Shown here: positions 1 through 64,000 of the stretch, in pieces
How positions within the stretch are numbered: the first letter of the stretch is position 1
How the letters are laid out: every line of letters begins with the position of its first letter
DNA from: an uncultured Maricaulis sp.
GTDB taxonomy: Bacteria; Pseudomonadota; Alphaproteobacteria; Caulobacterales; Maricaulaceae
Assembly: GCF_947259345.1 (NCBI RefSeq)
Contig: NZ_CAMYLS010000033.1
Coordinates: forward strand, 62,001-126,000
Reading direction: 5' to 3'
Length of the DNA stretch: 64,000 nucleotides
Position numbers and translations under genes: made by a program
Notes under the pieces: generated by a model
The model's input: the letters and a program-made list of their open reading frames with translations, nothing else
Database searches by the model: none
What the model was told of the DNA's origin: nothing

Positions 1-740
1 GAGGCCAGATCATGATCGGCGGTGACGCGGCGACGATCGGCGACGGAGACGAAGGAGCTCTCCGATATGCACAATAGGGCGTCATGCGCCTTGTGCATGG
101 ACGGGTCAGGGAAATAGGCCTCATTGGTCGCGACGATTGGCAAATCGCGGGCATAGGCCTCGCGCACCAGCCAGTCCTCGGCCTGTAGTTCCTCGGCCTG
201 GCCATGGCGCTGCAATTCGACATAGAGTCGGTCGCCAAAGGCGGCCTGGAGGTCGGCGAGATAGCAAGCCGCTTCCGGCTGCCGCCCCCCGACAATCAAC
301 CGGTTGAGCAATCCGTCCGGCCCGCCGGTCAGCGCGATGACACCCGCCGCATGCTCCAGGACAAGCGCCAGCGGCACATGCGGCTCCTCGGACCCATCAA
401 CATCGCAATAAGCGGCGCTGGAGAGCGCCATCAGATTGCCATAGCCGACCTGATCCTGGGCCAGGAGGACGAGTGTGCCATCCGGCTCGGCCCGTTCACC
501 GGGATGCGGGTCGCCCATCCGGACCTTCAGCGTACAACCGACAATGGGCTGCACACCGGCCCCGGAGAGGACTTCGGAAAATTCCAGCGCCCCGAACAGA
601 TTATTGGTGTCGGTGAGCGCAATGGCCGGCATGCCGTAAGTCTGGCAGGCCTCCACCATCTGCGGCATGCGGATCGCGCCCTCGAGGACCGAATAGGGCG
701 ACCGCACACGCAGATGCACAAAGGGATGTTGCACGCCCAT
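1..740 (-). CDS. dnaE: DNA polymerase III alpha subunit, N-terminal part (runs off window start)
   Basis: This is the first 246 codons of the replicative DNA polymerase catalytic subunit; the gene continues past base 1. The ATG at 738-740 follows a GGAG ribosome site and opens MGVQHPFVHLRVRSPYSVLE. That matches the PHP domain that begins every bacterial DnaE (histidines in FVHLR, then ALTDTNNLFGALEF and MHKAHDALLCI). PHP domains in DnaE bind metals and support proofreading or stability. The reading frame is intact throughout the visible part. The gene lies downstream of the small sidA-like gene and of lolD on the same strand, with 96 bases between the small gene and dnaE. It could share the SOS promoter upstream, but the gap leaves room for its own promoter. 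I am confident of the family; nothing can be said about the polymerase domain, which is outside the window. Confidence 0.95.
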   Translation of the reverse strand, partial: MGVQHPFVHLRVRSPYSVLEGAIRMPQMVEACQTYGMPAIALTDTNNLFGALEFSEVLSGAGVQPIVGCTLKVRMGDPHPGERAEPDGTLVLLAQDQVGYGNLMALSSAAYCDVDGSEEPHVPLALVLEHAAGVIALTGGPDGLLNRLIVGGRQPEAACYLADLQAAFGDRLYVELQRHGQAEELQAEDWLVREAYARDLPIVATNEAYFPDPSMHKAHDALLCISESSFVSVADRRRVTADHDLA

Positions 741-836
741 GCGTCGCTCCTGAAGTCCGGCCTCGAAACTGATCCTGCCCTGCCCCGACCGCCGCCACGG
801 GCGGCGACGTCGAGTCAGGCCATCAGTCTAGCCGCT

Positions 837-932
837 TCAGGCCGCGCCGAGAACCGATCCCCACATGGCAATCATCCAGGCGAAGCCGAGAACGGCAGTC
901 GCAGCAGACACATCTTGAACAACACGGCGCAT
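837..932 (-). CDS. sidA: SidA-like SOS-induced small membrane protein (31 aa)
   Basis: This short gene encodes a 31-residue protein that starts MRRVVQDVSA and ends GSVLGAA. A basic N-terminus precedes one hydrophobic segment (about residues 9-31, with two tryptophans in WMIAMW). ATG at 930-932 has a GGGGAG ribosome site about seven bases upstream. The promoter carries two perfect alphaproteobacterial LexA sites (separate entry). In Caulobacter, SidA is a 29-residue inner-membrane division inhibitor induced by DNA damage that acts on FtsW/FtsN, and to my knowledge its gene lies directly upstream of dnaE, as here. Size, single membrane span, LexA control and position all agree, so I infer a SidA orthologue. 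I could not align it with the Caulobacter sequence. The alternative is an unrelated SOS-induced membrane peptide. Confidence 0.75.
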   Translation of the reverse strand: MRRVVQDVSAATAVLGFAWMIAMWGSVLGAA

Positions 933-952
933 AACGCTCTCCCCAATCGCGA

Positions 953-1014
953 GTTCTGCTTTTGTTCTATTGCGGCACAACGCAGGCGTCAAGAGGAATG
1001 TTCCAATTTTGTTC
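953..1014 (-). promoter_or_regulatory. SOS promoter with two LexA boxes upstream of the sidA-like gene
   Basis: Two GTTC-N7-GTTC sites, the alphaproteobacterial LexA operator, lie at 953-967 (GTTCTGCTTTTGTTC) and 1000-1014 (GTTCCAATTTTGTTC). On the minus strand a good promoter sits between and within them: -35 TTGACG (992-987), a 17-base spacer, and -10 TAGAAC (969-964). The proximal box overlaps the -10 element and the distal box lies just upstream of the -35, so bound LexA would block polymerase. Transcription would begin about 25 bases before the ATG at 932. The sites fall between the end of lolD and the small gene, so they serve the small gene and perhaps dnaE. Confidence 0.85.
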
Positions 1015-1036
1015 TCATGCAGTTCGCGCAGGCTGA

Positions 1037-1726
1037 TCAGTCAGGGATGTAGGGCGTGAGATGCCCGTCCGCGAAGGTCAGGATTCGGTCCATCCGTCCG
1101 GCAAGCTCGTGATTATGGGTGGCCACCAGGGCCGCCGCGCCTTCTGCCTTCACCGTTTGGCGAAAAGCATCAAACACGGTCTCGGAGGTTGTCGGATCCA
1201 GATTGCCGGTCGGCTCGTCGGCCAACAGGACATGGGGCGCATTGGCCAGGGCTCGGGCTATGGCGACACGTTGCTGCTCGCCACCGGACAATTGCGACGG
1301 CTGGTGCAGGAGGCGGTCCGCCAGACCGAGCTGTGTGAGGAGCATTTCCGCCCGCTCCCGCGCTTTGCGCGACGGCACGCCTGCGATCAGTTGCGGCAGG
1401 ACGATATTTTCCAGCGCATCAAACTCGGGCAGGAGATGGTGGAATTGGTAGACGAAGCCGATCTCGCGGCGACGGATGGCGGTGCGCTCGCGGTCCGACA
1501 GGTCGACCGTGGCCCGCCCCCTCACCCGCACTTCACCGGCATTGGGACGCTCAAGCAAACCGGCTGCATGCAGGAGCGAGGATTTGCCGGAACCGGACGG
1601 ACCAACCAGACCGACAATCTCGCCCGGTGACAGGGCCAGGCTGGCGCCCTGCAGAACCGGGAGCTCGCCCGCATCGGTGACATAAGTCCGGTCGATGGCA
1701 TCAAGTTCGAGGACGAAATCACTCAT
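1037..1726 (-). CDS. lolD: lipoprotein-releasing ABC transporter, ATP-binding subunit LolD
   Basis: LolD is the cytoplasmic ATPase of the Lol complex, which releases outer-membrane lipoproteins from the inner membrane to the LolA carrier. The 229 residues are a single ABC domain of normal length. Walker A is GPSGSGKSS at residues 42-50, the signature LSGGEQQR at about 146-153 and Walker B VLLADE at about 166-171, followed by the switch histidine in VATHNH. The start codon overlaps the end of lolC by 8 bases, so the two are translationally coupled, which fixes the partner. The pair lies downstream of proS in the same operon, a common alphaproteobacterial arrangement. The MacB family is the alternative, but the neighbour is a LolC/E-type permease. 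Confidence 0.93.
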   Translation of the reverse strand: MSDFVLELDAIDRTYVTDAGELPVLQGASLALSPGEIVGLVGPSGSGKSSLLHAAGLLERPNAGEVRVRGRATVDLSDRERTAIRRREIGFVYQFHHLLPEFDALENIVLPQLIAGVPSRKARERAEMLLTQLGLADRLLHQPSQLSGGEQQRVAIARALANAPHVLLADEPTGNLDPTTSETVFDAFRQTVKAEGAAALVATHNHELAGRMDRILTFADGHLTPYIPD

Positions 1727-3050
1727 AGCGCAGCGCCTCCACCGGATCGAGACGCGCAGCCCGCCAGGCCGGCGGCAGGGTCACAACCAGGGAGATGATC
1801 AGGCCGAAGATCGAGATGAAGCCCACCTCGCCCCAGTCCAGCTGAGCGGGAATGCGATAGAGGTAGTAAACCGTCGGATCCCAGACCTGGGCGCCCGTCG
1901 TCCAGGTGATGAAATCCTGGATCGGTCCGATATTCACGACGAAGAGGATGCCCAGCATCAGCCCGGCAAAAGTCCCGGCCATGCCGATACTGGCGCCCAC
2001 GATCAAGAAGACGCGCATGATCGAGGCCTGGGTCGCGCCCATCGTGCGCAGGATGGCGATATCGCGCGACTTGTTCTTCACCAGCATGACCAGGCCCGAG
2101 ATGATGTTCATCGCAGCAATCGCTACCACGATGGATAAGATAAGCCGCATGGCCGTCCGCTCGAATTGCAACGCGTTGAAGAAAGCCGGGTCGAGCCGGG
2201 TATAGTCATACACCGAGGTATTGGGGCCGGTGATCATGCGGATCGGATCGACAAAGAGCGGGGCGAGGTCAGGATCATCGAGGCGGACCTGGATCTGGTC
2301 GACCCCCTCGCCGCGCACAAAGAAGAGCTGACCCTGTTCCAGCGGCATGAAGGCCAGACTGTCATCAATCGTCGAGACGCCGGCCGCGAGGATGGCACCG
2401 ACATAATAGGCTTTCTGCTGCGGGCGGGCCCCGAAGGCCGACGGCGCGGCGCGAGCGGACAGGAAGGTGACGCGGTCACCGACATTGACGCCCAGCCGCC
2501 TGGCGACGCCAGAACCCAGGACAATGACATCGCCGCCATACCGGCCGGTGCCGAACTCGGACAGGTCGCCATGCGTGAGGCCGGTTTGCGAGCGAGGATC
2601 CTCGCCGGATCGCACGACATCCATTGCGGCGAGATCATCCGGGCGAACCGCGAGGACCTGAAGGAAGGTCTCGTAGCGCTCAGAGGTTGCCATGACCTGG
2701 CCTGCAGTGACCGGATTGGCGCTCTTCACGCCGGGCATCGCCTCGATCTCCTCGATCAGGCGATCAATATTGCCCGGATCGATTTCCCGTGTATCCACGT
2801 ATACATGTGGCTGAAAGCCAAGAAGCTGGTTGAAGAGCTCGGCGCGAAAACCATTCATGATCGACATGACCGCGATCAGACCGGTCACCGCCAGCGCGAT
2901 ACCGCCAAAGGATATCCAGGCAATCAGCGCTACGCCACCATGCTTGCGACGGGCCCTGAGATAACGGAAAGCGAGCAGGAATTCATAGGGGCTGAAGGGG
3001 CGCGCCCCGCCAGCCGAAGCCTGACCTGTCTCGCGAACCGTATCAGTCAT
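1719..3050 (-). CDS. lolC: lipoprotein-releasing ABC transporter permease LolC/LolE
   Basis: This is the membrane subunit that, with LolD, extracts mature lipoproteins from the inner membrane. The 443-residue form has one N-terminal membrane segment (about residues 30-55, after the motif [16 protein letters not shown]), a large periplasmic domain, and three C-terminal membrane segments (about 300-430) ending in [17 protein letters not shown], the classic LolC/E tail. I chose the ATG at 3048-3050 (MTDTVRETG), which overlaps the proS stop by 8 bases; an upstream extension would run into proS and is not typical. Many alphaproteobacteria have a single LolC/E-type permease acting as a homodimer, which would fit, as no second permease is present here. 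The assignment to LolC rather than LolE is nominal. Confidence 0.9.
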
Positions 3051-4377
3051 CGGCAAAGGCTCTCTCGGCCAAGCGGCTGACGGCGTCTTCCGGCGACATC
3101 TCATGCGTCTCGCCGGTGCGTCGCACCTTCAGTTCGATCTTGCCCTCTTTCAGGCCGCGCGGCCCGATCACGATCTGATAGGGCAGACCGATCAGGTCGG
3201 CGGTCGCGAATTTGGCGCCGGCGCGATTGTCGGTGTCGTCGTAGAGGGGATCGAGTCCGGCTTCCACAAGCGCCGCATAGGCGGCTTCGCTCGCCACATC
3301 ACAGGCCTCGTCACCAACCCGCATATTGATGATGCCGACACCGAAGGGCGCGACGCTCTCCGGCCAGATACAGCCCTTCTCGTCGTGATGCGCTTCGATG
3401 ATCGCCCCGAGCAGGCGCGACACGCCAACGCCATAGGAGCCCATATGCACCGGACGTGGCTGGCCGTCCTGGTGCTGGACCAGCGCCTTCATCGGCTCGG
3501 AATACTTGGTGCCGAAATAGAAGATATGGCCGACCTCGATGCCGCGGGCGGAAAGTTGCCGGTCCTTGGGAACGGCGGCAAACTCGTCCGGCTGGTGCAT
3601 TTCCTCGGTCGCAGCGTAGAGCGCGGTGCGCTGATCCACCAGCGGCTGGAGGTCGCCGTCGAAATCGACGTCGAGACCCGGTGCGCCCATCTCGACAAGA
3701 TCGGCATGGCAGAAGACCTCGCTCTCGCCGGTTTCGGCCAGGACGATGAATTCGTGGGAGAGATCACCGCCGATCGGCCCGGTATCCGCCTTCATCGGCA
3801 CGGCCTTCAGGCCCAGCCGCGAGAAAGTGTTCAGATAGGCCACGAACATGCGGTTATAGGAGCGACGGGCCGCCTCTTCGTCCACATCGAAGGAATAGGT
3901 GTCCTTCATCAGGAATTCGCGGCCGCGCATGACCCCGAAACGGGGCCGACGCTCATCGCGGAATTTCCACTGGATGTGGTAGAGCATTTTCGGCAAGTCC
4001 TTGTAGGACTTGCAGTAAGAGCGAAAGATCTCGGTGATCATCTCCTCATTGGTCGGCCCGAAGAGAAGCTCGCGGTCATGGCGGTCGGTGATGCGCAGCA
4101 TCTCGTCGCCATAATCATCATAGCGACCGCTCTCACGCCACAGATCGGCCGACTGGATGGTCGGCATGAGGAGTTCGATGGCCCCGGCCCGGTCCTGCTC
4201 CTCGCGCACGATCTGCTCGATCTTCTTGAGCACGCGATGACCCAGCGGCAGCCAGGAATAGATGCCGGCCGCCTGCTGCTTGATCATGCCCGCGCGCAAC
4301 ATCAGCTGGTGCGAGACAATCTCGGCGTCGGAGGGCGTTTCCTTGAGGACGGGCAGAAAGTAGCGGGACAGGCGCAT
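3043..4377 (-). CDS. proS: prolyl-tRNA synthetase, short alphaproteobacterial type
   Basis: ProS charges tRNA-Pro in the cytoplasm. The 444 residues begin [34 protein letters not shown], the usual class II ProRS N-terminus, and include the catalytic motifs around [25 protein letters not shown] (motif 2) and [16 protein letters not shown] (motif 3). The C-terminal anticodon-binding domain (from about residue 340) ends the protein. It lacks the roughly 180-residue INS editing domain of the gammaproteobacterial type, which is normal for Alphaproteobacteria (about 440 residues). It is the first gene of the proS-lolC-lolD block and overlaps lolC by 8 bases. Upstream lies the 420-base non-coding stretch, where its promoter should be. 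Confidence 0.96.
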
Positions 4378-4797
4378 GGGGCGATTCCGGTGGGTTCGTG
4401 TTTGACGCCCATTAGACCGGCTGAGCGGCGTAATACAAGGATGGATGGGGGCTAAGGTGCAGAGAGCGGGATGGCGTGCAGGCGTGACAGGTCCTCAACT
4501 CCACACTCATTCCGCTCAGCAATATTTTCGGACGACCAGGGTTCGCCTCGGGCGCGGCGCGCAAAGCTCACCATTCATCTCTTGCCGAGAGAAAGCCGCA
4601 TCCCATTCTTGAGCTCAAGGGTTTCTACCGCGAAGCGGCGCTCCGCGCCCTTGACCTCAAGAATGGGATGCGGCCAGCTGGCCCACAAGACATGTATGGA
4701 TCGCCTCGCGTCCGACGCCAGATTGCGACGCTAGATGCCCATCGCGCACGGAGATGGAGCGGCGACATGCGGCTTTCGCAAGGACCGCGTCGACGCG
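4378..4797. other. 420-base non-coding stretch between proS and the AbgT gene
   Basis: No convincing gene is visible here on either strand; the open frames that cross it have no ribosome site and no recognisable product. Its main structure is the long inverted repeat at 4595-4674 (separate entry). It must also hold the proS promoter near its left end and the 3' end of the AbgT transcript near its right end. This is one of only two gene-free stretches over 300 bases in the window. Confidence 0.6.
4595..4674. repeat. long near-perfect inverted repeat (27-base arms, 26-base loop)
   Basis: The left arm 4595-4621 and right arm 4648-4674 are reverse complements at 26 of 27 positions; each outer end reads GCCGCATCCCATTCTTGAG inward. 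The 26-base loop is itself GC-rich and partly self-complementary (CCGCG...CGCGG type). No T-run follows on either strand, so this is not a standard terminator. It could be a remnant of a small non-autonomous mobile element, a chromosomal hairpin repeat, or a processing site in the AbgT-proS interval. The structure is certain; the role is unknown. Confidence 0.85.
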
Positions 4798-6393
4798 CTA
4801 TCCCTCCGCCGGATAATAGGTCGGCGAGCCCGGTCCGACCGGCAGGTCCAGTCCGAAGGTCCACAGAAAGAAGAAGCTCGACCAGAAAATGAGGAAGAAG
4901 ATCGTATAGGGCAGCATCATCGCGATCAGCGTGCCGACCCCGAGATTGCGGTCATAGCGTGTCGCCCAGGCGAGGATGAGGCCGAAATAACTCATCATCG
5001 GCGTGATGATATTGGTCGAGCTGTCACCGATCCGGTAGGCCGCCTGGATCACTTCCGGCGCATAACCGATCAGCATCAGCATGGGCACGAAGATCGGCGC
5101 GGTCACCGCCCATTGGGCCGAGGCCGATCCCAGCGACAGATTGATGACGGCGCACATCAGGATGAAGAGGAAGAAGACCAACGGTCCGGTCAGCCCGCTA
5201 TCCTGCAGGAATTGCGCGCCGGTCACCGCCGTGATTGCGCCGAGATTCGTCCAGCCGAAAAAGGCGACGAACTGCGCCGCGAAGAAGACCAGCACGATAT
5301 AGAGACCCAAGGCACTCAGCGCACTGGCCATGGCGTCGATGACATCGCGGTCCGTCTTCATCGTCCCGGTCGCGCGGCCATAGGCATAGCCGGCGGCAAT
5401 GAAGAAGATCAGGATCCAGACGACGAAGCCACGGAAGAAGGGCGAATTGATACGATCGCCGGTGTCCGGATTACGCAGAACGCCCCATTCGGGCGCCAAG
5501 GTCAGCGCCATCAACGCGAAAACGCCCAGAATGGCCAGGCCGGCCCAGCCCAGGCCCTTGCGTTCCTTGGCCTCCAGCGGCTGCATCATATTCTTGTCGA
5601 GCACGGTCTCGTCAGCGTTCAAGGGATTGTACTGGCCCAGCTTGGGCTCGACGATGAAGATGGTCACCAGGGACCCGATGGCCGTGATCAGAAAGGTCGA
5701 CGCGACCATGAAATACCAGTTGGCCGTGGCGACCACGACATAGTCCGGGTCAATCAGGCGCGCCGCTTCCTGTGTGATGCCCGCCAGGAGCGGATCAATG
5801 GTTCCAATGAGAATATTGGCGCTATAGCCGCCGGACACACCGGCAAAGGCCGCCGCCATGCCGGCCAGCGGGTGGCGACCCAATGCATAGAAGATCGCGC
5901 CCGCCAAGGGGATCAGAACGACATAGCCGACCTCGGACGCTGTATTGGAGACAATGCCGGCAAAGACGATGGCCACTGTCACGACATGCCGCGGTGCCGA
6001 CAGGACCATGGACCGAACGGCCGCGGACAGCAGACCGGACTTCTCGGCCACGCCGACGCCCAGCATCGCCACCAGGACGACGCCCAGGGGCGCGAAACCG
6101 GTAAAATTGGAGACGAGGCTGGTCCAGATACGCCGGATCCCGTCGCCATCGAGCAGGCTGACCGCGCGGATCATCCCGTCCTCAGCCACACCACGAGCAC
6201 CGGCCGGGCGCGGGTCTTCGACGGCGAGGCCCATCCAGCCAAACAGGCCTGACAGCAGCACAATGCCCACAGCAAGAATGGCGAAGAGCGTGACCGGGTG
6301 CGGCAGGAGATTGCCGAGCCATTCAACGCCGTCAAGAAAGCGGGTGAAGGCACTGCGGCGCTTGGTGTCCGGTGTTGGAACTGACTTGGTCAT
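4798..6393 (-). CDS. AbgT-family transporter (first copy)
   Basis: This 531-residue inner-membrane protein belongs to the AbgT family, whose members import p-aminobenzoyl-glutamate or export sulfonamide-like antimetabolites. Family features visible are the N-terminal FLDGVEWLGNLLPHPVTLFAILAVGIVLLSG, the motif GFAPLGVVLVAMLGVGVAEKSGLLSAAVRSMV, about a dozen membrane segments, the AQWAVTAPIFVPMLMLIGY segment, and GDSSTNIITPMMSYFGLIL near the C-terminus. The ATG at 6391-6393 follows a GGGGAAA ribosome site. The gene sits between the DUF1467 gene and proS, where I would expect the core block to be continuous, so it may be an insertion. The substrate cannot be told from sequence. A second, clearly related copy lies at 27295-28848. 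Confidence 0.88.
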   Translation of the reverse strand: MTKSVPTPDTKRRSAFTRFLDGVEWLGNLLPHPVTLFAILAVGIVLLSGLFGWMGLAVEDPRPAGARGVAEDGMIRAVSLLDGDGIRRIWTSLVSNFTGFAPLGVVLVAMLGVGVAEKSGLLSAAVRSMVLSAPRHVVTVAIVFAGIVSNTASEVGYVVLIPLAGAIFYALGRHPLAGMAAAFAGVSGGYSANILIGTIDPLLAGITQEAARLIDPDYVVVATANWYFMVASTFLITAIGSLVTIFIVEPKLGQYNPLNADETVLDKNMMQPLEAKERKGLGWAGLAILGVFALMALTLAPEWGVLRNPDTGDRINSPFFRGFVVWILIFFIAAGYAYGRATGTMKTDRDVIDAMASALSALGLYIVLVFFAAQFVAFFGWTNLGAITAVTGAQFLQDSGLTGPLVFFLFILMCAVINLSLGSASAQWAVTAPIFVPMLMLIGYAPEVIQAAYRIGDSSTNIITPMMSYFGLILAWATRYDRNLGVGTLIAMMLPYTIFFLIFWSSFFFLWTFGLDLPVGPGSPTYYPAEG

Positions 6394-6458
6394 GACGTTT
6401 CCCCATCCTGCAGGCCCAGCCCCTCCCCGTTTCGGGACTGTGCGGCATCTCGTTTGTT

Positions 6459-6797
6459 CTAGTAAGCGCCAGACGGCATGAACGGCTCCAGAACGCCGCT
6501 CTCATTAACGATGAAATAGATGATCCAGACGGTCGAAGCCGCCACGGTCGACCACCACATCTTCCGCGTCAGGTTTGGAGACTGTGGCGCACCACGCTCA
6601 GACCCCTCAACCACATCCCCCGCCTCTTCCTGCGAGCGCACGCCGATCGGCAGCATGGTGAAAAAGAAGAGCCACCAGACGATCAGGAAAACCACGACGC
6701 CATTCACGACGCCAACCCCGCCATCGCGGATGAAAAAACCGGAGAGCCAGAGCAGGCCGGCGATCGCGACCGGCGCGCGTTTGAGCCAGTCCATCAT
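6459..6797 (-). CDS. DUF1467 family small membrane protein
   Basis: This 112-residue protein has three hydrophobic segments: about residues 9-22, 28-52 (VVNGVVVFLIVWWLFFFTMLPIGVRSQ) and 86-98. The middle segment followed by LPIGVRSQEEAGDVVEGSERGAPQSP is characteristic of the DUF1467 family, found almost only in Alphaproteobacteria. Its function is unknown. The start overlaps the stop of mce by 4 bases (ATGA), so it is translationally coupled to it, and it is the last gene of the nuo-birA-coaX-rnj-mce unit. I recall mce and DUF1467 genes being neighbours in many alphaproteobacteria, so the pairing is conserved though unexplained. Confidence 0.85.
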   Translation of the reverse strand: MMDWLKRAPVAIAGLLWLSGFFIRDGGVGVVNGVVVFLIVWWLFFFTMLPIGVRSQEEAGDVVEGSERGAPQSPNLTRKMWWSTVAASTVWIIYFIVNESGVLEPFMPSGAY

Positions 6798-7213
6798 CGC
6801 GCCGGCTCCTGCATCAGTTCGATGAGCTGACCATGGCTGTTTTTCGGGTGGATGAAGATCACCGGGACCCCATGCGCGCCGATATAGGGCTCGCCCGTAC
6901 CCAACACGGTTGCGCCCTTCGCGACCATGTCATCGCGCGCGGCGATGATGTCCGGCACTTCAAAACACAGATGGTGCTGGCCGCCCTTGGGATTGCGTTC
7001 GAGGAATTTGTGGATCGGGCTGTCATCTCCGGAAGGCTCGATCAGCTCGATCTCGGAATTGTCCAGATGCACGAAGGAGACCTTCACGCCCAGATGCGGG
7101 AAGTCCTTGGTCTCGGTCGCCTCGGTCGCGCCATAGAGCTCGGCATAAGTCTTCTTGGCCGCCTCGATATCGGGCACGGCGACACCGACATGGTTCAAAC
7201 GTCCGATCTTCAT
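6794..7213 (-). CDS. mce: methylmalonyl-CoA epimerase
   Basis: The enzyme interconverts (R)- and (S)-methylmalonyl-CoA on the route from propionyl-CoA to succinyl-CoA. The 139-residue VOC (glyoxalase-fold) protein starts MKIGRLNHVGVAVPDIEAAK, with metal ligand His8, then HLDNSEIELIEPSGDDSPIHKFL, GGQHHLCFEVPDI with the second metal histidine, and ends IFIHPKNSHGQLIELMQ with the metal-binding glutamate. Length and motifs match epimerases rather than lactoylglutathione lyases. It is 16 bases downstream of rnj and overlaps the DUF1467 gene. The mutase genes are not in the window. Confidence 0.9.
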   Translation of the reverse strand: MKIGRLNHVGVAVPDIEAAKKTYAELYGATEATETKDFPHLGVKVSFVHLDNSEIELIEPSGDDSPIHKFLERNPKGGQHHLCFEVPDIIAARDDMVAKGATVLGTGEPYIGAHGVPVIFIHPKNSHGQLIELMQEPAR

Positions 7214-7229
7214 GGCGATGATCTCCTCA

Positions 7230-8900
7230 TCAGACTTCCAGCATCAGAATCTCGACCCAGGGCTTCTTGCCCCAGATCCGGCTCGCTTCACGGCGTACGG
7301 CCCGGCGAACCTCTTCCTCGGCCCGTTCGACATCGCGGCGATCGCGCTTGGACAGGCGGTCAAAGGCGCGTTCGGCCTCGTCGGCCAGGGCGTCGGCGAA
7401 ATCGTCCAGCGACATTTGCGCGTCTTCCGGTACGCCCTGCATACGCACTTCCGGCCCCGAGACCAGCTCGCCCGTATCGGTCACCGCCATGGCGATGGCG
7501 ATCTGGCCCGCATGGGCCAGCTTGCGCCGTTCGCGCATGGAGTCCGCGCCCGCATCGACAATGAAATTGCCGTCGACATGCAGCCGGCTCGCAGGCGCTT
7601 CATCGACGATGGACGCCGTGCCATCGCTGCGGATCTGGACCATGTCGCCATTGCGGACCGAGACGGCTTGGGGGACCTGGAGCTCACGCGCAAAGGCGGC
7701 ATGCTCCAGCAGGTGGCGGCGCTCGCCATGAACCGGAATCGCCACTTTCGGCTTGGCCCAGGCATACATTTGCGCCAGCTCGTCACGGCAGGGATGGCCC
7801 GACACATGGATCGGTCGATCCTTCTCGGTGAAGATATTCACGCCACGCTCGGCCAGCCGGTTCTGCAGCTGGAAAATCCCGACATCATTGCCCGGGATGA
7901 CCCGGCTCGAGAAAATCACCGTGTCGCCACTGCTGAGCGAGACATTGCGGTGATTGCCTTCGGCGATACGCGACAGCGCCGCCCGCGGCTCACCCTGCGA
8001 ACCGGTGCAGAGATAGAGGATTTTCTCGTTGGGAAAACGCGCTGCGTCTTCCTCGCTGATGAAATCCTTCACATCGGACAACATGCCGACGGCTTTCGCA
8101 GCCGCGGTCATGCGATGCATGGAGCGGCCAACCAGACACACACGACGCCCATTGGCCTCGGCGGCCTGGATGGCGGATTGAAGCCGCGCGACGTTCGACG
8201 CGAAGGACGCAATCGCCACCTTGCCGGTGCCACATTCGCCGACCAGCTTGATCAATTCGTCGCGCACATCGCCTTCCGAACCGGCCTCGCCGGGTGTGAA
8301 GACATTGGTGCTGTCGCAGATCATGGCCAGCACGCCCTCATCGCCGATGGCGGAGATGGCGTCGCTGTCAGTGACCTCCCCGATCAGCGGATTGGGGTCG
8401 ATCTTCCAGTCGCCCGTGTGCAAAACCATGCCGGCCGGGGTGCGGATGGCGATCCCGTTGGGCTCCGGGATGGAGTGGGTCAATGTGACCATTTGCAGGT
8501 CGAAGGGACCGAGGCTGAAGCGACTGTCCAGCGCGATCTCGTGCAACTCGACCTCGTCCAGCAGACCATATTCGCGCAAGCGATCGCGCACCAGCCAGGC
8601 GGTGAAGGGCGTCGCCCAGATCGGGCAACGCAAGCGGCGCCAGAGATGTGCCACGGCCCCCATATGGTCTTCATGCGCATGGGTCAGCACCATGCCGAGC
8701 AAATCATCCCGCCGCTCCTCGATAAAGCGCGGATCGGGCATGATCAGATCAACGCCGGGTGTATTCAGATCCCCGAAGGTGACCCCGCAATCAACGATGA
8801 TCCATTTCTGCTGCCCCTCCGGCCCATAGCCGTAGAGATTGAGATTCATGCCGATTTCATCGGATCCGCCGAGCGGCAGGAAGTAGAGGCTATCGGTCAA
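7230..8900 (-). CDS. rnj: ribonuclease J
   Basis: RNase J is a metallo-beta-lactamase/beta-CASP nuclease that matures rRNA and degrades mRNA through 5' exonuclease and endonuclease activity. The 556 residues show the zinc motif HAHEDH (His74, His76, Asp78, His79), the start [20 protein letters not shown], a second-half signature [18 protein letters not shown], and [29 protein letters not shown], the C-terminal beta-CASP histidine motifs. Alphaproteobacteria use RNase J for 23S 5'-end trimming. The start overlaps the coaX stop by 4 bases (ATGA), so translation is coupled. The length is normal for the family. Confidence 0.95.
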
Positions 8901-9676
8901 GAATTGGTACCGCCATTGAGTTTCCAGACTTCGAGGAGACCGCGAATCGTCAGGTCCGCGTCATAATGATCGATCGCCTTGGAGGCGCCGTCGAACAGGG
9001 AGACCACGCCGCCGGTCGCGATTACGGTCATGGGCTGGGCGTACTCGCTCTTGAGGCGCTGCACCAGCCCGTCAATCAGGTCGATATAACCCCAGAAGAC
9101 GCCAGACTGCATGGCTGAGACCGTGTCCTTGCCCATCACGCGGGCCGGCTTGGCTATGGCAACACGCGGCAATTTCGCGGCAGCCGCATGCAGCGCCTGC
9201 ATGGAGAGATTGATGCCGGGCGCAATAATGCCGCCCTCAAAGGCGCCATCGGCGGCGATGACGTCAAAGGTCGTCGCCGTGCCACTATCGATGATGATCA
9301 GCGCGCCGTCATAAACCGCCCGCGCGCCCAGCGCGTTGACCAGACGGTCAGCACCGGCATCCTGAGGCCGATCCAGACGAACCTCGATATCCATACGCAC
9401 GCCCGGCTCACCGACGATGACCGGCTCGGCCTTGAAGTAGCGGCGCGAGAGATTGCGCAGATTAAACAGGGCTTGCGGCACCACGGTCGAGATCACGCAG
9501 GCGCTAATGTCAGCAAAGGACCGGCCTTGCAGCGCCATAAGCTGGGACAGCCAGACCGCATGCTCGTCAGCGGTCCGGGTCGAGTCGGTGCCCGAACGCC
9601 ACTGCGCCACCCAGTCATTGCCGTCATGGATGGCGAAGAGCGTATTGGTATTGCCGCAATCAATGGCGAGCAGCAT
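8897..9676 (-). CDS. coaX: type III pantothenate kinase
   Basis: CoaX phosphorylates pantothenate in the first step of CoA synthesis; the type III enzyme is insensitive to CoA feedback. The 259-residue protein begins [19 protein letters not shown] (phosphate-binding DxGNT motif) and includes [37 protein letters not shown], the pantothenate and ATP site of the ASKHA fold, and [18 protein letters not shown] chose the ATG at 9674-9676 because homologues start at this point and an AAGGAC ribosome site precedes it; the frame is open further upstream but that part lies over birA. It is 10 bases downstream of birA and overlaps rnj by 4 bases. Confidence 0.94.
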
Positions 9677-9686
9677 GGCTGTCCTT

Positions 9687-10430
9687 TCATCCCGCATCGG
9701 GGAAAAACACGTCTCCTGCGGAGATATACCGGCGACCGCCGCCGACCAAGTCCAGTCGCAGCGCGCCATCGGGTCCGAGGTCCGAGAACACACCCTTGAT
9801 CGTCTCGTTCTCCAGCCGCGCCTCGCAGCTCTGTCCGAGCCCGTGCGCGCGTGTCAGCCAACGGTCGCGGATCGGGCCAAAACCGCCCAGAAGCCAGTCG
9901 CGGCGTTCGCGTTCGAAAGCGGCGATCAAGATGTCGAGAGCGGTGTCTGGTGTGAGGGCCTTGCCATGATGCGCGAGCGCGGTGGCCGGGCGTTCGACAT
10001 CCTCCGGGGCTTCGGCGAGATTGATTCCGATACCCACAGCGAGCCACAGGCCCCCGCCCGGCGCCGGTCCGCTTTCCAGCAGGATGCCGGCCGCCTTGCG
10101 ACCGGCAACCAGGGCGTCATTGGGCCATTTCAGGCGGGTCTGTGCGGGATCACCCAGCGCGGCATCGCAAACAGCACCAACCGCATTCGCCGCCGCAAAG
10201 GAGAGTTCCGCGGCGCGGCCCGGATCGCACTGGAAGGTGTAAAGTCCGGTGGTGAAGAGATTGCCGGTCAGACCGCTCCAGGCCCGGCCGCGACGCCCTC
10301 GCCCCGCCGTCTGACGCCGCGCGGCCAACCATAGCGGACCGCGCTCGCCGTCCATGGCGCGTGCCTTGATATCGGCATTGGTCGAGGTTGTTTCCTCGAC
10401 CCAGTCGATCCGGGGCTTGGGGTCGGACAA
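9687..10430 (-). CDS. birA: biotin--[acetyl-CoA-carboxylase] ligase, catalytic domain only
   Basis: The enzyme makes biotinyl-AMP and attaches biotin to carboxylase carrier proteins. The roughly 247-residue protein has the ligase core: [13 protein letters not shown], then [16 protein letters not shown] (biotinyl-adenylate loop GRGRRGR), [20 protein letters not shown] (catalytic lysine in KWPND), and a C-terminal SH3-like domain ending [13 protein letters not shown]. The N-terminal winged-helix DNA-binding domain of E. coli BirA is absent, so it should not repress bio genes. The likely start is TTG at 10428-10430, 10 bases after the nuoN stop; no ATG gives a sensible N-terminus without running back into nuoN. 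The start is the least certain part. Confidence 0.88.
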
Positions 10431-10440
10431 GGCGCGCCCG

Positions 10441-11880
10441 CTAGAGCGACAAGCCGACCGAATAGGCCCGGAAGACCAGCCAGCCAAGCGCCGGCAGGAG
10501 CAGGATCGTCGCCAGACCGGCGATGCGTGCCACCCAATAGGTGGAGACTGCAGCCGGGACAAATTCGATATCCGAGCTGTCGAACCAGATCACCTTGACG
10601 ATACGCAGATAATAGGCGGCGCCGACGACCGAGAAGAGCACGGCCAGAACGGCCAGGATCATCAGATCGGCCTGGACGGCCGCATAGACCACGAAGAACT
10701 TGCCGAAGAAGCCCACCATGAAAGGCAGGCCGCCGATGGAGAACATCAGCGCCGTCATCGACCAGCCCAGGCCCGGATTGCGCTGTGCCAGACCGGCCAG
10801 GTCGGAGACCTGCTCGACCATGCCTTCGCGGGTGCGCATGGAGAGAATGCCGGCAAAGGAACCGATCACGCCGACCATGTAGAGCGACATGAAGACCAGC
10901 AACGCCCACAGGCCTGTCTGGCTGGCCGCGGCGACGGCGACGAGCGCATAACCCATATTGCCGATCGAGGAATAGGCCATCAGGCGTTTGATATTCTGCT
11001 GGGTCAGGGCGCCGAAGGCCCCTACGCCCATGGACAGGACGGCGATCATCCAGATCACGTCACGCCATTGATCAACGACCGAACCGAAAGGCTCCATCAG
11101 CACGCGGGCCAGAAGAACAATCGCAGCGAATTTCGGCGCCGTGGCAAAGAAGGCGGTCACCGGAGTCGGCGCGCCTTCATAAACGTCCGGCGTCCACATG
11201 TGGAAGGGCGCGGCGGAGACCTTGAAGGCCAGACCACAGATCACGAAGACCAGGCCAACGGTGAGGCCGACATTGCTGCCGCTTTCCACGGCCAGGGCGA
11301 TATCGGCAAATCCGGTCGAACCGGCGAAACCGTAAACCAGCGACGCGCCATAGAGAAGCAGGCCCGAAGACAGAGCGCCCAGCACGAAATACTTCAGACC
11401 AGCCTCGGAGGCCCGCAAGCTGTCGCGATTGAAGGCGGCCAGGACATAGAGCGCCAACGATTGCAGCTCGATACCCATATACATCGCGATCAGGTCATTG
11501 GCCGAGACCATCATGACCATGCCGGTCACAGCGAGCGCGACCAGGACCGGATACTCGATCTTGCCGAGATTTTCCGCCTTCAGATACGGCATGGCCAGCA
11601 ACATCGCGATCGCCGCGACCAATGCGATGGCGGTTTTGGAGAAGCGCGCAAGGCTGTCAAAAATGAAGCTGCCATTGAAGGCCGTGCCCTCACCGCTGAC
11701 CAGAAAGAGTGCTGCCAGACCGGCGGCGACCAACAGGCCGATGGTCAGCCACTGGATCAGGACGGAGGTCTTTTCACCTTTCAGGAAAACGCCCAGCATC
11801 AGCAATGCCATGGCACCGCCGGCGAGGACGAGCTCGGGAATGAGAAGCGACAGATCCTGGGAAAGCATGTCGGCCGTCAT
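10441..11880 (-). CDS. nuoN: NADH-quinone oxidoreductase subunit N
   Basis: NuoN is one of three antiporter-like proton-pumping subunits in the membrane arm of respiratory complex I. The 479-residue protein has about 14 membrane segments. The core antiporter region includes ELQSLALYVLAAFNR (conserved Glu), FKVSAAPFHMWTPDVYEGAPTPVTAFFATAPK (the lysine-containing broken helix motif), and INIKRLMAYSSIGNMGYALV. It is the last nuo gene, 12 bases downstream of nuoM, and birA follows at once. Length and gene order are standard. All fourteen nuo genes are separate and present, with no NuoCD fusion. Confidence 0.96.
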   Translation of the reverse strand: MTADMLSQDLSLLIPELVLAGGAMALLMLGVFLKGEKTSVLIQWLTIGLLVAAGLAALFLVSGEGTAFNGSFIFDSLARFSKTAIALVAAIAMLLAMPYLKAENLGKIEYPVLVALAVTGMVMMVSANDLIAMYMGIELQSLALYVLAAFNRDSLRASEAGLKYFVLGALSSGLLLYGASLVYGFAGSTGFADIALAVESGSNVGLTVGLVFVICGLAFKVSAAPFHMWTPDVYEGAPTPVTAFFATAPKFAAIVLLARVLMEPFGSVVDQWRDVIWMIAVLSMGVGAFGALTQQNIKRLMAYSSIGNMGYALVAVAAASQTGLWALLVFMSLYMVGVIGSFAGILSMRTREGMVEQVSDLAGLAQRNPGLGWSMTALMFSIGGLPFMVGFFGKFFVVYAAVQADLMILAVLAVLFSVVGAAYYLRIVKVIWFDSSDIEFVPAAVSTYWVARIAGLATILLLPALGWLVFRAYSVGLSL

Positions 11881-11892
11881 GGCTGGCTTCTC

Positions 11893-13407
11893 CTACTGGG
11901 CCGATGCAGCGAGCGCCGCATCGTAATTGGAAATCAGATGATTGACCGCGGTCGCGGTGACATCCGTGATCAAGGTGGAAAACACGCCGAGGACCAGCGT
12001 ACCGATGACGAGCGGGATGAAGATCAGCCACTCCATGCGGTTCAGGTCGGTGATGTTCTCCAGCTTGGGATTGGTCATCTCGCCGAACACGACATCGCGA
12101 TAGACGGTCAGCATGTACATGGCCGAGAGAATGACACCGACCGCGGCACCGGTGGCGATCCACCAGCTGACCTGGAAGGCACCAACCATGGTCATGATCT
12201 CGCCGACGAAGCCGGATGTACCGGGCAAGCCGACATTGGCCATGGCGAACAGGCCGAAGATGGCCGCAAAAACCGGCATGCGATGCACCAGACCACCATA
12301 GAAGGCGATCTCGCGTGTGTGCATGCGGTCATAGATCACGCCGACACAGAGGAAAAGCGCCCCGGAGATGAAGCCGTGCGAGATCATCTGGTAAAGCGCG
12401 CCCTGGACGCCGGTCTCGTTCATCGCAAACAGACCCATCGTCACAAAGCCCATATGGGCAACCGAGGAATAGGCGATGAGCTTCTTGATGTCAGTCTGCC
12501 GGAAGGCCACCAGCGAGGTGTAGATGATGGCAATGATCGACAACACGAAGACCATGGGCGCGAAATAGGCACTCGCTTCCGGGAACATCGGCAGCGAGAA
12601 ACGCAGGAAGCCATAACCGCCCAGCTTCAACAACACACCGGCCAGGATGACCGAACCAGCGGTCGGGGCCTGGACGTGGGCATCCGGCAACCAGGTATGG
12701 ACCGGCCACATCGGCATCTTCACCGCGAAGGAGGCAAAGAAGGCCAGCCACATCCACATCTGGGCATTGCGTGCGAATTCGGTCTCCAGCAACACGGTGA
12801 CATCGGTCGTACCGGCCTGCAGGAACATCACGATCATCGCGACCAGCATCAGCACCGAGCCAAGCAGGGTATAGAGGAAGAATTTGAACGCGGCATAGAC
12901 GCGGTTCTGCCCACCCCAGACACCGATGATGATGAACATCGGGATCAGGCCACCTTCGAAGAAGATGTAGAAGAGCACCAGGTCGAGCGCGCAGAACACG
13001 CCAATGACCAGGGTTTCCAGCAACAGGAAGGCAATCATGTAATCCGCTACGCGGTTCTTGATTGCGCCCGACGCCATGATGCAGATCGGCATCAGGAACG
13101 CGGTCAGGACCACGAAGAGAACCGACAATCCGTCCACGCCCATGCGGTAGCCCAGGCCAATCTGCTCGAGCCAGGTCACTTCATGGACAAACTGGAATCC
13201 GGTCGCCTTGGTGTCGAAATTCGCCAGAAGCAGGATCGACATGCCCAGCGTCACCATGGTGGCCAGCCAGGCCACCCAGCGCGAATTGCGGTCGATCAGT
13301 CCCTGGTCTTCATTGCGGGCGGTGAAGCGGAAAGTCGCAATCACCAGCGCGCCGAGCGCCGGAACAAAGGTCAGGATCGACAGGAAGGCTTCAAATTCGC
13401 CGAACAT
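11893..13407 (-). CDS. nuoM: NADH-quinone oxidoreductase subunit M
   Basis: NuoM is the middle antiporter-like proton channel of complex I. The 504 residues include [34 protein letters not shown] (conserved membrane glutamate), [44 protein letters not shown] (conserved lysines, the hallmark motif) and [25 protein letters not shown]. The start codon follows the nuoL stop immediately (TAG then ATG, no gap), so translation is tightly coupled. Length is normal. It is 12 bases upstream of nuoN. Confidence 0.97.
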
Positions 13408-15531
13408 CTAAAGACCCCCTTGGCTGACAAGAATCCAGACCGAGAAGCCGAGGACACCAATCAGCATGACGAATGCGTAGTGATAGAGGAAACCGGACTG
13501 GCCTTTCGCCAGGCGGCGGGCAGCCGCCAGCGTTGTTCCGGCCACGCCATTGGGACCGAGCCCGTCGATCAGCTTCATATCGCCGATCTTCCAGAACAGG
13601 TCGCCCAGGCCCTTGGCCCCGCGGACGAAGACGAAATGGTAAATCTCGTCCACATACCACTTGTTGTAGAGGAAGGAATGGAGCGGACCGCCGCGCGCAG
13701 CGATACGGGCGCCCATGCCCTCATTGATCAGGTAGAACCAGATTGCCAGCAAGAAGCCGAACAGGGTCGCGAAGAAGGGCGAGAGCAAGACCCAGGTCGG
13801 CGGATGATGCCCACCGCCATGATCGCCCTCACCGGCTTCGGCATGATCGTCCACAGCCGCATGGGCGGCATCCGTGCCATGATCGTCGGCGGGCGTGGCG
13901 TGTGTATCCGCCTCGGTATGGTCATCACCATACACTGCAGCCTCGCCGTGATCGCCGGCCACGGCCGGGCCATGCGAGGCGGCGGGCACCGCATCATGCC
14001 AGAAATGACCGGCATTCTCGCCGATGAAGTCCTTCTTGAAGATACCGCCGGCGAAGATGGCGCCGATGGCCAGCACGACCAGAGGCATGGCCATGGCGAA
14101 TTTCGGGTCGTGGGCGTGCTCGTACACGTCTTTCGGCCCACGGAATTTGCCGTGGAAGGTCATGAAGATCAGGCGCCAGGAGTAGAAGCTGGTCAGCAGG
14201 GCTGCGACAACACCGAACCAGAAAGCCGGGATGCCGAAGAAGACCCCTTCGCGGCCGGCCATGAAGGCGCCCTCGATGATCGCGTCCTTTGAGAAGAAGC
14301 CCGCGAAGCCGAGATCCCAAGGCAGAAGGCCGAGCACACCAAAGGAGAAGCCGACGCCGGTCAGCGCCACCGTGCCGATAATCATCATCAGCCAGGTCAT
14401 GGGCATCATCTTGTAGAGCCCGCCCATCTTTCGCATGTCCTGCTCGTCATGGACGCCGTGGATCACCGCGCCGGAACCGAGGAAGAGGAGCGCCTTGAAG
14501 AAGGCGTGGGTGAAGAGGTGGAACATGGCGGCGCCATAAAGGCCGAGGCCAGCGGCGAAGAACATGTAACCGAGCTGCGAACAGGTCGAATAGGCGACCA
14601 CGCGCTTGATGTCATTCTGGGCCATGCCGACCGTCGCCGCAAAGAGCGCGGTGGTGGCCCCGATCACGGTGACAAAGGCCGAAGCCGCCTCGGCATTCTC
14701 GAAAATCGGGAAGGCGCGGCAGACCAGGAAGACACCCGCGGTGACCATGGTCGCGGCGTGGATCAGGGCGGAGACTGGCGTCGGACCTTCCATGGCGTCG
14801 GGCAGCCAGACATGCAGGAAGAATTGCGCCGACTTGCCCATCGCGCCAATGAAGAGAAGGAAGGCGATCAGCTCGATGGCATTGAGCTCCATGCCGGCAA
14901 AGGCCAGCACCGCGTCGGTGTGCTCGGGAACAGCCGCGAAGACATCGTCAAAGCTCACCGAACCAAAGACGTGGAAGAGCGCCATAATGCCCAGCGCAAA
15001 GCCGAAATCGCCGACCCGGTTGGTCACGAAGGCCTTGATGGCGGCATCATTGGCCGACTTCTTCTTGTACCAGAAGCCGATCAGCAGATAGGAGGCCAGT
15101 CCCACGCCTTCCCAGCCAAAGAAGAGCTGGAGGAAGTTGTCGGCGGTCACCAGCGACAGCATCGCGAAGGTGAAGAGCGAAAGGTAGGAGAAGAAGCGCG
15201 CCTTGTGCGGGTCGTGCTCCATATAACCCCAGGAATAGATGTGCACGAGCGAGGAGACCGACGTCACCACGACGAGCATCACCGCGGACAGACTGTCCAG
15301 CTTGATCGCCCAGGAGACATCAAAAGCACCAACACTCATCCAGGTCGCCAGATGAATGGTCTGGGCATTGCCGCCATAGGTGACGTCAAAGAAGACAATC
15401 ACCGACAGCACGAAGGACAGCAGGACCGTCGCCGTGGTGATGATTTGCGCCGTACGATGGCCGACATGATTGCCGAGAAGACCGGCAAAGGCCGATGCGA
15501 GGAGCGGCCCGAAGACGATAATGGGTGCCAT
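13408..15531 (-). CDS. nuoL: NADH-quinone oxidoreductase subunit L with a His/Asp-rich insert
   Basis: NuoL is the distal antiporter-like proton channel of complex I and carries the lateral piston helix. The 707 residues contain the hallmarks GVGLASYLLIGFWYKKKSANDAAIKAFVTNRVGDFGF, KSAQFFLHVWLPDAMEGPTPVSALIHAATMVTAGVFLV and VGMAQNDIKRVVAYSTCSQLGYMF. The odd feature is a hydrophilic stretch at about residues 510-580, between two C-terminal membrane segments. It is low in complexity and rich in histidine, aspartate and alanine (repeats such as DDHGTDAAHAAVDDHAEAG and GDHGGGHH). Typical NuoL proteins are about 610-700 residues, so the insert accounts for the upper-end length. It looks like a metal-binding or pH-sensing loop, but that is inference. 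The gene lies 6 bases downstream of nuoK. Confidence 0.96.
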   Translation of the reverse strand: MAPIIVFGPLLASAFAGLLGNHVGHRTAQIITTATVLLSFVLSVIVFFDVTYGGNAQTIHLATWMSVGAFDVSWAIKLDSLSAVMLVVVTSVSSLVHIYSWGYMEHDPHKARFFSYLSLFTFAMLSLVTADNFLQLFFGWEGVGLASYLLIGFWYKKKSANDAAIKAFVTNRVGDFGFALGIMALFHVFGSVSFDDVFAAVPEHTDAVLAFAGMELNAIELIAFLLFIGAMGKSAQFFLHVWLPDAMEGPTPVSALIHAATMVTAGVFLVCRAFPIFENAEAASAFVTVIGATTALFAATVGMAQNDIKRVVAYSTCSQLGYMFFAAGLGLYGAAMFHLFTHAFFKALLFLGSGAVIHGVHDEQDMRKMGGLYKMMPMTWLMMIIGTVALTGVGFSFGVLGLLPWDLGFAGFFSKDAIIEGAFMAGREGVFFGIPAFWFGVVAALLTSFYSWRLIFMTFHGKFRGPKDVYEHAHDPKFAMAMPLVVLAIGAIFAGGIFKKDFIGENAGHFWHDAVPAASHGPAVAGDHGEAAVYGDDHTEADTHATPADDHGTDAAHAAVDDHAEAGEGDHGGGHHPPTWVLLSPFFATLFGFLLAIWFYLINEGMGARIAARGGPLHSFLYNKWYVDEIYHFVFVRGAKGLGDLFWKIGDMKLIDGLGPNGVAGTTLAAARRLAKGQSGFLYHYAFVMLIGVLGFSVWILVSQGGL

Positions 15532-15537
15532 GATCCC

Positions 15538-15849
15538 CTAGCCCTTCATCAGATTGACGCCCTCAACCGAGATATCACCCCGGTTGCGGAAGTAGACGAC
15601 GAGAATGGCCAGACCGACCGCCGCTTCCGCGGCCGCCACGGTCAGCACGAACAGCGCAAAGACCTGTCCGGCGAGGTCGCCGAGATGAGCCGAGAAGGCC
15701 ACCAAATTGATATTGACGGAGAGCAGGATCAGCTCGACCGACATCAACAGGATGATGACATTCTTGCGGTTCACGAAAATGCCGAAGACGCCGATGGTGA
15801 AGAGTACACCGGCGACGGCGAGATAATGTCCCAGTCCGACGTCCATCAT
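15538..15849 (-). CDS. nuoK: NADH-quinone oxidoreductase subunit K
   Basis: NuoK is a small three-helix membrane subunit of complex I. The 103 residues are the normal length. The sequence [49 protein letters not shown] contains the conserved membrane glutamate of the proton path (in SVELILL) and is followed by [28 protein letters not shown], with the second conserved glutamate. The start overlaps the nuoJ stop by 4 bases (ATGA) and nuoL follows after 6 bases, so translation is coupled within the operon. Confidence 0.97.
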
Positions 15850-16457
15850 TCCCCAATCCCCTGTCCCGGCTTGATGTCATGCATGGAGACTGCGTCCTTG
15901 CGGTCGCGGGCGACCTGCGCACTGACGCTCTGGCGGCGCACACCCGGCTTGTGGCGCAGGGTCAGCACAATGGCGCCGATCATGGCGACCAGAAGCACAA
16001 GGCCAGCCGCCTGGAAGAAATAGACATACTGGTCGTAGATCACGAGACCGAGCGCTTCGACATTGGTCAGACCTTCCGGAATGGCCGCGTCGCGCAACGC
16101 CATCGCCTGGTCGGAGGCCTGCCAGGTCATGCCGATCATGCCCAGCTCGACGGCGAGAATGATCCCCACCAGTCCACCCAGCGGCAGATAGCTCAAAAAG
16201 CCCTGTTTCAGCTCGGTGAAATCGACATCCAGCATCATCACAACGAAGAGGAACAAGACCGCGACCGCGCCGACATAGACAACGATCAAAAGCATCGCCA
16301 GGAATTCGGCGCCGAGCAGCACGAAGAGCCCGGCCGCCGAGAAGAAGGCCAGGATCAGGAACAGTACTGACCGCACCGGGTTGCGCGCGATGACGACCAT
16401 CAAGGCCGACAAAATCGCCACTCCGGAAAAGGCCCAGAAAGCCAGATTAGCGAGCAT
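15846..16457 (-). CDS. nuoJ: NADH-quinone oxidoreductase subunit J
   Basis: NuoJ is a membrane-arm subunit of complex I with five membrane segments. The 203-residue protein starts [76 protein letters not shown]. This includes the conserved pi-bulge helix region ([18 protein letters not shown]) and is followed by a variable loop and a fifth helix. The hydrophilic C-terminus (about 35 residues) is variable in the family. It follows nuoI by 44 bases, one of the largest gaps in the nuo operon, and overlaps nuoK by 4 bases. Confidence 0.96.
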
Positions 16458-16501
16458 GGCGCCCTCGTCCTCTCAAATGCGTCCCAAAGACACCTACCGC
16501 G

Positions 16502-16990
16502 TCAGCGGTAAGGCGCGTCGAGTTCCAAATTCTTGGCAATTTCCCGTTCCCAGCGATCGCCGTTCTCGAGCAGTTTTGCCTTGTCGTAGAAAAGTTCTTC
16601 GCGGGTCTCGGCGGCGAATTCGAAATTCGGGCCTTCCACGATTGCATCAACCGGGCATGCTTCTTCGCAATAACCGCAATAGATGCACTTGGTCATGTCG
16701 ATGTCGTAGCGCGTGGTGCGGCGCGAACCGTCCGATCGCGGCTCGGCCTCGATCGTGATCGCCTGGGCCGGGCAGATCGCTTCGCACAGCTTGCAGGCAA
16801 TGCAGCGCTCTTCCCCGTTGGGGTAGCGACGCAGGGCGTGCTGACCACGGAAACGCGGGCTGAGCGGCCCCTTTTCAAACGGGTAGTTCAGCGTCGCCTT
16901 CTTGGCGAAGAAATAGCGCATGCCGAGCCCGAATGCGGACCAGAAGTCCATCAGGAGCGCGCCGCGAAATGCTTGTTGAATTCGACCCAT
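16502..16990 (-). CDS. nuoI: NADH-quinone oxidoreductase subunit I (two [4Fe-4S] clusters)
   Basis: NuoI carries clusters N6a and N6b, which pass electrons toward the quinone site. The 162 residues contain two ferredoxin motifs, [16 protein letters not shown] and [16 protein letters not shown], each with the CxxCxxCxxxCP pattern. The N-terminal [53 protein letters not shown] is typical of alphaproteobacterial and mitochondrial TYKY subunits. The length is normal. It follows nuoH by 3 bases. Confidence 0.97.
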
Positions 16991-16993
16991 GAC

Positions 16994-18064
16994 TTACCCC
17001 TGCGGTCCGTAGACGACGGCGGCGCCGACAAGCGCTACCGCGGCCAGCGAGATGGGCAGGAAGATTTTCCAGCCCAGCCGCATCAGCTGGTCGTAGCGAT
17101 AGCGCGGCACCAGGGCCTTCACCATCGCGAACATGAAGAAGAAGAAGACGATCTTGGCGGAAAACCAGAAGAAGTACCAGGCGTGCGAGGCCATGTAGGG
17201 CCAGTCCGACACATCCAGGCCGAACGGGTCATTCCAGCCGCCGAAGAAGAGGATCGACGTCATCGCACACATCAAAACGATGTTGAGATACTCACCCACC
17301 ATGAAGAGCAGGTAGGGCGTCGAGGAATACTCGACCTGGTAACCGGCCACGAGTTCCGATTCCGCTTCGGGAAGGTCGAAAGGCGGACGATTGGTCTCGG
17401 CCAGGGCCGAAATGAAGAAGATCACTGCCATCGGGATCATCACCAGGAACATCGGCATTGGCCAGGCGTGGAATGACAACACATTCCAGTTCCAGAAGCC
17501 GCCGGCCTGCATCTCGGTGATGTCGGACAAATTCATCGACCCGGCGAAGAGCAGCACGGTGACGATGATGAAGCCGATCGAGACCTCATAGGACACCATC
17601 TGGGCCGCCGAGCGCAGCGCGCCAAGGAAGGGATATTTCGAGTTCGACGCCCAGCCACCGATGATGATGCCGTAGACACCCAGGCTAGACATGGCGAAGA
17701 GGTAGAGAATGCCGACATTTAGATCAGCGATCACCCAGCCCGGAGCCGCCGGCACGACGGCCCAGGTCACGAAGGCCAGGATCAGCGTGATCAGCGGGGC
17801 CAGAAGATAGAGCGAACGGTCAGCACCGGCCGGGATCACGACTTCCTTGAACACGAATTTGAAGAAGTCGGCGAAGGATTGCAGCAGACCAAAGGCGCCG
17901 ACCACATTCGGGCCCTTGCGCATCTGTACGGCGGCCCAGACCTTGCGGTCCATCAGCAGGAGGAAGGCCAGCGAGATCAGCAGAACCACGGCAAAGGCCA
18001 GGATCTGCAGCAGGGACATGCCCAAACCGCCCCAGACACCGAATTGTTCGATGAAATCCGTCAT
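16994..18064 (-). CDS. nuoH: NADH-quinone oxidoreductase subunit H
   Basis: NuoH forms part of the quinone-binding chamber and links the peripheral and membrane arms of complex I. The 356-residue protein has eight predicted membrane segments. It includes [36 protein letters not shown] (conserved acidic quinone-path loop), [15 protein letters not shown] and [29 protein letters not shown], the best-conserved family motif. It lies 3 bases downstream of nuoG and 3 bases upstream of nuoI, so the three genes are close-packed. The length is standard. Confidence 0.97.
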
Positions 18065-18067
18065 CGC

Positions 18068-20155
<2,088 letters not shown>

Positions 20156-20167
20156 CGGATGATGCCC

Positions 20168-21481
20168 CTACTCGGCCGCGACCTGGCTGACAAAGACAGG
20201 TTTGCCAGCGCGGTAATTGTTGATGCGATCCTCGATCTCGGACCGGAAATGGCGGATCAGGCCCTGAACCGGCCAGGCAGCTGCGTCGCCCAAGGCGCAG
20301 ATCGTGTGACCTTCGACCTGACCGGCCACGTCGAGCAGCATGTCGATCTCTTCAATCGCCGACTCGCCGGCCGCCATGCGGGTCAAAACGCGCCACATCC
20401 AGCCAGTGCCTTCGCGGCACGGCGTGCACTGGCCGCAGCTTTCATGGCGGTAGAAGTAGGAGATGCGGGCAATCGCCTTCACCACATCGGTGGACTTGTC
20501 CATGACGATGACGGCGGCGGTGCCCAGACCCGATTTGTGCGCCGAGAGCGCGTCGAAATCCATCAAGACGTCGTCGCAAATGTCTTTCGGCAGGAGCGAG
20601 ACCGAAGAGCCGCCCGGAATGACGGCCTTGAGATTATCCCAGCCACCGCGCACGCCGCCGGCATGCGTCTCGATGAGGGTCTTCATCGGGATCGACATGG
20701 CTTCTTCGACATTGCACGGATTGTTCACATGGCCGGAGATCGAGAAGATCTTGGTGCCGACATTGCGCTCGCGACCAAAGCTGGCGAACCATTCGGCGCC
20801 ACGGCGCAGGATGGTGCCGGCAACGGCGATCGACTCGACATTGTTGACCGTGGTCGGGCAGCCATAGAGGCCGGCATTGGCCGGGAATGGCGGCTTGAGG
20901 CGCGGTTGCCCCTTCTTGCCTTCCAGACTTTCCAGAAGGGCTGTCTCTTCACCGCAGATATAGGCGCCGGCGCCGTGATGGATATAGACGTGGAAGGGCC
21001 AGCCATGGACGTTCTTCTCGCCGATCAGCTTGGCCTCATAGGCCTCCTTGACGGCCTTTTCCATGGCCAGGCGCTCGGTGACATATTCACCGCGCAGATA
21101 AATGTAGCAGGCATGGGCCTGCATCGAGAATGACGCGATCAGACAGCCTTCGATGAGAAGGTGCGGATCATGCCGCATGATCTCGCGGTCCTTGCAGGTG
21201 CCCGGCTCGGATTCGTCGGCATTGACGACGAGATAGTGCGGGCGGGCGCCCACTTCACGTGGCATGAAGGACCATTTCAGGCCGGTCGGGAAACCGGCGC
21301 CGCCCCGGCCGCGCAGGCCGGAGGCTTTCATCTGGTCGATGATCCAGTCACGGCCCTGGTCGAGAATGTCCTTGGTCCCGTTCCAGCAACCGCGCTGCTT
21401 CGCGCCTTCCAGATCCGGGCTGTGATGCCCGAACAGGTTGGTGAAGATCCGGTCCTTGTCCTGGAGGAGTTGCGTCGCCAT
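20168..21481 (-). CDS. nuoF: NADH-quinone oxidoreductase subunit F (NADH- and FMN-binding)
   Basis: NuoF is the NADH dehydrogenase module: it binds NADH and FMN and holds cluster N3. The 437 residues contain the NADH-binding glycine motif [18 protein letters not shown] (about residues 54-72), the FMN-binding [18 protein letters not shown], the second glycine-rich motif [18 protein letters not shown], and the [4Fe-4S] motif [15 protein letters not shown] near the C-terminus. Length and order are standard. It follows nuoE by 3 bases. Confidence 0.97.
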
Positions 21482-21484
21482 GGA

Positions 21485-22150
21485 TTAGCCCTCCGCCTTG
21501 CCGGTATTCGGCAGCTTGATCTTCTTGGCGCGCGAGCCGTCATAGAGCGACGGGTCGCTCAAAACCTTGGTGCCGTGCGGCTCGGAGGCATTGCGATCCG
21601 ATTGCGGACCGTATTTGACGGTCTTGCCGGCCGCCAGATCGTCCATCAGGGCTTCCAGCTTGGCACCGTCGAGATCCTCGATGTAATGATCGCCATCGCT
21701 GTTCGCGAGCTGGATCATCGGGGCATTGGCGCACGCGCCCATGCACTCGACCTCGACCCAGGTGAACTTGCCGTCGGCGGAAATCTCGTGCTGCTTGCCG
21801 ATGCGCTTCTTGCACACATCAATCAGCTCTTCCGACCCGCGCAGCATGCAGGGCGTGGTGCCGCAAACCTGAATCAGGTGCTCACCGACCGGCTCGAGAT
21901 TGAACATGGTGTAGAAAGTCGCGACCTCGTAGACGCGGATATAGGGCATGTCCAGCCGGCCCGCGATCTCGCGAAGGGCAGGCTCGCAGACCCAGCCTTC
22001 CTGCTTCTGCGCGATCCACAGCATGGGAATGACCGCCGAGGCTTTCTTGGCCTCGGGATATTTAGCCAGCCAGAATTTGATCTCGGCTTCGCTCTTCTCG
22101 TTGAAGGCGAAGCTGTCCGGCTGTTCTTTTGCCAAGCGACGAACGCTCAT
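21485..22150 (-). CDS. nuoE: NADH-quinone oxidoreductase subunit E
   Basis: NuoE holds the off-path [2Fe-2S] cluster N1a next to NuoF. In the 221 residues the four cluster cysteines lie in QVCGTTPCMLRG and VECMGACANAPM. The thioredoxin-like domain is preceded by AVIPMLWIAQKQEGWVCEPALREIAGRLDMPYIRVYEVATFYTMFN, the family N-terminal signature. A hydrophilic tail of about 50 residues follows the cluster domain, typical of alphaproteobacterial NuoE. The start overlaps the upstream lipoprotein gene by 4 bases (ATGA), which ties that gene to the operon. Confidence 0.96.
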   Translation of the reverse strand: MSVRRLAKEQPDSFAFNEKSEAEIKFWLAKYPEAKKASAVIPMLWIAQKQEGWVCEPALREIAGRLDMPYIRVYEVATFYTMFNLEPVGEHLIQVCGTTPCMLRGSEELIDVCKKRIGKQHEISADGKFTWVEVECMGACANAPMIQLANSDGDHYIEDLDGAKLEALMDDLAAGKTVKYGPQSDRNASEPHGTKVLSDPSLYDGSRAKKIKLPNTGKAEG

Positions 22151-22614
22151 TCATCATCCCCTGTGGCGATGTCAGTCTCGCGGCGATCAGTGATCACCTC
22201 GGACCGTTCCGGATGAAAAGCTTCACACCAGGCCTGAGCGTCGGCGATAGCCGCCTCGATCCCTGCCCGGCTTCCATTATGCGGAAAATCCGCATGATCC
22301 ATTTCGGACGTCACGCTGACGCGGATCCGCCCCTGGGAATCGACCCGGCCGAGGCTGTGCTCTTCCAGGATCGCGCCCACAACATGGTCGTACTCGGCCG
22401 CGGCGACCGTGGTGTTGCATGAACCGCACAGCGCTTCACCGCCGGACATGCGACAGCCCATCAGGGCCACCTCGGAATAGACCGGTGCCGCGTCCGGCGC
22501 GGCTTCCAGCACAGCCCAGTCATAGGCGGCGCGGGTTTCGGCATCGATACCATTCCCACCACCTGAACAGGCTGCGACCGCGATCAGCGGAAGTATGGCA
22601 AGGCCATGCTTCAT
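22147..22614 (-). CDS. uncharacterised small lipoprotein embedded in the nuo operon
   Basis: I do not recognise this 155-residue protein. It has a lipoprotein signal ([16 protein letters not shown], acylated Cys16), a Gly-rich linker, then a periplasmic domain with cysteines at 54, 63, 66 and 130. Two of these form a CGSC motif at 63-66, so disulfide, metal or haem binding is conceivable. There is no CxxCH haem-attachment motif. It sits between nuoD and nuoE, overlapping the nuoD stop by 1 base and the nuoE start by 4 bases, so it is co-translated with complex I. The position suggests a role in complex I biogenesis or a chance insertion. Base and codon use look like the neighbours. Confidence 0.82.
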   Translation of the reverse strand: MKHGLAILPLIAVAACSGGGNGIDAETRAAYDWAVLEAAPDAAPVYSEVALMGCRMSGGEALCGSCNTTVAAAEYDHVVGAILEEHSLGRVDSQGRIRVSVTSEMDHADFPHNGSRAGIEAAIADAQAWCEAFHPERSEVITDRRETDIATGDDE

Positions 22615-23822
22615 CAGCGGTCGATCTCCCCGAACACAACATCCAGCGAACCGATGATCGCGGAGACATCGGCCAGCATGTGGCCCTTGCTCATGTAATC
22701 CATGGCGGCGAGATGGGCGAAGCCCGGTGCGCGAATCTTCAGGCGGTAAGGCTTGTTCGAGCCATCCGAGACGAGATAGACGCCGAATTCGCCCTTGGGC
22801 GCCTCAACAGCGACATAGACCTCGCCCTCCTCTACCCGAACACCTTCGGTATAGAGCTTGAAGTGCTGGATCAGCGCTTCCATCGAGCGCTTCATTTCGG
22901 CCCGGCGCGGCGGCGAGAACTTGCTGTCAGTGGCCAGCACCTCGCCCGCATTCTCGTCCTTCATGAGCCAGTCACAACACTGGATCATGATCTTCACGCT
23001 CTCGCGCATCTCTTCCATGCGGCAGAGATAGCGATCATAGCAATCGCCATTCTTGCCGACGGGGATGTCGAACTTGAGCTCGTCATAGACCGAATAGGGC
23101 TGCGAACGGCGCAGGTCCCAGGCCAGGCCCGAGCCGCGCACCATGACGCCGGAGAAACCCCAGGCCAGCACGTCTTCCTTGGTGACAACGCCGATATCGA
23201 CATTGCGCTGCTTGAAGATGCGGTTCTCGGTGAGAAGGCTGTCGATATCGTCCAGCTTGGCCGGGAATTGGTCACACCAGGCGCGAATGTCCTCGACCAG
23301 CTTCATCGGCAGGTCCTGATGGACGCCGCCGGGACGGAAATAATGGGCGTGCATGCGCGAGCCGGAGGCGCGCTCGTAGAAGACCATCAGCTTTTCGCGC
23401 TCTTCAAAACCCCAGAGCGGCGGCGTCAGCGCGCCGACATCCATGGCCTGCGTGGTCACATTGAGCAGATGGTTCAGCACTCGGCCGATCTCGCAATAGA
23501 GCACACGGACATACTCGCCGCGCTTGGGCACGGTGATGCCGGCCAGCTTTTCCGCGGCCATGCAGAAGGCGTGCTCCTGGTTCATCGGCGCGACATAGTC
23601 GAGACGGTCGAAATAGCCGATGCCCTGGAGATAGGTCTTGTGCTCCAGGAGTTTCTCGGTGCCGCGATGCAGGAGACCGATATGCGGGTCGACGCGCTCG
23701 ACGACCTCACCATCCAGCTCCAGCACCAGACGCAGCACACCGTGCGCAGCCGGGTGCTGGGGACCGAAATTGATCGTGAAATTGCGTTCGGACTTGCCGG
23801 TTTCGATCAGGTCGTCAGCCAT
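22614..23822 (-). CDS. nuoD: NADH-quinone oxidoreductase subunit D (49 kDa)
   Basis: NuoD, related to nickel hydrogenase large subunits, forms the quinone site together with NuoB. The 402 residues show [45 protein letters not shown], the signature with the quinone-site histidine, followed by [23 protein letters not shown] and the C-terminal [43 protein letters not shown]. It is a separate NuoD, not fused to NuoC, as is usual in Alphaproteobacteria. It follows nuoC by 2 bases and overlaps the lipoprotein gene start by 1 base. Confidence 0.97.
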
Positions 23823-23824
23823 GC

Positions 23825-24442
23825 TCAGCCACCCTTCTGGCCGTCTTGGGCCTTTTCATCGCCCGGAATGATGTATTTGGCACCTTCCCACGGGCTCATG
23901 AAATCAAAGTCGCGATATTCCTGGACCAGTTCGACGGGCTCGTAGACGACCCGTTTCTGCTCTTCATCCCAGCGCACTTCGACATAGCCGGTGAGCGGGA
24001 AGTCCTTGCGCAGCGGATAGCCCTCGAAACCGTAATCGGTCAGCAGGCGGCGCAGGTCCGGATGATCGGCGAAGACGATGCCATACATGTCGAAGGCTTC
24101 GCGCTCGAACCAGTCGGCCACCGGATAGACCGGGATCACCGTTGGAACCGGCGTCTCCTCATCCGTCGACAATTTCACGCGGATACGGTGATTCTGGTGC
24201 ATGGAGAGCAGGTGATAGACGACCTCGAAGCGCTGGGCGCGCTGCGGATAGTCGACACCACAAATGTCGATCAGGGTCGTAAAACGGCAGGCCGGATCAT
24301 CCCGCAACCAGGTCAGCACGGCTTCGATGCGGTCACGATGGATTTCAACCGTCAGCTCGCCATTGGCGATCGACCAGCCGGTGACGGCCGCATCCTGGGC
24401 GTTGGCAATATGCTCGCCGAGAACCTTGAGGGCTTCGCTCAT
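23825..24442 (-). CDS. nuoC: NADH-quinone oxidoreductase subunit C
   Basis: NuoC is the 30 kDa scaffold subunit of the complex I peripheral arm. The 205 residues begin [21 protein letters not shown] chose the ATG at 24440-24442, which follows a GAGAACGGG ribosome site, rather than a longer frame that overlaps nuoB. The signature [64 protein letters not shown] is the family hallmark. It is 13 bases downstream of nuoB and 2 bases upstream of nuoD. The length is normal. Confidence 0.96.
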
Positions 24443-24455
24443 ATCCCGTTCTCTC

Positions 24456-25022
24456 CTAGCGCTCGATCGAGCCTTCGCGGCGGATCTTCTTTTGCAATTG
24501 CAAAATGCCGTAGACCAGGGCTTCCGCGGTCGGCGGGCAACCCGGGACATAGACGTCCACCGGAACGATACGGTCGCAGCCACGCACGACCGAGTATGAG
24601 TAATGGTAATAGCCGCCGCCATTGGCGCACGACCCCATCGAGATGACATAGCGCGGCTCGGGCATCTGGTCGTAGACCTTGCGCAGGGCCGGCGCCATCT
24701 TGTTGGTCAACGTACCCGCGACGATCATCACGTCCGACTGGCGCGGGGAGGCCCGCGGCGCGAAACCGAAGCGTTCGACGTCATAACGCGGCATCGAGGC
24801 CTGCATCATTTCCACGGCGCAGCAGGCGAGACCGAAAGTCATCCACATCAGCGAGCCGGTCCGGGCCCAGGTGACGAGATCATCGGCGGCCGCAACCACG
24901 AATCCCTTGTCGGCCAGCGCATCGCTGACGCCGTCAAAGAACGGGTCGTGCTTCTTCGGGTCATAGCCGGGAACGGTTGCGCGCCCAGCCATGCCGGCAT
25001 GAGGGGTCAGGTCAGATGCCAT
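24456..25022 (-). CDS. nuoB: NADH-quinone oxidoreductase subunit B (cluster N2)
   Basis: NuoB holds the terminal [4Fe-4S] cluster N2, which reduces quinone. The 188 residues contain the adjacent cysteine pair in [11 protein letters not shown] and the other ligands in [45 protein letters not shown]. It also carries the conserved [43 protein letters not shown]. The length is normal. It lies 6 bases downstream of nuoA. Confidence 0.97.
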
Positions 25023-25028
25023 TTTGGA

Positions 25029-25397
25029 CTACTCCCAATCCAGCGCGCCTTTTCTCAGCTCGTAAACGAAGCCGATGGTCAAAACAGCGAGGAAAACCAT
25101 CATCGACCAGAACTCAAAGGGGCCGAGATGCTCACGAAGGGTCACCGCCCAAGGAAAGAGGAAGGCGACCTCGAGGTCAAAGATGATGAAGAGGATGGCG
25201 ACCAGGTAGAAGCGCACATCAAACTTCATCCGGGCGTCGTCAAAGGCGTTGAAACCGCACTCATAGGTCGACACCTTTTCCGGATCCGGCCGCGAAGGGG
25301 CGATCACAAAAGCGGCAACCATGAACCCGATCCCGATCGCCGCGGCAATCGCGAAGAAAATCAGAATGGGCAGGTATTCCAGGAGCAATGCGTCCAT
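25029..25397 (-). CDS. nuoA: NADH-quinone oxidoreductase subunit A (first nuo gene)
   Basis: NuoA is a small three-helix subunit at the joint of the two arms of complex I. I start it at the ATG at 25395-25397 ([20 protein letters not shown]), giving 122 residues; a longer frame exists but homologues begin here. The signature [41 protein letters not shown], with the conserved Cys-Gly loop, identifies it. It is the first gene of the nuo operon, so the operon promoter must lie in the 260 bases upstream (25398-25657), where a Fur-like palindrome is also found. Confidence 0.96.
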
Positions 25398-25604
25398 CGC
25401 CAAGCCTCGCCTTGAAGAGCGTCCGGTAAGGTGCGGGAGGCCTCGGTATGGCTGGCTGGATACGCGCAAACGCGAATCGCGAACACCAGAAAGGCCCCCT
25501 GCCCGATTTGGCGCGGAAGCTAGAGCGCAGAGACGCTCGGAGCAAGGGCTAAAGACCGCCTGACATCAGTTCCTTGTGTCGCGGTCCGGGGAGAAGGAAG
25601 CTCA

Positions 25605-25623
25605 GTTGCGAGCTATTTGCAAC
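25605..25623. promoter_or_regulatory. possible Fur-type operator upstream of nuoA
   Basis: The 19-base element GTTGCGAGCTATTTGCAAC has perfect 5-base outer arms (GTTGC/GCAAC) around an AT-rich centre. It resembles the TTGCnnnTnnnnnnGCAA look of alphaproteobacterial Fur boxes. It lies about 210 bases upstream of the nuoA ATG. Iron control of complex I by Fur is plausible because the complex uses many Fe-S clusters. The match is judged by eye and is weak; no clear -35/-10 pair was found beside it. Confidence 0.3.
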
Positions 25624-25657
25624 TACTCTTTTCGGAACTTTGCAGGTCCGACGCGTT

Positions 25658-26107
25658 TCAACGACCCAGTCCCAGCACAGAAAGCCAGAATGAGGACCGG
25701 AAAAACGGCGAGCGCAGACTGAAGGCCCGATCTGGAAAGACGTGCCAGGGCTTGTATCCCCAGCCGCTCACCAAAGACCGGGCATCCGCTCCGAAGCCTT
25801 CGGCCTGGGCGGCTGCGATGGCTGCCCGGCGAGAACACCAGGTCGAACGCGCCGCGCGAAACCGGGCCAGAGCCTCCCCGCTCAGCCCGCGTGCGAGGCG
25901 GACAGAATGTCGCAAGGCCCGAAATTCGCGATGCCGCGCCAAGCTGTCGAGGCAAAGGAGCACGGCACCGATCACGCATAATCCGCCCCACCACAGCGGC
26001 GCGTGCAGCCGCACCAGAGCCATACAACACACGGCCAGGAGGAGGGGCGGCCATGTGGCACGGAAGAACCAGAGTTGATTCTTGAAGGTCCGGAAAAAGC
26101 GTTTCAT
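25658..26107 (-). CDS. uncharacterised membrane protein (149 aa)
   Basis: I do not recognise a named family. The likely product starts at the ATG at 26105-26107 (MKRFFRTFKNQLWFFRATWPP). It has two adjacent membrane segments (about residues 20-34 and 40-58), then an arginine-rich cytoplasmic domain of about 85 residues ending WHVFPDRAFSLRSPFFRSSFWLSVLGLGR. Similar tails with a W-H-x-FPD...SPF pattern occur in uncharacterised alphaproteobacterial proteins, from memory. It is on the same strand as nuoA, 260 bases upstream, and divergent from the 42-residue gene at 26243. A longer frame starting at 26185 is possible but lacks support. Confidence 0.65.
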   Translation of the reverse strand: MKRFFRTFKNQLWFFRATWPPLLLAVCCMALVRLHAPLWWGGLCVIGAVLLCLDSLARHREFRALRHSVRLARGLSGEALARFRAARSTWCSRRAAIAAAQAEGFGADARSLVSGWGYKPWHVFPDRAFSLRSPFFRSSFWLSVLGLGR

Positions 26108-26242
26108 CGCTCTGCTATCGCGTGCGGAGTCCGAACCGCCTAGCGGGACAGGTGTGCCGGCGATCCCGCCCCCTGGGACCATCAAGTGTTGAAAACCACG
26201 CAGTCAGGGCTAGCTGAGGACTTGGAAATCAGGGAGATCAAT

Positions 26243-26371
26243 ATGACCAAGCTGACGACCAATGAAGCTCGACAGGGCGAGAGCGGCCACCATGTCCGTT
26301 GGATTCTGGGCGTGTCTCTGACCCTCGCCATCCTGGCGCTGGCGGTCCTGTTCGGGATGACCGGCAGCTAA
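26243..26371 (+). CDS. small single-span membrane protein (42 aa)
   Basis: This 42-residue protein begins MTKLTTNEARQGESGHHVRW and continues as a single membrane helix (about residues 21-40, ILGVSLTLAILALAVLFGMTG). The ATG at 26243 is preceded by a GGGAG ribosome site at the right distance. A further frame upstream adds 19 codons but has no ribosome site. Short proteins with an EARQG...VR(W/Y)xLGxSL pattern are common and uncharacterised in Alphaproteobacteria, from memory. It lies about 90 bases upstream of the DUF599 gene on the same strand. Confidence 0.72.
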   Translation: MTKLTTNEARQGESGHHVRWILGVSLTLAILALAVLFGMTGS

Positions 26372-26461
26372 ATGGGCGCTTTTCGGCGGACGGGCCCCAA
26401 AAGGCCTTGCCTGGCCTGACGGCCCGTGGCTGCATGGCCCTGGGTAATCAGGGTCGTCTCA

Positions 26462-27196
26462 ATGCTGTCAGACTATTATGGCGTGATCGGGTTCTTCGTG
26501 ATTGCCGCCGGCTTTTCTTGGCTGGTCGATCACAGCCCATTGTCTCATCGCACCCTGTCGCGCCGGATGGATGTTCACCGCAAAGAGTGGATGCAGCACA
26601 TGGCGCGCCGCTCGGTGCGGATCATGGACAGCCAGATCATTGCCGGCCTGCAGAACGGGATCGCCTTCTTCGCTTCGACAGCATTGCTGGGAATCGGCGC
26701 CGCCTTCACGCTCATCACCGCGCTCGACCCGGTGATGTCGGCTGTCGCAGATGTTCCCTTTCTCGACACCACGTCACGCATCCAGTGGGAAGTCATGTCG
26801 CTGGGCCTGCTGGTGATCTATGCCTATGCCTTCTTCAAGTTCGGCTGGGCCTACCGGTTGGTCAATTATTCCGCCATGCTACTGGGCGCGACCCCGGACA
26901 TTCCGCGCGATAATGACGTCACAACCGACGCCTTGCGCAGCGCCTATCGCGCCGGCGCCATGAATGTGGTCGCCGGACGGCAATTCAATCGCGGACTGCG
27001 CGCCCTCTTCTTGTCGATCGGCTATCTCGCCTGGATCGCAGGCCCCCTTGCCCAGATCGGCGTGACCCTCCTTGTCGCCGGCCTCTTATTGTCGCGGCAG
27101 TTCTTCTCGCCCGCCCTGGCAGCCCTGTCTGCTGGAGACGATGCAATGGGCAGCGTGGCCATGCCCGCATCGGATGACACGCACCGCGAAGCCTGA
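26462..27196 (+). CDS. DUF599 family membrane protein
   Basis: The 244-residue protein has four to five membrane segments and the DUF599 pattern. An N-terminal helix (YYGVIGFFVIAAGFSWLVD) is followed by a hydrophilic stretch, HRKEWMQHMARRSVRIMDSQIIAGLQNGIAFFASTALLGIGAAF, then LGLLVIYAYAFFKFGWAYRLVNYSAMLLGATPDIP and FNRGLRALFLSIGYLAWIAGPLAQI. Function is unknown. I use the ATG at 26462; a GTG at 26426 is an in-frame alternative. It is in line with the 42-residue gene upstream and the AbgT gene downstream, with about 100 bases before the latter. Confidence 0.82.
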   Translation: MLSDYYGVIGFFVIAAGFSWLVDHSPLSHRTLSRRMDVHRKEWMQHMARRSVRIMDSQIIAGLQNGIAFFASTALLGIGAAFTLITALDPVMSAVADVPFLDTTSRIQWEVMSLGLLVIYAYAFFKFGWAYRLVNYSAMLLGATPDIPRDNDVTTDALRSAYRAGAMNVVAGRQFNRGLRALFLSIGYLAWIAGPLAQIGVTLLVAGLLLSRQFFSPALAALSAGDDAMGSVAMPASDDTHREA

Positions 27197-27294
27197 ACTC
27201 GGCGCCGCGAATCGCCTCGCTCTTACAAACCATTGCAGTGGGCCACCAAATACGTCCAAACTCCCGACCAGTTGAAACGCGGGGGAGAGACGCG

Positions 27295-28848
27295 ATGAGC
27301 ATCGGATCAGCCATTCTCAATTCGGTCGAGAAGGCCGGCAACAAATTGCCCGACCCGGTGACCATATTCCTGGTCCTGATCGGTGTCGTCATGCTGGCTT
27401 CGCTGGCGCTAGCCGGCCTTGGCACGGCGGTCGACCACCCGGTGACCGGCGAAACGATTTCCGTTATCAATCTTCTGACCGGCAGCCAATTGCAGACCCT
27501 GCTTGTCGGCATGCCGGGCGTGCTCACGGGTTTTGCGCCGCTCGGCATGGTGCTGGTCGTGATGATCGGCGCAGGCATCGCTGAGAAGACCGGCCTATTG
27601 TCCGCCGGCATGCGAGTCATGGTGTCCGGCGCGCCGCGCGTCCTGCTTACCCCGGTCCTCGTCTTTGCCGGTGTGATGGGCAATCTGGCCGTTGATTCAG
27701 GCTATATCGTCATGGTCCCGCTCGGCGCTGTCGTGTTCGCGGCTGCTGGACGCCACCCGATCGCCGGCATCGCCGCTGTTTTCGCGGGCGTATCCGCCGG
27801 GTTCTCGGCCAATCTGGTGGTTACCTCGCTCGAACCGCTCCTGTTCGGCATCACCCAAACAGCCGCCCAGTCCATCGAGCCGGGCTGGACGCTGAATAAT
27901 CTGGACAATTACTATTTCACTTTCGCGCTCACCCCGATCCTGGTTGCCGTGGGCACGCTTGTGAACGACCACATCGTCGAGCCACGCCTCGGCGAATGGA
28001 AACGACCGGATGATTTCGCCGCGCCGGAAGGCGACGGCACGCTTAGCGCCAATGAGCGAAAGGGCTTGGCCTGGGCCGGCATCTCCTTGCTGGTGATCGG
28101 TGCGGTTGTTCTGGTGCTCACAATCCCTTCCAACGGGATACTGCGCGACGCGAATGGCGGACTGGGCCCCTTCTTCCAGTCCATTGTAGCCATCCTGATG
28201 ATCGCCTTTCTGGTGTCCGGCACGCTCTACGGCATCGCCGTCGGCAATGTGAAATCGGACAAGGATGTTGTGGCCCTTGGCACACGATCGATGGCCGATA
28301 TGGGCGGATACATCATCCTTGCCTTTGCCATGGCGCACTTCATCTTTCTCTTCGGCGCCTCGGAAATGGACACCGTGATCGCGATTTCCGGCGCGGAAGG
28401 GCTGCAATCGCTGAACCTGCCAGCCCCGTTGCTGATTGTCGGCATGGTCCTGCTGGTCGCCCTCCTCAACCTCTTCATGGGTTCAGCCTCGGCGAAATGG
28501 GCGCTGCTGGCACCAGTCTTCGTGCCGATGCTGATGCTGCTGGGAATTTCACCGGAAGGATCGACGCTGGCCTATCGGATGGGGGACCAAGCGACAAATA
28601 TCATCACGCCGCTCATGCCGTATTTGCCGCTGATCCTGATCTTCTGTCAGCGCTATGTGCCGGAGTTCGGCCTCGGCAGCCTCATCGCGGTCATGCTGCC
28701 CTATTCAATGGCCATTCTGGTCTCGTCACTGGCCATGATCTTCGTCTGGTTCGCCTTTGACCTGCCGCTGGGGCCGGACGATGCGAGCTTCACCTACGAG
28801 GTCCCGGCCGCTGCGAGCGCTCCGGCCGAAGCCGGGACAGGCGGCTGA
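27295..28848 (+). CDS. AbgT-family transporter (second copy)
   Basis: This 517-residue inner-membrane transporter is a paralogue of the protein encoded at 4798-6393. It shares VEKAGNKLPDPVTIFLVLIGVVMLAS, GFAPLGMVLVVMIGAGIAEKTGLLSAGMRVMVSGAPRVLLTP, GYIVMVPLGAVVFAAAGRHPIAGIAAVFAGVSAGFSANLVV, SAKWALLAPVFVPMLMLLGISPEG and MGDQATNIITPLMPYLPLIL. AbgT proteins move p-aminobenzoyl-glutamate or similar compounds, some as exporters that give sulfonamide resistance; the direction is not predictable here. The ATG at 27295 follows a strong GGGGGAGAGA ribosome site. An EAL gene follows after 95 bases. Confidence 0.88.
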   Translation: MSIGSAILNSVEKAGNKLPDPVTIFLVLIGVVMLASLALAGLGTAVDHPVTGETISVINLLTGSQLQTLLVGMPGVLTGFAPLGMVLVVMIGAGIAEKTGLLSAGMRVMVSGAPRVLLTPVLVFAGVMGNLAVDSGYIVMVPLGAVVFAAAGRHPIAGIAAVFAGVSAGFSANLVVTSLEPLLFGITQTAAQSIEPGWTLNNLDNYYFTFALTPILVAVGTLVNDHIVEPRLGEWKRPDDFAAPEGDGTLSANERKGLAWAGISLLVIGAVVLVLTIPSNGILRDANGGLGPFFQSIVAILMIAFLVSGTLYGIAVGNVKSDKDVVALGTRSMADMGGYIILAFAMAHFIFLFGASEMDTVIAISGAEGLQSLNLPAPLLIVGMVLLVALLNLFMGSASAKWALLAPVFVPMLMLLGISPEGSTLAYRMGDQATNIITPLMPYLPLILIFCQRYVPEFGLGSLIAVMLPYSMAILVSSLAMIFVWFAFDLPLGPDDASFTYEVPAAASAPAEAGTGG

Positions 28849-28869
28849 GACCAACACAGACAACCGGCA

Positions 28870-28945
28870 ATGGTCCCGGCCAAAACGCGATGTTAACGCA
28901 AGTGCATTAGCAATGCTCTTTTCATCAGTTGCTGGCCGGGACCAT
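28870..28945 (+). repeat. 13-bp inverted repeat whose 3' arm overlaps the EAL gene start codon
   Basis: ATGGTCCCGGCCA at 28870-28882 is the exact reverse complement of TGGCCGGGACCAT at 28933-28945. The second arm ends in the first two bases of the ATG at 28944 and covers the region where its ribosome site must lie (GGCCGGGA). If both arms are in the mRNA, a 13-bp GC-rich stem with a 50-base loop would hide the start. The loop contains a smaller hairpin (GCATTAGCAATGC). Whether a promoter lies before or within the loop decides whether the stem forms. Confidence 0.85.
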
Positions 28946-29777
28946 GGAAAAAATCGACAAAGAAGCGGCGTGCGATTTATGCCGCACGCGAGGTAATACA
29001 CGGTTCGCTCCGGCCATCCGGATGGCCTTCCAGCCGATTGTCGACATTGAGGCCGGCCGTGTCTTCGCCCACGAGGCGCTTGTCCGCGGTGCAAATGGCG
29101 AGGGTGCAGTGCATGTCCTGTCACAGGTCACCGACGAGAACCGCTATAATTTCGATCAGACCTGCCGCGTCACCGCGATCAAGACCGCCAGCCGTATTGA
29201 GCTCCAGACGCCAATCAGCATCAATTTCATGCCCAATGCCGTCTATGAGCCGGCAAACTGCATCCGGGCGACCCTGGGCGCCGCTGCCAAGACGGGCTTT
29301 GCCCTCGACCGGATCATCTTCGAATTCACCGAAGGCGAAGACATGACTGGCAGCGACAAGCTCAACGAGATCATTCAGGAATATGCCCGCCACGGCCTGC
29401 GCACCGCAATCGACGATTTCGGCGCCGGCTATTCCGGCCTCAACAAGCTGGCCGAGTTGCAGCCGGACTATGTCAAACTGGATATGGACCTTACCCGCAA
29501 TCTCGATCTGGATCGCCGCCGCAGGGCGATCGTGCGCCACACGGCGCGCCTGTGCGAGGAGCTCGGGATCCAGGTTATTGCCGAAGGCATCGAGACGGTG
29601 GCTGAAATAGCCGCGGTCCGGGATGCCGGTATCCAGCTCGTACAGGGCTATGTCTTCAGCAAGCCCCGGCTGGAGGAAGGGTTTCGCGACAGCGAAATCC
29701 TCCGCGCCTTCCTGCCGTCAACGACGCAGGGCGCGCCGCGGACTAGCCACGACACGCCCCTGCGATCAACCGGCTGA
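28944..29777 (+). CDS. stand-alone EAL-domain cyclic-di-GMP phosphodiesterase
   Basis: The protein hydrolyses c-di-GMP to pGpG if active. The 277 residues are almost entirely one EAL domain: HEALVRG (Glu44), NFMPN (Asn94), FEFTE (Glu127), DDFGAGYSG (Asp157, Asp158), YVKLDMDL (Lys178), AEGIE and QGYVFSKP, so all usual catalytic and metal residues are present. There is no GGDEF, receiver or membrane segment. The first 20 residues carry a CDLC pair (Cys10, Cys13). The ATG at 28944 is chosen for homology; a TTG at 28929 is possible. The start lies in an inverted repeat. The gene ends 1 base before the convergent helicase gene. Confidence 0.92.
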   Translation: MEKIDKEAACDLCRTRGNTRFAPAIRMAFQPIVDIEAGRVFAHEALVRGANGEGAVHVLSQVTDENRYNFDQTCRVTAIKTASRIELQTPISINFMPNAVYEPANCIRATLGAAAKTGFALDRIIFEFTEGEDMTGSDKLNEIIQEYARHGLRTAIDDFGAGYSGLNKLAELQPDYVKLDMDLTRNLDLDRRRRAIVRHTARLCEELGIQVIAEGIETVAEIAAVRDAGIQLVQGYVFSKPRLEEGFRDSEILRAFLPSTTQGAPRTSHDTPLRSTG

Positions 29778-29778
29778 T

Positions 29779-31140
29779 TTAAGCGCGAGCCGGGGAACCG
29801 GCACCGGAGCGATTGCGCCGACGTGGACGTTTCGCGCCACCGCCGCCATGGCTTCCACCCGATGACTGACCGCCACCGGCTGAGCGCGGACGGCCACCGC
29901 CCTGCCCTTGCGGACGTCCACCGCCAGTGAAGGCCTTCTTGCGCGCGGGGCGCTGCTGCTTCTTCTGCGAGGCTGCCGGGGTGGCATTCTTGGCTTCAGC
30001 CAGGAATTTGTCTTCATCACCCAGATAGACGCGCTCGATATCGAGGCCGGTCAGGCGCTCGATATCCCGCAGATATTCATACTCGCCCGGCTCGCACATG
30101 GAGACGGCGACACCGGACTTGCCGGCGCGCGCCGTCCGACCGATGCGGTGGACATAGGCTTCGGGAATATTCGGCAGGTCGTGATTGACGACGTGCGAGA
30201 CATTGTCGACGTCGATGCCGCGTGCGGCGATGTCGGTTGCGACCAGGATTTTTACGGAACCGGTCTTGAAGCCATCTAGCGCCTTGATGCGCTGGGCCTG
30301 GGACTTGTTGCCGTGGATCGCCGCAGACTTCAGGCCGAAATCCACCAGATGGCGATTGATCTTGTCGGCGCCATGCTTGGTGCGAGAGAAGACGATGGCC
30401 CGCTCAACAGCACGATCCGACATCAGCTCAAGCAGGAGGTCCTTCTTGGATTCCTTGGGCAGCAGAACCACGGACTGCTCAATCCGCTCGATCGGGCGCG
30501 AAGCCGGCGCGACCGAGACCTGTTTGGGATCATCCAGCATCTCGTGCGCCAGGGCGCGGATCGGTTTCGGCATGGTGGCCGAGAGCAGTGCTGTCTGGCG
30601 CTTTTTCGGCAGGAAGCCGACAATCTTGCGGATTGCAGGGAAGAAACCGAGATCCAGCATCTGGTCGGCTTCATCCAGAATCAGCGTCGTCGTCTGATTG
30701 AGGCGCACAGCACCGGATTCCATAAGGTCGAGCAAACGGCCCGGCGTCGCCACCAGAACGTCCACACCCTTGGACAAGGCGCGAATCTGCGGTCCCGGCT
30801 TCACACCGCCAACGATGAGGGTGGATGAGACGCGCATATGGCGGCCATAGCCGCGCACATTCTCGAGAATCTGGGCGGACAGCTCGCGCGTTGGCGAGAG
30901 GATCAGGGCGCGGCACGTCTTGGGCTGCGGCCGCTGATCCTGCTCCAGGATGCTGTTGAGGATCGGCAAGGTGAAGGCGGCCGTCTTGCCGGTGCCCGTC
31001 TGGGCGATTCCGAGGACGTCACGGCCCTCGATCATGGCGGGAATCACTTCGCACTGGATCGGGGTCGGGGTTTCATACCCTTCATCGGTCAAAGCGCGGA
31101 GAATGGGCTCGGCCAGGCCGAGATCAGTAAACTGGGTCAA
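29779..31140 (-). CDS. DEAD-box RNA helicase (RhlE-like)
   Basis: This ATP-dependent RNA helicase probably acts in ribosome assembly or RNA decay. The 453 residues show the Q motif region (PTPIQCEVIPAMIEGRDVLGIAQTGTGKT, Walker A near 46-53), PTRELS, TPGRLLD, LDEADQML, LSATMP, ATDIAARGIDVDNVSHVVNHDLP and HRIGRTARAGKSG. After the two RecA-like domains (to about residue 370) comes an 80-residue Arg/Gly/Lys-rich tail typical of RhlE. The likely start is a TTG at 31138-31140, because a stop codon lies two codons upstream and no earlier ATG is in frame. It is convergent with the EAL gene. Confidence 0.93.
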   Translation of the reverse strand: MTQFTDLGLAEPILRALTDEGYETPTPIQCEVIPAMIEGRDVLGIAQTGTGKTAAFTLPILNSILEQDQRPQPKTCRALILSPTRELSAQILENVRGYGRHMRVSSTLIVGGVKPGPQIRALSKGVDVLVATPGRLLDLMESGAVRLNQTTTLILDEADQMLDLGFFPAIRKIVGFLPKKRQTALLSATMPKPIRALAHEMLDDPKQVSVAPASRPIERIEQSVVLLPKESKKDLLLELMSDRAVERAIVFSRTKHGADKINRHLVDFGLKSAAIHGNKSQAQRIKALDGFKTGSVKILVATDIAARGIDVDNVSHVVNHDLPNIPEAYVHRIGRTARAGKSGVAVSMCEPGEYEYLRDIERLTGLDIERVYLGDEDKFLAEAKNATPAASQKKQQRPARKKAFTGGGRPQGQGGGRPRSAGGGQSSGGSHGGGGAKRPRRRNRSGAGSPARA

Positions 31141-31483
31141 AAATCAATATCTTTCTCGGGAATCGGGCGGCGCCACAGCGTCCAGCCGGATCCTTGGGGT
31201 TTTGCGTTGCGGAAGCTTGCGTAGATCAGCTGCCAATTGACTGGCGCCGGACCTGGCACCGCGGTGGCAATGATCAATACGCGCCGGATCACCGACGGAC
31301 AGTCTCGCCAACGCCTGCCGTTGCAGCCACATGGCTGCCTACACGCGGCAGGTCGTGAGCGGCGTGTCCCATGTTTCGCCGGGCATGGCAAATCATTTCG
31401 CAATTGCAGCAAGAGGCCGCATTGACAGTTAAGGGCCTCCGCGTGAGTGTGAACAGCGTTTACTTCTCTTATCGAGACCTGAT
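31141..31483. other. 343-base divergent promoter region
   Basis: This gap separates the divergent helicase (minus) and PF10118 (plus) genes and should hold both promoters. The open frames that cross it have no ribosome sites or recognisable products. On the plus strand a TTGACA-like -35 element lies near 31420, and an imperfect palindrome lies at 31449-31463 (separate entry). No RNA gene or riboswitch was recognised. The helicase leader on the minus strand is moderately AT-rich close to the TTG start. Confidence 0.5.
31449..31463 (+). promoter_or_regulatory. possible operator upstream of the PF10118 gene
   Basis: GTGAAC-AGC-GTTTAC is an imperfect palindrome (5 of 6 arm positions pair) ending 21 bases before the ATG at 31484. 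Its size and position suit a repressor site, for example of a TetR-type regulator. No regulator gene lies next to it, and the TetR gene of the window is 4.5 kb away. Weak, by eye only. Confidence 0.25.
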
Positions 31484-32335
31484 ATGCCCCGCACAAAAAC
31501 CCCGACCGACCTCGTCATCACGCCGCGCAATCGACGCTTCAAGGATACGCCCGGACGCGGCCGCTGGTGGATGGGCGGCGATGCTGTGGCCACGGCCTGG
31601 CACAATGCTCTCTCCGTGACCTTTCCGGCCGGCGAGACCTTCTTCATCGAGAGTGTTCGCCGGTTCCAGAAGAGCGTTCCCGACGAACTCGCGGCCCAGA
31701 TCAAGGACTTCGCACGCCAGGAAGCCTTCCATACGCGCGAGCACAATGCCTTCAACCAACGCGTCATCGACGATGGGTATGATGTCAGCGACGCACTGGC
31801 GACCGTCGAGGAAAGCCTCGCGCACGCCCGCGAAGGTCACCCGGTCGCCCAGCTCAGCATCACGGTCTCGCTGGAGCATTTCACCGCCATCTTCGCCCAT
31901 CTCGCGCTGAAGGATGTGACTCTCTACGCCGATACCGATCGAGAATCGCAACGCATGTGGCTCTGGCATGCGATCGAGGAGGTCGAGCACAAGAGTGTCG
32001 CCTTCGACACCTATGCCCACATCATGCGCGATGTGAAACCGCTGAAACGCTGGGGCATCCGCTGCACCGTCTTTGCCCGTGTTTCCCGCGACTTTGTGTT
32101 CAAGCGCTGGCGCGAATGCCTCGCCCTGCTTGCCCAGGACGGTATTACAGGCCTGAAAGCACGATCGCGACTGGCCTGGTATCTGTGGGGCCGTCCCGGC
32201 GTTTTGCGCCGCGTCCTGCCAGCCTGGTTCGCCTATTTTCAGCCCGGTTTTCACCCCTGGCAGATCGATGATCGCCATCTGATCGCCGAGACAGAGGCCC
32301 GTCTCGACCTCGCAGAGCCTGTGGCGGCCGAGTAA
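31484..32335 (+). CDS. predicted metal-dependent hydrolase, PF10118 family
   Basis: The 283-residue protein belongs to the ferritin-like PF10118 family, labelled metal-dependent hydrolase; no reaction is established to my knowledge. Di-metal ligands are visible as GETFFIESVRRF, FARQEAFHTREHNAFN (ExxH), ITVSLEHFTAIFAH and LWHAIEEVEHKSVAFDTY (second ExxH), which is the carboxylate-bridged di-iron pattern. The ATG at 31484 is preceded by a GAGAC ribosome site. It is a single-gene unit: its own promoter region lies upstream and a strong terminator follows about 30 bases after the stop. Related genes often sit by TetR regulators of fatty-acid genes, but not here. Confidence 0.85.
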   Translation: MPRTKTPTDLVITPRNRRFKDTPGRGRWWMGGDAVATAWHNALSVTFPAGETFFIESVRRFQKSVPDELAAQIKDFARQEAFHTREHNAFNQRVIDDGYDVSDALATVEESLAHAREGHPVAQLSITVSLEHFTAIFAHLALKDVTLYADTDRESQRMWLWHAIEEVEHKSVAFDTYAHIMRDVKPLKRWGIRCTVFARVSRDFVFKRWRECLALLAQDGITGLKARSRLAWYLWGRPGVLRRVLPAWFAYFQPGFHPWQIDDRHLIAETEARLDLAEPVAAE

Positions 32336-32361
32336 CCGCACATCCCAGCGCTGAAACGCAA

Positions 32362-32390
32362 ATGGCCGCCCCGAGGGGCGGCCATCTTGT
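32362..32390 (+). terminator. intrinsic terminator after the PF10118 gene
   Basis: A perfect 11-base stem (ATGGCCGCCCC at 32362-32372 with GGGGCGGCCAT at 32375-32385) is closed by a tiny loop and followed by CTTGTTTG. It lies 26 bases after the stop codon at 32335. The minus-strand tRNA-Asp ends 24 bases away on the other side, so the hairpin may stop transcription from both directions. Confidence 0.8.
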
Positions 32391-32413
32391 TTGCGCGATT
32401 TCCCGAAAGGAAA

Positions 32414-32490
<77 letters not shown>

Positions 32491-32594
32491 GTAAGGCGTC
32501 TCGCCGAAGCGAGGTGCGTTGTTTATGAGCAGAGCGCGGTGCGGTCAAGCGGGTTTCAGCACGCTTTGCAGACCGATTGCAGATCGAATGCAGT

Positions 32595-33896
32595 CTACCC
32601 CTGTCGGACGGAAAAATGTCGCCGCGCCCAGCCGTCGGTCACGCGCAATGTGGCTACGATCAAAGCCTGGAGGTCCTCTGCGCTGATCACAAAGGGTGGC
32701 ATGAGATAGATGATGTTGTTGAACGGGCGGACCCAGACACCGGCATCGACGAATTCCGCCTTCAGGACGTTCAGCTCGGGCAGGCTCGCCATCTCGATCA
32801 CACCAATCGCGCCTTGCCAACGCACATTGACCACGCCGGGAATGTCCCGCGCCTGAGGTAAAAGGGCGGCGAACATCGATTCGATGGCATGGACCTGCGC
32901 AAGCCGCGGCTCGCGCTCGAACAGGTCGAGCGAGGCACTGGCGGCGGCGCAGGCGGCCGGATTGCCCATATAGGTAGGGCCGTGCATCAGGGCCTTGCCA
33001 GCATCCTCATCCCAGAAGGTTTCGAACAATCGCGTGGACGCAATTGCCGCCGCAAGCGGCAGGGTGCCGCCCGTCAGCGCCTTGGAGACCGTCATGATGT
33101 CGGGCGTGACACCGGCCTTCTCAGCGGCGAACAGCGTCCCCAGGCGACCAAAGCCGGTCATGATCTCGTCGAAGATCAGGGGCAGGCCGTGCTGATCGCA
33201 CAAGGCACGCAGGGAGCGCAGCGTCTCGGCATCATGGAATCGCATCCCCCCGGCGCCTTGGACCAAGGGCTCAACAACCACCCCGGCCAGGTTTGGCGCC
33301 TGCTCCTCCATCAATGCAGCGAGGCTATCATGGCTTTGCTCATCAACCGGCAGATCTGCGATCACCTGACGCGCGATCGCGCCGGCAAACAGGGTGTGCA
33401 TCCCCTCCTCCGGGTCACAGACCGACATGGTGGCCAGCGTGTCGCCATGATAACCACCGCGGAATGCGAGAAAGCGGGTCCGCCCGCGCTCGCCCCGATT
33501 GATGAAAGACTGAACCGCTATCTTCATCGCGATCTCGACCGAAACCGAACCGGACTCGCAAAAAAAGACATGGTTGAGATCACCGGGTGCGAGATCGGCC
33601 AGGCGACGCGCCAAAACCTCGGCCGGCTGATGCGTCAGACCGCCCAGCATGACGTGCGGCACGGCATCAAGCTGGGCCTTCACCGCCTGGATGATATGAG
33701 GGTGGCGGTAGCCATGGCAGACGGTCCACCAGGACGACACGCCATCGATGAGCTCACGCCCGTCCTCGAGGCGAATCCGCACGCCCTCAGCGCTTGCCAC
33801 AGGCAGGCCCGGCGGCGTCGTTTTCATCTGGGCATAGGGCCGCCACAGCGCATGTTCGGCAGGCTCGAAGCTCAGCTTGTCTGCATCCTTGTTCAT
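32595..33896 (-). CDS. bioA: adenosylmethionine-8-amino-7-oxononanoate aminotransferase
   Basis: BioA converts KAPA to DAPA in biotin synthesis, using S-adenosylmethionine as amino donor and PLP as cofactor. The 433 residues show the class III aminotransferase layout: [62 protein letters not shown] (PLP-stacking tyrosine), [44 protein letters not shown] with the PLP lysine in SKALTGG, and [19 protein letters not shown] and the H-G-P-T-Y-M-G-N motif are diagnostic of BioA. It is divergent from bioF with only 43 bases between, so the promoters overlap. No BirA- or BioR-type operator was recognised in that gap. Confidence 0.95.
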
Positions 33897-33939
33897 GTGG
33901 AGGCTTTAGCAGGCCACAATTCTGTGCGACAGGCTTTCT

Positions 33940-35118
33940 ATGACATCCGCGCATGCTTCCCTTGATCGTTTCGCGGCCGGCAAGCTGGCCGGGCTCGACC
34001 GGCGCAATCTGCGACGCCATTTGCAGGAAACCCGTCCGCTTGGCGGTGCGCGCGTGGAGCGCAAGGGGCAGCGCCTCGTCAATGCCTGCTCCAATGACTA
34101 TCTCGGCCTGGCGCAGCATCCCGACGTGATCGAGGCTGCCTGTACCGCCAGCCGCACTTATGGCGCCGGGTCAGGCGCTTCACGACTGGTCACGGGCGGG
34201 CATCCGCTCCTGTTCGAACTTGAGCGCCGCCTTGCGGCCTTCAAGCAGACCGAGGACTGCGTGATCTTCGGCTCGGGCTATCTGGCCAACCTCGCCATCA
34301 CGCCCGCCCTGGCTGGTAAGGGCGACCTGGTCCTCGTCGATGCCCTCGCCCATGCCTGTCTCCATGCCGGTGCCCGCCTGTCCGGCGCACGCGTGGAAAC
34401 TTTCAAACACAACGACATGACCGACCTGGCCGATCAGCTCAGCACCCTGCGCAGCTCACACCGTCGTGCCCTGATCCTCACCGATGGCGTTTTTTCGATG
34501 GATGGCGACCTGGCGCCGCTTCCCGACCTGCTTGCACTGGCCGAGCGACATGATGCCTGGGCATTGGTGGATGATGCACACGGCGTCGGCGTGATCGGCG
34601 AAGGCCGGGGCACCGCCCATGCCTTCACACCGCCGGCGCTGGCGCCCCTGCAAATGGGCACATTGTCAAAGGCGTTGGGAAGCTATGGTGGTTATGTCTG
34701 TGCCTCTCGATCCGTCTGTGAGTTACTGCGAACCCGCGCCCGCCCCCTCGTCTTCACGACCGCGCTGCCGCCGGCCTGCATCGCGGCGGCACTCGCCGCA
34801 CTGGATCTGATCGAAAACGACCCCGCGCTGCGTGAGCGGCCGATGCTATTGGCGCAACGGTTTTGTCGATCCCTGGGCCTGGCCGCTCCGAGATCTCCCA
34901 TCGTGCCGATCCTGATCGGCTCCGAGACCGCCGCCCTGCAAGCGTCTGCACAATTGGAGTCGGCTGGCTTTCTGGTCACGGCGATTCGGCCACCAACCGT
35001 GCCTCGCGGCACATCACGGCTGCGCATCACTTTCAGCGCGGCACAGGATGAAGCGGATGTGGATCGCCTCGCCCGGTCACTCAAGACAATCCTCCAAACT
35101 GCCGAGGCGGCCGAGTAA
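33940..35118 (+). CDS. bioF: 8-amino-7-oxononanoate synthase
   Basis: BioF condenses pimeloyl-thioester and alanine to KAPA with PLP. The 392-residue protein has NACSNDYLGLAQHPDVIEAA, TYGAGSGASRLVTGGHPLLFELERRLAAFK, GSGYLANLA, DALAHACLHAGARLSGA, LVDDAHGVGVIGEGRG and MGTLSKALGSYGGYV (PLP lysine in SKALGSYGG), which separate it from glycine C-acetyltransferase and ALA synthase by context. The ATG at 33940 is the first in frame. The stop overlaps the bioD start by 1 base (TAATG). It shares a 43-base promoter gap with bioA. Confidence 0.94.
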   Translation: MTSAHASLDRFAAGKLAGLDRRNLRRHLQETRPLGGARVERKGQRLVNACSNDYLGLAQHPDVIEAACTASRTYGAGSGASRLVTGGHPLLFELERRLAAFKQTEDCVIFGSGYLANLAITPALAGKGDLVLVDALAHACLHAGARLSGARVETFKHNDMTDLADQLSTLRSSHRRALILTDGVFSMDGDLAPLPDLLALAERHDAWALVDDAHGVGVIGEGRGTAHAFTPPALAPLQMGTLSKALGSYGGYVCASRSVCELLRTRARPLVFTTALPPACIAAALAALDLIENDPALRERPMLLAQRFCRSLGLAAPRSPIVPILIGSETAALQASAQLESAGFLVTAIRPPTVPRGTSRLRITFSAAQDEADVDRLARSLKTILQTAEAAE

Positions 35119-35783
35119 TGCGTCCGCTCTTCATCACCGGAACCGGAACTGATATCGGCAAGACCCACATTTTGTGTGCCCTGATCAGCGCCTGGCGCGC
35201 CAACGGCAAGACAATGCGTGTGCTCAAGCCGGTCATTTCGGGCTTCGACCAGTCCGCGCTAAACGAGACCGACACGATCCGCCTGATGCGCGCGAATGAC
35301 GATCCACTGACCGGTGAAGGCGTTCAGGCTGTCTCGCCTTGGCGCTTCAGGGCGCCGCTCTCGCCTGACCTGGCTGCCCGCAAGGAGCGTCGCGAACTTG
35401 CCCTCGACCGGATTGTCAGCTGGTGCCTCGATCACATTGACCGTGAAGTCCCGACGGTCATCGAAGGCGCCGGAGGTGTGATGTCACCCATCGCCTCGGA
35501 CGGACTTAATCTCGACCTCATACGCGAGCTCGATGCCCGACCCGTGCTTGTCGCTGGCAGTTATCTTGGCACGATCTCGCATACGCTGACGGCCCTGCGC
35601 GTGCTGGACGGCCGCTGCACGGTGATCCTCAATGATCATCCGCAGAGCGAAACGCCGGTTGCCGAGACGGCCGCCACAATCAGCCGCTTCGCCTCGCGTG
35701 CCGATGTGCGTGTTTTCGATCCGGAGAACCCCGGCGCCCTGCTGGATCTGTTTGAAAGCGCCACTGACACGCTGCTCGACTAA
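35118..35783 (+). CDS. bioD: dethiobiotin synthetase
   Basis: BioD closes the ureido ring of dethiobiotin from DAPA, CO2 and ATP. The 221-residue P-loop protein begins MRPLFITGTGTDIGKTHILCAL (modified Walker A GTGTDIGKT), then VLKPVISGFD (substrate lysine motif KP), SPWRFRAPLSPDLAARKE (the SPHLAA-like region), and VIEGAGGVMSPI (second ATP motif EGAGG). It overlaps bioF by 1 base, forming bioFD. bioB and bioC are not in the window. The tRNA-Val gene lies 21 bases downstream on the other strand; no terminator is visible between them. Confidence 0.93.
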   Translation: MRPLFITGTGTDIGKTHILCALISAWRANGKTMRVLKPVISGFDQSALNETDTIRLMRANDDPLTGEGVQAVSPWRFRAPLSPDLAARKERRELALDRIVSWCLDHIDREVPTVIEGAGGVMSPIASDGLNLDLIRELDARPVLVAGSYLGTISHTLTALRVLDGRCTVILNDHPQSETPVAETAATISRFASRADVRVFDPENPGALLDLFESATDTLLD

Positions 35784-35804
35784 CAGCGTTACGTGATCAG
35801 GGAA

Positions 35805-35880
35805 TGGTGGGCGGTGAGGGGCTCGAACCCCCGACCCTCTCGGTGTAAACGAGATGCTCTCCCAGCTGAGCTAACCGCCC
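35805..35880 (-). tRNA. tRNA-Val (TAC)
   Basis: The 76-base gene begins GGGCGGTTAGCTCAGCTGGG at 35880. Acceptor GGGCGGT/ACCGCCC, anticodon stem TCTCG/CGAGA with loop TTTACAC (anticodon TAC), T-loop GTTCGAGC, discriminator A and encoded CCA at 35807-35805 are all present. It decodes valine GTA and GTG codons. It lies convergent to bioD and about 70 bases from the TetR gene. Confidence 0.97.
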
Positions 35881-35951
35881 GGTCCATACCGCCCGTTTTC
35901 CGGGCGAGGTGGCGCTTGTAATGCCTTGAGGGCCGCCCGCGCAAGCCCGTC

Positions 35952-36593
35952 TCACCGCCGCGCTGCAGCATCCCGGATGAAGGCACCTACTATCATCTCG
36001 ATCTGGCTCATCGCCGCATCCATCGGCGAATCGTAGGATGCGTTGGGCAGAACAATCAGAACAATGCCATGCACCGCCGCCCATAGCGCCCGAGCCGCAG
36101 CTTCTCGCTGAGACTGGCCTTCCAGACCAGGCGCCGGTGCGAGCACATCGATGACGAGATTGAACAACTCGTCTTCGTATTGGGTGTAGTAGCGCGGCGC
36201 GGTTCCCGACTGACGCCGATTGAAAGTCAAGAGGGCCCGCCAGCGAGCGTCTTCCCGGGTGACGAAGTCGACATAGGCTCGTGCCAGAACCATCACGCGG
36301 CCATGAACATCGCTTTCATCCAGACCGGACTTGGCCAGCGCATCGCGGTGATGAGCCGCGAAGTCCCGGTAGGTCAGCATATTCAGCTCGCGCACCAGGT
36401 CGTCGATATCGCCGAACAGCTTGTAGATGGACCCGACACTGACCCCGGCCCGTTCGGCAATCGCCCGCGCTTTCATGCCCTTGAGGCCTTCTTCTGCGAG
36501 TAATTGGCCGGCGGCAGCCAGCGCTTGGGCGCGCGCTTCCGGTGCCAGCGCCGGGCGACCGCGAGGACGGGCTGAATCCTGAGTATCTGTCAT
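35952..36593 (-). CDS. TetR-family transcriptional regulator
   Basis: The 213-residue protein has an N-terminal TetR helix-turn-helix: APEARAQALAAAGQLLAEEGLKGMKARAIAERAGVSVGSIYKLFGDIDDLVRELN (about residues 14-68). The C-terminal part (DARWRALLTFNRR...AARALWAAVHGIVLIVLPNASYDSPMDAAMSQIEMIVGAFI) looks like the TetR_C WHG domain. The start is the ATG at 36591-36593 (MTDTQDSARPRGRPA), with AGGACAAG before it; the frame stays open upstream but that part has no family match. The ligand and targets are unknown. The 263 bases upstream, up to the pheA stop, hold no other gene I can support. Confidence 0.85.
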   Translation of the reverse strand: MTDTQDSARPRGRPALAPEARAQALAAAGQLLAEEGLKGMKARAIAERAGVSVGSIYKLFGDIDDLVRELNMLTYRDFAAHHRDALAKSGLDESDVHGRVMVLARAYVDFVTREDARWRALLTFNRRQSGTAPRYYTQYEDELFNLVIDVLAPAPGLEGQSQREAAARALWAAVHGIVLIVLPNASYDSPMDAAMSQIEMIVGAFIRDAAARR

Positions 36594-36856
36594 CTTGTCC
36601 TGATACCTCCAGCCGCGCCTCCGAACAATGTTCATTATTCGGCCCGCCTGCCTGGTATCCCAAAGCCCAAACCTCGGATCCGCGACCTGCGTATCGACGC
36701 GAATACTGGATTTCCGCCACGGACCAACCGGCACCACAATCAGCCGCCCGCGCCAGAACATCAGGAAAGTAGCTGCTTGCGCGTACGGCTCGACAAACAA
36801 GCAACGCATTTCGCTCCAACGAACCGCTGTCTGGGATCATCAATCCCCCTCTCCGC

Positions 36857-38011
36857 CTATTCGGCAACCGAGACCTTGTCGATCGCGTCCATGGCATAGC
36901 AGCCCAGCAATTTGATCTCCCGGGTATGCGCTTCCAGCACGGACATGGATTCCTTGATCTTCCGGTCCTCGAGATGGCCCTCGACATCCATGATGAACAT
37001 CTCTTCCCACGGGTTGCCGGCGATGGGACGGGACTCCAGCTTCACCAGATTGATTTCATTATCGCGAAACCCCAAAAGGGCATCGACCAGCGAGCCGGGC
37101 GTATCGCGCGTGGTGAACATCATTGAGGTCTTGCACTCAACCTCCCGGGTCGGAAGCTTCGACTTGCGGCCGATGACAATGAATCGCGTGATATTCTGTT
37201 CATGGTCGCCGACATTGCGTTCCAGAATATCCATCCCGAAGAGACGCGCAGCGTCTTCCCCGGCAACCGCGACAGCCGTGTCATCATCTTCCAGCAAGCG
37301 CTCCAGCGCCCGCGTCGTCGAGGCGGCCATATGGGTCTCCAGCTCGGGGTGTGACGCGATATAGCGTCGGCACTGCGCAAGCGCCTGGGGATGCCCGAAG
37401 ACCCGGCGCACACGCCCCTGCCCGCTGGCCCGTCCGACCAGACAATGATCCACCCGCAACAGGAATTCCCCGATGATTTGGGTGTGGGAGTTGATGAGGA
37501 TGTCATAGACCTCATTGATCGAACCGGTCGTGGTGTTCTCGATGGGGATGACACCGTAATCGACCTCGGCATTCTCGACCGCGCGGAAGATCGAGACGAA
37601 ATCCCGTTTGGGTGAAGGGATAACCGTCGCATTGCGGCGCTGAAAGACTTTCTGGGCGGCGATATGGCTGTAGCTACCCGGTCCGCCGAGATAGGCGACA
37701 CTGGCCTCGTTGAGCTCGTCATTGCGCATCGAGTCGAAATTCTCGCGCTGACGACGGATCGAAGCCTCGAACAGGGCATGGAAAAGGGTTTCCACGAGTT
37801 CAGGCGACACCCCCTTCTCGGCGCCACGTTCTATCGCGGCCCGCAAGACCTCTCGTTCCCGCTCACGGTCACGGACCGGACTACCAGACCGCGCTTTCTC
37901 CTTGAGGATTTCCTCCACAAGATCCGAGCGCCGGGCGATGGCATCGATCAATTCCCGATCAATCTCGCTGATCGCACTGCGGATATCCTCCCGCGTCATT
38001 TCCGTGGTCAT
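36857..38011 (-). CDS. pheA: bifunctional chorismate mutase/prephenate dehydratase
   Basis: PheA makes phenylpyruvate from chorismate via prephenate, the committed route to phenylalanine. The 384 residues hold an AroQ chorismate mutase domain (about 1-90: IRSAISEIDRELIDAIARRSDLVEEILKEKAR), a prephenate dehydratase domain (about 105-285: VAYLGGPGSYSH, GVIPIENTTTGSINEVYD, NITRFIVIG with the catalytic TRF motif) and a C-terminal ACT domain (about 300-375: GSLVDALLGF, KLESRPI with the ESRP phenylalanine-binding motif). So it should be feedback-inhibited by phenylalanine. I use the ATG at 38009-38011, which follows GGGACG. Expression is probably controlled by the attenuator just upstream. Confidence 0.95.
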   Translation of the reverse strand: MTTEMTREDIRSAISEIDRELIDAIARRSDLVEEILKEKARSGSPVRDREREREVLRAAIERGAEKGVSPELVETLFHALFEASIRRQRENFDSMRNDELNEASVAYLGGPGSYSHIAAQKVFQRRNATVIPSPKRDFVSIFRAVENAEVDYGVIPIENTTTGSINEVYDILINSHTQIIGEFLLRVDHCLVGRASGQGRVRRVFGHPQALAQCRRYIASHPELETHMAASTTRALERLLEDDDTAVAVAGEDAARLFGMDILERNVGDHEQNITRFIVIGRKSKLPTREVECKTSMMFTTRDTPGSLVDALLGFRDNEINLVKLESRPIAGNPWEEMFIMDVEGHLEDRKIKESMSVLEAHTREIKLLGCYAMDAIDKVSVAE

Positions 38012-38039
38012 ACCGGTCGTCCCTTCACACAATAAAAAA

Positions 38040-38107
38040 GGCCTCCCCGTGGGGGAGGCCCTGGTTCCGCTGCGCTTTCACACAAGCTAGCCGGCCACCG
38101 CCCCCAC
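38040..38107 (-). promoter_or_regulatory. pheA transcription attenuator (terminator with competing antiterminator)
   Basis: A terminator hairpin, GGCCTCCCC/GGGGAGGCC on the minus strand (38060-38052 with 38048-38040, 3-base loop), is followed by TTTTTTATTG just 29 bases before the pheA ATG. An alternative pairing is encoded: GTGGGGG (38107-38101) and GGCC (38096-38093), inside the leader codons, are exact complements of CCCCCAC (38055-38049) and GGCC (38060-38057) in the terminator. The two structures exclude each other. A ribosome stalled at the Phe/Tyr codons upstream would leave the antiterminator free; one reaching the stop codon would cover it and allow termination. Confidence 0.85.
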
Positions 38108-38158
38108 CGAGGTTGCGTTGGTAAAATAGGCCGCAAAGAAATACGTCGCGCTTGTCAT
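38087..38158 (-). CDS. pheL: pheA leader peptide (23 aa)
   Basis: This 23-residue open frame starts MTSATYFFAAYFTNATSV and ends GAVAG. Five of residues 6-12 are aromatic (Tyr, Phe, Phe, Tyr, Phe), far above chance, and it lies directly before a mutually exclusive terminator/antiterminator pair and pheA. This is the layout of a phenylalanine-sensing attenuation leader. No ribosome site precedes the ATG. A weak promoter (TTGACC at 38194-38189, 17-base spacer, CACTCT) would place the transcript start at or next to the ATG, so the leader may be translated from a leaderless mRNA, as known for the rhizobial trp leader. That promoter is tentative. Confidence 0.82.
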   Translation of the reverse strand: MTSATYFFAAYFTNATSVGAVAG

Positions 38159-38227
38159 GGTGATGAGAGTGGCCGGAGGCCGCCGCACGGTCAATGCACT
38201 TTGTGCGCGCCAGTCGGAATATTTTGC

Positions 38228-38262
38228 ACAAAAATGGCCGGAGAAAACGTCTCCGGCCAAGA
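38228..38262 (-). terminator. intrinsic terminator of lon
   Basis: On the minus strand TGGCCGGAGA-CGTTT-TCTCCGGCCA (38259-38235) is a perfect 10-bp stem with a 5-base loop, followed by TTTTTG. It lies about 30 bases after the lon stop codon and separates lon from the pheA leader region. Confidence 0.88.
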
Positions 38263-38290
38263 TTGTTTCAAATGAAACGACTTTCAGCGC

Positions 38291-40696
38291 CTAATGCGCA
38301 ATCGGCTGCCCACTGGCATCAGGACCCTGCTGCGCCGCCATGGCGGCCAGGGCGGCCTCGTCAGCCTCGGTCCATTCCACCGGCTCAACCGGTTCGACGA
38401 GGGCCCGCATCAGCACCTCATCCGCCGTCTCGACCGGGATGATCTCCATCCCCTCTTTGACATTGTCCGGGATCTCGGCGAGATCCTTTTCATTGTCCTT
38501 GGGTATGAGAACGGTCTTCACACCGCCGCGCAGGGCCGCCAGAAGCTTCTCCTTGAGGCCACCGATCGGCAGGACGCGGCCCCGCAAAGTGATCTCACCG
38601 GTCATGGCGATATCCTTGCGCACGGGAATACCGGTCAGCACCGAGACAATCGCCGTCATCATGCCGACACCGGCGGAAGGGCCGTCCTTCGGCGTCGCGC
38701 CCTCGGGCATGTGGACGTGGATGTCAGCAGCCCGGAAAATCGTCGGCTTGATACCCAGTGACGGGGCACGCGATTGCACGAAGGAATTGGCCGCCGAGAT
38801 CGACTCCTTCATCACATCGCGCAGATTGCCGGTGACCATCATCTTGCCACGGCCCGGCATGCGGACCGCTTCAATGGTCAAAAGGTCACCGCCAACCTCG
38901 GTCCAGGCCAGACCGGTGACGATTCCGATCTGATCGTGATCCTCGGTTTCGCCGAAGCGGTGCTTTCGCACGCCGGCAAACTCACCGAGATTGTCCGGCG
39001 TGATCGTGACGGAACTGGCCTTCCCGGTCTCCAAACGAACCACGGACTTTCGAGCCAGATTGGCAATCTCTCGCTCGAGGCTGCGAACGCCGGCTTCCCG
39101 CGTGTAGTAGCGGATCAGGTCCCGCAGCCCGTCCTCGGTCAGGGACCATTCGCTCTCCTTGAGCGCATGGTTTTTCATCTGCTTGGGCAGAAGGTGACGC
39201 TTGGCGATTTCGACCTTCTCATCCTCGGTATAGCCGGCGATCCGGATGATCTCCATCCGGTCGAGAAGCGGCTGCGGTAGGTTGAGCGTATTGGCCGTGG
39301 TCACGAACATGATGTCGGACAGATCGTAATCGACCTCGAGATAATGATCGTTGAAATTGGCGTTCTGTTCCGGATCCAGGACTTCCAGCAGGGCCGACGC
39401 CGGATCACCGCGATAATCGGCGCCAAGCTTGTCGATTTCATCGAGCAGGAAGAGCGGGTTGGATGAATTGACCTTCTTCATCGACTGGATGATGCGGCCC
39501 GGCATGGAGCCGATATAGGTCCGGCGGTGCCCGCGGATCTCCGCCTCGTCGCGCACTCCACCGAGCGACATGCGCACGAAATCACGGCCGGTCGCCTTGG
39601 CAATCGAGCGACCCAGCGAGGTTTTGCCGACGCCGGGCGGTCCGACCAGGCAGAGGATCGGGCCCTTGAGCTTTCGGGTCCGCGCCTGCACAGCAAGATG
39701 CTCGAGGATGCGCTCCTTGACCTTCTCGAGCCCGTAATGATCGGACTCCAGGATGTTTTCAGCGCGATCGAGATCATTCTTGAGGCGCTTGCGCTTGCCC
39801 CACGGGACCGAGAGGATCCAGTCGAGATAATTGCGCACGACGGTCGCCTCGGCGGACATCGGGCTCATATTGCGCAGCTTCTTGAATTCGGCATCCGCCT
39901 TGGTGCGCGCTTCCTTGGAGAGCTTGGCCTCGGCCAGCTTCTCTTCCAGCTCGGCCAGCTCCTCGCGGCTGTCATCGGTCTCCCCGAGCTCGCGCTGGAT
40001 CGCCTTCATCTGCTCATTGAGATAGTATTCGCGCTGGGTCTTTTCCATCTGGCGCTTCACGCGCGAACGGATCTTCTTTTCGACCTGCAACACGCCGATC
40101 TCGCCTTCCATCAATCCGAGAATGCGCTCGAGACGGCGATTGACGTCCGGCTCTTCAAGCAGCGACTGCTTTTCCTCAATCTTCACCGCCAAATGGGCGG
40201 AAATGGAATCGGCCAGCTTGCGCGGCTCGCGGATTTGCGACAGCGAGGCCAGGGCTTCGGGCGGGACCTTCTTGTTCAGTTTCACATAGTCGTCGAACTT
40301 CGCCGACACAGTCCGCATAAGCGCTTCCAGCTCGGACGCGTCGCCCGGGTCTTCATCGACCACGGTGCAGACAGCCTCGTAATAATCTTCCCGCTCTGTA
40401 TAGCCGCCAATTTCGACGCGCACGCCGCCTTCGACAAGCACCTTGACGGTGCCGTCAGGCAGTTTCAGCAATTGCAAAACTGACGCGATCACACCTGTCG
40501 TATGAATCGCATCGGCGGCGGGTTCATCATCCGAGGCGGTTCGTTGGGTGGCCAGCAGAATCTGCTTGTCGGCCTTCATCACCTCCTCCAGCGCCTTGAC
40601 CGATTTCTCACGCCCGACGAAGAGCGGGACGATCATGTGCGGAAACACGACAATGTCGCGCAGAGGCAGAAGGGGAAGTGTCTTCGTGGTGGACAT
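38291..40696 (-). CDS. lon: ATP-dependent protease Lon
   Basis: Lon degrades misfolded and regulatory proteins (in Caulobacter, DnaA, CcrM and SciP). The 801-residue protein starts [21 protein letters not shown], the LonA N-domain. It has the AAA+ Walker [12 protein letters not shown], Walker [11 protein letters not shown], and the serine protease site [11 protein letters not shown], with the catalytic lysine about 40 residues later in [15 protein letters not shown] use the ATG at 40694-40696, after a GGAGCAAG ribosome site; a GTG seven codons earlier is possible. It is downstream of clpX with 147 bases between, containing a large hairpin, and ends at a strong terminator. Confidence 0.96.
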
Positions 40697-40762
40697 GCTT
40701 GCTCCATTCGCGCTCACCGGAGGGGGCGCGTGCAGACCTTGATACAGATCGTGACTCTAATC

Positions 40763-40806
40763 GGATGACTCCGGGCCTGCATGAATAACATGCAGCCCGG
40801 TCATCC
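40763..40806 (-). terminator. long hairpin between clpX and lon
   Basis: GGATGA/TCATCC, CCGGGC/GCCCGG and TGCATG/CATGCA pair in sequence around an AATAA loop, with two small bulges, giving an 18-bp stem from 40763 to 40806. It begins 37 bases after the clpX stop. No T-run follows on the minus strand, so it may act as an RNA-stability or partial-termination element between clpX and lon rather than a classic terminator. Confidence 0.6.
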
Positions 40807-40843
40807 AGCTTACCTCAAGAGGTGGCGACGCGACCCAGAAAGG

Positions 40844-42115
40844 TCAAGCACCCTCCCGCTTGTCATCCTTGCGCTCGGCATAGATGGACAGCGGTTTGGC
40901 ATTGCCCTCGACCACTTCGCCATTGACGACGATTTCCTCGACGCCTTCGAGGCTTGGCAGGTCAAACATGGTTTCCAGAAGGATGCCTTCCATGATCGAC
41001 CGCAGTCCGCGCGCACCGGTCTTGCGGGCGATGGCCCGATTGGCGATGCCCTTGAGGGCGTCCTCTGTAAAGGTCAGGCCGACGCCTTCCATCTCGAACA
41101 GACGCTGATACTGCTTCACGAGCGCATTCTTCGGCTCGGTCAGGATCTGCACCAGGGCGCCGACATCGAGGTCTTCCAAGGTCGCGATGACCGGGAGTCG
41201 ACCAACGAATTCCGGAATCAGGCCGAAACGCAGCAGGTCATCCGGCTCGACTTCGCGCAGGATTTCACCGGTGCGACGGGCATCGGGTTCACGCACATCG
41301 GCACCAAAGCCGATGGCCGAACCCTGCCCACGCTGTGAGATCACCTTGTCGAGACCGGCAAAGGCGCCGCCGACGACGAAGAGGATATTGGTCGTATCCA
41401 CTTGCAGGAATTCCTGCTGCGGATGCTTGCGACCGCCTTGTGGCGGCACGGAGGCAACCGTGCCCTCCATGATCTTCAAAAGCGCTTGCTGCACGCCCTC
41501 ACCCGACACATCGCGCGTTATGGACGGATTGTCGGATTTGCGCGAAATCTTGTCGATCTCGTCGATATAGACGATGCCGCGCTGGGCCCGCTCGACATTG
41601 TAGTCCGCCGACTGGAGCAATTTGAGAACGATATTCTCGACATCCTCACCGACATAACCAGCTTCGGTCAGCGTGGTCGCATCGGCCATGGTGAAAGGCA
41701 CATCGAGGATGCGGGCGAGCGTCTGCGCAAGCAGCGTCTTGCCGCAACCGGTCGGGCCGATCAGCAGGATATTCGACTTGGCCAGTTCCACATCCGCATT
41801 CTGGGAGGCGTGATTGAGACGCTTGTAGTGATTGTGCACAGCCACCGCGAGCACGCGCTTGGCATGCGACTGGCCGATGACATAGTCGTTGAGAACGTTG
41901 AAGATTTCCTGCGGTGAAGGCACACCTTCCTTGGACTTCACCAGGGAGGATTTATTCTCCTCGCGAATAATGTCCATGCAGAGCTCGACGCATTCATCAC
42001 AGATGAACACCGTCGGGCCGGCGATCAGTTTGCGAACCTCATGCTGGCTCTTTCCGCAAAAAGAGCAGTAGAGAGTGTTCTTCGACTCGCTGTCTCCGCC
42101 CGTCGTCTTACTCAT
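40844..42115 (-). CDS. clpX: Clp protease ATP-binding subunit ClpX
   Basis: ClpX is the AAA+ unfoldase that feeds ClpP; in Caulobacterales it drives cell-cycle proteolysis such as CtrA turnover. The 423 residues begin with the C4 zinc-binding domain (Cys17, Cys20, Cys39, Cys42: YCSFCGK...[10 protein letters not shown]). The AAA+ domain follows, with [18 protein letters not shown] (Walker A), [10 protein letters not shown] (Walker B), the pore-loop [10 protein letters not shown] and the IGF-type ClpP-binding loop in [10 protein letters not shown]. It is the standard length. It lies 162 bases downstream of clpP on the same strand. Confidence 0.97.
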
Positions 42116-42277
42116 GACCGCTCCATTTCAACCCGCCGGCATCGGAACAATACCGGCTTTCGCTTACGACCTCGTGCAAAATCAAGGCCGAACTTTAGCG
42201 AAAGGTTTCTGTCGCTGCGCATTCGATCACATGGATGCAGTCCCGATCAAGCATCAAGCCTGCATCCCGATGAGCCG

Positions 42278-42913
42278 CTAGCTGTCAGAACCTTCCTTCT
42301 CGTCGTCATTGCGACGCTCAATAACCTTGTCGATCAGACCGAATTCCAGCCCTTCTTCCGCGGACATGAAATTGTCGCGGTCGAGCGCGGACTCAATCTC
42401 GTCATACTTGCGACCGGTGTGGTGCACGTAAATCTCGTTGAGGCGACGCTTTATCTTCTGGATGTCCGCCGCATGACGCTCGATGTCCGACGCCTGGCCA
42501 CGGAAACCGCCGGACGGCTGGTGCACCATGATGCGGGCATTCGGCGCCGCAAAGCGCATGTCCTTCTCGCCCGCGGTCAACAGCAGGGAGCCCATCGAGG
42601 CTGCCATGCCGAGGCACATGGTCGAGACCGGCGAGCGGATATACTGCATGGTGTCATAAATGCCGAGACCGGCTGAAACCACGCCGCCCGGCGAGTTGAT
42701 ATACATCGAGATCTCTTTCTTCGGGTTCTCGGACTCGAGGAAGAGAAGCTGGGCGATGATCAGGCTCGCCATGTGATCCTCAATCGGACCGGTGACGAAG
42801 ATGATGCGCTCCTTGAGCAGCCGCGAATAGATGTCGAAAGAGCGCTCGCCGCGGCTTGTCTGCTCGACGACGATCGGAACCAGATTCATCATTACGTCCT
42901 GGGGATCATGCAT
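42278..42913 (-). CDS. clpP: ATP-dependent Clp protease proteolytic subunit ClpP
   Basis: ClpP forms the tetradecameric serine protease chamber used by ClpX and ClpA. The 211 residues contain the catalytic triad: Ser106 ([10 protein letters not shown]), His131 (IMVHQPSGG) and Asp180 (SALDRD). Upstream motifs [48 protein letters not shown] are standard. The ATG at 42911-42913 follows an excellent AAGGAGCGCG ribosome site. It is downstream of tig, separated by a strong terminator and about 100 bases, so it has its own promoter. Confidence 0.97.
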
Positions 42914-43039
42914 ATCGCGCTCCTTGGGGTGACGGCGCCGGGATCGGGCCGATTCTCATCAGACGGGATAATCGAACTATTGCGGGCGTCGAAGTTGTAG
43001 GCAAGGCGCACGCTGCAGCCAGACCTGCCAATTCATCCC

Positions 43040-43080
43040 GAAACGAAAAGCGCCGGCGCTGAATAAGCGCCGGCGCTGTC
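43040..43080 (-). terminator. intrinsic terminator of tig
   Basis: A perfect 12-bp stem, AGCGCCGGCGCT at both 43049-43060 and 43066-43077 (self-complementary arms), is closed by a 5-base loop and followed on the minus strand by TTTTCG. It begins 24 bases after the tig stop codon. Confidence 0.88.
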
Positions 43081-43101
43081 TCATTGCGAAACGCGTGTGA
43101 A

Positions 43102-44679
43102 CTACGCGTCCTTCTTCGCAGCCGCCTTCTTGGCCGGAGCCTTCTTGGCAGGCGCCTTCTTCGCGGTCGGCTTCTTCGCGGCGGCCGTATCGTCTTTCTT
43201 GGCAGCGGCTTTCTTCGCCGGAGCTTTTTTCTTCGCCGCCGGCTTGGTCTCGGCAGCCGCCTCGTCTTTCTTGGCAGCAGCCTTCTTGGCCGGAGCCTTC
43301 TTCTTGGCAGCAGCCTTCTTGGCCGGCTTGGCCGGAGCGTCGTCCTCGTCCGCGTAGAGTGCGTCCCTGGAAACCTTGGTCTCGGTCACTTCCGCCAGCT
43401 CGAGGATGTAGTCGACGACTTTTTCCTCATAGATCGGCGCGCGCATCTGGGCCACGGCATTCGGGTTCTTCTGATAGAACTCGACGACCTGACGCTCCTG
43501 GCCCGGATACTTCACCGCTTCCTGGTTGATGGCGCGGGACAGTTCTTCCTGGGTCACATCGATATTGTTGCGGCGACCGATCTCGGCCAGCACGAGGCCC
43601 AGACGGACACGGCGCTCGGCAATCTCGCGATACTCGCCCTTGAGCTCGTCTTCCGACTTGTTCTTGTCTTCTTCTTCGAGGTGATCGTGCTCGATGGCAT
43701 GAGCCACTTCGCGCCAGATATTCTCGAACTCGGCCTCGACCATTTTCGGCGGCAGGTCGAATTTGTGCTCGGCGTCCAGCTTGTCGAGGAGGTCACGCTT
43801 GACCTTCATGCGCGACTGCTGGGCATGCTCGCCCTCGAAACGCTTGCTCAGCGCCTCTTTCAGGCTATCGAGATTCTCCAGACCCAGGCGCTTGGCCAGC
43901 TCGTCATCGACCTTGGCGTCCTCCGGGGATTCGAGACCCTTTACGGTCACCTCGAACACGGCAGCCTTACCGGCCAGTTGCTCGGCCTGGTAGTTTTCCG
44001 GGAAGGTGACATTGAGCTCGCGCTCCTCACCGACCTTGGCGCCCAAAAGCTGATCTTCAAAGCCCGGGATAAAGGCACCATCGCCGATGGCAACGCGCGC
44101 ATCTTCGGCCGAACCGCCTTCGAACGCTTCGCCGTCAAGCTTGCCGACGAAATCAATAACGACGACATCGCCATCTTCCGCCTTGGCATTCTTGCCGCCC
44201 TTCTTGGCCGCAAACTCCCGGCTTTCATTGGCCAGACGCTCGAGCGCCTCATTGACTTCAGCGTCCTCGACCTCGGCGACCGGACGGGTCACCGACAGCT
44301 TGGCCGGATCAGCCGGCTCGAAATCAGGCATGATTTCTAGGGCGATCTCGAAGACAAAGTCGGCCTTGCCACCGAGCACGTCCTTGGCTTCGCTGGTCAC
44401 CGAGATATCGGGCTGCGATGCCGGGCGAAGCTTTTTCTCGTCGAGTGTCTTCTGCGTGGTCTCCGGAACCAGCTCATTGAGCAGGTCGCCCATGATGCTT
44501 TCGCCGAACATCTTGCGGATGTGGCTGGTCGGCACCTTGCCCGGGCGGAAACCCTTCAGGCGGACTTCCGGGCGAATCTCTTCGATCTTCGCAGACAGGC
44601 GAGCTTGCAGATCATCAGCCGGGATGACGATCTCATAGGTGCGGCTCAAGCCTTCGGAGGCTTTCTCGATGACGTTCAT
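43102..44679 (-). CDS. tig: trigger factor with an 80-residue Lys/Ala-rich tail
   Basis: Trigger factor is the ribosome-bound chaperone and peptidyl-prolyl isomerase that meets new chains at the tunnel exit. The 525-residue protein has the ribosome-binding domain with GFRPGKVPTSHIRKMFG (signature near residues 44-60), an FKBP-type PPIase domain (GDVVVIDFVGKLDGEAFEGGSAEDARVAIGDGAFIPGFEDQLLGAKVGEERELNVTFPENY) and the C-terminal chaperone domain. Usual length is about 430-450. Here the last 80 residues (446-525) are an extra low-complexity tail of AAKK/APAKKA repeats, like histone H1 or HU-type tails. The tail is in frame and codon use matches the rest. It may strengthen RNA or ribosome binding. 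Confidence 0.95.
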   Translation of the reverse strand: MNVIEKASEGLSRTYEIVIPADDLQARLSAKIEEIRPEVRLKGFRPGKVPTSHIRKMFGESIMGDLLNELVPETTQKTLDEKKLRPASQPDISVTSEAKDVLGGKADFVFEIALEIMPDFEPADPAKLSVTRPVAEVEDAEVNEALERLANESREFAAKKGGKNAKAEDGDVVVIDFVGKLDGEAFEGGSAEDARVAIGDGAFIPGFEDQLLGAKVGEERELNVTFPENYQAEQLAGKAAVFEVTVKGLESPEDAKVDDELAKRLGLENLDSLKEALSKRFEGEHAQQSRMKVKRDLLDKLDAEHKFDLPPKMVEAEFENIWREVAHAIEHDHLEEEDKNKSEDELKGEYREIAERRVRLGLVLAEIGRRNNIDVTQEELSRAINQEAVKYPGQERQVVEFYQKNPNAVAQMRAPIYEEKVVDYILELAEVTETKVSRDALYADEDDAPAKPAKKAAAKKKAPAKKAAAKKDEAAAETKPAAKKKAPAKKAAAKKDDTAAAKKPTAKKAPAKKAPAKKAAAKKDA

Positions 44680-44909
44680 GGGTTAGCCTTAGATGTTCAA
44701 ACAGACGGGCGGTCAGAAACCGCGTGCAAAATCGAGCGCGCGTTATGTCACGGGGATTCGGCGTAGGCAACGCTGCGCAGCGGTTCAGCCGCACAGGACA
44801 GCAGAGTTTGCAGCCACTGATGCGCCAGGACGGACCCTGCACGCGACGCCCGGGTAAGGAAAGGGCCCGACGGCATTGGCCCGCCACCCAAAGCCCAAAG
44901 GGCAAAGGG

Positions 44910-44994
44910 TGGTGCGGATGGAGGGACTCGAACCCCCACGCCTCTCGGCACCAGAACCTAAATCTGGCGCGTCTACCAGTTCCGCCACATCCGC
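44910..44994 (-). tRNA. tRNA-Leu (TAG)
   Basis: The 85-base gene begins GCGGATGTGGCGGAACTGGT at 44994. It has the long variable arm typical of leucine tRNAs, anticodon stem CCAGA/TCTGG with loop TTTAGGT (anticodon TAG), T-loop GTTCGAGTC, discriminator A and encoded CCA at 44912-44910. It reads CTA and CTG leucine codons. It lies upstream of tig on the same strand, with about 230 bases between. Confidence 0.97.
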
Positions 44995-45146
44995 AGGCCG
45001 GGCGCGCGTTATGGCGCGGCTTTTCAGGTCAGGCAAGACCGAGCTACAACGCACTGCATTCCGCCCTGTCCGGCACGCGCTACGGTCAATTGGGCCTTAA
45101 ACATTCATCGGCAGACTACCGTCCAGCATTCCAGGCACGGGCATAC

Positions 45147-46373
45147 ATGACGGCGGACCTCAAGACATTCATCAAACGGGCCATGGCGCGCGGCGAACGC
45201 ATTGATGTCGGGCAGTTTCGCCTGGTCAATCTGGCGGCGGTGCGGGAAAAGGCCGGCGATCACTGGCCAAGCGCCAAGAAAAAAGTCTTCGCGGCCGGGA
45301 CCCAATTCCTGGCCAAACGCCTGTCCGATGATGATGCCGTCATTCCCTGCGAGGAAGGCTTTCTGGTCCTTTTCGCCGAGGCACCGGACGACCCGGCGAC
45401 CTTTCTGGCCGAACTGGGCGAGGCGCTAATGGCCTTCTTCCTCGGGGCAACGGAAACCGCGGCACTGGGCATAGAAAGCGCGGCAAGCCGGGTCGCGGCC
45501 GACGAAATTACACAGCTGGCCACGGCGAGCACGACCCCACCATCGAGCAGTACCAGCGCGCCGGACAAGACGTCCTCCACCGCCTCGCCCTTGCCGCGCA
45601 GCCGACCGGTTGCGGAGTGCGAGGACGGCGATGTGCTGGCCCATTACCGGCCACTCTGGGATGCCCAGAAGCAGAGCATTGCCATCAATGCCGCGCTGGC
45701 CAAGGTCGTGGTCGGCGGTCGGGCGCTCGAAGGGCGGCGCGCGATCTCGACCGGGATGTCAAAGGTCAGCCACTTCGATCTGGACGCCTGCGCGCTGGAC
45801 ACGGCGATCGCCATGATGACCGCCCTCGCCCGCAAGCAAAAGCGCATCACGCTTCGCATCGCCCTTCATGCCAGCTGCTGGTCGGACCGCGACCACAGGG
45901 CGGCGTTGAGCGCCCGCATCGAGGCTCTGCCCGAACCGGCGCGGAAATCGCTTCTGGTGCGGATTGACGGATTGACGGATCAACCACAAAAACAGGCGAT
46001 GGCTCTCGCCGAACTGGGCCAGCTGGGCGTCGGGCTGATGGCGGAGATCCCGTTCGGAGCGACCGAACTGGACGCCTTCTCCGGGTGTTCGGTCAGTCTT
46101 TTCTCCTGCGCCTCACCCGCACCGAGCAATGCCAATTCGGAAGGCATGATGGACCATGACGCCCGTGCGCTGAATCTGATGGTCAAGGCTGCGGCCGCGC
46201 ACTCGGCCGCAACGTATATGCACGATGTGCGTGACCTTCTGGTGCTGAAGGCCGCCATGGCCAGTGGCGTGCGCTTCTTTTCCGGCCAGAGCGTTGTGCC
46301 GGATCGGACCGCCCCGGCTCCCGGCCAACCCCTCTCCATGGTGGACCTCTACCGCATGCACAAAGCTGCCTAG
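45147..46373 (+). CDS. cryptic 408-residue protein, possibly a degenerate GGDEF-EAL
   Basis: I do not recognise a named family. The ATG at 45147 gives 408 residues in three parts. Residues 1-120 end in DDDAVIPCEEGFLVLFAEAPDDPATFLAELGEALMAFF, which has the spacing of a GGDEF half (dxvaRxGGDEFxvLL) with the catalytic motif replaced by PCEEGF. Residues 125-155 are a Ser/Thr/Pro-rich linker. Residues 160-400 contain FDLDACALDTAIAMMTAL and a closing LLVLKAAMASGVRFFSGQSV, reminiscent of the EAL fold's start and its final QGxxF strand, but without the E-A-L or D-D-F-G residues. The fold reading is inference. It has no signal peptide or membrane segment. It is divergent from tRNA-Leu and followed by a methyltransferase gene after 32 bases. 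Confidence 0.75.
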   Translation: MTADLKTFIKRAMARGERIDVGQFRLVNLAAVREKAGDHWPSAKKKVFAAGTQFLAKRLSDDDAVIPCEEGFLVLFAEAPDDPATFLAELGEALMAFFLGATETAALGIESAASRVAADEITQLATASTTPPSSSTSAPDKTSSTASPLPRSRPVAECEDGDVLAHYRPLWDAQKQSIAINAALAKVVVGGRALEGRRAISTGMSKVSHFDLDACALDTAIAMMTALARKQKRITLRIALHASCWSDRDHRAALSARIEALPEPARKSLLVRIDGLTDQPQKQAMALAELGQLGVGLMAEIPFGATELDAFSGCSVSLFSCASPAPSNANSEGMMDHDARALNLMVKAAAAHSAATYMHDVRDLLVLKAAMASGVRFFSGQSVVPDRTAPAPGQPLSMVDLYRMHKAA

Positions 46374-46405
46374 ACGCACGGACACTGCCTGCCGATAGTG
46401 CAGGC

Positions 46406-47032
46406 ATGAGCCAGACCGAAGACCGTTCCGCTTTTGATTGGGAAGCCCGCTTCCAGAATGATGACACACCTTGGGAACGCCCGGGTCTGCATCCAGCAGC
46501 CGAGGCCTGGCTGGCCCGCGGCGTCCTGGCGCGCGGACAGTCTGTGGTCATTCCGGGTTGTGGTCGGTGCGCGGAAGTCGCGGCCTTCGCACGCGCAGGC
46601 CTGAAAGTGACCGCCGCCGATCTGTCAGACACAGCGATTGCCTGGCAGAAGGCCAAAATCCGGGACGAACAGCTGTCCTGCGAGTATTTCGAGGGCGACA
46701 TCCTGCGCTCCGACGACCAGCGCTGGTGCCCGGACGTCCCGGTCGACCGGGTCTATGACCAGACCTTTCTGTGCGCTATCCATCCGCGGCTTCGCGAGCA
46801 ATATGCCTATGCCCTGGCCAATCTCTGGCTCAAATCGGGCGGGCAATTACTCGCCCTCTTCATGCAGAAGGATGAGCGCGGCGGGCCACCCTTTGGCTGC
46901 TCGCTCGATGCAATGCGAGACCTGTTTAGCGATACCGACTGGATCTGGCCGGACCCGAACGAGTTCCAAGCCTGGCCCCACCCTAATCTGAATGGCAAGC
47001 CAGAACTCGCCGCCGTCCTGACCCGGCGCTAA
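46406..47032 (+). CDS. TPMT-family SAM-dependent methyltransferase
   Basis: The 208-residue cytoplasmic protein belongs to the thiopurine S-methyltransferase-like family (PF05724). The N-terminal FDWEARFQNDDTPWERPGLHPAAEAWL matches the W-x-x-R...TPW(D/E) start of the family. VVIPGCGRCAEVAAFARAGLKVTAADLSDTAI is the SAM-binding motif I with the acidic end of strand 2, and YDQTFLCAIHPRLREQYA is the usual D-x-x-x-x-A-x-x-P motif. Natural substrates in bacteria are unclear; some methylate selenium, tellurium or thiols. The stop overlaps the convergent MATE stop (shared bases 47030-47031). Confidence 0.83.
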   Translation: MSQTEDRSAFDWEARFQNDDTPWERPGLHPAAEAWLARGVLARGQSVVIPGCGRCAEVAAFARAGLKVTAADLSDTAIAWQKAKIRDEQLSCEYFEGDILRSDDQRWCPDVPVDRVYDQTFLCAIHPRLREQYAYALANLWLKSGGQLLALFMQKDERGGPPFGCSLDAMRDLFSDTDWIWPDPNEFQAWPHPNLNGKPELAAVLTRR

Positions 47033-48462
47033 GGCGTGTCCTGAGCGGCGGCCGGATCGGTTACCGGCGCCCGCCGCTTTCGTTGCTTTCCGTGCTTTGC
47101 GGTCATCGGAGCCCGGGTGAGCACAAAGACCGCGGCGGCGACCCCGGCGATGATGTTGGCAAATGCCACGCCCCAGATAACCCCGTTCGGCGCATCCATC
47201 AGATGAGCGCCGATAACCACGGCGGGGATCATCAAGCCCAGCGCTCGCGACGCGGTGATGACCATGCCGTGCGCCGGTCGCCCCAGCCCGTTGAAGCCAG
47301 CCGATGCGGCAATTGTAATGCCATAGCCCGCGATGGTCAGCGGCACGATCCGCCAATAGGCGATCGCCGTCGATTGACCGGCCTCACTGGGCAGAAAGGC
47401 CGCTGCGAGCCAAGGCGCTGTGACCCAGAGTATCGCGGCAATGGACAGGCTCCAGCCCATGCAGAATAGAAAGCTGGACCGGAAGGCTTCACGGACCCGG
47501 TCAAGCCGGTCCGCGCCACCATTCTGGCCGGTCACGGCGCCGATACAGGCCGATAGCGCAAAGAGCGGAACAATGGCGAACGCCTCGATCCGGCCGGCCA
47601 CGCCGAGCCCGCCGACCGCAGCATCACCGAAACGCGCCATGGCAAGACCGGACATGGCCACCGTCATCGCCAGCGGATTAAAGACGTTGGACAGGCAGGC
47701 CGGCGCCCCGACACGCGCGACATCGAGCCAGTGGTGCCAGACCTCACCCAGGTCTTCCGGCTTGAAATCGATCAGCTTTTCCTTAACGCCCAGATACCAG
47801 GCCACCATCAAAAAGGTCACGGCATTGGCCGCGACCGTCGCCAAGGCCGCACCGGACACGCCCCAGCCCAGGCCGGGGAAAAGGCCGAAGACATCGTCGA
47901 GGATAAAGATCGGATCGAGGATGAGATTGACGAAGGCCGCCGCAATCATCATCAGGCTTGGTACCAACGCATTGCCGAGCGCGCGCAGGATGTTGCCGGC
48001 GACCATGGGACCGACAATCAGCACGATTCCGGCAAACCAGACCGTCATGTAGTCGACCACATGCGGCAGCATGGTCTCGCTAGCGCCGAGACCGCGAAAG
48101 ATCGGCTCGACGAAGATCACGCCCAGAAGCGACACGCTGCCGACAGACAGCAGCGCCAGGCTCATAGCATCGGTGGAAATCCGGGCAAGGGTCGAGGTGC
48201 CGTCCTTGCGCCCGGCGGCCCGGGAAACCGCCGAGACCGCGCCGGCGCCAAGCCCGATAGAGACACTCATCACCAGCATGGTGACGGGGAAACTCATCTG
48301 CACGGCCGCCTGCTGGGCCGTACCCAGCGTGCCAACCCAATAGGTATCAACAATACCGACCAGCATCATGGCCAGAATGCCGAAACTCATTGGCATGATC
48401 ATGCGCAGGATATGCCCGAAAATCGGACCTTCCGTCATATCGTGTGCTGCCCGTCCCGCCAT
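47029..48462 (-). CDS. MATE-family efflux transporter
   Basis: MATE proteins export drugs or metabolites in exchange for Na+ or H+. The 477 residues have twelve predicted membrane segments in two similar halves. The start is EGPIFGHILRMIMPMSFGILAMMLVGIVDTYWVGTLGTAQQAAVQMSFPVTMLVMSVSIGLGAGAVSAVSRAAGRKD, the family N-terminal signature. I use the ATG at 48460-48462, preceded by GAGGGGA; a GTG seven codons upstream is the alternative. The C-terminus is a basic, hydrophilic tail. Substrate is unknown. A 13-base palindrome (48535-48547) upstream may be an operator. Confidence 0.9.
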   Translation of the reverse strand: MAGRAAHDMTEGPIFGHILRMIMPMSFGILAMMLVGIVDTYWVGTLGTAQQAAVQMSFPVTMLVMSVSIGLGAGAVSAVSRAAGRKDGTSTLARISTDAMSLALLSVGSVSLLGVIFVEPIFRGLGASETMLPHVVDYMTVWFAGIVLIVGPMVAGNILRALGNALVPSLMMIAAAFVNLILDPIFILDDVFGLFPGLGWGVSGAALATVAANAVTFLMVAWYLGVKEKLIDFKPEDLGEVWHHWLDVARVGAPACLSNVFNPLAMTVAMSGLAMARFGDAAVGGLGVAGRIEAFAIVPLFALSACIGAVTGQNGGADRLDRVREAFRSSFLFCMGWSLSIAAILWVTAPWLAAAFLPSEAGQSTAIAYWRIVPLTIAGYGITIAASAGFNGLGRPAHGMVITASRALGLMIPAVVIGAHLMDAPNGVIWGVAFANIIAGVAAAVFVLTRAPMTAKHGKQRKRRAPVTDPAAAQDTP

Positions 48463-48534
48463 ACGCGTCCCCTCTTCACTCACAGACGAGCATAGATAGG
48501 TCGTCCGCCTCCTGTCTGCACCGCCGGACCGTCA

Positions 48535-48547
48535 ATTCACTGTGAAT
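48535..48547. promoter_or_regulatory. palindrome ATTCAC-T-GTGAAT upstream of the MATE gene
   Basis: The 13-base element is a perfect palindrome around a central T. It lies about 75 bases upstream of the MATE start codon and 38 bases past the maeB stop. Position and symmetry fit a repressor site for the exporter; no regulator is adjacent. It has no T-run and is too AT-rich to be a good terminator. Confidence 0.3.
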
Positions 48548-48584
48548 GCCGGTGATCGGTTCAGCCGGAACGCCCGCGCGCAAA

Positions 48585-50861
48585 TCAGCCGGGGACCTTG
48601 TTCAGGTCATAGGCGGCAATACCCGCGAGATTGACGATATCGGTTACATTCGCTCCCAGACGCGCGATCTGGACCGGCTTTTCAAGACCAACCAGCATCG
48701 GACCAATCACTGTCGCCCCGCCCGCCGCCTTGAGCAGGCGCACGGCAATGGACGCCGAGTGGATCGCCGGCATGATCAAGACATTGGCCGGCTGGGTCAG
48801 CCGCGAGAACGGGTAGAGTGTGTGGTGGTCCGGGTCGAGCGCGACATCGGCTGCAAGCTCGCCCTCATACTCGAAATCTGCGCCCTCGGCATCGAGAATT
48901 TCGACGGCCTGCTGGATCTTGGCGGTCCGCTCACCTGGCGGATTGCCGAAACTGGAATAGGACAGGAAGGCCAGATGCGGGGTGATGCCGAACCGGCGAG
49001 CGGCATTGGCAGTGACCACAGCAATTTCGGCCAGCGCCTGCGCATCCGGAAATTCCGTGACCGATGTGTCGCCAATGACCAGGCTGCGCCCGCGCGTCAC
49101 CGCGATGGTCACTCCGACTGGCCGGCTGCCCTCAATCGGGTCCAGCACAAGCTCGACCTCATTCATGACCACGTTGGAGTGCCGCGTCACGCCGGTGACC
49201 ATACCGTCGGCATGGCCCATTTTCAGCATGCAGGCAGAGAAAACATTCCGGTCATTGTTCACGCGCCGCTGGACATCCCGGCGCAGATAGCCCCGCCGCT
49301 GAAGGCGCTCATAAAGATAGTCGGAATAGTCGGCATTATACTCGGACAGACGCGCATTGCAGACTTCAAGTGAGCCGGCCGGAATGCCTAATTCTTTCAT
49401 ATTGGCAGCGACGACGTCCTCGCGCGCGACCAGAACAGCCTTGCCCAGGCCCTGGGTCTGGAATGCGTGCGCCGCGCGGATGACGGCCGGCTCTTCCCCC
49501 TCGGCAAACACGATGGTCTTTTGTTCTGCACGGATGGAGGCAGAGATGCGCTGCTGGACGGCGGCTGTCGGATCGAGGCGGCGTGCCAGGACTTGTTTGT
49601 AGGCATCCGCGTCCTCGAGCGGCCGGCGCGCCACGCCGCTATCAATCGCTGCCTGCGCCACGAAAGGCGGCACCCAGGAGATAAGCCTCGGATCGAATGG
49701 CGTCGGGATGATGTAATCAGGCCCATACTGCAGGCGATCAACCTTGTAGGCCTGAGCGACTTCATCAGGCACATCTTCGCGCGCCAAGGCGGCCAGGGCG
49801 CGCGCCGCCGCGATCTTCATCTCTTCATTGATGGTCCGAGCCCGCACATCGAGCGCACCACGGAAGATATAGGGAAATCCGAGAACATTGTTGACCTGAT
49901 TGGGATAATCAGACCGACCGGTCGCCATGATAACATCATCACGGACCGACTTGACCTCTTCCGGCGTAATCTCCGGCGTCGGATTGGCCATGGCGAAGAT
50001 GATCGGATTTGGCGCCAGGGACGCAACGATTTCCTTGGTAAAGACACCCGCTGCCGACAGACCGAGCAGGACATCCGCGCCCTTCGCCGCATCCGCGAGG
50101 GTGCGCTTATCCGTCTTGATCGCGTGCTTGTTCAGACGGTCATGACCGCCCGGACGCCCCTCATAGACCACACCGTCAATGTCCACAACGATCGTGTTTT
50201 CCGACTTCACGCCCATCGACTCGATTAATTCGAGGACGGTGAGGCCGGCCGCACCGGCACCGCAAAGGACGACTTTCAGGTCTTCCATTTTGCGGCCGGT
50301 CAGGTCGCAGGCATTGATCAGGCCGGCAGCAGCAATAATCGCCGTACCGTGTTGGTCATCGTGGAAAACCGGAATGTTGAGCTCGTCTCGCAAGCGCGTT
50401 TCGATCTCGAAACATTCCGGGGATTTGATGTCTTCCAGATTGATGCCGCCGAATGTGTCGCCGAAACCGCGCACACATTCGATGAACTTGTCCGGGTCGG
50501 TATAGTCGACCTCGATATCGACAGCGTCGATGTCGGCAAAGCGCTTGAAAAGCACCGCCTTGCCTTCCATCACCGGCTTTGAAGCCGCCGGGCCGAGATT
50601 GCCAAGGCCTAAAATGGCAGTCCCGTTCGACACGACGGCGACCATATTCCCCTTCGAGGTATAGTCGTAAACCGACTCCGGATTCTCTGCGATCGCGCGC
50701 ACGGGTGCGGCCACACCCGGACTGTAGGCCAGCGCGAGGTCGCGCTGCGTCGCCATGGGCTTGGTCGCAGCCACGGACAGCTTTCCGGGCGTTGGTTTCA
50801 TATGAAAAACAAGCGCGTCAGCGTCGAGTTGATTGTCCGCGCGATAGGTCGATTCAGCCAT
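48585..50861 (-). CDS. maeB: NADP-dependent malic enzyme (malic enzyme-phosphotransacetylase-like fusion)
   Basis: MaeB oxidatively decarboxylates malate to pyruvate, making NADPH. The 758 residues comprise a malic enzyme part (about 1-430: [98 protein letters not shown]). This is fused to a phosphotransacetylase-like domain (about 430-758: [56 protein letters not shown]), which is usually regulatory and binds acetyl-CoA. This fusion and length are normal for Proteobacteria. It is a single-gene unit, 71 bases from nnr. Confidence 0.95.
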
Positions 50862-50932
50862 ATTTCACCCCAGGGGAAGGACGTGGAGCGACCCTGCACC
50901 GCTGCGCGACAAGTGCCAAGCCCCGCAAACGC

Positions 50933-52444
50933 TTAGCTTCCATGCGTGAGCAGATGACCAAGCGCCGCTTCTCGACGCCGGCGCCGGCCCAATGCCTGCA
51001 GGACCTCGGGCAGGACTTCCGGCAGGTCTTCGGCAATCAGGCCTGCTCCGAGCTGCCGACCGGCGTCACCGTGCAGCCAAGCAGCACCAGCTGCCGCGTC
51101 ATCTGGCGCCATGCCGGATGCGAGGCCTGAAGCGATGATTCCGGTCAACACGTCCCCGCTGCCCGCGGTCGCGAGCCACGGACTTGCATGACGATTGATC
51201 CGCGGTGTCATACCTGGCGATGCGATTACCGTTGCCGGCCCTTTCAAAAGGACTGTGCAACCCGCGGTCTCGGCGGCTTCGATGGTTCGGTCGAGTTTGT
51301 TGGTTCTGTCCCGGCCAGAGCCGAATACCCGATCAAACTCTCCCTGGTGCGGGGTAAGTACACAAGCCGCATGCAGGGCCTGGAACAGGGTATCAGGACA
51401 CTCTGCAAAACTGGTCAAGGCGTCGGCGTCCAACACCAATGGCATGCCGGCCGAGAGCGCCGACAAGACCGCATCGTGGGTTGCCTCCCCCACCCCCATG
51501 CCGGGGCCAAGCACAGCAGCTTGGGCTCTCAAATCCGCGAGGAGGCGCGCCGTGTCGCTACCGCCCGTCCAGCGGGCCAGCATCTCAGTTGTCAGGTGGG
51601 AGGCGTTGACCAGGGACGCTGACGGTGGTGAACAGACCGTGACCAGGCCAGCACCGGAGCGCAAGGCGGCCCGGGCCGCCAGGCGGGCAGCGCCAGTCGC
51701 ACGGGCGCCGCCGGAAAAAACCGCGACGCGGCCGCGTTGATGCTTGTGCGCTGTCCCGTCAGAAAGGCGGACCTCCGGCCAGTCAGGAGGAGCATTCTCA
51801 CGCGCGATCGGCGCGACCACATGCTGCCAGCCTTCAGGGACTCCGATATCCGCACAGACGATTTCACCACACATTTCAGCAAATGGCTCGATGATGTGAG
51901 CCGGCTTGCGGGCATGAAAGGTCACGGTCAGCGCCGACCTGAACGCTGCCCCGGTGATGGCGCCGGCGTCGCCTGGCACGCCGCTGGGCAGGTCGATAGC
52001 CACAACCGTGACCGATTCGGCCCTCAGCTGCTCGATCCAACGCTCCGGCTCACCGGCAATTGGTCGTGACAACCCGGCCCCGAAGAGCGCGTCAACAACC
52101 AGTCTCTCGCCCGAATAAACAGCCTCCGCAGCGCGCTCGGTCTCGTCACCCCAGACACCCAGCGCCCATGCGGCATCGCCGGTCAGGAGGTCTGGATCGG
52201 CGAACAAAACAACACGGACAGGCCAACCAGCCGCTCGTAATGACGCCGCCGCAATCAGGCCGTCCCCGCCATTATTGCCGGGCCCGGCCAGGATCAGCGT
52301 TGGACGCGGCGCCCAGCGGGCCCGGATCGCTGCACTGACGGCTACCCCGGCCTTGTTCATAAGGCTCTGAGAGCTCACGCCGTTTTCAGCCGCAAAACGG
52401 TCGCATCGGGCGCAGTCGTCGGTGGCGAGGATATCATTCAACAT
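50933..52444 (-). CDS. nnr: bifunctional NAD(P)H-hydrate epimerase/ADP-dependent dehydratase
   Basis: Nnr repairs damaged NAD(P)H: the N-terminal domain epimerises NAD(P)HX and the C-terminal domain dehydrates it using ADP. The 503-residue protein has the YjeF-N domain (about 1-205; LILAGPGNNGGDGLIAAASLRAAGWPVRVV) and the ribokinase-like C-terminal domain (about 210-500; LGPGMGVGEATHDAVL, LDADALTSF, LTPHQGEFDRVFG, WLATAGSGDVLTGIIASGLASGM with the GSGD catalytic motif). The start chosen is the ATG at 52442-52444 (MLNDILATDDC); an upstream ATG at 52486 adds 14 residues. It is divergent from glnB. Confidence 0.93.
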   Translation of the reverse strand: MLNDILATDDCARCDRFAAENGVSSQSLMNKAGVAVSAAIRARWAPRPTLILAGPGNNGGDGLIAAASLRAAGWPVRVVLFADPDLLTGDAAWALGVWGDETERAAEAVYSGERLVVDALFGAGLSRPIAGEPERWIEQLRAESVTVVAIDLPSGVPGDAGAITGAAFRSALTVTFHARKPAHIIEPFAEMCGEIVCADIGVPEGWQHVVAPIARENAPPDWPEVRLSDGTAHKHQRGRVAVFSGGARATGAARLAARAALRSGAGLVTVCSPPSASLVNASHLTTEMLARWTGGSDTARLLADLRAQAAVLGPGMGVGEATHDAVLSALSAGMPLVLDADALTSFAECPDTLFQALHAACVLTPHQGEFDRVFGSGRDRTNKLDRTIEAAETAGCTVLLKGPATVIASPGMTPRINRHASPWLATAGSGDVLTGIIASGLASGMAPDDAAAGAAWLHGDAGRQLGAGLIAEDLPEVLPEVLQALGRRRRREAALGHLLTHGS

Positions 52445-52547
52445 TGACGCACCATTGTGAGGCAGCCCTGCCCGTTTATTAGGCATATAGTCTGGCGGCT
52501 GCGAGCGAGTCCCATTTCTGTCTTGTCACCCCGCAGCCCGTGTCTAG

Positions 52548-52913
<366 letters not shown>

Positions 52914-52945
52914 TCCAACTCGACCAGCAATCCGGAGCCTGGCCC

Positions 52946-54349
52946 ATGTCAGACGCAATTCTCAAAAAGCTCAAAGACGAAGACATCAATTATGTCGATC
53001 TGCGCTTTACCGACCCGCGCGGCAAGCTGCAGCACGTCACCTTCGACCGCTCGGAAGTCAATGAGGACTTCTTCGAGGATGGCATCATGTTCGACGGCTC
53101 TTCGATTGCCGGCTGGAAGGCGATCAACGAGTCCGACATGGTGCTCAAGCCGGACGCCTCCTATTGCGAGGTCGACCCGTTTTACCAACAACCGACCGCG
53201 ATCATTCTGGCCGACATTCTCGAGCCGGGCACGGGCGAAGCCTATAATCGCGACCCCCGCACCACGGCCAAGAAGGCCGAAGCCTTCCTGAAGGCCTCCG
53301 GTGTTGGCGATACCGCCTATTTCGGTCCGGAAGCAGAATTTTTCGTCTTCGACGATGTTCGCTATTCGACCAGCCAGCAGGATACGGGCTACAAGCTCGA
53401 TAGCGAGGAAATGCCCCATAATACCGGCTCGAAATTCGAGGGCGGCAATATGGGTCATCGCCCGGGCCCGAAAGGTGGCTATTTTCCGGTCAATCCGATC
53501 GATAGCGGCCAGGACATGCGGACCGAAATGCTCACCGTTCTCGAAGAGCTCGGCCTGAACCCTGAAAAGCATCACCACGAAGTGGCGCCGGCTCAGCACG
53601 AGCTGGGCATGAAGTTCTCATCACTGACGACGATGGCCGACCGCATGCAGCTGTACAAATATACCGTGCACATGGTCGCTCATGCCTATGGCAAGACCGC
53701 CACCTTTATGCCGAAGCCGGTCTGGAATGATAATGGCACCGGCATGCACGTCCACCAGTCGATCTGGAAAGACGGCAAGCCGATGTTCGCCGGCGATCGC
53801 TATGCCGACCTGTCGGAGACCTGCCTTCACTATATCGGCGGCATCATCAAGCACGCGCGGACGATCAACGCCTTCGCCAATGCCTCGACCAACTCCTACA
53901 AGCGTCTGGTTCCAGGCTTCGAAGCCCCCGTCCTGCTGGCCTATTCGGCTCGCAACCGGTCCGCATCGATCCGGATTCCGTGGGTCAGCTCGCCGAACGC
54001 CAAGCGCCTGGAAACGCGCTTCCCGGATCCGGCCGGCAATCCCTATCTGACTTTCGCCTCACTCCTGATGGCCGGTCTCGACGGCATCGAGAACCGCATC
54101 GACCCGGGCGATCCGATGGATAAGGACCTCTACGATCTGCCGGCGGAAGAGCTCAAGGACATCCCGACCGTCTGCCGCTCACTCCGTGAGGCCCTGGAAT
54201 CGCTCGACGGCGATCGCGACTTCCTCAAGAAGGGCGGCGTCATGGATGACGACCAGATCGACGCCTATATCGATCTCAAGATGGAAGAGGTTCTGCGCTT
54301 CGAAATGCACCCTCACCCCGTCGAGTTCGACATGTATTATTCCTGCTAA
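52946..54349 (+). CDS. glnA: glutamine synthetase, type I
   Basis: GlnA makes glutamine from glutamate, ammonia and ATP, the main entry of nitrogen. The 467 residues are the dodecameric GSI-beta type: [36 protein letters not shown] (metal site), [37 protein letters not shown], and the adenylylation site DLYDLPAEE, with Tyr396 matching the usual position near 397. So it should be controlled by GlnB and the adenylyltransferase. A strong terminator follows 34 bases after the stop, so glnB-glnA is a complete unit. Confidence 0.97.
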
Positions 54350-54383
54350 TTCAATCAGTTCAGACCGAAATCTCGGCGAAATC

Positions 54384-54416
54384 AGCGGCCGGACATGCGT
54401 CCGGCCGCTTTCTTTT
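54384..54416 (+). terminator. intrinsic terminator of glnBA
   Basis: AGCGGCCGGAC (54384-54394) pairs perfectly with GTCCGGCCGCT (54399-54409) around a 4-base loop, followed by TTCTTTT. It begins 34 bases after the glnA stop codon. Confidence 0.9.
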
Positions 54417-54518
54417 GCATCCAGCGCACCCGATACGGTCGACGAGCGCGCGGGCTTTCGCTACAAATCATTCCTCATTCGACCAGCCCCTTTTGGGGAA
54501 GTCCTGTCAGGAGTTCGT

Positions 54519-57500
54519 ATGCGTCGCCGTTTCTTGTTCGCCAGCGCCCTTGCCACGCTGACCGTTACAGCTCCTGCCGCTTTCGCAGATCGCGAAATCA
54601 CCGACGAAATCACCACGCCTGTCGCCACTTCCACGGCGGGCGATGGCGGGGTTGCCGACAATATTGTCATCTCGACCGGCGGTCGGGTCACCCTCGTTCC
54701 AAACGAGACGGCGATCACAATCGACAGCGACAACAATGTCACCAATAGCGGCTCCATCGTTATCGAAGGCGATGATGATGGCGGCGTCGGCATCCATGCG
54801 ATCGGCGGCAATACCGGCGATATTACGCATGCCGGGACCATTCAGGTTGTCGCAGAAACGCGCGCGGCCGATACCGATGATCCCGCTGATGGCCGCGTGG
54901 ACGGCCCAATCGCCATCGGATCGAACCGGGTGGCCATTCTTGTCGACGGGGCTGCCGTCTTCACCGGCGACATCGTGGCGTCTGCCGGCAGCACGATGAC
55001 AGTGATCGGAAATGACTCGGCCGGCCTGCGCTTGCTGACAGGTCTGGACGGCAATATCAGTACGGCGGGCCTGATCCGCGTCATCGGCGATAATAGCTTC
55101 GGTGTCGAGCTTCGCGGCGATGTCACGGGCGATGTCACCTTGAACGGGCGCTACGAAGCCAACGGGGAAGACAGCGGCGGCATCCTGATCGCCAGCGACA
55201 TTGATGGCGCGTTGAGCATTGGCGGCACCGTCAATGCAACCGCTTACCGCTTTCTGGGTCGACCCGGTGAAGACACGCGCAACGCGTTGGAGCCGGAAGA
55301 CCGTGCCGACAGCGCGTCTCCAGTCCTGGTCAATGGTAATGTTGGCGGCGGTATTTTCTTCAGCGGCTTCTCCGCAGATCGGCCGAGTACGCCCTCCGCC
55401 AATATCTCTGTTCGCGGCTCCGCGCCGGCCGCTCACATCCTCGCCAATGCGACCTCCGGCGACATTGTGCTCGGCGAAGTCGTCCTGGAAGCCATTCCGG
55501 ACGATCCGGACACGGCCGATGTCGATGAAAGCGTCGAGGCCGAGCTTATCGGCTACGCACTCGTCAATCGCGGCAATATCCAGTCCGCCGGCAATCTGGA
55601 CGGAGTCGACACCGTTTCACTGCTGGTCAATGGCACAGATGGCCATACGGTCAGCCTGACGGGCGGCTTCCTCAATGAAGGCGACATCGGCGGTTCGGCC
55701 TGGGCCGGACAATCCACCGGTGTCCTGATGGGCAATGGCGCGATTGTTCCAACCTTTGCCAATGCCGGAAACATCCTGATCCGGACCAATGGCGACGGCG
55801 CCCATGCCCGGGGCGTGTATCTGGATACCGGCGCAAATGTTCCCACCCTGGTCAACTCGGGCATCATTGACGCGACCTCGCTGAACGGCGGCGGCGCGAC
55901 CGCGCTGACCGACGCCTCGAACTCGCTGACCATGATCGAGAATACCGGGGAGATCGCAGCCTACCACCTCAATACCCTGCCAGGCAGTGATCCGCAGGTG
56001 GATGATTTGGTTGCCATAGACCTCTCCTCCAACACAGTCGGCACGACCGTACGCCAATACCGCGCAGCGGATGCCGAAGATGAATTTGTTGAACAAATCA
56101 TAGGCGAAATACGCTTCGGCGCCGGCGATGACAGGCTGCAAGTCGAGACAGGCGCCGTCTCAGGCGATCTCAGCTTTGGCGATGGCGCGGACGAGCTGAT
56201 CATTTCCGGTGGCACCGTGACCGGCGCCCTCAGCGATTCCGACGGCAATCTCTCCATCGAGGTCGACAATGCCGGGCTGAGCCTGGGCGCCAGCACCAAT
56301 GCTGATATCACGACCGCCCGCTTCGGTGACGGTTCGGTTATCCGCTTCCAGATTGATGATCAAACGAGTACGGCGGCCAGCCTGACCGCTTCCGGCGACA
56401 TTACTTTCCAGTCCGGCTCGCGTGTGGCTGCAACACTGGCCAACCTGATTGGCGATGGCGCTACCTATGTCGTGGTGTCCGCGAACAATCTCGTCATCGA
56501 GGAAAGCCTCGACATCCTGCAAAACACCGAGGCCCCTTGGCTGTACGAATCCAGCTTGGAATTCGATCCCAATGATGCCAACGCACTCATTCTGACACTG
56601 CGCCGCCGCACGGCCGAGGAGTTGGGCATGAATGCCAATCAGGGCGCGGCCTATGCCGCAGCGCTGGAAGGATGGCAGGGCAATGAAGCACTGGGCCAGG
56701 CGATCGCCTCCCTGCTGACGCAGGACGAGTTCTTCGCCGCTTACGACCAGTTGCTACCGGAATACGCCGCTAGCGCAATCCAGTTTGCGCTCGCCGCCAA
56801 TGACAGCTCGGTGGGCGCCCTCGCCAACCGCCTGGAAGCTGTGCGTCGCAGCCCGGACGAGACTGGTGGGTTGTGGATTCAGGAATTCGGTTACTTCGCC
56901 GATCGTGCTGGCACCGCTTTCGGTCCGGGTTATCGCGGTCACGGGATTGGCGTCGCGGTTGGTTTCGATCGTCCGATCGGCCCCTTCTATGCCGCGGGTC
57001 TGAATTTCGTCGGCGCAGCCAGCGAAGTCTCGGAAGTCGACGGTGTCGATGATCCGATGAGCGCATTGACCGCTCAAGTCGGCGCCTATGCGGGCGCGCG
57101 TACTGACATGTTCGACCTCGATGTCTACGCAGCGGTCGGATATGACAGCTTCGAGCATAATCGCCGTGTCCTGATTGGCGAGTTTGATGCCGCTCCAAGC
57201 GCGGAATGGACCGGTTGGCATACGTCAGCCTCGGCCCGCATCGGTCGTGACATCGCCTTCACTGACAACTGGTATTTCCGCCCCGCCTTCTCGGTGGATT
57301 ATCTCCGTCTGAGCGAGAGCGGATATACTGAAACCGGCGGCGGAATTGGCGTTGACCTGTCAGTCGGCGATCGTGAAACAACCAGCTTCTCCGGCACGGG
57401 CCTGATGACGCTGGGTGCCCGCTTCGAGAATGACAATTCCTGGTGGGCGCCGACAGTTCGGGTTGGCTTCCGCAACGAGTTCGGCGATTCCGATGCCGAG

Positions 57501-57695
57501 ACGACGGCAAGCTTCTCTGATTTCGACGACACTTTCACGCTGCGCTCCCAGTCCATGCCGGGCACGGGCGCAATCTTCGGCTTCGGTATCGCCGCCGGAT
57601 CCGGATATTCCACCTTCTCCTTCGACTATGACGCCGATGTGCGCGAGGACTTCATTCGCCACACCGCTCGCCTGGTCATGCGGATGGTCTTCTGA
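54519..57695 (+). CDS. autotransporter (type Va-like) outer-membrane protein
   Basis: The 1058-residue protein has a signal peptide (MRRRFLFASALATLTVTAPAAFA, likely cut after residue 23). A passenger of about 750 residues follows, rich in Gly, Asp, Asn, Ile and Thr with beta-helix-like repeats (GNTGDITHAGTI, LDGNISTAGLIRVIG, RGDVTGDVTLNGRY, VNGNVGGGIFFSG). The C-terminal beta-barrel runs from about residue 785 (GGLWIQEFGYFADRAGTAFGPGYRGHGIGVAVGFD) to the final ARLVMRMVF; the terminal Phe is the usual outer-membrane signal. The ATG at 54519 has a CAGGAG ribosome site; the frame extends upstream into glnA but without support. Passenger function is unknown; no protease or pectate-lyase site is seen. 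It has its own terminator. Confidence 0.9.
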   Translation: MRRRFLFASALATLTVTAPAAFADREITDEITTPVATSTAGDGGVADNIVISTGGRVTLVPNETAITIDSDNNVTNSGSIVIEGDDDGGVGIHAIGGNTGDITHAGTIQVVAETRAADTDDPADGRVDGPIAIGSNRVAILVDGAAVFTGDIVASAGSTMTVIGNDSAGLRLLTGLDGNISTAGLIRVIGDNSFGVELRGDVTGDVTLNGRYEANGEDSGGILIASDIDGALSIGGTVNATAYRFLGRPGEDTRNALEPEDRADSASPVLVNGNVGGGIFFSGFSADRPSTPSANISVRGSAPAAHILANATSGDIVLGEVVLEAIPDDPDTADVDESVEAELIGYALVNRGNIQSAGNLDGVDTVSLLVNGTDGHTVSLTGGFLNEGDIGGSAWAGQSTGVLMGNGAIVPTFANAGNILIRTNGDGAHARGVYLDTGANVPTLVNSGIIDATSLNGGGATALTDASNSLTMIENTGEIAAYHLNTLPGSDPQVDDLVAIDLSSNTVGTTVRQYRAADAEDEFVEQIIGEIRFGAGDDRLQVETGAVSGDLSFGDGADELIISGGTVTGALSDSDGNLSIEVDNAGLSLGASTNADITTARFGDGSVIRFQIDDQTSTAASLTASGDITFQSGSRVAATLANLIGDGATYVVVSANNLVIEESLDILQNTEAPWLYESSLEFDPNDANALILTLRRRTAEELGMNANQGAAYAAALEGWQGNEALGQAIASLLTQDEFFAAYDQLLPEYAASAIQFALAANDSSVGALANRLEAVRRSPDETGGLWIQEFGYFADRAGTAFGPGYRGHGIGVAVGFDRPIGPFYAAGLNFVGAASEVSEVDGVDDPMSALTAQVGAYAGARTDMFDLDVYAAVGYDSFEHNRRVLIGEFDAAPSAEWTGWHTSASARIGRDIAFTDNWYFRPAFSVDYLRLSESGYTETGGGIGVDLSVGDRETTSFSGTGLMTLGARFENDNSWWAPTVRVGFRNEFGDSDAETTASFSDFDDTFTLRSQSMPGTGAIFGFGIAAGSGYSTFSFDYDADVREDFIRHTARLVMRMVF

Positions 57696-57720
57696 TCCAT
57701 CCTCGCAGAATTGAACAAAC

Positions 57721-57754
57721 CGGCCCGGCTGCCTCGCAGTCGGGCCGTTTTTTT
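57721..57754 (+). terminator. intrinsic terminator of the autotransporter gene
   Basis: CGGCCCGGCTGC (57721-57732) pairs with GCAGTCGGGCCG (57736-57747), a 12-bp stem with one G-U pair and a CTC loop, followed by seven T. It lies 25 bases after the stop and is a textbook rho-independent terminator. Confidence 0.93.
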
Positions 57755-57864
57755 ATGTGGAACATCCTGAAAACGGCTGTCGACGGCTGCACACACAGGC
57801 TATCCGCGCTCGATTCGCTGCGTAGAATTTCCCTTCTGATCGCCGACTCGTGCAAAGTGGACAG

Positions 57865-59883
57865 ATGTCGAACCAGAACTCCGATTCCGACCTGTTTGGC
57901 GGCGCCCCGGCGCCGACCCCGTCCAAGGCTCCGGCCCCGGGTTATTCAGCGGCCCATATCGAGGTCCTCGAAGGACTTGAGGCCGTGCGCCGTCGCCCGG
58001 GCATGTATATCGGCGGGACGGATGAACGTGCCTATCATCACCTCTTTGCCGAAATCCTCGACAATTCCATGGACGAGGCAGTGGCCGGCTGGGCCGACCG
58101 GATCGAGGTCGCTCTCGACGAGGACGGCTACATCACCGTCACCGATAATGGACGGGGCATCCCGGTCGATCCGCACCCCAAATATCCCGACAAATCGGCT
58201 CTGGAAGTCGTTCTGACGGTCCTGCATGCCGGCGGCAAGTTTTCTGACAGCGCCTACAAGACGTCCGGCGGCCTGCATGGCGTCGGCATTTCCGTCGTGA
58301 ACGCACTTTCGGAAGTCCTCGATGTCGAGGTTGCGCGCGAAAAGACGTTGTGGACGCAGTCCTATTCCCGCGGCCTGCCACAAGGCAAGCTGGTCAATGC
58401 CGGCTCCGTCGCCAATCGCCGCGGCACCAAGATCCGCTTTTTGCCCGATCGCCAGATTTTCGGCGACAAAATGTCGGTCAAACCGGCCCGCATTTATGCC
58501 ATGGCTCGCTCGAAGGCCTTCCTGCGCCGCGGCGTGAAGATCCAGTGGCGCTGCCCACAAAGCCTGGTCGAAGGCTCGGATATACCGGCAGAGGACATTC
58601 TCTGCTTCCCGGGCGGCCTGGCTGACCGGATGGTCGAGATGGCTGACAAGCGCGCCCTCATCACGGCTGAAGCCTTCACCGGGCGGGTCGAGCGCGAGGA
58701 TGGGGCTGGCGGCGTGGAGTGGGCCATCACCTGGTCCGGCAATGGTTATGGCGGCGATGCGGACGGTTTTTGCCAATCCTATTGCAACACGGTCCCGACC
58801 CCGCAGGGCGGTACGCATGAGCAAGGCCTCCGGGCCGCCCTCTCCAAGGGACTGCGCGCCTATGCCGAACACACCCACGCCAAAAAGGCCGCTCAGATCA
58901 CGGCTGAAGACGTCTTGGGCGGTGCGGGCGCGCTGGTTTCGGTCTTCATCGGCGATCCGGAATTCCAGGGCCAAACCAAGGAACGACTGGCGACACCTGA
59001 AGCGACCAAGCTGGTGGAAACCGCGGTGCGCGACCAGTTCGATCACTGGCTCGCTGGCTCGCCGAAGGAAGCGGCCAAACTGGTCGAGTTCGCGATCGAA
59101 CGCGCCGATGACCGCATGCGCCGGCGCAAGGAAAAGAACGTCAAGCGCCAGACGGCCTCGCGCCGCCTGCGCCTGCCGGGCAAGCTGGCCGACTGTTCAC
59201 GCGCCGATGCCGACGGGACCGAACTCTTCTTGGTTGAGGGTGACTCGGCTGGCGGCTCGGCCAAGCAGGCCCGGTCACGCCAGACCCAGGCCATCCTTCC
59301 GCTGCGCGGCAAAATCCTGAATGTCGCCTCGGCAACCGCGGACAAGATTTCGGCCAATCAGGAAATCAGTGATCTCCTGCTCGCGCTGGGTTGCCAGACG
59401 GGCAGCAAGTTCAAGCTGGAAGAATTGCGCTATGAGCGCGTCGTGATCATGACCGACGCCGATGTCGACGGGGCCCATATTGCCGCGCTTCTGATCACGT
59501 TCTTCTATCGCTCCATGCCCGAACTCATTCATTCGGGACGGCTCTTCCTGGCCCAGCCGCCACTTTATCGCCTGACCCAGGGCACGCGCACGCTCTATGC
59601 CCGCGATGACGCCCATCGCGAACAATTGATCCGTGACGAATTCAAGGCCAACAGCAAGATCGACGTGGGCCGGTTCAAGGGTCTCGGTGAAATGACACCA
59701 AGCCAGCTCAAGCAGACGACCATGGATCCGGCGGTGCGAACGCTCGCCCGCGTCGTGATCAATGAGGATGACCTGCCGAGCCTGGAAGCCCTGGTCGAAA
59801 CCCTGATGGGCAAGAAGCCGGAAGCGCGTTTCAAGTTCATCCAGGACAATGCCAGCTTCGTCACCGAAGACCTCGATCTCTAG
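57865..59883 (+). CDS. parE: DNA topoisomerase IV subunit B
   Basis: ParE is the ATPase subunit of topoisomerase IV, which decatenates daughter chromosomes. The 672 residues contain the GHKL ATPase motifs (EILDNSMDEAVAGWA, VTDNGRGIPVD, TSGGLHGVGISVVNALSE) and the TOPRIM region (TELFLVEGDSAGGSAKQARSRQTQAILPLRGKILNV, MTDADVDGAHIAALLITFF). DNA gyrase B is about 800 residues and has a different motif spacing; length and the QTQAILPLRGKILNV region fit ParE. The N-terminus has a short Pro/Ala-rich extension (residues 8-28). The ATG at 57865 follows GGACAG; a GTG five codons upstream is possible. It lies 110 bases after the autotransporter terminator. Confidence 0.94.
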   Translation: MSNQNSDSDLFGGAPAPTPSKAPAPGYSAAHIEVLEGLEAVRRRPGMYIGGTDERAYHHLFAEILDNSMDEAVAGWADRIEVALDEDGYITVTDNGRGIPVDPHPKYPDKSALEVVLTVLHAGGKFSDSAYKTSGGLHGVGISVVNALSEVLDVEVAREKTLWTQSYSRGLPQGKLVNAGSVANRRGTKIRFLPDRQIFGDKMSVKPARIYAMARSKAFLRRGVKIQWRCPQSLVEGSDIPAEDILCFPGGLADRMVEMADKRALITAEAFTGRVEREDGAGGVEWAITWSGNGYGGDADGFCQSYCNTVPTPQGGTHEQGLRAALSKGLRAYAEHTHAKKAAQITAEDVLGGAGALVSVFIGDPEFQGQTKERLATPEATKLVETAVRDQFDHWLAGSPKEAAKLVEFAIERADDRMRRRKEKNVKRQTASRRLRLPGKLADCSRADADGTELFLVEGDSAGGSAKQARSRQTQAILPLRGKILNVASATADKISANQEISDLLLALGCQTGSKFKLEELRYERVVIMTDADVDGAHIAALLITFFYRSMPELIHSGRLFLAQPPLYRLTQGTRTLYARDDAHREQLIRDEFKANSKIDVGRFKGLGEMTPSQLKQTTMDPAVRTLARVVINEDDLPSLEALVETLMGKKPEARFKFIQDNASFVTEDLDL

Positions 59884-60002
59884 CCTTTGAGGGCGCACTG
59901 CGGTGTGTCGGTTGCATCAGGGCACTGCCCGGTGAGTGGACAAGTGCGCCCACCGCGCTAGCCTCTCGCGCAAGCAAGAACCAGAATCACGAGGGGAAGC
60001 CG

Positions 60003-62618
60003 ATGATCTGTACACGCGCACTCAAGAATGCCCTGCTGAGCGCCAGCCTTGTGGCAGGCAGCCTCGGCGGCATGGCCATGGCCGAGCCGATCGAATTCTT
60101 CCAGGTCGAGGGCGTCAATTATGATCTGTCCGTCCCCGCTCCTGAGGATGTAATCGGTTGGGGCGTTGGCGACCGTCCGGTGCGGCACGACCAGCTCGTG
60201 GCCTATCTCTCCGAAGTCGCCAACGGGTCTGATCGCATCTCGGTCGAGACCATCGGCTATACACATGAACATCGACCGATTCTCTTTTTCGTCGTCACCT
60301 CGCCGGAAAACCATGCCCGCATCGACGATATTCGAACCCGACATCTGGCCTCGCTCGAACCGGGCGCGCCAGCCAGCGACGGTCCGGCCATACTGTGGCT
60401 GAATTACGGGGTTCATGGCGCCGAATCCGCCGGTATGGACGCGTCCATACCAACACTCTACCACCTTGCCGCCGCCCAGGGCCCGGAGATCGAAGCGACG
60501 CTGGATGACAGCGTCATCCTGATCACCGCCATCTTCAATCCCGATGGCCATTCGCGCCGGGTCAATCATGTGGAGACCTTCGGCGGCGACGTCCCCGTCA
60601 CCGACCCGGATCACGAACAGCACAATTTATGGACCGCAGCGCGGACCAATCACTACTGGTTCGACCTCAACCGCCAATGGCTGCTGCAGACACAGCCGGA
60701 ATCACAAGCTTGGCTGGAGCAGTGGCATGCGTGGAAGCCGCAAGTGTCCGCCGACTTCCACGAGATGGGCACGGAAAGCACCTTCTATTTCCACCCCGGT
60801 GAACCGCTGCGCCGCAACCCGCTTATCCCCGAGCGGGCGCGTGACCTCACCCTGGGGATTGCCCAGCACCATATCGACTTTCTCGACAGCGAGGCCCGTC
60901 TTTATACCTCCGAGGAAGGCTTCGATAATTTCTATGTCGGCAAGGGCTCGACCTATCCCCAGGTCAATGGCTCGCTCGGCATCCTCTTCGAGATCGGCGC
61001 CGCGCGCGGCGGCCTGATCGAGGCCGAACGCGGCCTGGTCAGCCATGGCGATAATGTGCGCACCCATTTCCGCACCTCACTGACCACGATTGAAGGCGGC
61101 ATTGCCGGCCATGACGAGATCGCGGCTTATCAGCGTGAGTTCTTCGCCACCTCCGCCAACGAGGCCGGACGCGATCGAGATCGCGGCTTTGTCTTTACCG
61201 CGGAGGGTGACCCGGCCCGCGCCAACATGTTTGTCGATCTCCTGAATAGACACGATATCCGGGTCAATCGACTGGCCCGCGATGTGCGCAGCAATGGCCG
61301 CACCTATCGCGCCGGCGAGAGCTTCGTCGTCGAGCTGGCCCAGCCGCAATACACAATGATCCGGTCCATGTTCGACCAGCCCACCGCGTTCGACGAAAAC
61401 ATCTTCTACGACGTCTCCGGCTGGACCCTGCCTCTGGCCTACGACCTCGACTACACCGCCCTTGGCCGCGACTGGTCGACCGATCTGCTCGGCGCGGAAA
61501 CAGGCCCGGCGGAACTGGCCCAGCCGGCTCCGCCGCGGTCGAGCTATGGCTATGTCCTTCGCTGGTCAGACTATTATGCACCGCGCGCCCTCTACCGGCT
61601 CCTGGATGCGGATATCCGCGTTCGCGTCGCGACCGAGCCGGCCACCATTGCCACGCACATGGGTGCCACCGAGTTTGGACCGGGCGCGGTCTTCGTGCCC
61701 CTGGTCGGACAGGAGTCCGATCGCGAGGCCATTCATCAAATGGTCGCATCGATCGCCGGGGAAGACGGTGTTGCCGTCCATGCCGTGACATCCGGTTCGA
61801 CGGCGGCCGGATCACCCGACCTGGGCGACGGCAATGGCTTCCGTGCGGTCCGCCGTCCCGAAGTCCTCGTGCTCTTTGATGATGGGCTGACAAGCTATGA
61901 TGCCGGCGAAGTCTGGCATCAGCTTGATCATCGCATGCAGATCCCGGTCACCCTGCGTCGCAAAAATGATCTCAGTGGCCTCGACTGGTCGCGCTACACC
62001 CACATGGTGATTGTCGGTGGCGGCAATACCAGCCTGCCCGCTCGCAGCGCGGAGCGGGTCGAGCAGTGGATCCGCGAGGATGGCGGCGTCCTCGTCACCA
62101 TGCGCCAGGCCTCGGTCATGGCGCAGGCGACCTTCTTCGACATGGAGTCCGAAGACGAGGCCGACGAGGCTGCCGACAGTGAGACGCCGGATCGCCGCAA
62201 TTATGCGGACATCGGGGTTGATGATGCCGAGCATGTGATTGGCGGGGCGATCTTCCAGACCGATCTGGACCCCTCCCACCCGATCGGGTTCGGCTATGGC
62301 GACCGCCTGCTTCCGGTTCACCGCAACACGACGCTTACCTTGCAGCGGCCGGAGGACAATCCTTTCGCCGTGGTGGCGCAGTATACCGATGAGCCGCTGA
62401 TGTCGGGCTATGCCTCGCAAATGCGCCAGGACGAGATCAGCGGCACGCCGGCCCTGATCGCCCAGCGCCTGGGTCGCGGCAGCGTCGTAATGTTCGCGGA
62501 CAATCCGATGTTCCGCGCCACTTTCCGGGGCACCGAGCGGGCCTTCATGAATGCGATCTTCTTTGGCTCGCTGATCGATCGCCCCTATGGCGATTACGAT
62601 GACGAGAACCATCACTAA
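60003..62618 (+). CDS. secreted M14-family zinc carboxypeptidase-like protein
   Basis: The 871-residue protein has a signal peptide (about 1-27, ending AMA) and an N-terminal M14 peptidase domain. Zinc ligands are His138 and Glu141 (NYGVHGAESAG, the HxxE motif), and the next histidine is probably His218 in NHYWFDLNR, or His253 in SADFHEMGTES; the substrate arginine is likely in DLNRQW. After about residue 400 there is a long C-terminal region of unknown fold that contains an acidic stretch (ESEDEADEAADSETPD) and ends RATFRGTERAFMNAIFFGSLIDRPYGDY. Such long M14 proteins are common in marine bacteria for peptide scavenging. The ATG at 60003 has a GGGGAAG ribosome site. An amidohydrolase gene follows on the same strand. 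Confidence 0.87.
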   Translation: MICTRALKNALLSASLVAGSLGGMAMAEPIEFFQVEGVNYDLSVPAPEDVIGWGVGDRPVRHDQLVAYLSEVANGSDRISVETIGYTHEHRPILFFVVTSPENHARIDDIRTRHLASLEPGAPASDGPAILWLNYGVHGAESAGMDASIPTLYHLAAAQGPEIEATLDDSVILITAIFNPDGHSRRVNHVETFGGDVPVTDPDHEQHNLWTAARTNHYWFDLNRQWLLQTQPESQAWLEQWHAWKPQVSADFHEMGTESTFYFHPGEPLRRNPLIPERARDLTLGIAQHHIDFLDSEARLYTSEEGFDNFYVGKGSTYPQVNGSLGILFEIGAARGGLIEAERGLVSHGDNVRTHFRTSLTTIEGGIAGHDEIAAYQREFFATSANEAGRDRDRGFVFTAEGDPARANMFVDLLNRHDIRVNRLARDVRSNGRTYRAGESFVVELAQPQYTMIRSMFDQPTAFDENIFYDVSGWTLPLAYDLDYTALGRDWSTDLLGAETGPAELAQPAPPRSSYGYVLRWSDYYAPRALYRLLDADIRVRVATEPATIATHMGATEFGPGAVFVPLVGQESDREAIHQMVASIAGEDGVAVHAVTSGSTAAGSPDLGDGNGFRAVRRPEVLVLFDDGLTSYDAGEVWHQLDHRMQIPVTLRRKNDLSGLDWSRYTHMVIVGGGNTSLPARSAERVEQWIREDGGVLVTMRQASVMAQATFFDMESEDEADEAADSETPDRRNYADIGVDDAEHVIGGAIFQTDLDPSHPIGFGYGDRLLPVHRNTTLTLQRPEDNPFAVVAQYTDEPLMSGYASQMRQDEISGTPALIAQRLGRGSVVMFADNPMFRATFRGTERAFMNAIFFGSLIDRPYGDYDDENHH

Positions 62619-62742
62619 TGGCGTTAAGCCGGCGCGAGCATCGCAGCTGTCAGTTCCGCGTTTGACGCCGCGAGCGCGACAGCGTTCAATTGCACAATCT
62701 CGTTCGGACCTCTCGTGCCGAACGCCAAGTGGGGAATAGACA

Positions 62743-64000
62743 ATGACACGCAAGGCATGGATGCCAGCTCTGGCGGCGACCGCCGTTTTGAGTCTGGCGG
62801 CGTGCAGTTCCGGCACCGACTCCGATGGTTCCGGTTCTGCCTCGTCGGACACGGATGTTGTCCGGCACAGTCTCGATCCGTTTCCGTCCACCTATGCGGC
62901 CCGGGAGAGCGGTACCACGCTCATTCGCGGCGGAACGGTGCTCGACGGAATTGGCGGCGAGATTGAAAATGGCGATGTGCTGATCGAGAATGGCCGTATC
63001 AGCGCGGTCGGCACCGGTCTGGAAGCGCCCGAAGGCGCCACCGTGATCGATGCCACCGGGCGCTATGTGACGCCAGGCGTGGTCGATATTCACTCCCACC
63101 TCGGTGCCTATCCGTCTCCCAGCGTCAGCGCGCACAGCGATGGCAATGAAGCCACCCAGCCGGTCACGGCCGAAGTCTGGGTAGAGCACAGCGTCTGGCC
63201 GCAGGACCCCGGCTTCGAAGCCGCCCTCGCCGGCGGTGTGACCACGCTTCACATTCTGCCCGGCTCCGCCAATCTCTTTGGCGGACGCGGTGTCACCTTG
63301 CGCAATGTTTCAGCCCGCACGGTCCAGGAAATGAAATTCCCGGACGCGCCCTACACGCTGAAAATGGCCTGTGGTGAAAACCCGTCACGCGTTTATGGCA
63401 ATCGGGGCCAATCCCCGGCCACCGACATGGGCAATATGGCCGGATATCGCGCTGCCTGGATCCGGGCCTCCGACTACCGCGACAGCTGGCATGAGTATTG
63501 GGAAGCCGCCGAAAATGGCGAGGATGCCACGGCGCCGACCCGCGATCTTGAGCTGGAAACCCTGATGGGTGTCCTGGACGGCGAAATCCTGATCCAGATG
63601 CATTGCTACCGGGCTGACCAAATGGCGCAGGTCATGGATCTGTCCGAGGAATTTGGTTACCAGGTCACGACCTTCCATCATGCGGTCGAAGCCTACAAAA
63701 TCCCTGACCTTCTCGCCGAGAACGGCGCTTGCGCCGCGGTCTGGGCCGATTGGGGCGGATTCAAGATGGAAGCCTATGACGCCATCCGCGAGAACCTCGC
63801 CCTGACCCATGCAAACGGGGCCTGCGCGATGATCCATTCGGACAGCGATATGGGTATCCAGCGCCTCAATCAGGAAGTCGCCAAGGCGCTCGGTGATGGT
63901 CGCCGTGCCGGCCTCGAAATTTCCGACGGCGAAGCCTGGGCCTGGCTGTCCTCGAACCCGGCGCAGGCGCTGGGTATCGCGGATCAGACCGGCAGCCTGC
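62743..64000 (+). CDS. lipoprotein amidohydrolase (runs off window end)
   Basis: The visible 419 residues start MTRKAWMPALAATAVLSLAACSSG: a lipoprotein signal with acylated Cys21, then a Ser/Gly/Asp-rich linker. From about residue 55 the metal-dependent amidohydrolase fold begins: TLIRGGTVLDGIGGEIENGDVLIENGRISAVG (the beta-sandwich) and VTPGVVDIHSHLGAYPSP with metal ligands His117 and His119. Later parts include QMHCYRADQ, TFHHAVEAYKIPDLLAENGACAAVW and MIHSDSDMGIQRLNQEVAKAL with the typical late Asp. It resembles imidazolonepropionase/dihydroorotase-like periplasmic hydrolases. The ATG at 62743 has a GGGGAATA ribosome site. It may be co-transcribed with the M14 peptidase gene 124 bases upstream. 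The substrate is unknown. Confidence 0.88.
   Translation, partial: MTRKAWMPALAATAVLSLAACSSGTDSDGSGSASSDTDVVRHSLDPFPSTYAARESGTTLIRGGTVLDGIGGEIENGDVLIENGRISAVGTGLEAPEGATVIDATGRYVTPGVVDIHSHLGAYPSPSVSAHSDGNEATQPVTAEVWVEHSVWPQDPGFEAALAGGVTTLHILPGSANLFGGRGVTLRNVSARTVQEMKFPDAPYTLKMACGENPSRVYGNRGQSPATDMGNMAGYRAAWIRASDYRDSWHEYWEAAENGEDATAPTRDLELETLMGVLDGEILIQMHCYRADQMAQVMDLSEEFGYQVTTFHHAVEAYKIPDLLAENGACAAVWADWGGFKMEAYDAIRENLALTHANGACAMIHSDSDMGIQRLNQEVAKALGDGRRAGLEISDGEAWAWLSSNPAQALGIADQTGSL

Follow-up and report, generated by a model that had tools for sequence, protein, structure and literature searches.

The 64,000-nucleotide stretch of DNA analysed here (the window) carries, directly before dnaE, a 31-codon gene that we read as an orthologue of Caulobacter sidA by position and a remote homologue of it by sequence, most likely encoding an SOS-induced inhibitor of cell division. 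We give this reading a probability of roughly three in four. That a real, conserved micro-gene lies here under LexA-type boxes is confirmed, while LexA binding, induction by DNA damage and a division phenotype are what we infer for it from the sequence.

The coding sequence occupies positions 837-932 on the minus strand (31 codons plus stop; ATG 932-930, stop 837-839). Its 31-residue product, MRRVVQDVSAATAVLGFAWMIAMWGSVLGAA, has a single hydrophobic stretch, a predicted membrane span with a best 19-residue Kyte-Doolittle mean of 1.70 over residues 13-31. A Shine-Dalgarno-like GGGGAGAG (937-944, minus) stands 4 bases 5′ of the ATG, and a G/A-rich run is seen by eye at the same position in all 18 genus loci. 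The first-pass annotation had described a 31-codon gene with a ribosome site and a single membrane span, and this description holds.

Three genes follow one another on the minus strand. The upstream gene (1037-1726, minus), which we take by recognition and not by search to be a lolD-like ABC ATPase gene, runs from 1726 to 1037, followed by the 31-codon ORF (932-837) and by dnaE (from 740). The window holds the 5′ end of dnaE (3-740, minus), which extends past the window edge; its DNA_pol3_alpha domain lies just beyond, at G000:C33:61058-61852 on the minus strand. The 96-base gap between the micro-gene and dnaE (741-836, minus) contains a GC-rich hairpin without a T-run (z -2.23), and a terminator scan found no terminator-like site within it.

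The promoter consists of a -35 element TTGACG (987-992, minus) and a -10 element TAGAAC (964-969, minus) separated by a 17-base spacer. A proximal LexA-type box GAACAAAAGCAGAAC (953-967, minus; GTTC-N7-GTTC on the plus strand) overlaps the -10 element, and a perfect distal box GAACAAAATTGGAAC (1000-1014, minus) lies just 5′ of the -35 element. A third perfect box (1011-1025, minus) has one GTTC in common with the distal box and is poorly conserved: among the other 17 genus loci, a one-mismatch counterpart is found in L009 alone. The promoter and its perfect boxes are therefore as originally annotated, except that the boxes number three and not two. A general promoter scan returned 0 sites at the locus because it demands that the second hexamer end in T at position 6, where the window has C.

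Based on counts, the window has 5 perfect GTTC-N7-GTTC matches compared to a shuffle mean of 1.67, and three of the five are at the sidA-like locus. The other two (6480-6494 and 44111-44125, both minus) are at about chance level. At genome density, 0.0037 perfect boxes are expected in 180 bp and the probability of two or more is around 7e-6, overlapping boxes not being independent. The whole 3.25 Mb genome contains 67 perfect boxes compared to 57 for a reversed control pattern, and a single box is consequently weak evidence genome-wide. Conservation of the promoter, the boxes and the codons is stronger evidence than the box count.

This conservation is extensive within the genus. A search of 61 genomes with the 31-residue query gave matches at E<=7.3e-10 in 18 of the 19 genus genomes, the only one without a match being G013, which is 65% complete. 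Some match at E<=10 was found in 35 of the 61 genomes, the weak ones not all being meaningful. Over the 18 genus sequences (one of which, G016, encodes a peptide identical to that of the window), pN/pS is 0.23, and variation affects 24/30 third codon positions compared to 17 first and 6 second positions. Loss of the 31 codons in close relatives had been named at first pass as grounds for giving up the gene; the codons are kept. Upstream, 17 of the 18 genus loci, window included, keep the promoter together with a perfect box whose start falls within the -10 element, the exception being L006, and 14 of these 18 have at least two perfect boxes within 140 bp.

The same box is found elsewhere in the window genome next to lexA and what look like other genes of the SOS response. 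The genome's lexA (G000:C33:38340, plus) has a perfect box in front of it at 38251-38265. We inspected 20 regions around boxes, picked from the 67 perfect ones, and found SOS-type N-termini beside the box in five: LexA (L300) and, named by eye and not by search, what are presumably RecA (L299), UvrA and SSB (L291), RuvC (L290) and a UvrD-like helicase (L295). The remaining 15 of the 20 regions showed no clear SOS gene by eye, L302 being a possible one. In L302 (G000:C37:1100-3100) a perfect box lies between an ORF that by eye looks like SRAP/YedK and a divergent, possibly ImuA-like ORF. Since the box precedes lexA and SOS-type N-termini adjoin boxes, GTTC-N7-GTTC is very likely the local SOS operator.

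The link between sidA and dnaE, which the first-pass annotation had put forward for Caulobacter, can be verified in the known genes. In C. vibrioides DSM 9893 (L151), which serves as the reference here in place of the laboratory strain NA1000, the 29-residue SidA is followed by dnaE 41 bp downstream and has boxes in front. A scan of named genomes with the Caulobacter SidA alignment gave named loci for 80 of 98 relatives (9 of the rows begin one codon past the annotated start, with a match from residue 2). In 79 of these 80 Caulobacteraceae-type loci dnaE lies within 600 bp downstream, at a gap of 21-132 bp; the record of the 80th (L193) ends 45 bases downstream. Likewise, 79 of the 80 have a box that is perfect or off by a single base, and the record of L184 starts 24 bases upstream.

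The window gene and its relatives occupy the same place. Among the best 30 of the 40 matches listed, window included, dnaE follows on the same strand at 30/30 loci, and an upstream box with 0 or 1 mismatch is likewise present at 30/30 (perfect in 27). A lolD-like gene lies upstream in 26 of these best 30. The gap to dnaE is 15-297 bp in 29 of the 30 loci and 1,268 bp in L006. In the other genus loci the gap is about 60-270 bp, and the promoter of L006 lies farther upstream.

To cover the order by position, the regions before dnaE were taken from 40 of 60 order genomes belonging to five families (f1 to f5, f1 being the family of the window). A small membrane ORF whose box has 0 or 1 mismatch precedes dnaE in 12/12 genomes of f3, in the single f1 genome taken and, in a strongly diverged form, in 10/10 genomes taken from f5 (12 drawn; L085-L094). 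Of the 7 f4 genomes taken, 2 have it; the other 5 of 12 f4 genomes have a profile match, with the dnaE neighbourhood checked for two (G047, G051). None of the 10 regions taken from f2 (12 drawn; L075-L084) has such an ORF. Perfect boxes lie just before dnaE in 26 of the 40 regions compared to 0/39 at control positions 900-1500 bp farther up.

A wider profile search of 299 order genomes listed 60 f1 genomes, each with a best E<=0.011, some of them having supplied the profile; placement is confirmed only at the loci fetched, and the 35 genomes without a match are left out of the listing. In genus g28 (Caulobacter, family f3), a SidA match at E<=2e-6 was found in 72 of 75 genomes.

Position and regulation are shared with sidA; similarity in amino-acid sequence is more remote. 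NF033228, the NCBIfam SidA equivalog model with a curated cut-off of 35 bits, scores the C. vibrioides DSM 9893 SidA at 72.4 bits. It fails to match the window protein and has no hit at E<=10 in the whole window genome, which leaves the window gene outside the equivalog. Two f3 peptides of genus g21 fall below the cut-off too (20.5 and 24.6 bits). A Caulobacteraceae-only profile run on whole genomes recovers the locus in 0/19 genus genomes at E<=10, and produces weak matches elsewhere in 13 of the 19. L001-L030 include 28 f1 loci; run within the dnaE locus, the same profile puts the ORF first in 22 of these, at low scores, a count that leaves out repeated genomes as well as L044-L046 and L050-L054, in which the ORF is unrecognised. 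At the window locus the ORF comes first with 6.1 bits; the profile does badly in L011, L021, L024, L027, L029 and L030.

Three other comparisons point to common ancestry. First, when the six-frame ORFs of the 80 named loci are scored with the f1 profile, the SidA ORF comes out on top in all 80 (4.9-19.6 bits). Second, hhalign aligns the window-family and Caulobacteraceae profiles with a probability of 95.4% and a score of 32.8, which 0/200 shuffles reach in either of two control sets (all but the first two columns shuffled, maximum 15.9; span columns only, maximum 21.8). Third, a bridging peptide, MSRIVHDALSLVSVTGFVWMMCSVAHLVG (L210/L212), is matched by the f1 profile at 19.5 and 19.6 bits, and L210 scores 50.9 bits with NF033228. 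Aligned directly, the window peptide and C. vibrioides SidA are identical at 9 of 29 positions, which shuffles reach in 0.4% of cases. The SidA-like identity first suggested for this ORF, to be checked by alignment with Caulobacter SidA, is thus supported by the profile-profile comparison with its shuffle controls and by the bridging peptide, even though NF033228 and the single-profile whole-genome search miss the window gene. We consider the gene very likely to be homologous to SidA.

As a member of a wider SidA family, the window gene has about 30 residues (31) with one predicted span (1.70 over 19 residues), putative LexA-type boxes at its promoter, a position adjoining dnaE, and a homologous sequence according to hhalign and the bridge, although single-profile whole-genome search fails. 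The features in common with SidA also include an N-terminus that is charged and has D/E as residue 7, and a GF-x-WM core. Besides escaping NF033228 and keeping only 9 of 29 residues, the window peptide differs in having W at residue 24 and another second half of the span.

Next, we looked beyond the order with one genome per family of the class. Besides that of the window, 54 such genomes had dnaE; 40 were taken, giving 38 usable loci. A perfect box together with a small membrane ORF lies just before dnaE in 6 of the 38 loci compared to 0/38 in the control window, and perfect boxes alone in 8 of the 38 compared to 1 in the control window. The remaining 32 of 38 loci have no such gene before dnaE, and the sidA-like gene is therefore not general in the class. 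With a combined order profile, L278 (family f8) scores 32.6 bits, L250 10.6 and L256 10.5, compared to 5.3 for the best of 172 unrelated ORFs. We also considered L249, L270 and L275 as SidA-like peptides and set them aside, their sequences not being separable from background. The L278 type is found in 3/3 f8 genomes, each time before dnaE with a box. The L256 type matches at E<=0.0062 in 16 of 19 f14 genomes; for the 12 of those 16 with loci given, dnaE is downstream and a perfect box lies at most 190 bp upstream of the match in 12/12. In G384, a similar peptide is encoded at the end of one contig and dnaE at the end of another, both ends carrying the same short repeat. In families of other orders, the loci with SidA-like peptides and boxes before dnaE are L306-L308, L314-L325 and L250, with L309 at a contig end.

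The published target of SidA offers a further comparison. According to PMC4211646, the FtsW substitutions F145L and A246T suppress overproduction of both SidA and DidA in Caulobacter, and A31K suppresses SidA and not DidA. Each genome has two PF01098 hits, and we took the one with the lower score as FtsW, a choice that tblastn with the C. vibrioides protein returned in 15/15 genomes (40-100% identity compared to about 28-32% for the other hit, a SEDS protein, presumably RodA). The C. vibrioides DSM 9893 protein so chosen has A31, F145 and A246 at the published numbers. Residue 145 is F in 8/8 genomes with a close SidA-type peptide (four of f1 including the window, three of f3, and G047 of f4) and L in all 7 remaining genomes of the 15 examined. 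Three of these seven have no peptide before dnaE (G082, G041, G049) and four, namely G043 and the three f5 genomes, have a strongly diverged one. The combined profile served to tell close peptides from diverged ones: the G047 peptide scores 14.4 bits with it, an f5 peptide 4.4 and that of G043 3.4. Both f2 genomes whose FtsW was inspected carry L145. At residue 246, T is found in the three f5 genomes, and the 12 others have A. The three f5 proteins inspected thus combine L145 with T246, both of which suppress SidA in Caulobacter. Because the families are not independent, the apparent tracking of the SidA-type peptide by residue 145 is a lead and not proof.

These residues bear on whether the window gene, as a SidA homologue, could have moved to another target, such as FtsN or FtsI instead of FtsW. 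Such a switch would fit the second half of the window peptide, which is unlike SidA, the profile alignment stopping at column 22. It would also fit FtsW residue 31, which is variable (A in Caulobacter, V in the window). Nevertheless, these lineages, the window included, retain F145 and A246 in FtsW, and we regard a switch as unlikely.

By the mechanism we favour, that of a SidA-type division inhibitor, LexA would occupy two direct-repeat boxes flanking and overlapping the promoter. RecA-stimulated cleavage of LexA on DNA damage is established SOS biology, and here it would open the promoter. The 31-residue peptide, predicted to span the inner membrane and to have a short, charged tail at its N-terminus, would then keep FtsW/FtsI/FtsN, the septal synthase complex, from becoming active, which is what SidA does in Caulobacter. 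Division would be on hold until repair allows LexA back. dnaE, 96 bases downstream on the same strand, may share the promoter.

A LexA-controlled single-span peptide of about 29 residues is also known in TisB, a type I toxin with an antisense RNA. Accordingly, one could imagine that the window gene encodes an SOS-induced small membrane toxin of this kind, depolarising and growth-slowing, and SidA-like only in size and regulation; division inhibition by the window gene is, after all, the conditional part of our reading. This is quite unlikely, as the profile similarity to SidA is far above shuffles and the position before dnaE is that of true sidA. Positions 600-1200 have no Rfam match at E<=1, a result that leaves room for an antisense RNA of unknown kind. 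Least probable is that the ORF is a leader or SOS promoter module for dnaE, with a LexA promoter that mainly lifts the replicase and an incidental peptide: dnaE is indeed next on the same strand in all of the best 30 of 40 matches and 21-132 bp away in 79/80 named Caulobacteraceae-type loci, with no terminator-like site in the gap of the window, but the amino-acid sequence and not the frame alone is conserved, the gap ranges from 15 to 1,268 bp, and sidA has a demonstrated division role in Caulobacter (PMC4211646).

SOS-induced division inhibitors are also described in Gram-positive bacteria, namely YneA and SosA, which we liken to the window gene by partial descriptions only. Both are longer proteins encoded at other loci. 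In Caulobacter itself, DidA is likewise a small membrane division inhibitor acting on FtsW/I/N; unlike the window gene with its LexA-type boxes, it is SOS-independent and induced by DriD (PMC4211646; likened by description only). The titles and abstract openings listed, mostly without subscription full texts, contain no announcement of SidA outside Caulobacter that we could find (literature cited, in part, besides PMC4211646: PMC12700426, PMC13384398 and PMC4117421).

Tentatively, and at somewhat less than even odds, SidA may be an old alphaproteobacterial SOS checkpoint gene and not a speciality of Caulobacter. It would have been fixed before dnaE under LexA control and be present across several orders, while some lineages would have lost it or let it diverge strongly. 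It would also evolve with its target, with FtsW residue 145 being F in the presence of a close SidA-type peptide and L, which is SidA-resistant in Caulobacter, where the peptide is absent or diverged.

A division inhibitor that NCBI's model here recognises only in Caulobacter-like sequences thereby becomes findable by its place and its promoter. Searching by position before dnaE together with GTTC-N7-GTTC reaches across the order and beyond, where NF033228 misses. The natural FtsW variants are offered for testing how a peptide of 30 residues blocks the septal synthase, and the arrangement raises the question of why the replicase gene should go together with a brake on division.
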